Positions 1 through 35,779 of a stretch of DNA of 35,779 nt are shown piece after piece (the stretch's first letter is position 1; each line of letters starts with the position of its first letter). The notes below the pieces were generated by a model. That model had not been told where the DNA came from, made no database searches, and worked only from the letters and a program-made list of their open reading frames with translations. Both the position numbers and the translations under genes were made by a program. Location: the NCBI GenBank assembly GCA_947631935.1, contig CANRNG010000009.1, positions 1-35,779 of the forward strand, read 5' to 3'. This stretch comes from an uncultured Erysipelothrix sp. Its GTDB lineage: Bacteria; Bacillota_I; Bacilli_A; Erysipelotrichales; Erysipelotrichaceae.

Positions 1-28
1 ATAGAAAACCTTGAGATAAAACAAGACC

Positions 29-374
29 TCAATCCATCTTTAGAATGTGATCTGAGACCGTCTCAACACTAGTGCGATGCGATGTGATAAGAATGGTTCT
101 CTTCCCTCTTTCATTTTTTAAACTGTTTAGAATAATCGCTTCATTCAAACTATCTAAATTACTGGTAGGTTCATCTAAAATCCATATATATCTTCAAGGC
201 GACTGCTACAACTTGAATACTGATTAATATAAAAGAGAAATCACCTACTATAACAGAACCCAAAGTGAGTAAAAAGACTAAGTTACAAAGTAAACTTAGC
301 CATTGATTGAGAACCACCTTGAAAATCATTTTCTTGGATTGGGGTACTAAATTTAACAATCGCGTATCAATCAC
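29..374 (-). pseudogene. CydD-like ABC exporter gene, internally deleted remnant
   Basis: Two pieces of one permease-ATPase fusion are joined out of frame. The 5' piece starts at a GTG at 374 and encodes the N-terminus with two hydrophobic segments (residues about 20-60), resembling the first membrane helices of CydC/CydD-type exporters. It ends in VALKIY and stops a few codons later. The 3' piece, in another frame (about 191 down to 29), reads WILDEPTSNLD (Walker B and D-loop) and then TILITSHR (H-loop), and stops at 29-31. The P-loop, Q-loop, signature motif and helices 3-6 are missing, about 450 residues by comparison with the family's usual 550-570. The join falls in an ATATATAT run (184-191), which suggests deletion at microhomology. 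The GTG overlaps the stop of the upstream DUF454 gene by 8 bases, so the intact gene was probably translationally coupled to it. It cannot encode a working transporter as read. Confidence 0.8.
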
Positions 375-741
375 GTTCCCACTCCTCCAATGTATCCATA
401 AAGAATCTAAAATAAATATGTTTAACCAAGATGACGACCATCAGAAAAATTCTGAAAAACCAATTATCAACGATGATGATTGGAATCATAATCATGGATG
501 TTGCGGTCCAAAGAATTTTATTTTTACTGCTTTGCGTCATGGCATGATGTTTTTGAAAAGGTTCCAAATGTTCCTTATATATTTTTAATGATTTAATATA
601 ATTCGTTAATTTTTCTGAACTGCGCATCGCAAAAAAGACAGTCAAAAAAATAAAGGGCGTCGCAGGTAAACCAGGAATGGCTACACCCACAAAAGATAAC
701 CCTAGAAAAAAAATAGATAAGCACCCATACATAATTTTCAT
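367..741 (-). CDS. DUF454 (YbaN-type) small membrane protein
   Basis: This is a 124-residue membrane protein. The N-terminal stretch FLGLSFVGVAIPGLPATPFIFL (residues about 9-30) has the G-x-x-G-x-x-x-P-x-L-P-x-T-P signature of the DUF454/YbaN family. A second hydrophobic region lies near residues 78-106, and the C-terminus is acidic (EEWERD). I chose the ATG at 741 because GGTG sits six bases upstream (747-753); a longer reading from 774 has no ribosome site. The biochemical function of DUF454 is unknown. Members are often found beside cytochrome-bd-type ABC exporters, and here the downstream overlapping gene is the remnant of one. With its partner destroyed, this gene may be losing its purpose. 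Confidence 0.8.
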   Translation of the reverse strand: MKIMYGCLSIFFLGLSFVGVAIPGLPATPFIFLTVFFAMRSSEKLTNYIKSLKIYKEHLEPFQKHHAMTQSSKNKILWTATSMIMIPIIIVDNWFFRIFLMVVILVKHIYFRFFMDTLEEWERD

Positions 742-757
742 TTTATCACCTTGTTTT

Positions 758-766
758 ATTATAGCA
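758..766 (-). promoter_or_regulatory. Extended -10 promoter for DUF454/ABC unit
   Basis: On the minus strand TATAAT (758-763) is preceded by TGC, giving the extended -10 form TGnTATAAT. It lies about 17 bases upstream of the DUF454 start and in the short gap after the YdjC stop. No good -35 is seen at 17 bp, which is usual for extended -10 promoters. Confidence 0.5.
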
Positions 767-790
767 TGAAACAAAGTTGACGCTTCAACA

Positions 791-1522
791 TTATTTCAAA
801 TGGATATAGGAGTAATTAACCAGTTCAATCTCATGTTCATCTAGAAAGGATTTCAACTCATCCATGCAAAGAATATCAAGTTCACGTTGACGCATGTCAT
901 GATAAGAAGAAATTTCTTGTAAAAATGAATCATCTTTATATCCCGGATGCACCATGAGTTCCAGCAATCCCTTTTCATTTAAAACTACGTCTTTAATGTA
1001 CTCCAAGGCCACCCCTTCATTGTAAAAACCAAAAGCGGTTTTGATACCAAAAGGAAAATTGTCATGAATGGAACGTAAAGGCAATTTATACTCCTTAGAT
1101 AGCCGGGTTGCTACAGGGTATAGTTTCTTATGCATATGAACATGGTGATGTGAATCAATATGCGTCAACTTAAAATGATTCAACAAATAATTCAGTTGGG
1201 CTTTCCATTCTTGGTAAATAACCTCAACATCAATCTCATCAATATCATCCAATATATTTACTCTAAAGTTCCCCAAAGGATCCGTAAGAGATTTCGACGC
1301 ATCCAAGAGTGGTTTACGCAAAGTCAATACAAGATGTGCACCCACCCCCAACTTTGGATTTTGTTTAGAAAGTTCAACTGCATCTTCCAAAAGCTTTGGA
1401 TCACAATTCCCTAAAATGGTAGTGGATGTGACGATTCCTTTTTGGTGTGCCTCAATGATGGCACGATTAATATCACTTGTTAAACCAAAATCATCAGCAT
1501 TCACTATTAATCTTTTTATCAT
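791..1522 (-). CDS. YdjC/ChbG-family carbohydrate deacetylase
   Basis: A 243-residue cytoplasmic protein of the YdjC/ChbG family, metal-dependent deacetylases acting on N-acetylated sugars such as diacetylchitobiose. The metal and catalytic motifs are visible: NADDFGL near the N-terminus, HIDSHHHVHMH in the middle (the two metal histidines), and MVHPGY near the C-terminus. The length fits the family. I chose the ATG at 1522, which follows GAGGAG by ten bases; a GTG at 1540 lies inside the previous gene. It begins four bases after the stop of the EAL-domain gene, so it is the last gene of that operon. The true substrate cannot be read from the sequence, and no chitobiose or cellobiose transport genes lie nearby. 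Confidence 0.85.
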   Translation of the reverse strand: MIKRLIVNADDFGLTSDINRAIIEAHQKGIVTSTTILGNCDPKLLEDAVELSKQNPKLGVGAHLVLTLRKPLLDASKSLTDPLGNFRVNILDDIDEIDVEVIYQEWKAQLNYLLNHFKLTHIDSHHHVHMHKKLYPVATRLSKEYKLPLRSIHDNFPFGIKTAFGFYNEGVALEYIKDVVLNEKGLLELMVHPGYKDDSFLQEISSYHDMRQRELDILCMDELKSFLDEHEIELVNYSYIHLK

Positions 1523-1526
1523 AATT

Positions 1527-3767
1527 TCACGACTCCTCACGCTTATCTTTGTTTAATTTATGAATGTATTTTATAGCATCCTTAGGCTTCAATGATCGAC
1601 TGTAATAGTAACCTTGAATGACGAAACAACCACTGTCTACCAACCAATTCAATTGATCTTGCGTTTCAACACCCTCAGCAATCATTCTCATACCAATATT
1701 ATGACCCATTTGAATAATCTGAGTAATAAAGCGATTATCTTTACCAATATCATCCACAAAGGATTTATCAATTTTCAAGATATCCAAATCCAAATTACGC
1801 AATCGAGTCAAGGAAGAATAGCCGCGGCCATAGTCATCCAACGAGAAGGTAGCACCCAGCGTTTGAAGCCGCTTAATACGATTGACCAAGACTTCAGATT
1901 CCTTATCAATTTGCGTTTCAGTAATCTCAAAACCCAAAAGGTTAGGATCCACCCCTTCATATTCAAGCATACTTAAAACATTATGTACAAATCCCTTACT
2001 TTCAACAATTGAAGTAGAAACATTCATAGACACTTTTATATTAAAATATCCTGCCTCTGTTAACTTATTAATGAACTTTAATACCTCGACTAAAACCCAG
2101 CTACTCAACGCAACATTAAAATCTGTTTTCTCAACAATTGAAAAAATAATATCAGGCGGAATATAGCCCAATTCAGGATGATTCCATCGCGTTAAAGCCT
2201 CAAAACCAACTACTGTATTCTCTCTTGCGTCTACCTGTGGCTGAAACTCCATATGTAGTTCTTGACCAAAACCCGTTGCACTCAAGCGACGCAACGATTG
2301 TTCCAATTTTTGCAGCAAAACAATATCATCCTGAATATCTTTATCCATAATCATATAGCGCCCTTCCCTATCATCTTTCAAGGTAACAACCGCTAAATCA
2401 ATCGATCTCAATATATCATCATAGGTTTTAAAAGCCACATCATATTCAATAATACCGATCTTTAAATCCAAATCAGTATCCAAATCTTCAAATATATTAT
2501 TAATTGTACGAATCATATCTTCAACACTTTGAGAACGATATATAAGCACAAAGGTATCTTCAGCATACCGGTAATAACTGCTACCGTGTGCATGTCGTCT
2601 TATTGAATAAGAGAACATTCGAATTCGTTTCTTAATATCGTCGATATCCAAAACCAATTCCAATCGTTTTAGATTCCGAATCACTAAAACCATAATTTTA
2701 GAATCCTTATTTACTTTACTATAATCAACATTAACCAAACGACTGATCAAATATTCCCGATTGTTGAAATCAGTCTCAACATCTTTATAAGCAATATCAT
2801 GGATCTTTTGATCACGACCATAAAGAATGGATAGTAAGATCCCTAAGATTAGAAATATACCCACAAAAACAGTCAAAATGGTTAGCGTTGACGCATTCAC
2901 AAACTGTTCCGTTTCAGCCAAAGAATAGGTCACAAAGAAAGTTCCTGCAGTTTTACCATTAATTTCAATGGGAACATAAATTTCAAGAACGGGTTCACCA
3001 TTCAAAGTTGTGATTAACTCCAAACTTTCTTTTTTCATGATACGACTCCACTGTTGTGTTGCAAGAAACGATGGATTATACTTTTCGCCATACATTTGGG
3101 ACTCTGTATCGGAACGAATATACACAAAGACAGCCCGAATACGCGTATCTTGAGATATTTGAGCCAAATGACGATCAAAGGAAAAATCCGAGGTAATTTC
3201 TGTGATCTTATCCGCGTTAATCGCCAATTGAACAACAGAGTCATCAGGGGCTTTCAAGTATACAAAGAAATAATCATCTTCAGAATAAACATCTTTTCTA
3301 ATATCTTCGAAAAAATAATCAACATTATTATTCAACAAAAGCCAAACAGCGTGATCATCATCCATAATTTTGCCTTCATAGCCATCTGAACTATAGATAA
3401 TAACACCCTCTGGAGAAAACCAATTGATTTCATCAATACTATAATGTAATGCAATTTCTTCTAACTTATCCCTATCTTCAGGCGTAGTTTCATTAATGAT
3501 CTCTTCACCAGCCATTTCCGAAATATTCCCCAGCACATCTTTGATTTCAGTCACAGATTTGTTGATCATCGATATCGTAAACTGATTCATCTTCGACATC
3601 GTAACGGCCTCGTTAATCATTTGGTCATACAGATGATTGCTCAAATTCTTCGAAAAAATAAAACCCACTGAAAAAAATAACACACCAAATACTGTTGCGA
3701 CAATGGCATAATATTTCCACGAAAAATATTGATTCCTTCTCTTTTTTACCATATTTTTACAGCTCAT
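1527..3767 (-). CDS. Membrane c-di-GMP phosphodiesterase (sensor, degenerate GGDEF, EAL)
   Basis: About 746 residues. Order: TM helix near residues 20-40; extracellular sensor of about 250 residues, probably Cache-type; second TM near 290-315; GGDEF-like domain; EAL domain. The GGDEF site reads YRYAEDTF, so diguanylate cyclase activity should be lost; the domain may still bind GTP or be structural. The EAL domain keeps its active-site signatures: FEALTRW, NVSTSIVES, EITET, SLDDYGRGYSSL, LKIDKSF, AEGVET and QGYYYS. It should therefore hydrolyse c-di-GMP in response to an external signal. The start is uncertain: the ATG at 3767 overlaps the stop of the upstream YlxP gene, a TTG at 3785 and an ATG at 3752 are alternatives, and none has a good ribosome site, suggesting coupled translation. 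No cyclase or c-di-GMP effector is seen in the window. Confidence 0.88.
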   Translation of the reverse strand: MSCKNMVKKRRNQYFSWKYYAIVATVFGVLFFSVGFIFSKNLSNHLYDQMINEAVTMSKMNQFTISMINKSVTEIKDVLGNISEMAGEEIINETTPEDRDKLEEIALHYSIDEINWFSPEGVIIYSSDGYEGKIMDDDHAVWLLLNNNVDYFFEDIRKDVYSEDDYFFVYLKAPDDSVVQLAINADKITEITSDFSFDRHLAQISQDTRIRAVFVYIRSDTESQMYGEKYNPSFLATQQWSRIMKKESLELITTLNGEPVLEIYVPIEINGKTAGTFFVTYSLAETEQFVNASTLTILTVFVGIFLILGILLSILYGRDQKIHDIAYKDVETDFNNREYLISRLVNVDYSKVNKDSKIMVLVIRNLKRLELVLDIDDIKKRIRMFSYSIRRHAHGSSYYRYAEDTFVLIYRSQSVEDMIRTINNIFEDLDTDLDLKIGIIEYDVAFKTYDDILRSIDLAVVTLKDDREGRYMIMDKDIQDDIVLLQKLEQSLRRLSATGFGQELHMEFQPQVDARENTVVGFEALTRWNHPELGYIPPDIIFSIVEKTDFNVALSSWVLVEVLKFINKLTEAGYFNIKVSMNVSTSIVESKGFVHNVLSMLEYEGVDPNLLGFEITETQIDKESEVLVNRIKRLQTLGATFSLDDYGRGYSSLTRLRNLDLDILKIDKSFVDDIGKDNRFITQIIQMGHNIGMRMIAEGVETQDQLNWLVDSGCFVIQGYYYSRSLKPKDAIKYIHKLNKDKREES

Positions 3768-4035
3768 TTCTGTCGTATCTGACAATTATTAATTGAGGGT
3801 TTAATTCAATCATGCTCACGATTTCATCCATTGACTTTTCCAAATATTTCTTTGAATTCCCAACCGCCACAAATTGAAGTATTGTAAATTTTAAATCATC
3901 CAGATTTCCTGATTCAATACAAGAGACATTGAATCGTTTTCTGATCTTTTGAAGCAGTCCTTTAAGGATGTTTCTTTTCTCCTTAAGACTACTCACATAC
4001 ACCAACTTAATTTCAACATTTATATAAAGGATCAT
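3757..4035 (-). CDS. DUF503/YlxP family protein
   Basis: A 92-residue protein matching the DUF503 (YlxP) family. The hallmark SLKEKRNILKGLLQKIRKRF occupies residues 16-35 and is followed by the NVSCIE strand. The family adopts a small ferredoxin-like fold and is often encoded beside rbfA/infB, although that context is absent here. Function is unknown. The start ATG overlaps the stop of the upstream gene (ATGA, 4032-4035), and its own stop overlaps the start region of the EAL gene, so it is the middle gene of a tightly coupled operon. Confidence 0.8.
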   Translation of the reverse strand: MILYINVEIKLVYVSSLKEKRNILKGLLQKIRKRFNVSCIESGNLDDLKFTILQFVAVGNSKKYLEKSMDEIVSMIELNPQLIIVRYDRNEL

Positions 4036-4469
4036 AGGTACTCAAGACCCACAATTTTAATTGCAGATATTTGCGGGGGTAAAGATCTTGTCATCATACC
4101 ATTATAGATGATATAAACACTCCTATCTAAACCCAACAAATCCAGTGATCCTTCATGATGCACCCAAACCACTCCCCAGTTCTCTGTTTCTAATACTAAA
4201 GGGGGGGCAACATTCTTTAAAATTCCTTTCATAATATGCTGTTTTTTTTCTTCGATTATTTCATACGTAATGACTTGTAGTAAAGGGGGTATTGATAAGG
4301 TCATGATCCCTGTAGTCTCAAACTCCAGATAATCTCCCACTTCAAAAAGATGATCAAATTCAAAATTAAGAATCACAATTCCCATAGATGGTTCTTGGTC
4401 TATATAGACCCATATACATTGACTGGATTTAACTTCCAATACATAACCTCTAAACTTTTGATTTATCAT
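4032..4469 (-). CDS. Small protein with two similar OB-fold-like halves
   Basis: A 145-residue protein with no signal peptide or membrane helix. I do not recognise it as a whole. It looks like an internal duplication. The first half ends GIMTLSIPPLLQVITYEII and the second ends GMMTRSLPPQISAIKIVGL, each preceded by a Gly/Asp turn and a hydrophobic strand (DYLEFETT, RSVYIIYN). The pattern G-x-x-x-x-S-x-P-P-Q-x-x-A-x-K-I resembles the C-terminal strand of DUF3221 OB-fold proteins of Bacillus, but those are normally exported and single-domain. It is the first gene of the operon, with AGAGGT upstream of its ATG and an extended -10 promoter. The link to c-di-GMP turnover is inferred from position only. 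Confidence 0.6.
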   Translation of the reverse strand: MINQKFRGYVLEVKSSQCIWVYIDQEPSMGIVILNFEFDHLFEVGDYLEFETTGIMTLSIPPLLQVITYEIIEEKKQHIMKGILKNVAPPLVLETENWGVVWVHHEGSLDLLGLDRSVYIIYNGMMTRSLPPQISAIKIVGLEYL

Positions 4470-4487
4470 AGCGTACCTCTTATCCTA

Positions 4488-4496
4488 ATTTTAACA
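4488..4496 (-). promoter_or_regulatory. Extended -10 promoter of the OB-fold/YlxP/EAL operon
   Basis: The minus strand reads TGTTAAAAT (4488-4496), an extended -10 with TAAAAT. It is about 20 bases upstream of the start at 4469, with AGAGGT in between. No clear -35 is seen. Confidence 0.4.
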
Positions 4497-4523
4497 TAAA
4501 TTTTACAAGAGTTATGATATAAA

Positions 4524-5750
4524 CTATATGTTTTGGTTATAAATTGGCTTTATATGTATCCTATTTCTATAAATTACGAGAAATGTCAGCATCAAGGTGA
4601 CCATATTGCCAAATAAAATGAGTTGCGGTGCACTCACAAAACTACCCAAAGCACCCCAAATCAATTGACCCAAGATCATACCACTCATGGTCATCATTTG
4701 GAATGTACCATTAAAACGACCCCGAATATGATTTGGAACATAGGATTGGGTGGAAGAAATTCGAATATTAAATGAAGTTACCGCAAAGAAACCAGTCATA
4801 AAATTGGTGACCAACATCAAGGGAAAAGGTAAAAACAGGGTAAACCCTTGGGTAAAAGTGATGATAATATAGACTGCCATGGCAATCTTAAATTTATGAT
4901 GGTTGGGTAGCTTAATTCGATAATGAATAAAGCCACCAATAAAGCGACCCAAAACATTGGCCGAACTCACATAGGTAAATAAGGTATAGCCCAATTTGGG
5001 ATTCGCTTTAAAATACGGCATCTCCAAAGCTTGTGAAACGGATCCTTGAAAAAGTGAGTTGATAAAGAAGTAAGTGGTGATGGCCAATAGACCAGGATTG
5101 TTGAATATGTATTGAATACCTGATTTGAATTCTTTTGAAAAATCTTCAAATTTAGAGATCTTAACTTGACCCGTCAGGTGTGATTCTTCTCTACTTAAAA
5201 AAGTCTCAAAAATACCCGCAACAAAAAACATAAATGCATTGAAGACAAACAAAACATCCAAGCCAATATGCGTATACGCAAAAGAGGCTACCGGTGTCAT
5301 GAGAGCAGCAAAAGGATAAATCATGGATGAAATAGAATAGGCTTTAGAGAAATTCCCTTTGGTGATATAAGTTGGATACAAACTATCATAAGCCACCGCA
5401 TAGATACTATCGATGGTCCCAATGGTAAATGCCAAAATCAGGAATAAAGGAAAGGTAAGGTAATTCAGTTTCAAACTGAAAAAGATCAGTAAGTAAATAA
5501 AAGCCGACAAGAAATCAAGTGTATAAATTACTTTCACCCTGGAAAAACGATCTAAAAAAGTACCTGCTATTCCCGGAACCAAAAGCTTGGGTAATGAATT
5601 TACCGCCAAGTAAACTGAAAAAGCAAAACTGGAGTCCATCATTTCCAATATAAGTACCCCCAAAGCAAACCCCGCAATCGCATTTCCAAGCATTGAAACC
5701 ACCGTTCCAAGCGTGATAATCGTAAAATCTCGTGTCCAAAGTTTCTGCAT
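4524..5750 (-). CDS. MFS transporter (exporter-type), copy 1
   Basis: A 408-residue major facilitator with about 12 hydrophobic segments. The loop after TM2 reads GTFLDRFSRVKVI, the MFS motif-A region (G-x-x-x-D-R-x-x-R). A second half-repeat reads GRFIGGFIHYRIKLP and RGRFNGTFQMM. The overall look is that of drug/siderophore-exporter-like MFS_3 or MFS_1 proteins. The ATG at 5750 follows AGGTGAGG by seven bases. It is a paralogue of the transporter at 8085-9311: both open with LWT-(R/K)-(D/N)-(F/Y) and share the same motif-A layout. It has its own promoter downstream of the murE/cofE terminator, so it is a separate transcript. The substrate is unknown. Confidence 0.85.
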   Translation of the reverse strand: MQKLWTRDFTIITLGTVVSMLGNAIAGFALGVLILEMMDSSFAFSVYLAVNSLPKLLVPGIAGTFLDRFSRVKVIYTLDFLSAFIYLLIFFSLKLNYLTFPLFLILAFTIGTIDSIYAVAYDSLYPTYITKGNFSKAYSISSMIYPFAALMTPVASFAYTHIGLDVLFVFNAFMFFVAGIFETFLSREESHLTGQVKISKFEDFSKEFKSGIQYIFNNPGLLAITTYFFINSLFQGSVSQALEMPYFKANPKLGYTLFTYVSSANVLGRFIGGFIHYRIKLPNHHKFKIAMAVYIIITFTQGFTLFLPFPLMLVTNFMTGFFAVTSFNIRISSTQSYVPNHIRGRFNGTFQMMTMSGMILGQLIWGALGSFVSAPQLILFGNMVTLMLTFLVIYRNRIHIKPIYNQNI

Positions 5751-5781
5751 TTTATTACCTCACCTTTTTAATATCTAATCT

Positions 5782-5790
5782 ATTTTAGCA
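5782..5790 (-). promoter_or_regulatory. Extended -10 promoter for MFS copy 1
   Basis: The minus strand reads TGCTAAAAT (5782-5790), an extended -10, about 30 bases upstream of the start at 5750 and just beyond the terminator of the preceding operon. Confidence 0.45.
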
Positions 5791-5810
5791 TGGATATGCT
5801 CAAAAAAAAC

Positions 5811-5841
5811 CTTTAAAAAAGGTTGGCATTGCCTAACCTTT
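5811..5841 (-). terminator. Rho-independent terminator of murE/cofE operon
   Basis: On the minus strand AAAGGTT, a bulged A, GGC, an AAT loop and GCCAACCTTT form a hairpin followed by a T run. The hairpin begins inside the last codons of the CofE-like gene and includes its TAG stop. Confidence 0.8.
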
Positions 5842-6531
5842 CTTTCTAATTATTCCAATGGGTGTACCTTGCGCATCTTGACCCAATGGATTGTCTTTTA
5901 AAATCGCCAAAACACGATTCACATCCATCACATCACTACTACCCAAGATATTGCCACCCAAATCATTGATATCTACAATCGTGACAATCACATCTTTTTT
6001 TAAGACCTGCTTAATTTCCTTTGCGACTTTTTCTGGTTGATCTGGCCCCAATACAACATAGGTATTAAAGGGAGGCATGGTGCCAGACGTTGGCCCATCA
6101 ATGGCGCGCGCTTTACTACCCGCCACACGATAGAAGTCACCTTTACGACCCACCAATTTTCCAAGCACACTCACAAACGCTGCGAATATAATGCGCGGTG
6201 TACCACACTCTCTTAAAGCCATCTCCATGGTTTCAGGAATCCCCAAACCAATACCATGAGGTGTTTTGGTGACATAGTTAGATAACCACTTTGCCAAAGG
6301 TCGGGCTTCAACATCTTTAATTGGATAGGCACGACCTTGAGAAATTGCGACAATCTTCTCGGTGATAAATAAAATATCCCCTGATTCTAGATAAGGCGGC
6401 ACATATTCCTTCATGACCGCCAAAAGATCATCATTGGGCATAACCACATGGGTTTTAATTGGAATTCTTAAATAAGTTTCACTTCCAATATTCACTTCTA
6501 AACTCTTATTTTCATTGGCCTGTATTTTCAT
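5833..6531 (-). CDS. Divergent CofE-like (F420-0:gamma-glutamyl ligase fold) protein
   Basis: A 232-residue cytoplasmic protein. The region GDILFITEKIVAISQGR (residues 51-67) matches the conserved early strand of the F420_ligase (CofE) fold. In CofE this fold adds glutamate by gamma-linkage to coenzyme F420. The canonical C-A-N-A-G-x-D-x-S-N segment is missing; in its place is GIGLGIPETMEMALRECG (93-110), then FYRVAGSKARAIDGPTSG (133-150). This marks a distinct subgroup common in Bacillota that lack F420. No F420 biosynthesis or F420-dependent enzyme is seen in the window. The gene overlaps the upstream MurE-like gene by four bases (ATGA), so the two are co-translated and probably act in one pathway. 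An amide-bond ligase acting on a glutamate- or peptide-bearing molecule is a reasonable inference; F420 is unlikely as substrate. Confidence 0.75.
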   Translation of the reverse strand: MKIQANENKSLEVNIGSETYLRIPIKTHVVMPNDDLLAVMKEYVPPYLESGDILFITEKIVAISQGRAYPIKDVEARPLAKWLSNYVTKTPHGIGLGIPETMEMALRECGTPRIIFAAFVSVLGKLVGRKGDFYRVAGSKARAIDGPTSGTMPPFNTYVVLGPDQPEKVAKEIKQVLKKDVIVTIVDINDLGGNILGSSDVMDVNRVLAILKDNPLGQDAQGTPIGIIRKKG

Positions 6532-7976
6532 ACGAACCCTCCATTCATCATTTTTGATAATATTTCTTTAACTGCGTTATCATCCCCCATCCAGTCTTCC
6601 TTACCTGTAGGACCGTGTTGGAAACGTTCATCCCCTTTACCCAAAACAACGACCGTATCATCATCTTTGGCAATCTCTAAAGCATACTGAATGGCTTCAT
6701 AACGTTTTTCAATAAAAACATAAGGGGTATTCTTAATAAATTCTGTCATTTCTGCTTTAATTTGTAAAATATCCTCAGTGCGTCTATCTTGTTCAGTAAT
6801 CACAATCAAATCACAGAATTGATCAGAGATTTGACCCATAATGGGACGCTTGGTTTTATCACGCCCACCTGCATTACCATAGACTGCAATCAGACGCCCC
6901 TTTGTGAGATCCCTTAAATAACGATAGATTTTTTCAAACCCATCCGGTGTGTGAGAATAATCCACAATTGCTCTAAATTTTTGGCCCTTATCAATCATAT
7001 TCACACGCCCCTTCACAATTGGAAGGTCTTTTAAGGTGTCAATAATGGCTGGCAATGGATAACCATTTTGGTGGACTGAAGCAATCACTTCCAATAAGTT
7101 ATAAACATTAAACTGTGCCAACATATTGGTTGTGATGGGATAAAGGACACCCTCATGGACTAAGGTAAATCTGGATTCGGTTTCACTCAGTTTTAAATCA
7201 ATTGCACGATAATCTGCCTCTTGATCAATGGCTACTGAAACTTTATTTTGGGTATAACCCGCATCATACAAACGATTCCCATAGGGATCATCAATATTGA
7301 TGACCATCGTTCCTTCTGGCTTCAATAAGTCAAATAAATGCTTCTTCGCTAAATAATAACTTTCCATATCTGGATGATAATCCAAATGTTCTAAAGATAA
7401 ATTCGTGAAGACCACCGTATCAAAGTCCAAAGTATCAACACGCTTCAAATCCAAGCCCTGGCTGGATATTTCTAAAGCCACATTCTTTACACCATGGTCC
7501 ACCATTTCACTTAAAATTTCATGCATTTCAACCACATCCGGTGTGGTTAAAGTAGGTTCTTTAATGACATCTTGATACTCAATGGAAATCGTACCCACAT
7601 ATCCTGTATCACTACCCAAACGATTTAAAACATGACGCAGGGTACTGGTAATCGTAGATTTACCATTGGTCCCCGTAACCCCATAAACATTTAAATGTTT
7701 GGATGGATATTGATAATAAACATCTGAAACACGTTCCAACTCATGATAAACATTTTCAACCTTTATATACTCAATATTATCTTTTTTAGTTACATCTTTC
7801 GAATGTACAATCGCAACCGCACCCTTATCAATGGCTGCATCAATATAATCATGACGATCCACACTGAAGCCCTCAATACAAAAAAAGAGCGCGCCCTTGA
7901 TGACATCACGAGAATCTGTTGTTAGTTTTTTTATATTGATATCTGAGTTGATATCGAAGAGTTCTCGAAGTAACAT
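6528..7976 (-). CDS. murE: MurE-like Mur ligase (UDP-MurNAc-peptide ligase family)
   Basis: A 482-residue three-domain Mur ligase. The P-loop GVTGTNGKST is at residues 99-108. The central domain has ALEISSQGL (usually S-S-H-A-L), FTNLSLEHLDYH and the carbamylated-lysine region YYLAKKHLF. The C-terminal domain has VDYSHTPDGFEK, GNAGGRDKTKRPIMG, ITEQDRRTED and GKGDERFQ. In ordinary MurE these last two read D-N-P-R (diaminopimelate-type) or D-N-P-A/N (lysine-type), and G-K-G-H-E or similar; here QDRR and GKGDE differ, so the third-residue specificity may be unusual. The ATG at 7976 follows AGGTGG by eight bases; a GTG at 7988 is less likely. It has its own extended -10 promoter and overlaps the CofE-like gene. 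Either an unusual cell-wall MurE or a specialised paralogue. Confidence 0.85.
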   Translation of the reverse strand: MLLRELFDINSDINIKKLTTDSRDVIKGALFFCIEGFSVDRHDYIDAAIDKGAVAIVHSKDVTKKDNIEYIKVENVYHELERVSDVYYQYPSKHLNVYGVTGTNGKSTITSTLRHVLNRLGSDTGYVGTISIEYQDVIKEPTLTTPDVVEMHEILSEMVDHGVKNVALEISSQGLDLKRVDTLDFDTVVFTNLSLEHLDYHPDMESYYLAKKHLFDLLKPEGTMVINIDDPYGNRLYDAGYTQNKVSVAIDQEADYRAIDLKLSETESRFTLVHEGVLYPITTNMLAQFNVYNLLEVIASVHQNGYPLPAIIDTLKDLPIVKGRVNMIDKGQKFRAIVDYSHTPDGFEKIYRYLRDLTKGRLIAVYGNAGGRDKTKRPIMGQISDQFCDLIVITEQDRRTEDILQIKAEMTEFIKNTPYVFIEKRYEAIQYALEIAKDDDTVVVLGKGDERFQHGPTGKEDWMGDDNAVKEILSKMMNGGFV

Positions 7977-8010
7977 CGATCCTTCCACCTTTCAAAATCA
8001 TTTCTTAAAT

Positions 8011-8019
8011 ATTATACCA
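8011..8019 (-). promoter_or_regulatory. Extended -10 promoter of murE/cofE operon
   Basis: The minus strand reads TGGTATAAT (8011-8019), a perfect extended -10, about 35 bases upstream of the murE-like start. The -35 region (TTGTGT nearby) is not at a good distance. Confidence 0.6.
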
Positions 8020-8084
8020 CTTTCAACACACAAACGCTTAAGTTTTTATGTGTCCATAATATAAAATGGGTTCCACACAGTACC

Positions 8085-9311
8085 TCACTTTTGTGTACTG
8101 TAATTATACAGGGTTTTAATCCCATTTTTAGAAGGCAGTATAATAACCACGATACCAAACAAATAGACAAGTTGACACAGAATCAACACCCATTCATATG
8201 GCAATCGATCTCCCAAATAACCCACTACCAATTGACCCAACATCAACGATAACGAAAATGCGATTGAGAAAAATCCGTTGACCTTTGCGCGGTGTTTAGA
8301 TTCTAAACGATGCTGAATGGCAGTGGTTCGAATGTTGGCAGAATTCATACCCAACAATCCCAACAAAAAGCGGGTCAAGCACATCAAAATAAATGGCATG
8401 AATAAAAATGTAGCATCTAACACTACAAAAATAAAGTAAACCCCAACTGCGATGATATAACGCCAGTTATCCTTAATCACAAAGAAAGAATGAATCAATC
8501 CCCCAAACATATACCCAGCAGAACCAATGGCGGTGATGATGCCATAATCATAAATTGTTAAAGTCTCTGAATTAGAGAAGAAAGGATACCAAAGATTGGA
8601 GCCAGCACTTGTGAACACCACAAAAGAAGAGAAAACAAGCACACTCACCAAGGCCCGATCTTTTTTCAAGTAAGCATAGCCTTCTTTTAAATCATGAACC
8701 AAATTGATTTTAGTATTCACAGTATCCGTATTATATACAAATTCATGCACAATATTACTTTCCACCCATACATCAATAAGGGTTAAAATCGCATATATAA
8801 AGAATAAAGTGGCCAACCCATAGCGGTGATATAAAAACAAAGCGATGGGTGCGACCAGTACTTGACACAGTGGATAAATGGTAGACATCAAAGCAAAACC
8901 CCGACTATAGTTTTCTTTTGCGATGACTTGCGCCGACACACTTTGGGAAGCTGTCTCTGAAACAATCCCAAACAAGCCAATCAACAAAATGATGAGAAGA
9001 TAGGCCCAATAAGAAAACCCATTAAAATGAACGAAAAAACCAGCAATAATAAATATGATGGCCAGCATTTTTTCATTCTTCAATAATACCTTCAGTGGGT
9101 CATGACGATCTATATAAGGACCCACAACCAAAGGAAAAAGAATATTTGGGATCATGCTGATGGCTGAAAACAGACCCGACATAAAGGTAGATTGGGTATT
9201 ATCAAAAACAACCAATCCAAACGCAATATTGAGTCCAATACCACCCAATGCAGAAATAAAGGTTCCCACAATCATTAAGATATAGTTTTTAGTCCAAAGT
9301 CTTGGTTTCAT
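8085..9311 (-). CDS. MFS transporter (exporter-type), copy 2
   Basis: A 408-residue major facilitator with about 12 hydrophobic segments. Motif A appears as GPYIDRHDPLKVLL after the second helix. The second half contains GSAGYMFGGLIHSF and the loop RLESKHRAKVNGFF, which aligns with the same loop in the paralogue at 4524-5750; both proteins have the same length. The ATG at 9311 follows GGGGAAG. A -10 TATAAT (9347-9352) with a weak TGGTCA at 17 bp lies upstream and is divergent from rsuA. The substrate is unknown. It ends 65 bases before the murE promoter, so co-transcription with that operon is possible but not shown. Confidence 0.85.
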   Translation of the reverse strand: MKPRLWTKNYILMIVGTFISALGGIGLNIAFGLVVFDNTQSTFMSGLFSAISMIPNILFPLVVGPYIDRHDPLKVLLKNEKMLAIIFIIAGFFVHFNGFSYWAYLLIILLIGLFGIVSETASQSVSAQVIAKENYSRGFALMSTIYPLCQVLVAPIALFLYHRYGLATLFFIYAILTLIDVWVESNIVHEFVYNTDTVNTKINLVHDLKEGYAYLKKDRALVSVLVFSSFVVFTSAGSNLWYPFFSNSETLTIYDYGIITAIGSAGYMFGGLIHSFFVIKDNWRYIIAVGVYFIFVVLDATFLFMPFILMCLTRFLLGLLGMNSANIRTTAIQHRLESKHRAKVNGFFSIAFSLSLMLGQLVVGYLGDRLPYEWVLILCQLVYLFGIVVIILPSKNGIKTLYNYSTQK

Positions 9312-9346
9312 CTTTTACTTCCCCGTTATATTTTTTAATCCCTCAT

Positions 9347-9375
9347 ATTATACATCTTGTGTAATAAGATGACCA
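9347..9375 (-). promoter_or_regulatory. Promoter for MFS copy 2
   Basis: The minus strand has TATAAT at 9347-9352 and TGGTCA 17 bp upstream (four of six to consensus). It is back to back with the rsuA promoter. Confidence 0.4.
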
Positions 9376-9380
9376 TCCTC

Positions 9381-9398
9381 TTGTAGTTTTATCTACAA
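9381..9398. promoter_or_regulatory. Inverted repeat between divergent promoters
   Basis: TTGTAG (9381-9386) and CTACAA (9393-9398) form a 6-bp inverted repeat with a 6-base spacer. It lies between the rsuA -35 and the divergent MFS promoter. It could be an operator or a chance hairpin. Confidence 0.25.
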
Positions 9399-9400
9399 AT

Positions 9401-9429
9401 TTGATAAAAAAAATGTTAATGTGTATATA
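9401..9429 (+). promoter_or_regulatory. Promoter of rsuA
   Basis: TTGATA (9401-9406), a 17-bp spacer and TATATA (9424-9429) lie 19 bases upstream of the rsuA start. This is one of the best sigma-A-type promoters in the window. Confidence 0.65.
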
Positions 9430-9448
9430 TAGGTTATAGGAGGCTCCC

Positions 9449-10135
9449 ATGAGAATCGATAAATTACTCTCCCATGTTGGGTACGGCAGTCGTAAACAGG
9501 TAAGAACATTGTTAAAATCTGGCACTGTACGTGTTAACGACACCCTTATCAAAGACCCCAAATCACATGTCAATTTAGATATTGACCATGTTTATGTGGA
9601 TGATCAATTGATTGAATATGAAGCTAAGGTTTATATCATGATGCACAAACCCTACGGTTACGAATGTACCCATACACCCGACTTATATCCTTCCGTTCTT
9701 GAACTCATCAACCAATATCGCGAGGACTTAATGATGGTGGGAAGACTGGATGTGGATACCGAAGGATTGCTCCTCATCACAAACGATGGTCAGTTTTTAC
9801 ACAATGTTGCGCATGGTAAAAAAGATATTTATAAAACATACTACGTGGAACTTGAAAGAGAATTTGATTCAAAGTATATCGACGCCTTAAACCAAGGCCT
9901 TGAGTTAGATGGGCAAAAATTAAAACCTGCTAAAGTTGAAATTATAGAAAACAACCGTATTTTACTATCCATTGCAGAAGGCAAATACCATCAAGTGAAA
10001 AGAATGATGGCACTCTGTCATAATTATGTTACCTATTTAAAACGAATTCAGATTGGACCTTTAAAGCTAGATGATACTTTAGAACCCGGTGAATACCGTT
10101 CCCTAACAGAAAAAGAGCTGGACTACTTCATGTAA
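9449..10135 (+). CDS. rsuA: 16S rRNA pseudouridine synthase, RsuA family
   Basis: A 228-residue protein with an N-terminal S4 RNA-binding domain (MRIDKLLSHVGYGSRKQVRTLL onward, residues 1-50) and a catalytic domain containing GRLDVDTEGLLLIT, where D101 is the catalytic aspartate. KYHQVKRMM near residue 185 is the family's C-terminal motif. RsuA converts U516 of 16S rRNA to pseudouridine; the paralogues RluB/E/F have the same layout, so the exact site is inferred from length and best resemblance. The ATG follows TAGGAGG by five bases. It is a single-gene transcript ending in a bidirectional terminator shared with the converging esterase operon. Confidence 0.88.
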   Translation: MRIDKLLSHVGYGSRKQVRTLLKSGTVRVNDTLIKDPKSHVNLDIDHVYVDDQLIEYEAKVYIMMHKPYGYECTHTPDLYPSVLELINQYREDLMMVGRLDVDTEGLLLITNDGQFLHNVAHGKKDIYKTYYVELEREFDSKYIDALNQGLELDGQKLKPAKVEIIENNRILLSIAEGKYHQVKRMMALCHNYVTYLKRIQIGPLKLDDTLEPGEYRSLTEKELDYFM

Positions 10136-10150
10136 TCCAACTCTTTTTTT
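10111..10150. terminator. Bidirectional terminator between rsuA and esterase operon
   Basis: AAAAGAG-C-TGGA and TCCA-A-CTCTTTTTTT pair around a 13-base loop, with an A run on one side and a T run on the other. It overlaps the rsuA stop and the esterase stop. Confidence 0.7.
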
Positions 10151-10901
10151 ACCAATCTTTACTGATAAACTTCAAACATTCATAAATATGGGCTGCCCAA
10201 GTTTTTTCTTCATGGGTTCCCCCTTTTGTGATCACCAACATATTCTCAACCCCAAACTTATCTAAGACTGCTTTATAAAAATGACTGGCCTCTAGATATC
10301 GTTTTGATAAATCACCCAATTGGTATCTTGAATCATCGGGTGTGCCTTCAGAGTCACCTACCTGAATGTAAACACGCTGAGACGAATCCACATTTTCAAA
10401 AAGAGCTTCAAAATCTTTTTGAAAGACCCAAGATGCCAGTGAAAAGACTCCCAAATGACCCAATCTATCAGGGTATTGATATCCCAAATAAGCAGTGATG
10501 ACACCACCCAATGAACTACCAATCATCGCTGTATGTTTTTTATCTGTTTTCGTGGGATAGTGTTTATCAATATGGGGTTTTACAGTGTCAAAAATAAAAG
10601 CACCGTAAGCATCCCCTTCACCCCCACGCTTCATCTTATCCAAAAAAGGACTTCCCTTCATCTTCCAAGGCGCATAGGTATCCATACGACGATCGCCTTC
10701 ATTATCAATGGCTACCACAATCATTTTGGGAAGATCTTTTGTTTCTAAGTTTTCAATAACACGCCACGAATGGCCAGAAAAAGAAGTTTTATCATAAAAA
10801 ACATTTTGACCATCATGAAAGTATACAACCGGATATCTTTGCGTCTTATCCTCAGGATAAAGTACTGTAACTGTGATATCTTTTAGCTTAAAACGATCCA
10901 T
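10149..10901 (-). CDS. Alpha/beta hydrolase, putative esterase (esterase D type)
   Basis: A 250-residue alpha/beta hydrolase without a signal peptide. YPVVYFHDGQNVFYD (residues 23-37) provides the strand and oxyanion region typical of the PF00756 esterase family. GSSLGG (128-133) is the nucleophile elbow with S130, and GGTHEEKTW near the C-terminus carries the likely catalytic histidine. Family members include S-formylglutathione hydrolases and siderophore or feruloyl esterases; the substrate here is unknown. I chose the ATG at 10901, one base after the stop of the acetyltransferase gene; a TTG at 10916 would overlap it. It is the last gene of a four-gene operon. Confidence 0.82.
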   Translation of the reverse strand: MDRFKLKDITVTVLYPEDKTQRYPVVYFHDGQNVFYDKTSFSGHSWRVIENLETKDLPKMIVVAIDNEGDRRMDTYAPWKMKGSPFLDKMKRGGEGDAYGAFIFDTVKPHIDKHYPTKTDKKHTAMIGSSLGGVITAYLGYQYPDRLGHLGVFSLASWVFQKDFEALFENVDSSQRVYIQVGDSEGTPDDSRYQLGDLSKRYLEASHFYKAVLDKFGVENMLVITKGGTHEEKTWAAHIYECLKFISKDW

Positions 10902-10902
10902 T

Positions 10903-11496
10903 TCATACTGTCTCAATTAAATCACCCAACTTATCTGCTTCAGTTATTTTTCTTAAAATACGAATTGGATTCCCAACCGCAATCACATTATCAGGAATAT
11001 CTTTATTGACCAACGACTTCGCTCCAATAACCACATTTTTACCGATGGTGACACCCCCTAAAACTGTCACATCCGCCCCAATCCAAGTATTATCGCCCAC
11101 TGTAATGCCACTTGCTTGTTCAAGCCCGCGATTTCTTTCACTGGCATCTAAAGCATGATTGGCTGTATAAAATCCTGTGTTGGGTCCAATGAACACATGC
11201 TTTCCAATAGTGATTTTACCCCCATCCATAAAATAAACATTGTGATTTATAAAAGAATAATCTTTGATAACGGTGTTAAACCCATAATCAAAATACACCG
11301 GCGATAAGACTGTCACTGCTTCCCCCAAATTGTGCACCAACTGTTTCAAAATCGCCAATCTTTCACTTGTTTTCGAAGGTCTCATATTATTATAGTCAAA
11401 GCATAATTCATCGGCTATGGCCCTTTTTTCAACTATTTCAGCATCATAATTGGCATCATACCACTTACCTTGAAGCATTTTATCAAATTCACGCAT
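10903..11496 (-). CDS. Maltose/galactoside-type O-acetyltransferase
   Basis: A 197-residue left-handed beta-helix acetyltransferase. The N-terminal MLQGKWYDANYDAEIVEKR is the Maa/LacA cap domain, followed by hexapeptide repeats (ITIGKHVFIG, ITVGDNTWIGADVTVLGGVTIGKNVVIGAKSLV). The catalytic histidine lies in TANHALD. Such enzymes use acetyl-CoA to acetylate sugars such as maltose, glucose or galactosides. It overlaps the amidase gene by eight bases upstream and is one base from the esterase downstream. Pairing an acetyltransferase with an esterase in one operon suggests an acetylated intermediate or detoxified product, but this is inference. Confidence 0.87.
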   Translation of the reverse strand: MREFDKMLQGKWYDANYDAEIVEKRAIADELCFDYNNMRPSKTSERLAILKQLVHNLGEAVTVLSPVYFDYGFNTVIKDYSFINHNVYFMDGGKITIGKHVFIGPNTGFYTANHALDASERNRGLEQASGITVGDNTWIGADVTVLGGVTIGKNVVIGAKSLVNKDIPDNVIAVGNPIRILRKITEADKLGDLIETV

Positions 11497-12868
11497 ATAT
11501 TGTCCTCGCTAATTCTAAGATAAAGACATCACTGCCTTTGGGTCCCATGATTTGGACCCCCATTTTTTCACCCTGTTCATTGGTATAAATGGGTAAAGAC
11601 AAGGCGGGTTGTCCCGTAATATTGGCCAACATTGTAAAAGGTGTATAGGACAGTGATTTTTCAAACATCGTCCAAACCACTTCATACGGATTGGGATCTG
11701 TCTCAATGGCTGCCATCCTTTTTAATAAGGCTTCATCTTGGTATTTTAAATCAAAATCTGGAGCCGGTTTCGCATTGGTTGGCAATAAATATAAATCATA
11801 AGTTTGATGAAATTCATGCATCGTTTCAGAAACCATGTCCCAGTAATTTAAAGCATCTACCACTTCATACCCTTTTATTTTTAAACCATATTGGTAAAGA
11901 ACCCATGATACCAGTTCAATGTCATCCATTGTGACATCATTCTTTATTCCTTTAATCATGGCAGCTGTTTCTACCCCATTCACAAGGTAGTACGATTCCA
12001 TCAGTTTCATACCATCATAAACAGGCGCCACATTTACCAAGGTATGACCCATGGATTCTAATTTCTCCACCAGCAAATGTAATGCTTTTTTAGCATCGTC
12101 TGAAACTTCTGAATTGACAGGTGAGATATCAGAATATGCAATGGTTAATTTCTTTTTTTGAATAGGCATACTGACATAATTAAAGGGGGCTTCTATTGTG
12201 TTTTGATACATGTGTTTAAACAACAATTCAGCATCTGCCACTGTCTTTGTGATAAAGAAGTTAATTGAGGCTCCTTGCCATCCGCGATGGCCATTGGGGC
12301 CCGTAGGCATGGCACCGCGTGTGGGTTTAAATCCCACCAACCCACCATAAGCAGCAGGAATACGAATGGACCCACCCCCATCACTGGCCGCAACAACAGG
12401 CACATAATCCGCCACCAAAGCAGCTGCAGCGCCACCTGAAGAACCGCCGATGGTTTTCTTTAAATTTAAGGGATGCTTTACATGACCATAAAGCTTGGAA
12501 TCAGAAATATTCTTAAATCCAAATTCAGGGGTATTGGTTTGACCCAAAACAATAAAGCCCAGTGATTGTAACTTTTCAACAAAGTTATGGGTTGAACTAG
12601 AAACAACATCTTTTAAAAGTACTGATCCTGCAGTTGAAGGCATGCCCTCAATGTTTTGACCCAATGCTTTAATTAAGATGGGAATACCCTTAAATACCGT
12701 TTGAGAATAATCTTGTTTTGATTCCTCTAAAGCAGCTTCAAAGCGTGTATGGACCACCGCATTGATTTGATTGTCTTTTGCTTGGATGGTTTCAATCGAT
12801 TTTAAAACCAATTCAGTCGGGGTTATCTTACCCGACGCCAATTTGTCTATAATCTCTTGTAGATTCAT
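11489..12868 (-). CDS. Amidase signature family hydrolase
   Basis: A 459-residue amidase with the Ser-cisSer-Lys triad visible: K67 in GIPILIKALG, the cis-serine in GGSSGGAAAA (141-150), and the nucleophile S167 in SDGGGSIRIPAA. The family includes the GatA subunit and many stand-alone amidases. The lack of gatB and gatC nearby and the catabolic-looking neighbours argue for an independent amidase acting on a small amide or acylated amine. The start at 12868 is one base after the stop of the flavoprotein gene; the last codons overlap the acetyltransferase start. Confidence 0.87.
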   Translation of the reverse strand: MNLQEIIDKLASGKITPTELVLKSIETIQAKDNQINAVVHTRFEAALEESKQDYSQTVFKGIPILIKALGQNIEGMPSTAGSVLLKDVVSSSTHNFVEKLQSLGFIVLGQTNTPEFGFKNISDSKLYGHVKHPLNLKKTIGGSSGGAAAALVADYVPVVAASDGGGSIRIPAAYGGLVGFKPTRGAMPTGPNGHRGWQGASINFFITKTVADAELLFKHMYQNTIEAPFNYVSMPIQKKKLTIAYSDISPVNSEVSDDAKKALHLLVEKLESMGHTLVNVAPVYDGMKLMESYYLVNGVETAAMIKGIKNDVTMDDIELVSWVLYQYGLKIKGYEVVDALNYWDMVSETMHEFHQTYDLYLLPTNAKPAPDFDLKYQDEALLKRMAAIETDPNPYEVVWTMFEKSLSYTPFTMLANITGQPALSLPIYTNEQGEKMGVQIMGPKGSDVFILELARTIYA

Positions 12869-12869
12869 T

Positions 12870-14009
12870 TTATTTCTCTATAGGACCCACTAAAACATTG
12901 GCCCATCCATTGTGTAAAGATTCTTGATCAGAAGGTTGGAAGAGTCCTGCATGCACATCGCGTAAGAGTCTTGATAATTCATGGGTATTATAATAACTCA
13001 TCCCACCACTGGCACGCACAATCTCATTAACCGCATGCATCGATGCCTCTACTGAAGTATTCTTTACAGCACTGAGTTTTGGCATCCACAACATGCCATG
13101 ATCATAACCACTTTCGAATTGATCACTGAGGCCATCAATTTGGTAGGATACTGCATCTTGTCTGATGGCTGCATCTGCAATGCGCCAACGAATATCTTTA
13201 TCGTTGGAATAAGTTGTATTATTCGCGACTGATTTACGTTTTTTAACGACTTCTACACCAATTTCAATGGCACGATTTCCGATACCATGATACGTAGCTG
13301 CCAGTAAAATTTCAAAATAACCAAAGATACCAAAAACCACTGGATCATAAGAAGGACCCGGTTTAACTTTTGTTAAAATACGCTCTTTTGGCGCATACGC
13401 ATCATTTAAAAGGACATTATTGGACTGGGTTGCACGCATTCCCAACGCATTCCAATTATCATCCGCAATGACAGTCTTTTTATCGTTATCTATATACGCA
13501 AAAACAGACATTGGACCCTGTGGTGTTTCTTCTTGTCCATAGGTCACAAGCCGTGTACATTGGTTCACCATGGAGATAAACACTTTACGACCCTTGAAAA
13601 GATAACCCCCGTCTTCTTGTTTATGGGCGGTTGTTGTTGATCCAAAAAGAACCCGATCATTGGCAGGTTCAGAAATCCCAAAGGCCAACAGTTCCCCATT
13701 TACCGCATCCTTCAGAATTTGTTCACCGGCAAGATTGCCGTTTTTAACCATATATTTGGCCATCCCTACAATAATTTGGTGCATGTTAATACCCAAAGCA
13801 GTCCCAGGAGCAGCCTGAGCCAAACGGGTTTGTTCATGGGCAATTTCTTTTAGTGACAAGCCAAAACCACCATATTCTTTGGGAACTTGGGCTTTAAAAT
13901 AGCCTGCTTCTTTTAAAAGCGCATAATCCTCATCTGGGAATCGATTATCCAAATCAACTTGGTGTGCATTTTCGTGAATTTGCTTTAAAATTGCTTCGCT
14001 TAAAAACAT
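12870..14009 (-). CDS. Acyl-CoA dehydrogenase-fold flavoprotein, atypical active site
   Basis: A 379-residue protein of the acyl-CoA dehydrogenase superfamily. The N-terminal helical domain includes VPKEYGGFGLSLKEIA; the middle domain has FGISEPAND, FKGRKVFISMVN and NALGMRATQSNNV; the C-terminal helical domain ends in a GGMSYYNTHELSRLLRDVHA helix. The usual terminal Tyr-Glu-Gly-Thr with the catalytic glutamate is replaced by GLFQPSDQES, as in flavin-dependent oxidases or monooxygenases of this fold (DszC/SfnB-like). No CoA ligase, thiolase or electron-transfer flavoprotein gene is nearby, so ordinary beta-oxidation is unlikely. The ATG at 14009 follows AAGGAGG. It is the first gene of the operon. 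Confidence 0.82.
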   Translation of the reverse strand: MFLSEAILKQIHENAHQVDLDNRFPDEDYALLKEAGYFKAQVPKEYGGFGLSLKEIAHEQTRLAQAAPGTALGINMHQIIVGMAKYMVKNGNLAGEQILKDAVNGELLAFGISEPANDRVLFGSTTTAHKQEDGGYLFKGRKVFISMVNQCTRLVTYGQEETPQGPMSVFAYIDNDKKTVIADDNWNALGMRATQSNNVLLNDAYAPKERILTKVKPGPSYDPVVFGIFGYFEILLAATYHGIGNRAIEIGVEVVKKRKSVANNTTYSNDKDIRWRIADAAIRQDAVSYQIDGLSDQFESGYDHGMLWMPKLSAVKNTSVEASMHAVNEIVRASGGMSYYNTHELSRLLRDVHAGLFQPSDQESLHNGWANVLVGPIEK

Positions 14010-14060
14010 AAAAACCTCCTTATTTTATCTTCTTAATTTTATCATAGATTCATCTTTAAT

Positions 14061-14092
14061 GAAAAAGTTGAACCCTAAAGCTCAACTATTTT
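14061..14092. terminator. Bidirectional-looking terminator after the histidine phosphatase gene
   Basis: AGTTGA and TCAACT pair (14066-14087) with T-rich sequence on both sides. On the minus strand it follows and partly overlaps the end of the phosphatase gene, so it separates that gene from the flavoprotein operon. Confidence 0.6.
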
Positions 14093-14694
14093 TTACGTTT
14101 AATGGGTTCATAATTATTTAAAGTAATATAATTATTAGCCACATCAAATTCAATATCCAAGACATACCCCAAACCATTGGGAGTGTCAATATTATAATAC
14201 TGTTCAAATGACAAAGGTTTTAAAAACATGATAAAGGTTTTGATAACCCCTGAATGACAAACAATGGTCACAGAGTCTTCACCTGCTTCTTGCATTTCTC
14301 TAAGAACCGCTGTGAGTTTACCCAAGAGTCTCATACTAACTTGAGACACGGTTTCACCCGCAACATGGGGTTGATTTCGAATATAAGCCTCGTTATAGGG
14401 AATGCCAGGAACACGATCCCATCTCACATTCTCATATTCACCAAAGTTAATCTCCCTAAAAGCAAAGGTTGATTCAGTAATGGGTGTGTTCTCTCCATAA
14501 AGTAATTTAAAGGTATCAATCGTACGGGTTAAATCCGATGTATAATAGCGATCTGTCTTAGGATATTCATGGGTTTTGCGATATGCTTTTAACTCCTCAA
14601 TCCCTTTATCACTCAACATCGTATTACTCCAACCTGTGTATAAGCCTTGGTCGTTTCCGACGGTATAACCATGTCGCACTAATACTAATTTCAT
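14086..14694 (-). CDS. Histidine phosphatase (phosphoglycerate-mutase-like)
   Basis: A 202-residue histidine phosphatase. The phosphorylated histidine is in LVRHGYT (H8), arginines lie in SDLTRTIDT, the acidic residue in FREINFGEYE, and the second histidine in IVCHSGV. At about 200 residues it fits phosphatases such as PhoE/CobC/YhfR rather than the 230-250-residue glycolytic mutase. The substrate is unknown. The ATG at 14694 follows GAGGAAAG by five bases; a longer reading from 14709 has no support. Confidence 0.85.
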   Translation of the reverse strand: MKLVLVRHGYTVGNDQGLYTGWSNTMLSDKGIEELKAYRKTHEYPKTDRYYTSDLTRTIDTFKLLYGENTPITESTFAFREINFGEYENVRWDRVPGIPYNEAYIRNQPHVAGETVSQVSMRLLGKLTAVLREMQEAGEDSVTIVCHSGVIKTFIMFLKPLSFEQYYNIDTPNGLGYVLDIEFDVANNYITLNNYEPIKRKK

Positions 14695-14715
14695 AGATCT
14701 TTCCTCCATGGCTTA

Positions 14716-14744
14716 ATCGTATCTAAATTATCAACTTTTCGCAA
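14716..14744 (-). promoter_or_regulatory. Possible promoter of histidine phosphatase gene
   Basis: On the minus strand TTGCGA (14739-14744), a 17-bp spacer and TACGAT (14716-14721) give four of six matches for each element. Confidence 0.35.
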
Positions 14745-14754
14745 GCAATACAAT

Positions 14755-14780
14755 AAAAAAGACTGCAAGGCAGCCTTTTA
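14755..14780 (-). terminator. Rho-independent terminator of APC/M20 operon
   Basis: On the minus strand AGGCTGC, CTT and GCAGTCT form a 7-bp stem with one mismatch, followed by TTTTTT. It comes just after the short reading frame at 14784-14894. Confidence 0.75.
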
Positions 14781-14783
14781 ACA

Positions 14784-14894
14784 TTAGTCTTCAAATTCAA
14801 AGGTTTCAATACCATGAACCGGAGGCAATGGAAGTAATCCCGCTTTATATGCTTTTGCGAGTTTTACAGGAATTTTTAGATCTTTTTGAATCCA
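14784..14894 (-). other. Orphan reading frame after the M20 stop, possibly a frameshifted small protein
   Basis: After the M20 amidohydrolase stop (TAG 14901-14903) come TGA and TAA in the same frame. The frame then stays open for 36 codons to a TAA at 14784-14786, just before the terminator. It encodes DLKIPVKLAKAYKAGLLP and PLPPVHGIETFEFED, a sequence that looks like real protein. There is no in-frame ATG. An ATG at 14896 in the adjacent frame would enter this frame if one A were removed from the AAAAA run (14884-14891 region), giving a 36-residue protein. It may be a frameshifted small gene, a remnant, or a sequencing error. No homologue is recognised. Confidence 0.35.
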
Positions 14895-14900
14895 TTATCA

Positions 14901-16082
14901 CTATCTGAGGTCCAGTGCATTAAATAAAGCGATTCCCACTGTCTTAGCGGCAATCAATAAGGCATCCTCATGAATATCAAACTTGGGATGGTGGTGTGGG
15001 TAGTTGGTAAGATTGGGTTGTGCTCCAATATAGAAATAACAACAAGGTAAGGCATTGCTAAAATGCGCAAAGTCCTCAGAAACACTCACCATACCACAAT
15101 CTTGAATTTGGGTAACTTCATCAATATTTGCCTCTTCAATTGCAGCAATCGTACTTCTTGTGAGCTTTGGATCATTATAAAGCGCAGGGCAATCATTTGA
15201 ATACGCCAAATCAATTTTGACATGATACATGGTTTCAATACCATCACAAATGGCACGCATTTCACGCTCTACCAATTCACTGTTCTCTTGCGAGAACATT
15301 CTGACGTCCCCTTCCAAAGTCACTGAGTCTTTGATGATGTTAAATTGTCCCTTGCCATCCAAAGATCCAACCGTTAAAACAACCACATCCATGGGGTTGG
15401 TGCGACGGCTCACTATGGTTTGAAGATTTACCACCAAAGCAGATGCAGCCAAAAGTGCATCATGGGTTACATGAGGATAAGCACCATGGCCTCCCAAACC
15501 TTGAACTTTGATATCAAACTTGGCACGTGCAGCTTGGGTAGGTCCTTCATGGTATTCCACAATCCCTAAAGGCACTTGACCACTAAAGTGAATGCCCAAA
15601 ACATGATCGACCCCTTCTAATACCCCATCTTCAATCATGGCAATCGCACCGCCTGGTGGAACTTCTTCTGCAGGTTGATGGATGATCACAATTTTTCCAG
15701 TTAAATCGGCCTTCATTTCAATTAAACTCTCAGCCAAACCCATCATATAGCCCGTATGACCATCATGACCACAGGCGTGCATAACCCCTTTATTTTTAGA
15801 AGCAAAAGACAAGCCCGTATCTTCTTCAATAGGTAAAGCGTCAAAGTCAGCTCTTAGAGCAATGGTTTTTCCAGGTTTACCCGAATCAATGGTAACTTTA
15901 ATCCCATAGCCCCCCACATTGGCTTGTACCAATACATCTTTATCCTTGTAGAAATCAAGGATGTATTGACTTGTTTGTTTTTCTTCAAATGATAATTCAG
16001 GATACATATGTAGATGACGACGATGTGCAACCATCATATCCTTTTTAGATTCCAATAAGGCGAATAATCTTTCTTTCATCAT
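14901..16082 (-). CDS. M20-family metal-dependent amidohydrolase
   Basis: A 393-residue M20 peptidase/amidohydrolase. The motifs are RRHLHMYPELSFEE, ALRADFDALPIEED, HACGHDGHTGYM (metal ligands C104 and H106), HQPAEEVPPGGA and GLGGHGAYPH (dimerisation domain), and SEDFAHFS. This is the M20D group, including N-acyl-L-amino acid, indole-acetyl amino acid and hippurate hydrolases. The ATG at 16082 follows GGAGG by eight bases. It begins 49 bases after the end of the APC transporter gene, so the pair probably imports and cleaves an amino acid conjugate or peptide. Three stop codons in a row end the gene. Confidence 0.88.
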   Translation of the reverse strand: MMKERLFALLESKKDMMVAHRRHLHMYPELSFEEKQTSQYILDFYKDKDVLVQANVGGYGIKVTIDSGKPGKTIALRADFDALPIEEDTGLSFASKNKGVMHACGHDGHTGYMMGLAESLIEMKADLTGKIVIIHQPAEEVPPGGAIAMIEDGVLEGVDHVLGIHFSGQVPLGIVEYHEGPTQAARAKFDIKVQGLGGHGAYPHVTHDALLAASALVVNLQTIVSRRTNPMDVVVLTVGSLDGKGQFNIIKDSVTLEGDVRMFSQENSELVEREMRAICDGIETMYHVKIDLAYSNDCPALYNDPKLTRSTIAAIEEANIDEVTQIQDCGMVSVSEDFAHFSNALPCCYFYIGAQPNLTNYPHHHPKFDIHEDALLIAAKTVGIALFNALDLR

Positions 16083-16131
16083 GCTTAAAACCTCCATAAA
16101 CAAATTATATCATAAAAGAAAAAAGAAGCTG

Positions 16132-17460
16132 TTAAATCTCCTTTTGTTTGGGGCGAATTATAAGGCCCAGCCCAATGCCCATAAATGAGAGTAAAAAGTA
16201 GACCAAAGCATTGTCTTGAGACATGCCACCATAAATCACCAAGAATGCGCCCAACGTTGCCATCACCGGCAGTAATATTTTTAGATATTTTTGGGTTTTA
16301 AATAAAATATCGATCAATCTAAAATAAAGACTCAAATAAAAGAAATACGTTAATACGATGGGAATCGCATCAATCTCAAAGCCTGAGAAATTAATAAAGC
16401 CAGATGAAATTTTAAACTGACTCAAAGCATGTAAACCCAACCAAAGCATGATCAATATAAAACATAGAATCGCTGAATTAATAGAAATATTATATTTATT
16501 ATCCAAAGTTTTAAAGTGATGGCTCATGGGTAAATCGTCTCGAATCGCCAAAGCATAGGGCATCCTAATATATCCCAAAACCAAACCATTCACTGAACCC
16601 AAAACAGAAATGATCACCGTAATATAGACGGCCTTGGTTCCAAAATCACCCAGGAAATGATTCACAATATAACCCACAGAACCATCGCCCAATGCCATGA
16701 TGGTTTCAGGACCCAAAATAAAGTTAATGCCTATAAAATACGTTAGGTAGATACATAAAATTAAAACAGGAGAGAAAATCAAGGCCAAGGGCAAGTCTCT
16801 TTTAGGGTTTTTAAGTTCATGGGCAATCGAAGGTGCGACAAACCAACCATCATACGCAAACGCACATGCTACCAATCCCGCAAAGAGCTGCGGCGACTTA
16901 TCGGTAATGGGTTGCATCGTAAAATTAACAGGATCTCCAAAAAATATACCCACTACAGACAAAAGAATGAGTGCTGTTAACTTAACGATTAAACTTAAAT
17001 TTTGAAAACGAGACGCCCACATCGTTTGAAATATATTTAATACAAAGATACCCACCAGACTCAAAATCGTAATCAGCCAAATTCTATAATCCAAGGGGTT
17101 TTGAATCCCAAACAACAAACCCACATAAATAGAAGACACAAACGCTAAGATTGCTGAAATCGCAGGAAAGTAAAAGGATACCTGAAACCACCCGGCAAGA
17201 TAGCCCCAGGCTTTACCCCAAGCCATTTCACAATACGTAATCAATCCCCCCGCTTCATTATTTCTCTTCGCATATTCACTCACACAAAGACCCCCGAAAA
17301 TAATACCCACGGCACCCACAACCCACAGTAAAACACCGCTTAAAACCGAACCTGAAGTCGCAAATAAAATATCATCTGTTTTAAAGAAGATGCCCGATCC
17401 AATTACGATGCCTGCAATCATAGAGACAGCCGTAAAAAGACCAAATTTTTCTTTTTTCAT
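16132..17460 (-). CDS. APC-family amino acid permease/exchanger
   Basis: A 442-residue transporter with about 12 hydrophobic helices. The unwound TM1 motif IVIGSGIFF (residues 18-26) and the E-x-x-G-G-L-I-x-Y motif in NNEAGGLITYCEMAWG identify the APC superfamily, closest in look to the LAT-like group that includes the SteT serine/threonine exchanger and YfnA. The substrate is unknown. It lies 41 bases downstream of the ABC-F gene and 49 bases upstream of the M20 hydrolase, all on the same strand; a link with the hydrolase is more plausible than with the ABC-F protein. Confidence 0.85.
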   Translation of the reverse strand: MKKEKFGLFTAVSMIAGIVIGSGIFFKTDDILFATSGSVLSGVLLWVVGAVGIIFGGLCVSEYAKRNNEAGGLITYCEMAWGKAWGYLAGWFQVSFYFPAISAILAFVSSIYVGLLFGIQNPLDYRIWLITILSLVGIFVLNIFQTMWASRFQNLSLIVKLTALILLSVVGIFFGDPVNFTMQPITDKSPQLFAGLVACAFAYDGWFVAPSIAHELKNPKRDLPLALIFSPVLILCIYLTYFIGINFILGPETIMALGDGSVGYIVNHFLGDFGTKAVYITVIISVLGSVNGLVLGYIRMPYALAIRDDLPMSHHFKTLDNKYNISINSAILCFILIMLWLGLHALSQFKISSGFINFSGFEIDAIPIVLTYFFYLSLYFRLIDILFKTQKYLKILLPVMATLGAFLVIYGGMSQDNALVYFLLSFMGIGLGLIIRPKQKEI

Positions 17461-17501
17461 AAGTATACCTACGTTTCTTGAAAATAATCTATTTTAGTAT
17501 A

Positions 17502-18890
17502 CTAGAATTCTGCTACTTCTAAAAGATTAAAATCATTTATTTCATAGATGCGGTTGGCCACATTATTTATAAAAGTCATATCATGGGTAACGAAAATGAC
17601 GGTTCCCATGTAATTTTTAATCAAGGATTCCAATGCTTCAATTGCGAATACATCCATATAATTCGTGGGCTCATCCAATAATAAAATATTATAGCGAGAC
17701 AAAAGTAACTTAGCCAAACGCATCTTCATGCGCTCTCCACCACTTAATACAGAAAGTTTTTTAGTGATGGCAAGCGCATCTATATTTAAAGATGCCAAAA
17801 CAGCACGAATTTCAGATATTTGGTAGATTGAATCTTCCTTCATAAACTCTATAATCGTCTGATCTAAATTTTGAATATCCTCTTGTTGTGAAAAATAACC
17901 AATCTTTGCCTTGGGAGAGATCGTAAATGTATCTTCCATAATCATCTTAAATAAAGTGGACTTACCTGAACCATTGGGACCTATAATCGCAATCTTCTCG
18001 CCCAATTTGAATTGGAAGGTGAGTTTTTTAAAGATGATACGATCTCCATATGCCTTATCCACCCCTTCACTCATAATGGGATATGGATTGTGCAATTCAA
18101 TTTCTTTAGAAAGTCTGAAATTAATGATGGGCGTTTTTGTATCTAGGGTTACATCCTCCATGTGTTCCAAACGCTTTTCAATGGATTTGGATGCTTTATG
18201 AAGAGACTTTTGTTTGCTGCCCATGGATTTTTCAAAAGCGAGCCTACCACCGCCTTTGGTGTTGTTTTTCTTAAGGCTGGCTTTATGTCTTCGCTCCATC
18301 CTGATCGCATTATCACGTTTTTTCAAAGCCGCTTGTTCCAGTCTGTTTTTCTCTTTTTGAATATTTTCATAGGCCTGTTGCTTGCTTTTTCTTTCCACAT
18401 CCTTGGCTTGAATATAATCTGAATAATTTCCCCAATATTCCACAATCTTTCCTTCTTTGAGTTCCCATATTTTGTGTACTGTCTCATCTAAAAAATTACG
18501 ATCATGACTGATCACCACGATAAAACCCGGATAGTACTTAAAGCTATCAATGAGATCTTGGATTCCATCTTGGTCCAAATGACTCGTGGGTTCATCTGCG
18601 AAAAGGCCATGGGTATGAGTGTTGATTTGTTTATTCATTTCAGCTCGGGTTATTTCCCCACCACTCAAGGTTGTATCTTTGTAATCTCGTTGTTGTGGCA
18701 TATAAGAAAAAGTCCCGAAATGCTGAGCAGATGTAGACATTAAATATTTCAGTAAAGTGGTTTTTCCACTCCCGTTTTGTCCTACAATCCCAATGCGATC
18801 ATAATCATAAATCTCCAAAGATTCGATGTCCAGTATTGTTTTATTGTGATATTCAACATAAATTTGTTGTGCTTTAACTCTTAAAGTCAT
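17502..18890 (-). CDS. Antibiotic-resistance-type ABC-F ribosome protection ATPase
   Basis: A 462-residue soluble protein with two ATPase domains and no membrane helix. NBD1 has P-loop GQNGSGKTT (37-45), Q-loop MPQQ (64-67), then LSGGE (75-79) almost at once, and Walker B LFADEPTSHLD. The very short NBD1 arm and A-D-E-P-T are hallmarks of the Vga/Lsa/VmlR branch. A charged linker of about 100 residues (KSKQQAYENIQKEKNRLEQ onward) forms the arm that reaches the peptidyl-transferase centre. NBD2 has GPNGSGKST, LSGGERMKMRLAKLLL and LLLDEPTNYMD. Such proteins displace lincosamide, streptogramin A, pleuromutilin or macrolide antibiotics; the drug range cannot be told from sequence. GGAGG precedes the ATG. 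The leader upstream carries an attenuator and a leader peptide, which supports drug-induced expression. Confidence 0.85.
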   Translation of the reverse strand: MTLRVKAQQIYVEYHNKTILDIESLEIYDYDRIGIVGQNGSGKTTLLKYLMSTSAQHFGTFSYMPQQRDYKDTTLSGGEITRAEMNKQINTHTHGLFADEPTSHLDQDGIQDLIDSFKYYPGFIVVISHDRNFLDETVHKIWELKEGKIVEYWGNYSDYIQAKDVERKSKQQAYENIQKEKNRLEQAALKKRDNAIRMERRHKASLKKNNTKGGGRLAFEKSMGSKQKSLHKASKSIEKRLEHMEDVTLDTKTPIINFRLSKEIELHNPYPIMSEGVDKAYGDRIIFKKLTFQFKLGEKIAIIGPNGSGKSTLFKMIMEDTFTISPKAKIGYFSQQEDIQNLDQTIIEFMKEDSIYQISEIRAVLASLNIDALAITKKLSVLSGGERMKMRLAKLLLSRYNILLLDEPTNYMDVFAIEALESLIKNYMGTVIFVTHDMTFINNVANRIYEINDFNLLEVAEF

Positions 18891-18913
18891 GATATTTCCT
18901 CCTTTTAAACGAC

Positions 18914-18937
18914 AAAAAAACCTATCATAAAATAGGT
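18914..18937 (-). terminator. Attenuator terminator upstream of ABC-F gene
   Basis: On the minus strand ACCTAT, a 6-base loop and ATAGGT are followed by seven T residues, 25-30 bases before the ABC-F ribosome site. It would stop transcription before the gene. Confidence 0.8.
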
Positions 18938-18974
18938 CTTGCGCGACAAAAAAAGACGCATTTTGCGATAGGTT
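18919..18974 (-). promoter_or_regulatory. Antiterminator pairing in ABC-F leader
   Basis: On the minus strand the upstream AACCTATC (18967-18974) is perfectly complementary to GATAGGTT (18919-18926), the 3' arm of the terminator. The upstream arm can therefore replace the 5' arm, giving two mutually exclusive structures. CGC-AAAA-TGCG next to the upstream arm can form a small competing hairpin. Confidence 0.65.
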
Positions 18975-18993
18975 GGATGATTCAATTAAAAGA

Positions 18994-19020
18994 TTATCTT
19001 ATTCTCATCGAGGCTACCAT
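18994..19020 (-). CDS. Leader peptide (8 residues) of ABC-F attenuator
   Basis: An ATG at 19018-19020 follows AAGGAG with five bases between and encodes MVASMRIR before a TAA. It sits about 20 bases before the antiterminator arm. In related ABC-F and erm systems, a drug-stalled ribosome on such a peptide changes the RNA fold and allows read-through. The peptide is a prediction based on position, ribosome site and context. Confidence 0.6.
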   Translation of the reverse strand: MVASMRIR

Positions 19021-19042
19021 AACGACTCCTTACTCTTATTAC

Positions 19043-19071
19043 AAAATACCATACTTTTAAATAAAAATCAA
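19043..19071 (-). promoter_or_regulatory. Promoter of ABC-F leader transcript
   Basis: On the minus strand TTGATT (19066-19071), a 17-bp spacer and TATTTT (19043-19048) with an upstream TGG (extended -10). The transcript would start close to the leader peptide ribosome site. Confidence 0.5.
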
Positions 19072-19075
19072 ACCC

Positions 19076-19104
19076 TTTTCCCTACCCGTTTATTATGCTA
19101 AAAT
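19076..19104 (+). promoter_or_regulatory. Promoter of TMEM164-type gene 1
   Basis: TGCTAAAAT (extended -10, TAAAAT at 19099-19104) with a weak TTTTCC at 17 bp, about 25 bases upstream of the start at 19130. It diverges from the ABC-F leader promoter. Confidence 0.4.
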
Positions 19105-19129
19105 ATATTTATTAAAGGGGTTTTGTATC

Positions 19130-19846
19130 ATGGTTAAATTCGGAGACTATATTACACCTTTTCACTGGGATCATTTTATTTATATCATTGCACTCCTCAT
19201 TTTAGCGCTGGCATTATTTCGATATCGTGAGGTTATTTTCAAACACCGCTATCTTGCCGCTAATATAATTTTAGTTGTCGCCATTTGTCAACAAATAATG
19301 CTTTATGGCAGTTACCTATTTTTGATGCGATTCAATCTCAGCGAATCACTGCCCTTTCAAATCAATCGCATCAGTTCTATCTTGGTAATTGTTTATCTCT
19401 TTACTAAAAATGAACAAGTTCTCAGTGTTGTCTCATATTTTGGGGCCTATGCTTGGTTTTCATTTCTATATCCAATTCGGGTCTATGGGGTACTCCACCC
19501 CATTGGTATTTCTTTTTTTGTGGGTCATGCCTTAACACTACTTTTACCCTACTTTGGCATCCTTGCATTCAATACCAGTTACTATAAAAACGGCAGAAAT
19601 TTTGCCTTCCTATATTTGATAGGTTATACCTTGCTTTGCGTCATTATCAACCCATTGGTTGATGGCAATTATTTCTATTTAAAAAACAAACCACTTGTGG
19701 GCGAGATGCAGGACTTTCCATACATAATCATCGTTTTATTACTTTCTTATGGCGGATTTTGGGTTATGGAAAAGTACTATCTTCGGGTTTCACAATACTT
19801 CATTAATAAAAATAACACCCATCCATGGGTTGAACCAAAACGATAA
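19130..19846 (+). CDS. TMEM164/YwaF-type integral membrane protein 1
   Basis: A 238-residue membrane protein with about six to seven hydrophobic helices. The segment ESLPFQINRISSILVIVYLF (residues 72-91) and the later GHALTLLLPYFGILAF match the TIGR02206/YwaF family, related to eukaryotic TMEM164. The bacterial function is not established, and lipid-linked acyl transfer is only suggested by the eukaryotic relative. AAAGGGG precedes the ATG. The next gene starts 18 bases downstream, so the two are co-transcribed. A second family member lies at 27412-28155. Confidence 0.75.
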   Translation: MVKFGDYITPFHWDHFIYIIALLILALALFRYREVIFKHRYLAANIILVVAICQQIMLYGSYLFLMRFNLSESLPFQINRISSILVIVYLFTKNEQVLSVVSYFGAYAWFSFLYPIRVYGVLHPIGISFFVGHALTLLLPYFGILAFNTSYYKNGRNFAFLYLIGYTLLCVIINPLVDGNYFYLKNKPLVGEMQDFPYIIIVLLLSYGGFWVMEKYYLRVSQYFINKNNTHPWVEPKR

Positions 19847-19864
19847 AATAGGAGCAATTATCAC

Positions 19865-20794
19865 ATGATAAAAAAAATAAATTGGGGTATCTTGGGATTG
19901 GGAAATATCGCAAAGAAATTTGCTGATGCAATTGAAGCGGTTGAGGATGCCAATCTTTATGCTGTCGCATCTCGCGACCTTAATAAATCAAAATCCTTTT
20001 CCGAAAACGTCGTTCCTTATGGATCTTATATAGAACTCTTAGAAGATTCAAAGGTGGATGCGGTTTATATTGCAGTACCCAATGTGTATCATAAAGAACT
20101 GTCTATACTCGCTTTAAATCATGGCAAGGCCGTGCTTTGTGAAAAACCTGTTACCATGAACGCAAAAGAATTAGAAGCAGTAATCACACTGGCTCAACAC
20201 AATCATTTATTCTTTATGGAAGCCATGAAAACACGGTTTTTACCAGCCATCCAAGAAGTCAAAAATAAACTCCATTTATTGGGTGAGATTACCTATATTC
20301 ATGGGGACCAAACCTTTATGTCTCAAAATGATCCAACACACCATCTTTACCAAAAGAAAATGGGTGGGGGTGCTTTAATGGATATTGGCATTTATCCCCT
20401 TTCTTTGACACAATACTTGATAGGGTATGAGCCAGAAAACTTAAGCGCCCATTTCTATTACAACGCCACTGAGGTAGATACAGGAGTCAGTATCCAAGCT
20501 AATAATCCCAATCTTCAACTCTATGCTTCCATCCAATCAAACTCACCCCGCAACTTTCTAATTGTAGGTACTAAAGGGTGGATTCAAATTCCCATGTTTT
20601 CTAATGCACAGTCCTATTTGATAAACATCAATAATGAAACCCATGAATATCGCTTTCCCCATCTTGTGAATGGTTTAGAGTATCAAATAAAAGAAGCCAC
20701 ACAGCGCATCTTAAACCAGGAAAACCAATCACCCCACATGTCTTGGGATGATTCATTAAGCGTCATGCGATGGATGGATAAGATAAAAAAATAA
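19865..20794 (+). CDS. Gfo/Idh/MocA-family NAD(P)-dependent oxidoreductase
   Basis: A 309-residue oxidoreductase. The N-terminal Rossmann fold has GILGLGNIAKKFADAI (residues 9-24). AVLCEKPVTMNAKEL carries the conserved E-K-P lysine, and GGGALMDIGIYPL is the C-terminal domain motif with the substrate-site aspartate. Family members oxidise or reduce sugars, inositol or related cyclic polyols; the closest-looking group is the dihydrodiol/xylose dehydrogenase-like type. The substrate is unknown. AGGAG precedes the ATG, and the gene ends in a strong terminator. Confidence 0.87.
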   Translation: MIKKINWGILGLGNIAKKFADAIEAVEDANLYAVASRDLNKSKSFSENVVPYGSYIELLEDSKVDAVYIAVPNVYHKELSILALNHGKAVLCEKPVTMNAKELEAVITLAQHNHLFFMEAMKTRFLPAIQEVKNKLHLLGEITYIHGDQTFMSQNDPTHHLYQKKMGGGALMDIGIYPLSLTQYLIGYEPENLSAHFYYNATEVDTGVSIQANNPNLQLYASIQSNSPRNFLIVGTKGWIQIPMFSNAQSYLININNETHEYRFPHLVNGLEYQIKEATQRILNQENQSPHMSWDDSLSVMRWMDKIKK

Positions 20795-20817
20795 GCACGA
20801 TTATGTGCTTATTTTAA
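20785..20817. terminator. Bidirectional terminator
   Basis: AAATAAGCAC, GATTAT and GTGCTTATTT form a 10-bp perfect stem with A and T runs on the two sides. It serves the oxidoreductase (plus) and the histidine kinase (minus). Confidence 0.85.
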
Positions 20818-20822
20818 TGTCA

Positions 20823-22637
20823 TTACGAACCTATGGGTAAGGTTATTTTTACTTTAAACAAATCACCATCAATTTCCAAATCAAACGTTCCGTGATGTAA
20901 TTCAACAATACTTTGGGCAATAGAAAGTCCCAACCCACTGCCTTCTGTATTTCGCGAAGCATCCCCTCGGGTGAATCGTTCTAAGAGATCTTTTGGATCC
21001 ATATTCAAGGCATCCTTAGACATATTTTTAAATGACAACAACACCTGATGATCCATCTCTTCAACATCGATATAGATACGACTGTTATCCATCGCATATT
21101 GATACGCATTCTCTAGAAGATTGTCAATCATTCTTGAAAGTTGCTGACCATCTGCCTGGATAATTAACGGTACTTGGGTTTGGTCCATGACAATATTCAA
21201 TGACTTCGTTTGCATTTTATCGGTATATTCACCCACTATTTGAGTGAGTAAAACGCCCAAATCCGTCTCTTGTTTATTGATCACAACATTTCCAGAAGAA
21301 AGTTTTGATGCATCAATCAAATCCTCTACCAAATGTTTTAAGCGATCCGATTGTCTTACCAAGACCTCAGTATATTCTTTAATTTGGGTAATATCCTCTG
21401 TCTCAGAGAGTAAGTCTATATAATTAATTATAGAAGTAAGGGGTGTTTTAATATCATGGCTGACATTGGTGATTAAATCTGTCTTCATACGCTCACTCTT
21501 CATTTGCTCTTCAACTGTCAAAGCTGAGGCATGGGACATTAAGTTTAGATTGCTACCCAATAACTTCAGTTCAGGATGTAAATTCTGAACATCAAACTTA
21601 AAATTCAAATCGCCCCGTGCCATAATTTCAGTACCTGCTTTGATGGCTTCAAAACTGTTCAAATATCTCAATAATATAAGATAGAGCAGCACATTTTTAA
21701 CCAACAGAAACATAAAGATAAAAAACAATTCTGAATAATAGGACGAGACTGCAACAATCGTAAACTCAAGGATAAATAGAAGGACGAAGAAGATGCCTGC
21801 CCTCCAAAAGAGTCGGATACCTTGGAAAGATTCTTTTATAAACCTACAGAATCGATATAAGATTGAACTTTGTTTGAGTGTCTTATGGCGGTATCTTCTT
21901 GAAAGGGTTGAGCATAAAATAAGGACCACAATAGCCAAGACCATCAGATATAGATAGACTGACCAGGTGTCATAATAGTAAAAATCACCCAATACCATCA
22001 TCGTCATCAATGTGAAGATTATCGGAATTTCCAAATAAATTTTATCAATCAATCTTAGTGGTTTTTCTGAATTCTTTAATAAATATAAACAGGTTATCAG
22101 TGTAATTACAGCCGAGATTAGAATGGGATAAACCCAAAACCTTAAGCCATAGAGAAAACCTACAGAATCGAATGTTATTTTAAACCTATCATTGTGGGTC
22201 AAGTTTTTGTCAATATTCAACTCAACGCCCATTTCAACCCCATCATCATAGGCATAAGTTACTGAAAATTTGCCTATAGGGGCTTTATTTTCATTGACAC
22301 TTACGACTTCTTTATTATCAAGATAAACATGAATGATTAAATTTGTATCTTCATATGTTTCAGTGAAATAGGCTTGAATCGCTTGTTGGGTAGAAGCGTC
22401 AAGTTCAGTCTTGGGTTCAACTCCCAGACTCGCAAGCTCATAAAATTCGCCATAAGCACGATGTCCTTCGGTATGCATTAGATGATTCAATATCGATTCT
22501 TGTACATTTTCTTTGGTTTCGATATAGGATCCGCTTACCACAAATCCATATATTAATATGCTACTAAATAGGAAGGTGAATACAGAAATCACCGTCAATC
22601 CTATCAGTAATATTTTTTTTGCAAGATTATTTTTCAT
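20823..22637 (-). CDS. Multi-TM sensor histidine kinase
   Basis: A 604-residue kinase. TM1 is near residues 9-32, followed by an extracellular domain of about 120 residues, then five or more further helices (about 160-345) and a HAMP-like linker (KAGTEIMARGDLNFKF). The HisKA box reads NVSHDIKTPLTSIINYIDLL with the phospho-accepting His. The ATPase domain has DNLLENAYQYAM and GSGLGLSIAQSIVELHHG. The layout resembles VanS-type kinases with extra membrane helices, as in Clostridia and Erysipelotrichia. The ATG at 22637 follows AAAGGTG by six bases; it overlaps the response regulator gene by 11 bases. The signal is unknown. No obvious target gene is adjacent, apart from the divergent YjdM gene upstream. 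Confidence 0.9.
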   Translation of the reverse strand: MKNNLAKKILLIGLTVISVFTFLFSSILIYGFVVSGSYIETKENVQESILNHLMHTEGHRAYGEFYELASLGVEPKTELDASTQQAIQAYFTETYEDTNLIIHVYLDNKEVVSVNENKAPIGKFSVTYAYDDGVEMGVELNIDKNLTHNDRFKITFDSVGFLYGLRFWVYPILISAVITLITCLYLLKNSEKPLRLIDKIYLEIPIIFTLMTMMVLGDFYYYDTWSVYLYLMVLAIVVLILCSTLSRRYRHKTLKQSSILYRFCRFIKESFQGIRLFWRAGIFFVLLFILEFTIVAVSSYYSELFFIFMFLLVKNVLLYLILLRYLNSFEAIKAGTEIMARGDLNFKFDVQNLHPELKLLGSNLNLMSHASALTVEEQMKSERMKTDLITNVSHDIKTPLTSIINYIDLLSETEDITQIKEYTEVLVRQSDRLKHLVEDLIDASKLSSGNVVINKQETDLGVLLTQIVGEYTDKMQTKSLNIVMDQTQVPLIIQADGQQLSRMIDNLLENAYQYAMDNSRIYIDVEEMDHQVLLSFKNMSKDALNMDPKDLLERFTRGDASRNTEGSGLGLSIAQSIVELHHGTFDLEIDGDLFKVKITLPIGS

Positions 22638-23331
22638 GCGTTTCACCTTTCTCTATCTTATACCCTTGACCCCAAACGACTTTAATGTAGCGGGGATGGG
22701 CTGGATCTATCTCAATTTTTTCTCTTAAATGGCGGATATGAACTGCAACAGAGCTTTCATAACCTAGAGCCTCTTCTTTCCAAATCGATTCATAAATTTC
22801 TGAAGGTGAAAATACATGGTTTGGATGGTTCATAAAGAGTTTGAGAATATCGTACTCCTTGGGGGTAAGTTTCACCCCTTCACCATCCACGCTGACTTGT
22901 TTTTTCTTATCATTCAATGCAATGTTTCCAATATACAATTCATCTACTTCTTTTTTTCCTTGACCCAACTCCATATAGCGACGAATTTGTGATTTCACTC
23001 TTGCAATCACCTCAACCGCATTAAAAGGTTTGGTGATATAGTCATCTGCACCGACATCCAACCCCAATATGATATCGGTATCTTCACTTTTGGCAGATAT
23101 TAAAATTATCGGAATATTGCTGGTCTCCCTAATTTTTATCATGGCAGAAATACCATCTACCTTAGGCATCATAATATCCATTAAAACACAATGAATATCA
23201 TGGTTATTCACAATTTCTACCGCTTTGTCACCATCATAGGCCTCATAAACTTGATAATTGTGTGCCGTCAAATAAATCTTTAAAGCAGAAACAATATCCT
23301 TTTCATCATCACATACCAATACGTTATACAT
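22627..23331 (-). CDS. OmpR/VanR-type response regulator
   Basis: A 234-residue regulator. The receiver domain has VCDDEKD (acidic pocket), phospho-acceptor D52 in VLMDIMMPKVDG, the conserved Ser in ILISAKSED, and the lysine in ADDYITKPF. The C-terminal winged helix has GVKLTPKEYDILKLF and SSVAVHIRHLREKIE. It pairs with the kinase encoded directly downstream with overlapping reading frames. GAGGTG precedes the ATG. Direct TTAAG repeats at its promoter suggest autoregulation. Confidence 0.92.
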   Translation of the reverse strand: MYNVLVCDDEKDIVSALKIYLTAHNYQVYEAYDGDKAVEIVNNHDIHCVLMDIMMPKVDGISAMIKIRETSNIPIILISAKSEDTDIILGLDVGADDYITKPFNAVEVIARVKSQIRRYMELGQGKKEVDELYIGNIALNDKKKQVSVDGEGVKLTPKEYDILKLFMNHPNHVFSPSEIYESIWKEEALGYESSVAVHIRHLREKIEIDPAHPRYIKVVWGQGYKIEKGETHEK

Positions 23332-23348
23332 CTTTTCACCTCATGAAT

Positions 23349-23378
23349 ATTATAATTTTAAAATCTTAAGTCTGTCTA
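23349..23378 (-). promoter_or_regulatory. Promoter of VanRS-like operon
   Basis: On the minus strand TAGACA (23373-23378, five of six), an 18-bp spacer and TATAAT (23349-23354). Confidence 0.55.
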
Positions 23379-23404
23379 TCTATGTTTCTTAAGAATCTGT
23401 TAAG
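23366..23404. promoter_or_regulatory. Phased TTAAG direct repeats, likely response-regulator site
   Basis: TTAAG occurs at 23366, 23389 and 23400 on the plus strand, with spacings of 23 and 11 bases. This fits the one-turn phasing of OmpR/PhoB-type tandem binding. The repeats overlap and lie upstream of the -35 of the regulator's own operon. Confidence 0.45.
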
Positions 23405-23413
23405 TTCATTATA

Positions 23414-23445
23414 ACAAAAAAAGCACATCATTTAGGATGTACTTC
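23414..23445 (-). terminator. Terminator of YjdM gene
   Basis: On the minus strand AGTACATC, a CTAAAT loop and GATGTGCT (one wobble pair) are followed by a T run. Confidence 0.75.
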
Positions 23446-23787
23446 TTATAACTTCTTCAGAAATTCAGACTTGAGTTTCATGGCCCCAAAACCATCTACT
23501 TTACAATCGATATCATGTCCATCAGAGGCATCATAAATCAAACGAATTCCTTTGACCTTGGTACCCCGCTTGATAGATCCTGAAGCACCACTGACTTTTA
23601 AATCTTTGATGACACTCACATCATCGCCATCACTTAATACTGTACCATTCGCATCCTTAATAACCGGAGTGTTGGCCACTGTATCGACTTCGCTCCATTC
23701 ATGGGCACACATAGGACATACAAATAAATCACGATCTTCATACGTGTATTCTGAATCACATTTTGGGCAATTGGGTAAATTTGGCAT
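23446..23787 (-). CDS. yjdM: YjdM/PhnA-type zinc-ribbon protein
   Basis: A 113-residue protein. The N-terminal zinc ribbon has CPKC and CPMC pairs (NCPKCDSEYTYEDRDLFVCPMCAHEW), followed by the SH3-like PhnA domain with SDGDDVSVIKDLKVSG, KRGTKVKGIRL and DIDCKVDGFGAMKLKSEF. This matches the family once annotated as alkylphosphonate utilisation protein PhnA (YjdM), whose real function is unclear. Two ATGs are adjacent; the one at 23787 has the better spacing to AGGAGG. It is a single-gene transcript. Confidence 0.88.
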   Translation of the reverse strand: MPNLPNCPKCDSEYTYEDRDLFVCPMCAHEWSEVDTVANTPVIKDANGTVLSDGDDVSVIKDLKVSGASGSIKRGTKVKGIRLIYDASDGHDIDCKVDGFGAMKLKSEFLKKL

Positions 23788-23857
23788 CATTTCCTCCTTA
23801 TTTGTCTTTTATATAGTGTACCATAATAAAAAAATTACACAAAAATGTAGATACTTA

Positions 23858-23891
23858 TTTACAAACAATATTATACGTTGTATAGTATTGT
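23858..23891 (+). promoter_or_regulatory. PadR-operon promoter with overlapping palindromic operator
   Basis: TTTACA (23858-23863), a 17-bp spacer and TATAGT (23881-23886) form the promoter. A 27-bp inverted repeat, ACAATA-T-TATAC, GTT, GTATA-G-TATTGT (23865-23891, one mismatched pair), covers the spacer and the -10. Binding there would block RNA polymerase, as expected for autorepression by the PadR protein encoded next. Confidence 0.65.
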
Positions 23892-23908
23892 TGTGAAAGG
23901 AGTATGAC

Positions 23909-24229
23909 ATGACATTTCAAGTTAACTCAACATTATTGGATGCGTGTGTCTTATCCATTGTAAATCAAAAAGATACATATGGTTACGAGATTACGCAAGA
24001 AATTAAGAATAAACTGTCTATTTCTGAATCGACACTTTACCCTGTTTTAAGACGGCTCCAAAAAGAAATGCTCTTAGAAACCTACGACCAAGAAGTGACA
24101 GGACGCAATCGTCGGTATTATAGAATTACTAAAGCAGGGACAGAAAAATTAAAATTTTATAAAAAAGCATGGAAAACCCATGTCGAAGATATTTCAGATA
24201 TCGTATTGAGAGGTGAAATCAATGACTAA
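23909..24229 (+). CDS. PadR-family transcriptional regulator
   Basis: A 106-residue PadR-s1 type regulator. The winged helix spans LLDACVLSIVNQKDTYGYEITQEI and SISESTLYPVLRRLQKEMLLETY (residues 9-60), followed by the wing GRNRRYYRITKAG and a short dimerisation helix. AAAGGAG precedes the ATG by six bases. It overlaps the next gene by eight bases and leads the PadR-DUF1700-DUF4097 operon, a common three-gene set in Bacillota linked to envelope stress or cell-surface change. It probably represses its own operon through the palindrome upstream. Confidence 0.9.
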   Translation: MTFQVNSTLLDACVLSIVNQKDTYGYEITQEIKNKLSISESTLYPVLRRLQKEMLLETYDQEVTGRNRRYYRITKAGTEKLKFYKKAWKTHVEDISDIVLRGEIND

Positions 24230-24755
24230 AGAAATTTATTTAGAAACGCTACGATCTTTATTAAAAGGGAAACCTGAGGATGAAATTGAAGCTGCAATGG
24301 TTTATTGCGAAGAATATATCGATGAAGTGAATGATATGAATGTGGTCTTAAAAGAATTGGGAACCCCAAAACAATTTGCGAAAAACGTTTCAGGTCCCAT
24401 CACCCATGACAATAAAAACTTATGGGTAATCATTCTTGCGATCTTATCTGCACCCCTTTCCATTCCCTTAATACTGGCCTTATTGGCCATCATCTTTACC
24501 TTTGTGGCAGTTGTTTTCTCAATGATATTGGTTGCGATTACCCTCGCGCTTGCAGCTGTATCCATCCTTGTGATTTCGTTACTACACTTAAACATTGACC
24601 TGTATAATGCCTTATTTATTGTTTCCCTTTCTGTGATGGCATTGGGAATCTCGCTTGTCTTATTTTCAAGTATGGTCCGATTGATTCAACGGTCCTTACC
24701 TTGGTTTAATCAAACTGTCAACAAAGTGATTAAAAGAAAGGGTGAAAAAGCATGA
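24222..24755 (+). CDS. DUF1700/HAAS-type membrane protein
   Basis: A 177-residue protein. The N-terminal helical domain TKEIYLETLRSLLKGKPEDEIEAAMVYCEEYIDE, with a following LKELGTPKQFAK, is the DUF1700 (HAAS) signature. Four hydrophobic helices follow (about residues 68-165). I chose the ATG at 24222, after AGAGGTG; a GTG at 24213 is less likely. Its stop overlaps the start of the DUF4097 gene (ATGA). In related operons the HAAS domain couples the PadR regulator to a membrane output, but the mechanism is not known. Confidence 0.85.
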   Translation: MTKEIYLETLRSLLKGKPEDEIEAAMVYCEEYIDEVNDMNVVLKELGTPKQFAKNVSGPITHDNKNLWVIILAILSAPLSIPLILALLAIIFTFVAVVFSMILVAITLALAAVSILVISLLHLNIDLYNALFIVSLSVMALGISLVLFSSMVRLIQRSLPWFNQTVNKVIKRKGEKA

Positions 24756-25609
24756 AAAAAATAAGTAGCATTGGATGGGCCTTAACTGGATTGGGCCTTA
24801 TTGGCGCATTGGTTATCTCTATGTTTTTTACCATCAATTTTGGAAGCATTCAAGATATGATCAACCAAAGTCCTTTAATTTCATTTGGCAATCGCACCAA
24901 CAATAAAACGTTCGAGAAAACCTATACCCACTTTACCAATTTGGAAATTGATGTAGATGCTGGAAGCGTTTATGTAAAAACAGGCGATACTTATTCATTA
25001 ACCATCAATTACTGTGATTCCTGTAATTTTAGATTCACTGAAACCATGGATGGCAACACTTTAAAAATTGAAAGCAATCAAAAATCATCATTTATCGGTC
25101 TTAATTTTGGCTACCATAAACCTGTCTTCACCCTGACTGTTCCTAAAGATGTCAAACTTGATGATGTATATATTGACAGTGATCTGGGGATCTTAGAACT
25201 TAAACAGCTCAATATCCACAATTTGGATTTGGAAGCCAAGATGGGTGATATTTCAGTGGAAGACAGTCAAATTACTCAAGGTGAAATTGATGCTTCCTTG
25301 GGCGATCTAAAAGTTTCTTCTAATTTCAAATCATTAAGACTCAAGTTAAGCATGGGAAGTGTCAATTTTAAAGGCACTGTTGAAACCCTCGATCTTGACA
25401 ATGCGATGGGTGATTCAAACTTGTATATCTTGGGTAGTATTGACGATTACTACATTGAGGCTAAGTCATCCCTAGGTAACCTTCAAATAAATGAATACTA
25501 TGAAGATGGCATTGATAATAAAATCGAACTCAACACCCATTTAAATACACATAAACATATCAAACTCAACAATTCGATGGGTAATATTGATGTACAGTTT
25601 TCAGACTAA
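24752..25609 (+). CDS. DUF4097-type surface beta-solenoid protein
   Basis: A 285-residue protein with an N-terminal membrane anchor (residues 7-29) and then an extracytoplasmic beta-rich region. Repeats follow the pattern of DUF4097: LEIDVDAGSVYVKTGD, LDLEAKMGDISVEDSQ, GEIDASLGDLKV, LKLSMGSVNFKG, DLDNAMGDSNLYI and IKLNNSMGNIDVQF. Each repeat contains a (M/L)G-(D/S/N) turn at a spacing of about 20 residues. It is the last gene of the PadR operon and has AAAGGGTG before the ATG. It ends in a bidirectional terminator. Confidence 0.88.
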   Translation: MKKISSIGWALTGLGLIGALVISMFFTINFGSIQDMINQSPLISFGNRTNNKTFEKTYTHFTNLEIDVDAGSVYVKTGDTYSLTINYCDSCNFRFTETMDGNTLKIESNQKSSFIGLNFGYHKPVFTLTVPKDVKLDDVYIDSDLGILELKQLNIHNLDLEAKMGDISVEDSQITQGEIDASLGDLKVSSNFKSLRLKLSMGSVNFKGTVETLDLDNAMGDSNLYILGSIDDYYIEAKSSLGNLQINEYYEDGIDNKIELNTHLNTHKHIKLNNSMGNIDVQFSD

Positions 25610-25643
25610 AAAAAAGCAGTTAGCGTACGCTAATTGCTTTTAT
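25608..25643. terminator. Bidirectional terminator between DUF4097 and DegV genes
   Basis: AAAAGCA-G-TTAGCGTACGCTAA-T-TGCTTTT is a near-perfect hairpin with flanking A and T runs. Confidence 0.85.
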
Positions 25644-26473
25644 TTTCCAATAATTTGAATTGCCAAACACTTAGGGCCCCCTTGTGTAATAAAGGCACAG
25701 GACAAGTTATCAATTTCAACTTTCACCACATTAAACATTTCTTTAATTCTTGTTGCTACCATTTCTGCTTGTTCAGGAACAAAGGCATGGGATATACAGA
25801 AGTGATAATTTGAGTCGATACCATTTTCCTTAAAATGATTTAACACTTTATTAACACCCATGTTAAAATTACGCGAAATCGCAAATTTTTCCAAACGATT
25901 ACCCTCTTGAGTTTGTGTTAGAATGGGTTGAACTTTTAAAAATCCACTTATCGTTGCGGCTAAGGATGTTAAGCGTCCACCCCGCTTCAAGAACTCAAAG
26001 TCTTGCGGTAATAGAAAACTCTCTGTTGTTGCGATCATCTTTTCCATTGCTACCACAATTTCTTCCAAGCTATGGTTTTGATCACGCATTTCAATGGCTT
26101 TCTCTACCAATAAACGCTGTGGAATGGACAATGTCTTTGAATTGATAACTGTAATATTATCACGACCTGAAATTTCTTTTGCGCCCATGCAAGATTGATA
26201 CGTTCCTGACAATCCATCTGCCATGGTAATCACCAAAATCTCATCATCTGCATATTTTTCAAATAAATCTAGATAATACCCTGTTGCCGGTTGACTTGAA
26301 GTTGGAACATGCCCCTGTTGAATCAAATCATTAAAGGTAACACTGTCTATCTCTTCATATTCTTTGTAGGTTTTATTATTAATGGTTACACTCAACATCA
26401 AAACATCAATACCCTTTTTCTTACCCATCTCAACGTCCCAAAGTGTTGCACTGTCTGTAATAATTCTAATCAT
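25640..26473 (-). CDS. DegV-family fatty acid-binding protein
   Basis: A 277-residue DegV/FakB-type protein. The N-terminus reads IRIITDSATLWD, followed by the lipid-site motif TSSQPATGYYLDLF, and MADGLSGTYQSC with the conserved Ser. FLKRGGRLTS is the conserved central motif and the C-terminus holds FCISHAFVPEQAE. FakB proteins present fatty acids to the kinase FakA for phosphorylation; no fakA is in the window. GAGG precedes the ATG. It is a single-gene transcript with -10 TATAAT at 26507-26512. Confidence 0.9.
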   Translation of the reverse strand: MIRIITDSATLWDVEMGKKKGIDVLMLSVTINNKTYKEYEEIDSVTFNDLIQQGHVPTSSQPATGYYLDLFEKYADDEILVITMADGLSGTYQSCMGAKEISGRDNITVINSKTLSIPQRLLVEKAIEMRDQNHSLEEIVVAMEKMIATTESFLLPQDFEFLKRGGRLTSLAATISGFLKVQPILTQTQEGNRLEKFAISRNFNMGVNKVLNHFKENGIDSNYHFCISHAFVPEQAEMVATRIKEMFNVVKVEIDNLSCAFITQGGPKCLAIQIIGK

Positions 26474-26506
26474 ATAATCCTCATTTCATCCATATTTTTC
26501 TTCTTC

Positions 26507-26512
26507 ATTATA
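26507..26512 (-). promoter_or_regulatory. -10 element of DegV gene
   Basis: TATAAT on the minus strand about 34 bases upstream of the start; the -35 (TATCTA at 17 bp) is weak. Confidence 0.35.
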
Positions 26513-26563
26513 ACGTAATGACACAAAGATAGATACGCTTTTAAAAAATAAACACAAAATACC

Positions 26564-26842
26564 TTAATTGATCTTTAGCAGTTTATCGATAAATTTATAT
26601 ATAAGCACAATACAACCAAAACTAATGACATAAAATAAAAGACTTAATAAGATCGAATGCTTATAAGAAATATACGCAAGCCAAAAAGCACCCGCACCCG
26701 CAGCAGCTAAAATCAAAATAATAATAGCAGCGATGGGATAACGAATTTTCTTATGAATAGATTTTGTGGTCGAAACATAATACGACCCTTCCACTACGAT
26801 TTCAAGTATGAATTCTACCAGAATTTGCATGAGAATTTCCAT
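26564..26842 (-). CDS. Small two-helix membrane protein
   Basis: A 92-residue protein I do not recognise by function. An amphipathic N-terminus (MEILMQILVEFILEIVVEGSYY) precedes a basic stretch (TKSIHKKIRYP). Two hydrophobic helices follow (about residues 38-60 and 64-84), then a basic tail. GGGGGAG precedes the ATG at 26842 by seven bases; the longer reading from 26872 lacks a ribosome site. It is transcribed divergently from the zinc-ribbon membrane protein gene at 26921, and their promoters overlap. Confidence 0.65.
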   Translation of the reverse strand: MEILMQILVEFILEIVVEGSYYVSTTKSIHKKIRYPIAAIIILILAAAGAGAFWLAYISYKHSILLSLLFYVISFGCIVLIYKFIDKLLKIN

Positions 26843-26865
26843 GATAAGGCTCCCCCTTTTTTTTG

Positions 26866-26900
26866 ATTTCATTATACCATATACATGCTATAATAAATGA
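26866..26900. promoter_or_regulatory. Overlapping divergent extended -10 promoters
   Basis: The plus strand reads TGCTATAAT (TATAAT 26889-26894) and the minus strand reads TGGTATAAT (TATAAT at 26871-26876). The two -10 elements face away from each other only 12 bases apart, so each lies in the other's spacer region. Confidence 0.55.
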
Positions 26901-26920
26901 AAAGGAAGGTTTTAGCTAAA

Positions 26921-27340
26921 ATGGATAAAAATAAAATCTCTACGGGTAGAAAAGTTCTCTTTTACTTAGGAAATGTGTTGGTTGTTGTTGGCATTGTTCT
27001 TTTTATTTCGGTGTTTTTCACTTTCTTCAGTGATGATTTTGATGCCTCATTTAATTCCATGCCCCGATCTGTAATTGGTATCATCTTCATTGGCTTTGGA
27101 TCCTTTTTAAGGTCTTTGGGAGGCTTGGGACCCGCAGGTTCAGGTATATTATTAGATCCTGAGCGCGCTAGAAAAGACCTCAAACCCCACACCAATATGT
27201 TGGGTGAAATGGTCAGTGATGTGGTTGAAAAAATAAACTCAAATAAAGAAGACATTCAGTTAAAAGTAAAATGTCAGTCTTGTGGTACTTTAAATGATGA
27301 AGACGCAACGTATTGTAAATCTTGTGGCGCAAAAATTTAA
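26921..27340 (+). CDS. Membrane protein with C-terminal zinc ribbon
   Basis: A 139-residue protein. Two hydrophobic helices (about residues 12-35 and 50-70) are followed by a charged linker and a C-terminal zinc ribbon with two CxxC pairs, CQSCGTLNDEDATYCKSCG. This layout is common in Bacillota proteins of unknown function. I chose the ATG at 26921, downstream of AAGGAAGG (spacing about 11); an ATG at 26897 has no ribosome site and is close to the -10. No further function can be given. Confidence 0.7.
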   Translation: MDKNKISTGRKVLFYLGNVLVVVGIVLFISVFFTFFSDDFDASFNSMPRSVIGIIFIGFGSFLRSLGGLGPAGSGILLDPERARKDLKPHTNMLGEMVSDVVEKINSNKEDIQLKVKCQSCGTLNDEDATYCKSCGAKI

Positions 27341-27351
27341 TAAAAAATACT

Positions 27352-27380
27352 TAGACAGTCAAATCATAATATTATAATAT
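27352..27380 (+). promoter_or_regulatory. Promoter of TMEM164-type gene 2
   Basis: TAGACA (27352-27357), 17 bp, TAATAT (27375-27380); a perfect TATAAT at 27373-27378 is an alternative -10 with a short spacer. Confidence 0.5.
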
Positions 27381-27411
27381 ATATGTATGAAATAGAAATG
27401 AGGGCAAGTTT

Positions 27412-28155
27412 TTGGAAGACTTTTTTAAAACAATCGATCAACAAGGAGGTCGGATCCCTTTTGAAATATTTGGGACTGTACACCTCACATGGCTACTGGC
27501 CATATTTATAGGTAACTTAATACTCATTCAAATTTATAAAAAATTATCCACGCATCAGCGTAATCTTTTTAGGAAATACTTTGTAACCTTAATCTTCTTT
27601 TTAGAATATTCCCGAAGACTACTCCTCATCTTTATGGGTGCGTTCACCTTTGAAGATGTCCCCTTACACTTATGCTCAATTGGAATTGTGCTTTGTTTTA
27701 TCCATGCATTTAAACCAACACAGCTCCTAGACGATGCTTTATTTATGTTGGTCCTACCAGGTGCCTTAGCCGCTTTATTATTTCCCGATTGGAACACACC
27801 GATTCATTTTAATTACTTTTACATCCACAGTTGGGTTATCCACGGTTTGATGGTGGCCTATGTTTCAGTCTTATTGACAAGCGGCGAATTAATTCCCAAC
27901 CGAAAGAACTTGCTGTATATCTTCGGTGGTCTGGGTTTATTTGCAATTCCCATTTACGCTATCAATAAATTATGGAATACCAATTTCTTATTTATCAATA
28001 CACCCTCTCCGGGTTCCCCTTTGGTTTTCTTAGAATCAATCTTCGGAAACCCTGGCTATATCTTTGGACTATTAGCACTGGTACTCATGGTATGGACAAT
28101 CATGTATTGGGTTGATGGGTCTTTGAGATATTTTAAAAAAAGTGATCCAATGTGA
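27412..28155 (+). CDS. TMEM164/YwaF-type integral membrane protein 2
   Basis: A 247-residue membrane protein with about six to seven helices. EDVPLHLCSIGIVLCFIHAF (residues 81-100), with the P-L-H-L-C-S-I signature, identifies the TIGR02206/YwaF family, and WVIHGLMVAYVSVLL provides the second conserved His. It keeps the canonical H-L-C-S motif, whereas the paralogue at 19130 has Q-I-N-R at the same place. The start is a TTG at 27412 after AGGG; no in-frame ATG is upstream. It is a single-gene transcript ending in a bidirectional terminator. Confidence 0.8.
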   Translation: MEDFFKTIDQQGGRIPFEIFGTVHLTWLLAIFIGNLILIQIYKKLSTHQRNLFRKYFVTLIFFLEYSRRLLLIFMGAFTFEDVPLHLCSIGIVLCFIHAFKPTQLLDDALFMLVLPGALAALLFPDWNTPIHFNYFYIHSWVIHGLMVAYVSVLLTSGELIPNRKNLLYIFGGLGLFAIPIYAINKLWNTNFLFINTPSPGSPLVFLESIFGNPGYIFGLLALVLMVWTIMYWVDGSLRYFKKSDPM

Positions 28156-28165
28156 TCACTTTTAT
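28133..28165. terminator. Bidirectional terminator
   Basis: AAAAGTGATC and GATCACTTTT form a 10-bp perfect stem with flanking A and T runs between the converging TMEM164-type and ABC exporter genes. Confidence 0.85.
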
Positions 28166-29748
28166 TTTGCAATAGATTCAGTATGCGTCAATACACGACC
28201 AATCACAATCAGACTGATACATGAAATAACAATATAGTAAACAGACAAAACACCATAAGCAACATAAGCATAATCAGGGGCCACACTGACCCATATGCCA
28301 ATAATTAAGAGTGGCACTCCCAATATGACCATTTCACTCAACATTGAAACAAAACCTTCTAAAACCTTACCCAAGTAAGAACCAATAATTTCCTTGAAGA
28401 ATATCGAGAAATAAAGACTGGCCGCTCTTAATAGCGTCATCAAAAGCATGGATAACAGTAAATGGGAAATAGGCCATCTTAAATAAATGCCCATCGGTAA
28501 AAATAAGAAGACTGTTTGAATGAGTCCAGTTAAATGTGTAATTAATGTTGCATAGAAAACTTTCTTAAGATTGCTATCGGGTATGAGATAAATCAAGTAA
28601 TGATCAAAATCATAGTGCCATTGTAGGATTTGACTGAAAATATTCTTGAAGTATAGTTGAAAACCCATAAGCGCCAGGGGCATGATGACCTTCATATTTT
28701 CAAAAGGTTCTACCTTCATAAAATAAGCCAAGATACATCCAACCATTAAAACAAGCAGATCTCGATAGCGAATGGGAAAACGATGTTTTTTGGTAAACTC
28801 CAAAACGTGTTTATAAAAAATAGCAGAGGCGCCTGCGCCTTTCAAAACTGTTTTGGTTTTTTTAACTTTCTCTTTTTTACCCACAAAGCCAAGCCCGCCT
28901 TTTGAACTTTTATCCAAAGCAATTTGGTAGTCATCTGCAAATGTGAGCGCATCTTCATAATAGTCACCCCTCATTTTCATGGTTTTAGCATATACAAATA
29001 AGGCAAGACTTCCAAAAACAAAGCAGAGAGTTGAAATTAAGCGTATGGGTGTATAGCCCAGGATTACAAAATGAGCAAGACCAATCTTCCAACCAATAAG
29101 GGGTATTAAAAGGATGATTGGGTGACCCAAAATGTCATAGACTACTTCTTTTGAGATGCCTTCATTCATAAACGTAATTGAAACCCAAAGCAGTACAACC
29201 ATCATTAAGGCATACACACCATAACGAATTGCTTTTTTAAAATTATCACTCAATGTTTCAGAGCCATAGAAGATGGTAGCCAAGGCATACTCACCCACAT
29301 CCCCAATCAAAAGACTCAATCCATAATATAAAATGGCTGATAAAATTGGAATATGAAAGCCAACCACGCCAACCACAAACATCGCAATTGTAAATAGGAT
29401 ATTGACAATCATCGTTTTAGATAATCCATAAATGAGCGCCGATTTAGGTGAAATGGGCGTTGGAAAAACCAAATTAACATCGGCATGGGTAAAGACAATG
29501 CCTTTGCGTTTGAAATAGGTTAAAAGACTGGGACCGCTCATATATATATTAAAAATGGATAGCAATGCCACAAAACCTTGGGGTGTGACAATCCCAAAAC
29601 CCGATAACAGCTCTGGATACTGCATGAATCCCCATAAAATAAATCCCATCCAAATCAGTACGCCCAAAAATTTTAAAGGATTTCTCAACCATTTTTTAAA
29701 AGTATTTTTATAAGTGGTCACAATGAGATAAAGTGTTGGATTATGCAT
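28162..29748 (-). CDS. ABC exporter permease subunit (ABC-2-like)
   Basis: A 528-residue membrane protein with about 12 hydrophobic segments in two groups separated by a cytoplasmic loop (near residues 255-310, DYYEDALTFADDYQIALDK and KKEKVKKTKTV). The layout fits the putative ABC exporter family (PF16962 type) that pairs with a single ATPase subunit. NLVFPTPISPKSALIYGLSK near residue 95 is a conserved cytoplasmic segment of this group. The cargo is unknown. The gene overlaps the ATPase gene by eight bases. Confidence 0.8.
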   Translation of the reverse strand: MHNPTLYLIVTTYKNTFKKWLRNPLKFLGVLIWMGFILWGFMQYPELLSGFGIVTPQGFVALLSIFNIYMSGPSLLTYFKRKGIVFTHADVNLVFPTPISPKSALIYGLSKTMIVNILFTIAMFVVGVVGFHIPILSAILYYGLSLLIGDVGEYALATIFYGSETLSDNFKKAIRYGVYALMMVVLLWVSITFMNEGISKEVVYDILGHPIILLIPLIGWKIGLAHFVILGYTPIRLISTLCFVFGSLALFVYAKTMKMRGDYYEDALTFADDYQIALDKSSKGGLGFVGKKEKVKKTKTVLKGAGASAIFYKHVLEFTKKHRFPIRYRDLLVLMVGCILAYFMKVEPFENMKVIMPLALMGFQLYFKNIFSQILQWHYDFDHYLIYLIPDSNLKKVFYATLITHLTGLIQTVFLFLPMGIYLRWPISHLLLSMLLMTLLRAASLYFSIFFKEIIGSYLGKVLEGFVSMLSEMVILGVPLLIIGIWVSVAPDYAYVAYGVLSVYYIVISCISLIVIGRVLTHTESIAK

Positions 29749-30439
29749 GGTTTGACTCCGTTAAACCAAAGAACAAGGTTTCCAAATCTTCATTATCCAT
29801 CTCATCTTTATGAAAAACACCCAATGTTTTTCCTTGGTCAAGCAAGATTACCATATCCCAAAGATCATCCACCATATCCAACATATGGGTGGAGATTAAG
29901 ACTGTTGTCCCCTTTTCTTTGAGTTCTCTTATAATCAATTTGAGTTCCTTAATGGCTTTAGGATCCAATCCCACCATCGGTTCATCAAAAACAATGACCT
30001 TGGGTTCAACCAAAAGTGCACATGAAATGCTTACTTTTTGCATCATACCTTTTGAGAGTTCACTGCCCAATTTATCTTGTTTGTCTAAGAGTTCAAAGCG
30101 TTCTAAAAGGGCATCAATGGTCGTATCACTGACTTCTTTACGGTAAGCTTTGGCCATATATATTAAATGTTCTCTTACGGTTAATAAAGGAAACATCGCA
30201 GGTATTTCAGGCACATACCCAAAGGATTTTTTTGCGTCTAAATCTTTATTGAGATGCTCTTCAATATAGACTTCTCCTTCATAGCGAACCAAGCCTGCAA
30301 TACATTTGATGGCTGTCGATTTTCCAGCTCCATTGGGTCCCAATAATACCGCAATCACTCCAGATGGAACTTGAAAACTCACATGTTTTAACGCAATGGT
30401 TTTACTATATCTTTTGACTAAATTTCTAACACTTAACAT
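29741..30439 (-). CDS. ABC transporter ATPase subunit
   Basis: A 232-residue ATPase. Walker A is LGPNGAGKST, Q-loop region YVPEIPAMFP (the Q is replaced by E), signature LSKGMMQKVS, Walker B VIVFDEPMVGLD and H-loop ISTHML. The E at the Q-loop position and the S-K-G-M signature are typical of the ABC-2 and bacitracin/lantibiotic-type ATPases. It forms a two-gene operon with the permease. The ATG at 30439 follows GAGGTG by six bases. It is divergent from the two-component system at 30591. Confidence 0.9.
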   Translation of the reverse strand: MLSVRNLVKRYSKTIALKHVSFQVPSGVIAVLLGPNGAGKSTAIKCIAGLVRYEGEVYIEEHLNKDLDAKKSFGYVPEIPAMFPLLTVREHLIYMAKAYRKEVSDTTIDALLERFELLDKQDKLGSELSKGMMQKVSISCALLVEPKVIVFDEPMVGLDPKAIKELKLIIRELKEKGTTVLISTHMLDMVDDLWDMVILLDQGKTLGVFHKDEMDNEDLETLFFGLTESNHA

Positions 30440-30531
30440 AAAAATCACCTCTTATGAATAATTGTATCATAGAATTAATACATCAACACGACATTTTATT
30501 GAAATAGTAGCATTCACCCACAAAAATACAT

Positions 30532-30558
30532 TATAATAAAGACACATGGAAGACACAT
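30532..30558 (+). promoter_or_regulatory. Promoter region with 11-bp-phased direct repeats
   Basis: TATAAT (30532-30537) lies upstream of GACACAT repeats at 30541 and 30552, spaced 11 bases. They could be a response-regulator site near the transcription start. No good -35 is seen. Confidence 0.35.
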
Positions 30559-30590
30559 AAACGTGTTTAAATCAAACTGGAGTGATGCAT

Positions 30591-31256
30591 ATGTTCAAAA
30601 TATTAATCGTGGATGATGAACCTAAAATTAGAGAACTCATCCTCAAATATGGAAAAAACGAAGGCCATACCATGATGGAAGCCGAAGATGGCTATGAAGC
30701 CCTCTCTCTCATCGAATTTAATGATTTCGACCTTTTAATCGTGGACTTAATGATGCCCAATATGGATGGGTTTTCCTTAGTAAAACGCATTAGAGAAGAC
30801 TCCAAAATCCCCATCATCATGTTGACGGCACGGGGTGAAGAAATTGATAAGTTTCATGGCTTTGATCTGGGGGTCGATGATTACGTAGTCAAACCCTTTT
30901 CACCTAAAGAATTAATGTATCGTATCCATGCAATTTTAAATCGAACAACATCAATGGAAGAAAACTATGTATTCAAAGACTTCAATATCAATTTTAGTAA
31001 ACACCAAGTAAGCATCCATAACCAACCCATTGCTTTGGCTTTAAAGGAATATGATTTACTCACCTACTTAGTTAAAAATAAAGGATTGGCACTCACCCGC
31101 GATCAAATCTTGAATAAAGTTTGGGGCTTTGATTTTTATGGTGACGATCGAACACTGGATACCCATATCAAGCGTTTGCGAAAGAAATTGGGTGACTATG
31201 GTCAATATATTATAACCATTAGAGGGGTGGGATATCGTTTTGATGAAAAAATATAG
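30591..31256 (+). CDS. OmpR-family response regulator
   Basis: A 221-residue regulator. The receiver has VDDEPKI, phospho-acceptor D52 in LIVDLMMPNMDG, the Thr in IMLTARGEE, and the lysine in VDDYVVKPF. The winged helix has PIALALKEYDLLTYLV and DDRTLDTHIKRLRKKLG. The ATG at 30591 follows GGAG by eight bases. It overlaps the kinase gene by 14 bases. Confidence 0.92.
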   Translation: MFKILIVDDEPKIRELILKYGKNEGHTMMEAEDGYEALSLIEFNDFDLLIVDLMMPNMDGFSLVKRIREDSKIPIIMLTARGEEIDKFHGFDLGVDDYVVKPFSPKELMYRIHAILNRTTSMEENYVFKDFNINFSKHQVSIHNQPIALALKEYDLLTYLVKNKGLALTRDQILNKVWGFDFYGDDRTLDTHIKRLRKKLGDYGQYIITIRGVGYRFDEKI

Positions 31257-32592
31257 CATACAAAGAAAGCTGTTTCGCTACTTCATTGCCTTTGTGGGTA
31301 TCCTGGTATCCCTGCTTTGGCTTTTTCAGATTGTCTTCTTAGATGATTTTTATCGCATGATTAAAAGTAATGCCATTGAAAATATGATTGCCGACATTCA
31401 ACGCGATATCAAAGACAACCGCGACGTTGACTTAGAAGCCTATGCCCGCAATAATGAAATCCACATTCGCTTAATCCTACGCGATGGCACTGTAATTGGG
31501 GAATCTCAAAGCATGCAATCCCCCGATGTTCCCTTTGTTCCAGCAAGAGAGATGGCACGTATCTTTGAAGCGGCCACTGTGGATGGGGTACAAATTACTT
31601 TTGATGGTATGGGTATCAGCCAAAAAACCATGAGTTATGCGGTGCGTTTGAGCAATGATTTGGTACTATTTGTACAAGCAAACTTAGTACCCATTGATGC
31701 GACCGTCAACACACTCACCATCCAACTCTTTATCATTACAGGCATCCTAATTTTAGTTGCCTTGATTTTATCTATTTATATCTCTAAGAAAGTCTCCAAA
31801 CCCATCACGCAATTAAATGATACCGTTAAGAAACTGGGCTCCGGTGATTTCTCAGTCCAATTTGATGAATCGGGTTTCCAAGAAATTGAAGAACTCTCAA
31901 AAGCCTTGAATGAAATGAAAAATGACTTGGGCCAAATCCAAGAACTGAAGGATGAACTATTGGGAAATGTAGGCCACGACCTTCAAACCCCACTCACCAT
32001 GATTTTGGGCTATGCTGAATTGATGGAAGACATTCCAGAAGAAAGAACCCACGACAATATCAACCTCATCAAACGCGAGGCACAATATCTCAGTACCATG
32101 GTTAAAGATATGATGGACTTATCACGCATTAAAAAAAGCAATCCAACCACCTTTAATATCAACACAGTCATGGTTGACGTATTGGATCGCTTTAAAGCAC
32201 AAGGCCACAGTATCACATTCAATCCTGACCAAGAATATACCGTAACTTGTGATAAAACCCATTTAGTTCAAGTCGTTTATAACTTAATCAGCAATGCCAT
32301 CAACCACACTGAAAGTGATAAAAAGATTGAACTGAAGTTTGAAACACAGTCCGATAAACTCAAGATATCAATTATCGATGAAGGGGTTGGTATTGCAAAG
32401 GATGATTTACCCCATCTTTGGGATCGCTACTACCGCAGTAAAAATACACATCACCGTACCAAACAAGGTTCGGGATTGGGTTTATCGATTGTCAAGCGCA
32501 TATTCGAAATGGAAGCGATTGAATACGGTGTTGATAGTACTGAAAATGTAGGAAGCACATTTTGGTTTATCTTGCCTGAAGAACTTATTTAG
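31243..32592 (+). CDS. Sensor histidine kinase
   Basis: A 449-residue kinase: TM1 (residues 11-31), an extracellular domain of about 125 residues, TM2 (near 160-183), HAMP, HisKA with GNVGHDLQTPLTMILGYAELM, and an ATPase domain with NLISNAINHT, IDEGVGIAKDDL and GSGLGLSIVKRIFE. It is the partner of the overlapping upstream regulator. It ends in its own terminator, just upstream of the polyphosphate-type cluster, so that cluster may be a target but is not obligatorily co-transcribed. Confidence 0.92.
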   Translation: MKKYSIQRKLFRYFIAFVGILVSLLWLFQIVFLDDFYRMIKSNAIENMIADIQRDIKDNRDVDLEAYARNNEIHIRLILRDGTVIGESQSMQSPDVPFVPAREMARIFEAATVDGVQITFDGMGISQKTMSYAVRLSNDLVLFVQANLVPIDATVNTLTIQLFIITGILILVALILSIYISKKVSKPITQLNDTVKKLGSGDFSVQFDESGFQEIEELSKALNEMKNDLGQIQELKDELLGNVGHDLQTPLTMILGYAELMEDIPEERTHDNINLIKREAQYLSTMVKDMMDLSRIKKSNPTTFNINTVMVDVLDRFKAQGHSITFNPDQEYTVTCDKTHLVQVVYNLISNAINHTESDKKIELKFETQSDKLKISIIDEGVGIAKDDLPHLWDRYYRSKNTHHRTKQGSGLGLSIVKRIFEMEAIEYGVDSTENVGSTFWFILPEELI

Positions 32593-32608
32593 TTAAGTTC
32601 TTTTTTTA
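32577..32608 (+). terminator. Terminator of two-component operon
   Basis: AGAACTTA, TTTAGT and TAAGTTCT form an 8-bp perfect stem followed by seven T residues; it overlaps the kinase stop codon. Confidence 0.85.
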
Positions 32609-32619
32609 TTCTCGTAGCG

Positions 32620-32649
32620 TTCAGAAAGGTGTCACATTCAAGCTATAAA
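32620..32649 (+). promoter_or_regulatory. Possible promoter of VTC/DUF4956 cluster
   Basis: TTCAGA (32620-32625), 18 bp, TATAAA (32644-32649), about 27 bases upstream of the ATG at 32676. Confidence 0.4.
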
Positions 32650-32675
32650 CTTAGTTTTGTTAAGGAGGATTCACG

Positions 32676-33355
32676 ATGGTTAAAAAAGTATTTGAACGTT
32701 TTGAAGAAAAATATCTCATTCTGAAAGTATGATGCATATACTCTTAAATCAAAACAAAAATAAACTAAAAAAAGATACTTATTATGAAAGCCTAATCCAA
32801 AACATCTACTATGACACACCCAATTATGATTTTTTAAAGTCTGCGTTAGACAAACAAGAATATAAAGAAAAACTGCGCGTACGCACTTACAATCAAATCA
32901 CAAAAGACAGTCAGGTATTTGTTGAAATCAAGAAAAAGAGCAATAGCATTGTTTATAAACGTCGTACAACGCTTTCTTATGAGCACTATATCAATGATGG
33001 CATCACGGGCAATAACCAAGTTTTCAATGAAGTTGCTTGGCTAAAAAATAGATACCATCTAGAACCCATGCTTTATATTTCCTATTTAAGACATGCCTTT
33101 GTGGGCATTGATGATTCATCATTTCGAATCACCTTTGATCAAAATATTCTGTATCGAAATGAAGCCGTGAGTCTAAGCACCCATCCTTTGTCTAAAGACA
33201 TCACCCCCTATAAACAAATGGTTATGGAGATTAAAACATGTGGCAGCTTACCTTTATGGTTGGTTGATTTTCTAAATACAAACCAAATATATCCCACCCA
33301 TTATTCAAAATATAAAGCATGTAGTATACATATGCACAACGAAGGAGTGATTTAA
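32676..33355 (+). pseudogene. VTC-domain polyphosphate polymerase gene with one-base frameshift
   Basis: An ATG at 32676 follows AAGGAGG and encodes MVKKVFERFEEKYLI, the N-terminal strand of the VTC domain (the basic/acidic E-R-x-E-x-K-Y motif). This frame stops at 32730-32732. The rest of the protein runs in another frame: SESMMHILLNQNKNKL, then KKDTYYESLIQNIYYDTPNYD, KEKLRVRTYN, FVEIKKKS, VMEIKT and YSKYKAC. With one base restored after ATT (32718-32720), the halves join without gain or loss of residues relative to the family, giving 226 residues. VTC proteins polymerise polyphosphate from ATP inside a tunnel lined by these residues. An ATG at 32729, overlapping the first stop, could restart translation but would lack the first strand. 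The cause may be mutation, sequencing error or, less likely, recoding. Confidence 0.8.
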
Positions 33356-33356
33356 A

Positions 33357-34022
33357 ATGTTTACCAGTTTATTCTCAGAATCAATAAGTACCAGTGGTGT
33401 CCTCATCGCGAGTGCTACATCCATCCTCATGGGATGGGTGGTCGCGAAAACTTATATGATCAAAAACAACTATTCAAAAGGATTTATTGCGACACTCATG
33501 ATACTGCCCTTTTTAATCCAAGTCGTCATCATGATGGTCAATGGAAACCTTGGCACCTCAGTTGCGATTTTGGGTGCCTTTGGATTGATTCGATTTAGAT
33601 CCATAGCCGGAACGGCCAGAGATATATCCAATATATTCTTAGCCATGGCTTTGGGATTGGCCAATGGGATGGGGCATGTGGTCTTTGGTCTATTCGTACT
33701 TTTAATTGCGACACTCATGAACCTCTTAATTTATCTCACTGAATTTGGGAAAAATACCACTTCACAAAAAGAGCTACGGATTATCATCCCTGAAAACCTG
33801 GATTACGAAGGCATCTTTGATGACATACTCACACAATACACAGACGACTTCACACTCACCCGCGTTAAAACCACAGCCATGGGTAGCATGTTTGAGCTGC
33901 GTTATTTAATCACGCTAAATAAGCATGAATCTACCAAAGAATTTCTAGATGCGATTCGTGTAAGAAATGGCAATCTCAACATTGTTTTGGGGCAAGTCCC
34001 ATCCGGAAAAGAGGAACTTTAA
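33357..34022 (+). CDS. DUF4956 membrane protein
   Basis: A 221-residue protein with an N-terminal membrane half of about four helices (residues 10-125) and a cytoplasmic C-terminal half. The segment ILGAFGLIRFRSIAGTARD (residues 74-92) with its F-R-S-x-x-x-T-x-R-D motif is the DUF4956 hallmark. Genes of this family are typically beside VTC polymerases and CotH or beta-helix proteins. It starts one base after the VTC gene ends and one base before the next gene, so it lies within one operon. A role as a membrane partner in polyphosphate or surface-polymer handling is inferred from context. Confidence 0.87.
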   Translation: MFTSLFSESISTSGVLIASATSILMGWVVAKTYMIKNNYSKGFIATLMILPFLIQVVIMMVNGNLGTSVAILGAFGLIRFRSIAGTARDISNIFLAMALGLANGMGHVVFGLFVLLIATLMNLLIYLTEFGKNTTSQKELRIIIPENLDYEGIFDDILTQYTDDFTLTRVKTTAMGSMFELRYLITLNKHESTKEFLDAIRVRNGNLNIVLGQVPSGKEEL

Positions 34023-34023
34023 A

Positions 34024-35658
34024 ATGAAGAAACTATGGACAGCATGCCTACTGATACTCATGTGTATCAGTTGTTCTGCTAAAGTTAACACTGTGGTCGA
34101 TATTTCAACCGATGATGCGAATACCACAACCCATGAATTCGATGCCGATGATTTAAATACTGATGCTTCAAACGGCATTCAAGTGAGCTTACTGAATGAT
34201 CATATAGAAACTGAAAGCAATTTAACCTACAAAAATGGTAGAGTATCCATCACTGAAGCCGGAACCTATGTCTTTAAGGGTACGCTAGATAACGGCCAAA
34301 TTTATGTCGATACAGATGCTTTGGTTCATATTATCTTGGATGGGGTTACCATTCAAAATAACACCGGTCCAGCCATTGAGGTACGCAACGCCAAAAAAGT
34401 AGTCATCACTTCGGTTGATGAAAACACCTTAACAGATGGTACGGATTATACACTGTATACCAACGACGATGAACCCAACGCAACCCTTTATAGTAAAGCC
34501 GACCTGAGCCTTAATGGGACAGGAACTTTAAATATAAATGCCACTTATAGCCATGGAATCTTATCCAAAGATGTCCTAAAGATTGTTTCGGGCACCTATG
34601 ATATTAAGGCAACGAATGATGCAATTCGGGGTCGTGATGGTATTTCTGTTTTAGATGGTACCTTTAATTTAAATGCCCAAGGTGATGGGATTCAATCCAA
34701 TAATACCGATTTGGGTTGGATTAAAATTTATGATGGTACATTTAACATTATTGCAAAGGGTGATGGGATTCAAGCAGAAGATTACATCCTGATTGAACAA
34801 GGGTCCTTTAACATCACCAGTCAAGAAAAGGGATTGGTCTCAATGGATCTATCCATCATGGAAGGTAACTATACCTTCAATACCATCGATGATAGCCTTC
34901 ACGCCAATGGCAACATCACCCTTGATGGAGGGCAATTTACCATAAACTCTGAAGATGACGCCATTCATGCAGATTCAGATTTAACCATTCATAATGGTAT
35001 CATTGATATTCAATCCAGTTATGAGGGTTTAGAAGGCTCCAATGTGACCATCCATGATGGTGAGATAACCATCGTTTCAAAGGATGATGGTATCAACGCT
35101 GCAGGTGGCAATGATACAACGCAAGACCCCCGTGATTTTTTCTCTAGTGGTAACCATGCCATTACCATCAATGGCGGAATCATGACCATTGATGCACAAG
35201 GTGATGGGATTGATGCCAATGGTAACTTGTATATCAACGGGGGCACCGTACTGGTTCATGGACCATCTGGTGACGGCAATGGGGCACTTGACTATGATGG
35301 TGAAGGTATCATCAAAAGCGGTACTTTAATTGCTTATGGTAGTGGTAGCATGAGTCAGTCTCTATCAAACAGTTCCACTCAAAACGTACTGGAAATTAGA
35401 ATCAATACAACCTATCCAGCAAATACTACGATTGAAATCTTGGATGAAAATAGCCAAGTTGTGCTTTCACTGACATCAGAAAAATCTTTCTCCTCAGTTG
35501 TCTTTAGTTCTGATGCACTCATCAAAAATCAATCGTATACGATTTCGATTCAAGGTTCTCTAACAGGATCCTTCACCCTATCAGATACCCTCACTTATAT
35601 CAATGAGTATGGTGCCATCCAATCGGGACAAGGTCATGGGGGAGGACCCCGACGTTAA
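34024..35658 (+). CDS. Carbohydrate-binding beta-helix lipoprotein (DUF4353 type)
   Basis: A 544-residue secreted protein. The signal peptide is MKKLWTACLLILMCISCSA with a probable lipidated C17; the lipobox is loose. The body is a right-handed parallel beta-helix with repeated blocks such as GDGIQSNN, GDGIQAED, EDAIHADSD, DDGINAAGG and GDGIDANGN, and acidic turns likely to bind calcium. The C-terminus is GHGGGPRR, as in this family. I chose the ATG at 34024, which follows GAGGA; a longer reading from 33967 overlaps the previous gene. It is the last gene of the VTC-DUF4956 cluster. The family is named for carbohydrate binding, but the ligand is unproven. Confidence 0.85.
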   Translation: MKKLWTACLLILMCISCSAKVNTVVDISTDDANTTTHEFDADDLNTDASNGIQVSLLNDHIETESNLTYKNGRVSITEAGTYVFKGTLDNGQIYVDTDALVHIILDGVTIQNNTGPAIEVRNAKKVVITSVDENTLTDGTDYTLYTNDDEPNATLYSKADLSLNGTGTLNINATYSHGILSKDVLKIVSGTYDIKATNDAIRGRDGISVLDGTFNLNAQGDGIQSNNTDLGWIKIYDGTFNIIAKGDGIQAEDYILIEQGSFNITSQEKGLVSMDLSIMEGNYTFNTIDDSLHANGNITLDGGQFTINSEDDAIHADSDLTIHNGIIDIQSSYEGLEGSNVTIHDGEITIVSKDDGINAAGGNDTTQDPRDFFSSGNHAITINGGIMTIDAQGDGIDANGNLYINGGTVLVHGPSGDGNGALDYDGEGIIKSGTLIAYGSGSMSQSLSNSSTQNVLEIRINTTYPANTTIEILDENSQVVLSLTSEKSFSSVVFSSDALIKNQSYTISIQGSLTGSFTLSDTLTYINEYGAIQSGQGHGGGPRR

Positions 35659-35684
35659 AGCGTGCTTAAAAGCATGCTTTTTCT
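35657..35684 (+). terminator. Terminator of VTC/DUF4956 cluster
   Basis: AGC-G-TGCT, TAAA and AGCA-T-GCT (one wobble pair) are followed by TTTTT. Confidence 0.75.
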
Positions 35685-35702
35685 TTACCATGAGCAAGTT
35701 CA

Positions 35703-35731
35703 TTGAATTATTTCGAATTCGAAATTATAAT
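35703..35731 (+). promoter_or_regulatory. Promoter with palindrome in the spacer
   Basis: TTGAAT (35703-35708), a 17-bp spacer and TATAAT (35726-35731). A perfect 16-bp palindrome, ATTTCGAATTCGAAAT (35710-35725), fills the spacer and abuts the -10, a typical place for a repressor operator. Confidence 0.65.
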
Positions 35732-35758
35732 GTAGAAGATAGAAGTGAGGTATAAAAT

Positions 35759-35779
35759 ATGAAAGACATACAATTTGGA
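35759..35779 (+). CDS. Start of a gene cut by the window end
   Basis: An ATG at 35759 follows AGTGAGG by eight bases and a good promoter; only MKDIQFG is visible. No function can be assigned. The palindromic promoter suggests a regulated, perhaps autoregulated, gene. Confidence 0.55.

Follow-up and report, generated by a model that had tools for sequence, protein, structure and literature searches.

The closest described systems to the locus analysed here are the MurE ligases and the F420-0:gamma-glutamyl ligase CofE of Archaeoglobus fulgidus (2PHN, 7ULD), an enzyme whose chemistry couples an amino acid, through its amine, to a carboxylate that it activates (PMC10861534). The S. aureus MurE holds the epsilon-amine of Lys with Glu-460 and the leading Asp of its DNPA motif, and with the exchange D406A kcat/Km drops from 8.787 to 0.001, an approximately 8,800-fold reduction in the use of Lys (PMC3829189); in T. 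maritima MurE the motif reads DDPR (PMC9434261). For E. rhusiopathiae, Ala at stem position 3 and a wall containing Lys as well as Gly were reported, the wording being D-Ala at position 3 with murE called an L-alanine ligase (PMC9637936). Among bacterial relatives of CofE, Chlamydia CT611 acts as FolC in a host without F420 (PMC1971073), and QimC of Streptococcus pyogenes is a CofE-fold protein from an operon tied to cell-wall modification (PMC13059722).

The murE locus of an uncultured Erysipelothrix species

We analysed a contig stretch of 35,779 nucleotides from an uncultured Erysipelothrix sp. (the window), in which murE overlaps a gene encoding a CofE-like protein. The features of the locus are:

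8085-9311, minus strand: MFS transporter (Pfam), neighbour, by pairwise comparison a paralogue of the one at 4524-5750
8019-8011, minus strand: extended -10 element TGGTATAAT upstream of murE, recognised by eye
6528-7988, minus strand: murE, 486 aa, GTG start, with Mur ligase N-terminal, middle and C-terminal domains (Pfam)
6780-6791, minus strand: Q-D-R-R codons of murE, placed by alignment to S. aureus and T. maritima MurE
6528-6531, minus strand: ATGA overlap of the murE stop and the CofE-like start, within ...GGTTCGTATGAAAATACAG...
5833-6531, minus strand: CofE-like gene, 232 aa, CofE-fold ligase of a putative non-F420 clade
6088-6126, minus strand: VAGSKARAIDGPT segment of the CofE-like protein, with G138, D145 and G146 invariant in 50 relatives
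5941-5973, minus strand: DINDLGGNILG segment of the CofE-like protein, with D187, N189 and D190 invariant in 50 relatives
5815-5844, minus strand: hairpin and U-run 3' of the CofE-like stop, likely terminator
4524-5750, minus strand: MFS transporter (Pfam), neighbour

Both open reading frames, the ATGA overlap and the motifs QDRR, GKGDE, SSQGL and VAGSKARAIDGPT were found where an earlier sequence-only reading had placed them, and the overlap likely results in translational coupling. The terminator proposed behind the pair corresponds to the hairpin with U-run (-14.2 kcal/mol, z -2.3). The extended -10 element is not among the hits of our consensus scan, which returned 38 hits in total compared to a shuffle mean of 24.8, a modest excess. 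The flanking MFS proteins are paralogous as claimed (27% identity, E 5e-42); we found no functional tie of these exporters to murE and the CofE-like gene, and they are just neighbours. Further upstream, the region 10149-18890 (minus strand) holds a run of genes for an esterase, a sugar acetyltransferase-like protein, an amidase, an acyl-CoA dehydrogenase-like protein, a histidine phosphatase, an amidohydrolase, an amino-acid permease and an ABC-F ribosome-protection-like protein, the latter scoring 536 bits with the Msr family model, below its cut-off of 680. Two TMEM164-family membrane proteins are encoded within the 36 kb, at 19130-19846 and 27412-28155.

The window MurE reaches 458.8 bits with TIGR01085 (cut-off 257.3) and is homologous over its full length to the enzymes of S. 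aureus (4C12/4C13), T. maritima (4BUB) and E. coli (1E8C). The search for a second canonical murE, which the sequence-only reading had proposed, returned no further MurE-grade match in the genome (1.56 Mb, 98% complete), so that the window murE, as the only one, is a housekeeping gene. Genes murD, mraY and murF lie on other contigs, which agrees with E. rhusiopathiae, where mur genes are likewise described as scattered (PMC9637936). As a separate observation, most genomes of the group f2 carry two MurE homologues each; the homologue nearer to the window MurE, read in one of them (L061), has TGSSGKT and an altered motif L-D-D-R and is possibly a non-standard MurE.

The Q-D-R-R of the window MurE aligns to DNPA of the S. 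aureus and DDPR of the T. maritima enzyme, showing that the specificity motif is indeed altered: the Asp at position 1 of DNPA/DNPR/DDPR, the amine ligand of Lys- or DAP-specific MurE enzymes, is replaced by Gln. Among the 13 Erysipelothrix-genus genomes, 11 have His and 2 have Gln here, and the 16 other genomes of the family that were read all have Asp. The Arg at position 4 is shared with the DAP and T. maritima enzymes. Of the motifs pointed out as unusual only the QDRR position stands out, as all 13 MurEs of the genus have SSQGL and GKGDE recurs in most of the family's other genera. That the Asp is lost throughout the genus agrees with the report of Ala as third stem residue in E. rhusiopathiae, and because the amine-binding Asp is gone, residue 3 is probably small, e.g. 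L-Ala, instead of Lys or DAP. On this sequence basis we consider the window MurE as probably Ala-type; counting against this, it keeps the Glu of GKGxE, as do all MurEs surveyed. If residue 3 lacks a side-chain amine, cross-linking has to proceed through D-Glu. Cross-linking via D-Glu is what characterises group B peptidoglycan, as in the B1-delta type.

A two-way check covering 141 other CofE-like loci and, among relatives, 29 murE loci revealed no murE in the former and no CofE-like gene in the latter. In other Erysipelothrix genomes the CofE-like gene is located among unrelated genes and murE elsewhere; the genome with the closest MurE relative (G009; 66% identical, sharing QDRR; 84% complete) has no CofE-like gene beside murE, and none was found elsewhere in it. 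This negative outcome identifies the overlap as a lineage-specific arrangement, the murE-adjacent position being peculiar to the window species within the sets examined. Most of what the sequence-only reading had listed as counting against a functional pair was thus found, i.e. a sole murE and a neighbourhood that is not conserved, and the pair does not stand as a unit; its statement that both folds are amide-forming carboxylate ligases holds. The idea that murE and the CofE-like gene make up a two-enzyme pathway of their own off the cell wall, with the product exported by the flanking MFS proteins, draws on the overlapping genes and the paralogous MFS genes on both sides, but is largely refuted by murE being the only one in the genome and by the pairing being absent from all of these loci, and we give it next to no credence.

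Fold and family of the CofE-like protein

The CofE-like protein belongs to the PF01996 (F420_ligase) superfamily, scoring 49.1 bits at a cut-off of 25. Its AlphaFold model (pLDDT 92.4) matches the CofE structures 2PHN and 7ULD with a Z-score of 14.9 and an rmsd of 3.1 over 183 residues (2PHN_B), and Foldseek returned CofE with an E-value of 1.4e-8, so the fold is common over most of the chain. On the level of sequence the likeness is reduced to a weak profile similarity in an N-terminal GD(I/V)L block and at a D(I/T)N position, at approximately 21% identity: a PDB search with the single protein returned nothing relevant, and a profile search retrieved CofE only at an E-value of 0.31.

The shared fold could suggest a true F420-0:glutamate ligase. 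Against this, the protein stays below every equivalog cut-off, with 27.6 bits for TIGR01916 (180.65), 22.6 for PRK13293 (274) and 18.6 for PRK13294 (304), which sets it apart from the curated F420 ligases. As the sequence-only reading had noted, the canonical CofE middle segment is absent with VAGSKARAIDGPT in its place, and neither this segment, containing KARAIDGPT, nor the C-terminal DNPLGQ..TP block is of CofE type; such conserved blocks, particular to the protein and its relatives, mark out a clade apart from CofE. No F420 genes were seen among the window ORFs scanned, and the carriers of the CofE-like gene are without known F420 production. An activity as F420 ligase is hardly credible in view of these differences.

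A second possibility is that the protein substitutes for folylpolyglutamate synthase and has no role in the wall, as the Chlamydia CofE homologue CT611 complements an E. coli folC mutant (PMC1971073). Chlamydiae are without folC, whereas the window genome encodes an ordinary FolC (G000:C4:44313-45428; 355.9 bits, cut-off 162.65), which argues against the CofE-like protein being a stand-in. FolC is also present in almost every relative, whether or not the CofE-like gene occurs there, and the folate-type NCBIfam model yields 22.2 at a cut-off of 350. We rejected FolC substitution, which appears very improbable.

In 50 relatives, K59, G110, G131, F133, Y134, G138, D145 and G146 as well as D187, N189, D190, N214, P215, T223 and P224 are invariant, suggesting that the protein is under a catalytic-type constraint. 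Our comparisons place it in a distinct, putatively non-F420 clade of the CofE fold with conserved blocks of its own.

Distribution, partner gene and transfer of the CofE-like clade

The CofE-like gene is present in 15 of 60 relatives, in 11 of the 13 Erysipelothrix-genus genomes, in 9 of 392 genomes of the phylum sample, in 28 of 341 of the class of Lutispora and in 31 of 200 Microbacteriaceae (28 close and 3 distant). The order of Microbacterium gave 37 matches in 297 genomes, 27 of which lie in long open frames; nine of ten long frames fetched carry the CofE-like domain at the C-terminal end of 800-960 aa, both frames scanned against Pfam are AsnB-CofE fusions, and the fusions form one clade (support 100/100). 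At L155:5647-8307, L162:5681-8482 and other Actinomycetales loci the CofE-like domain follows an AsnB-type asparagine synthase; in fusions of this type the N-terminal MCGI and SGGLDSS are intact and the Pfam F420_ligase model misses the fused domain.

The gene neighbourhoods differ between lineages. In Microbacteriaceae the gene adjoins an rpoD-like gene and one or two ATPgrasp_ST genes, and in Lutispora-like Clostridia (L118, L130, L173-L180, L182) murB follows it directly, within a murB-PHP-rapZ-yvcK-like neighbourhood, and a gene for a solute-binding protein comes before it. DUF1846 and purB-like genes are further neighbours, and in two Clostridia (L184, L189) an MBOAT O-acyltransferase gene adjoins it. 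Searches for plasmid matches, viral contig matches and viral structures gave none, none and nothing convincing, respectively, and we rejected plasmid-borne or viral spread.

Within the same 200 Microbacteriaceae, the ATP-grasp gene occurs in 26 of the 28 carriers of a close CofE-like homologue compared to 11 of the 172 others (Fisher p of about 1e-21, which is not a true probability as the genomes are related). The ATP-grasp gene also neighbours the CofE-like gene in the Clostridial locus L186 and in an Erysipelotrichaceae MAG (L026), and is absent from the window genome and from G009. At L026:11152-12225 an octopine/nopaline-dehydrogenase-like gene overlaps the ATP-grasp gene beside the CofE-like gene, a CHAP-domain protein being encoded upstream. 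A PDB sequence search with the ATP-grasp protein returned nothing; its predicted structure resembles the ligases LysX, ArgX, RimK and Ddl with Z-scores of up to 14.6.

In the CofE-like tree, Erysipelothrix together with MAG L026 groups with Microbacteriaceae (support 99/97), apart from other Erysipelotrichaceae and Clostridia. In the ATP-grasp tree most Erysipelothrix copies likewise group with Microbacteriaceae (99/98) and apart from their nearer kin, three Erysipelothrix copies forming a second group. These topologies indicate that the CofE-like gene was passed between Erysipelothrix and Microbacteriaceae. Both genes are neighbours in Microbacteriaceae and unlinked in Erysipelothrix; the same inter-phylum link of two genes unlinked in Erysipelothrix suggests that their products work together. 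Erysipelothrix has group-B peptidoglycan. Group-B peptidoglycan is also found, and is general, in Microbacteriaceae (PMC11319209, PMC4156110), and it is a trait common to both lineages.

Both enzymes might act elsewhere, making a small amide or peptide or modifying a surface polysaccharide without a role in peptidoglycan, the murE overlap being due to chance. The varied neighbourhoods, i.e. rpoD in Microbacteriaceae and DUF1846, purB-like and MBOAT genes elsewhere, would agree with this, as would the name of the partner's Pfam family ('sugar-transfer associated'), the resemblance of the fused AsnB to, among others, a dipeptide-amide (N-acetylglutaminylglutamine) amidotransferase and the lack of the CofE-like gene in most Microbacteriaceae. 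However, no glycosyltransferase is encoded beside the Erysipelothrix ATP-grasp genes read, and it would be left unexplained why both carriers sharing the two genes by transfer are group-B lineages. We regard such a role as a serious contender falling somewhat short of probable.

A candidate role in group-B cell walls

For the locus itself, we favour as the probable explanation a housekeeping MurE with an altered pocket and a non-F420 CofE-fold ligase, juxtaposed in this lineage only. MurE would add stem residue 3, probably a small one such as L-Ala. The CofE-fold protein would be a metal- and nucleotide-dependent ligase forming the acyl phosphate of a carboxylate and joining an amino acid to it; fold, invariant residues and the failed family cut-offs suggest a substrate other than F420-0. 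Its gene would have come to lie behind murE in the window lineage only, where both are now probably co-translated.

As a further step, the CofE-like protein might act as the group-B ligase adding the first bridge residue, e.g. Gly, to the free alpha-carboxyl of the stem D-Glu of a peptidoglycan precursor, with the ATP-grasp ligase (ATPgrasp_ST) adding the second bridge residue in most relatives. In other Actinomycetales the AsnB fusion would amidate the added residue, so that D-Glu would carry, for example, glycinamide. In the window species the CofE-like gene would be co-translated with a MurE no longer installing a diamino acid, cross-linking proceeding via D-Glu. This is our leading proposal for the function, unproven and held tentatively, at a probability we would call low. 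CofE chemistry runs in the same direction as group-B bridge growth from D-Glu, and in some species Gly or D-Ser is known to be attached to the alpha-carboxylate of D-Glu (PMC11555704). If the proposal holds, the protein would act on the same carboxyl group as MurT/GatD, which amidates the D-Glu alpha-carboxyl but is composed of a Mur ligase and a glutaminase of other families and adds ammonia instead of an amino acid (PMC12632261).

The tree link of both genes, the co-occurrence in Microbacteriaceae, the AsnB fusions and the murB adjacency speak for the bridge-ligase proposal. Against it, 172 of the 200 Microbacteriaceae have no close homologue although type-B peptidoglycan is general there; the CofE-like gene was not found in G011, a genome of the same genus whose MurE motif is similar; the ATP-grasp partner is absent from both the window genome and G009; and several Erysipelotrichaceae with a DDPR-type MurE carry the gene (G017, G032). 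One way out is that the CofE-like gene is a mark of bridges in which Gly adjoins D-Glu. A general group-B enzyme for all Microbacteriaceae is not supported, the gene being present in only 31 of the 200.

As a summary, the window MurE has an ordinary role and an interesting pocket, and the transfer pattern of the CofE-like gene links it in a testable way to group-B walls. We know of no enzyme assigned so far to group-B cross-bridge formation, and the shared transfer of the CofE-like and ATP-grasp genes provides two concrete candidates. Loss of the amine-holding Asp across the genus offers a marker, simple to read from sequence, of MurE enzymes whose added residue may lack a side-chain amine. 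The clade extends over Bacillota and Actinomycetota, and its members, which the PF01996 name would label as F420 ligases, should not be annotated as such. This little-studied CofE-like family may help to build the unusual walls of Erysipelothrix and Microbacteriaceae.
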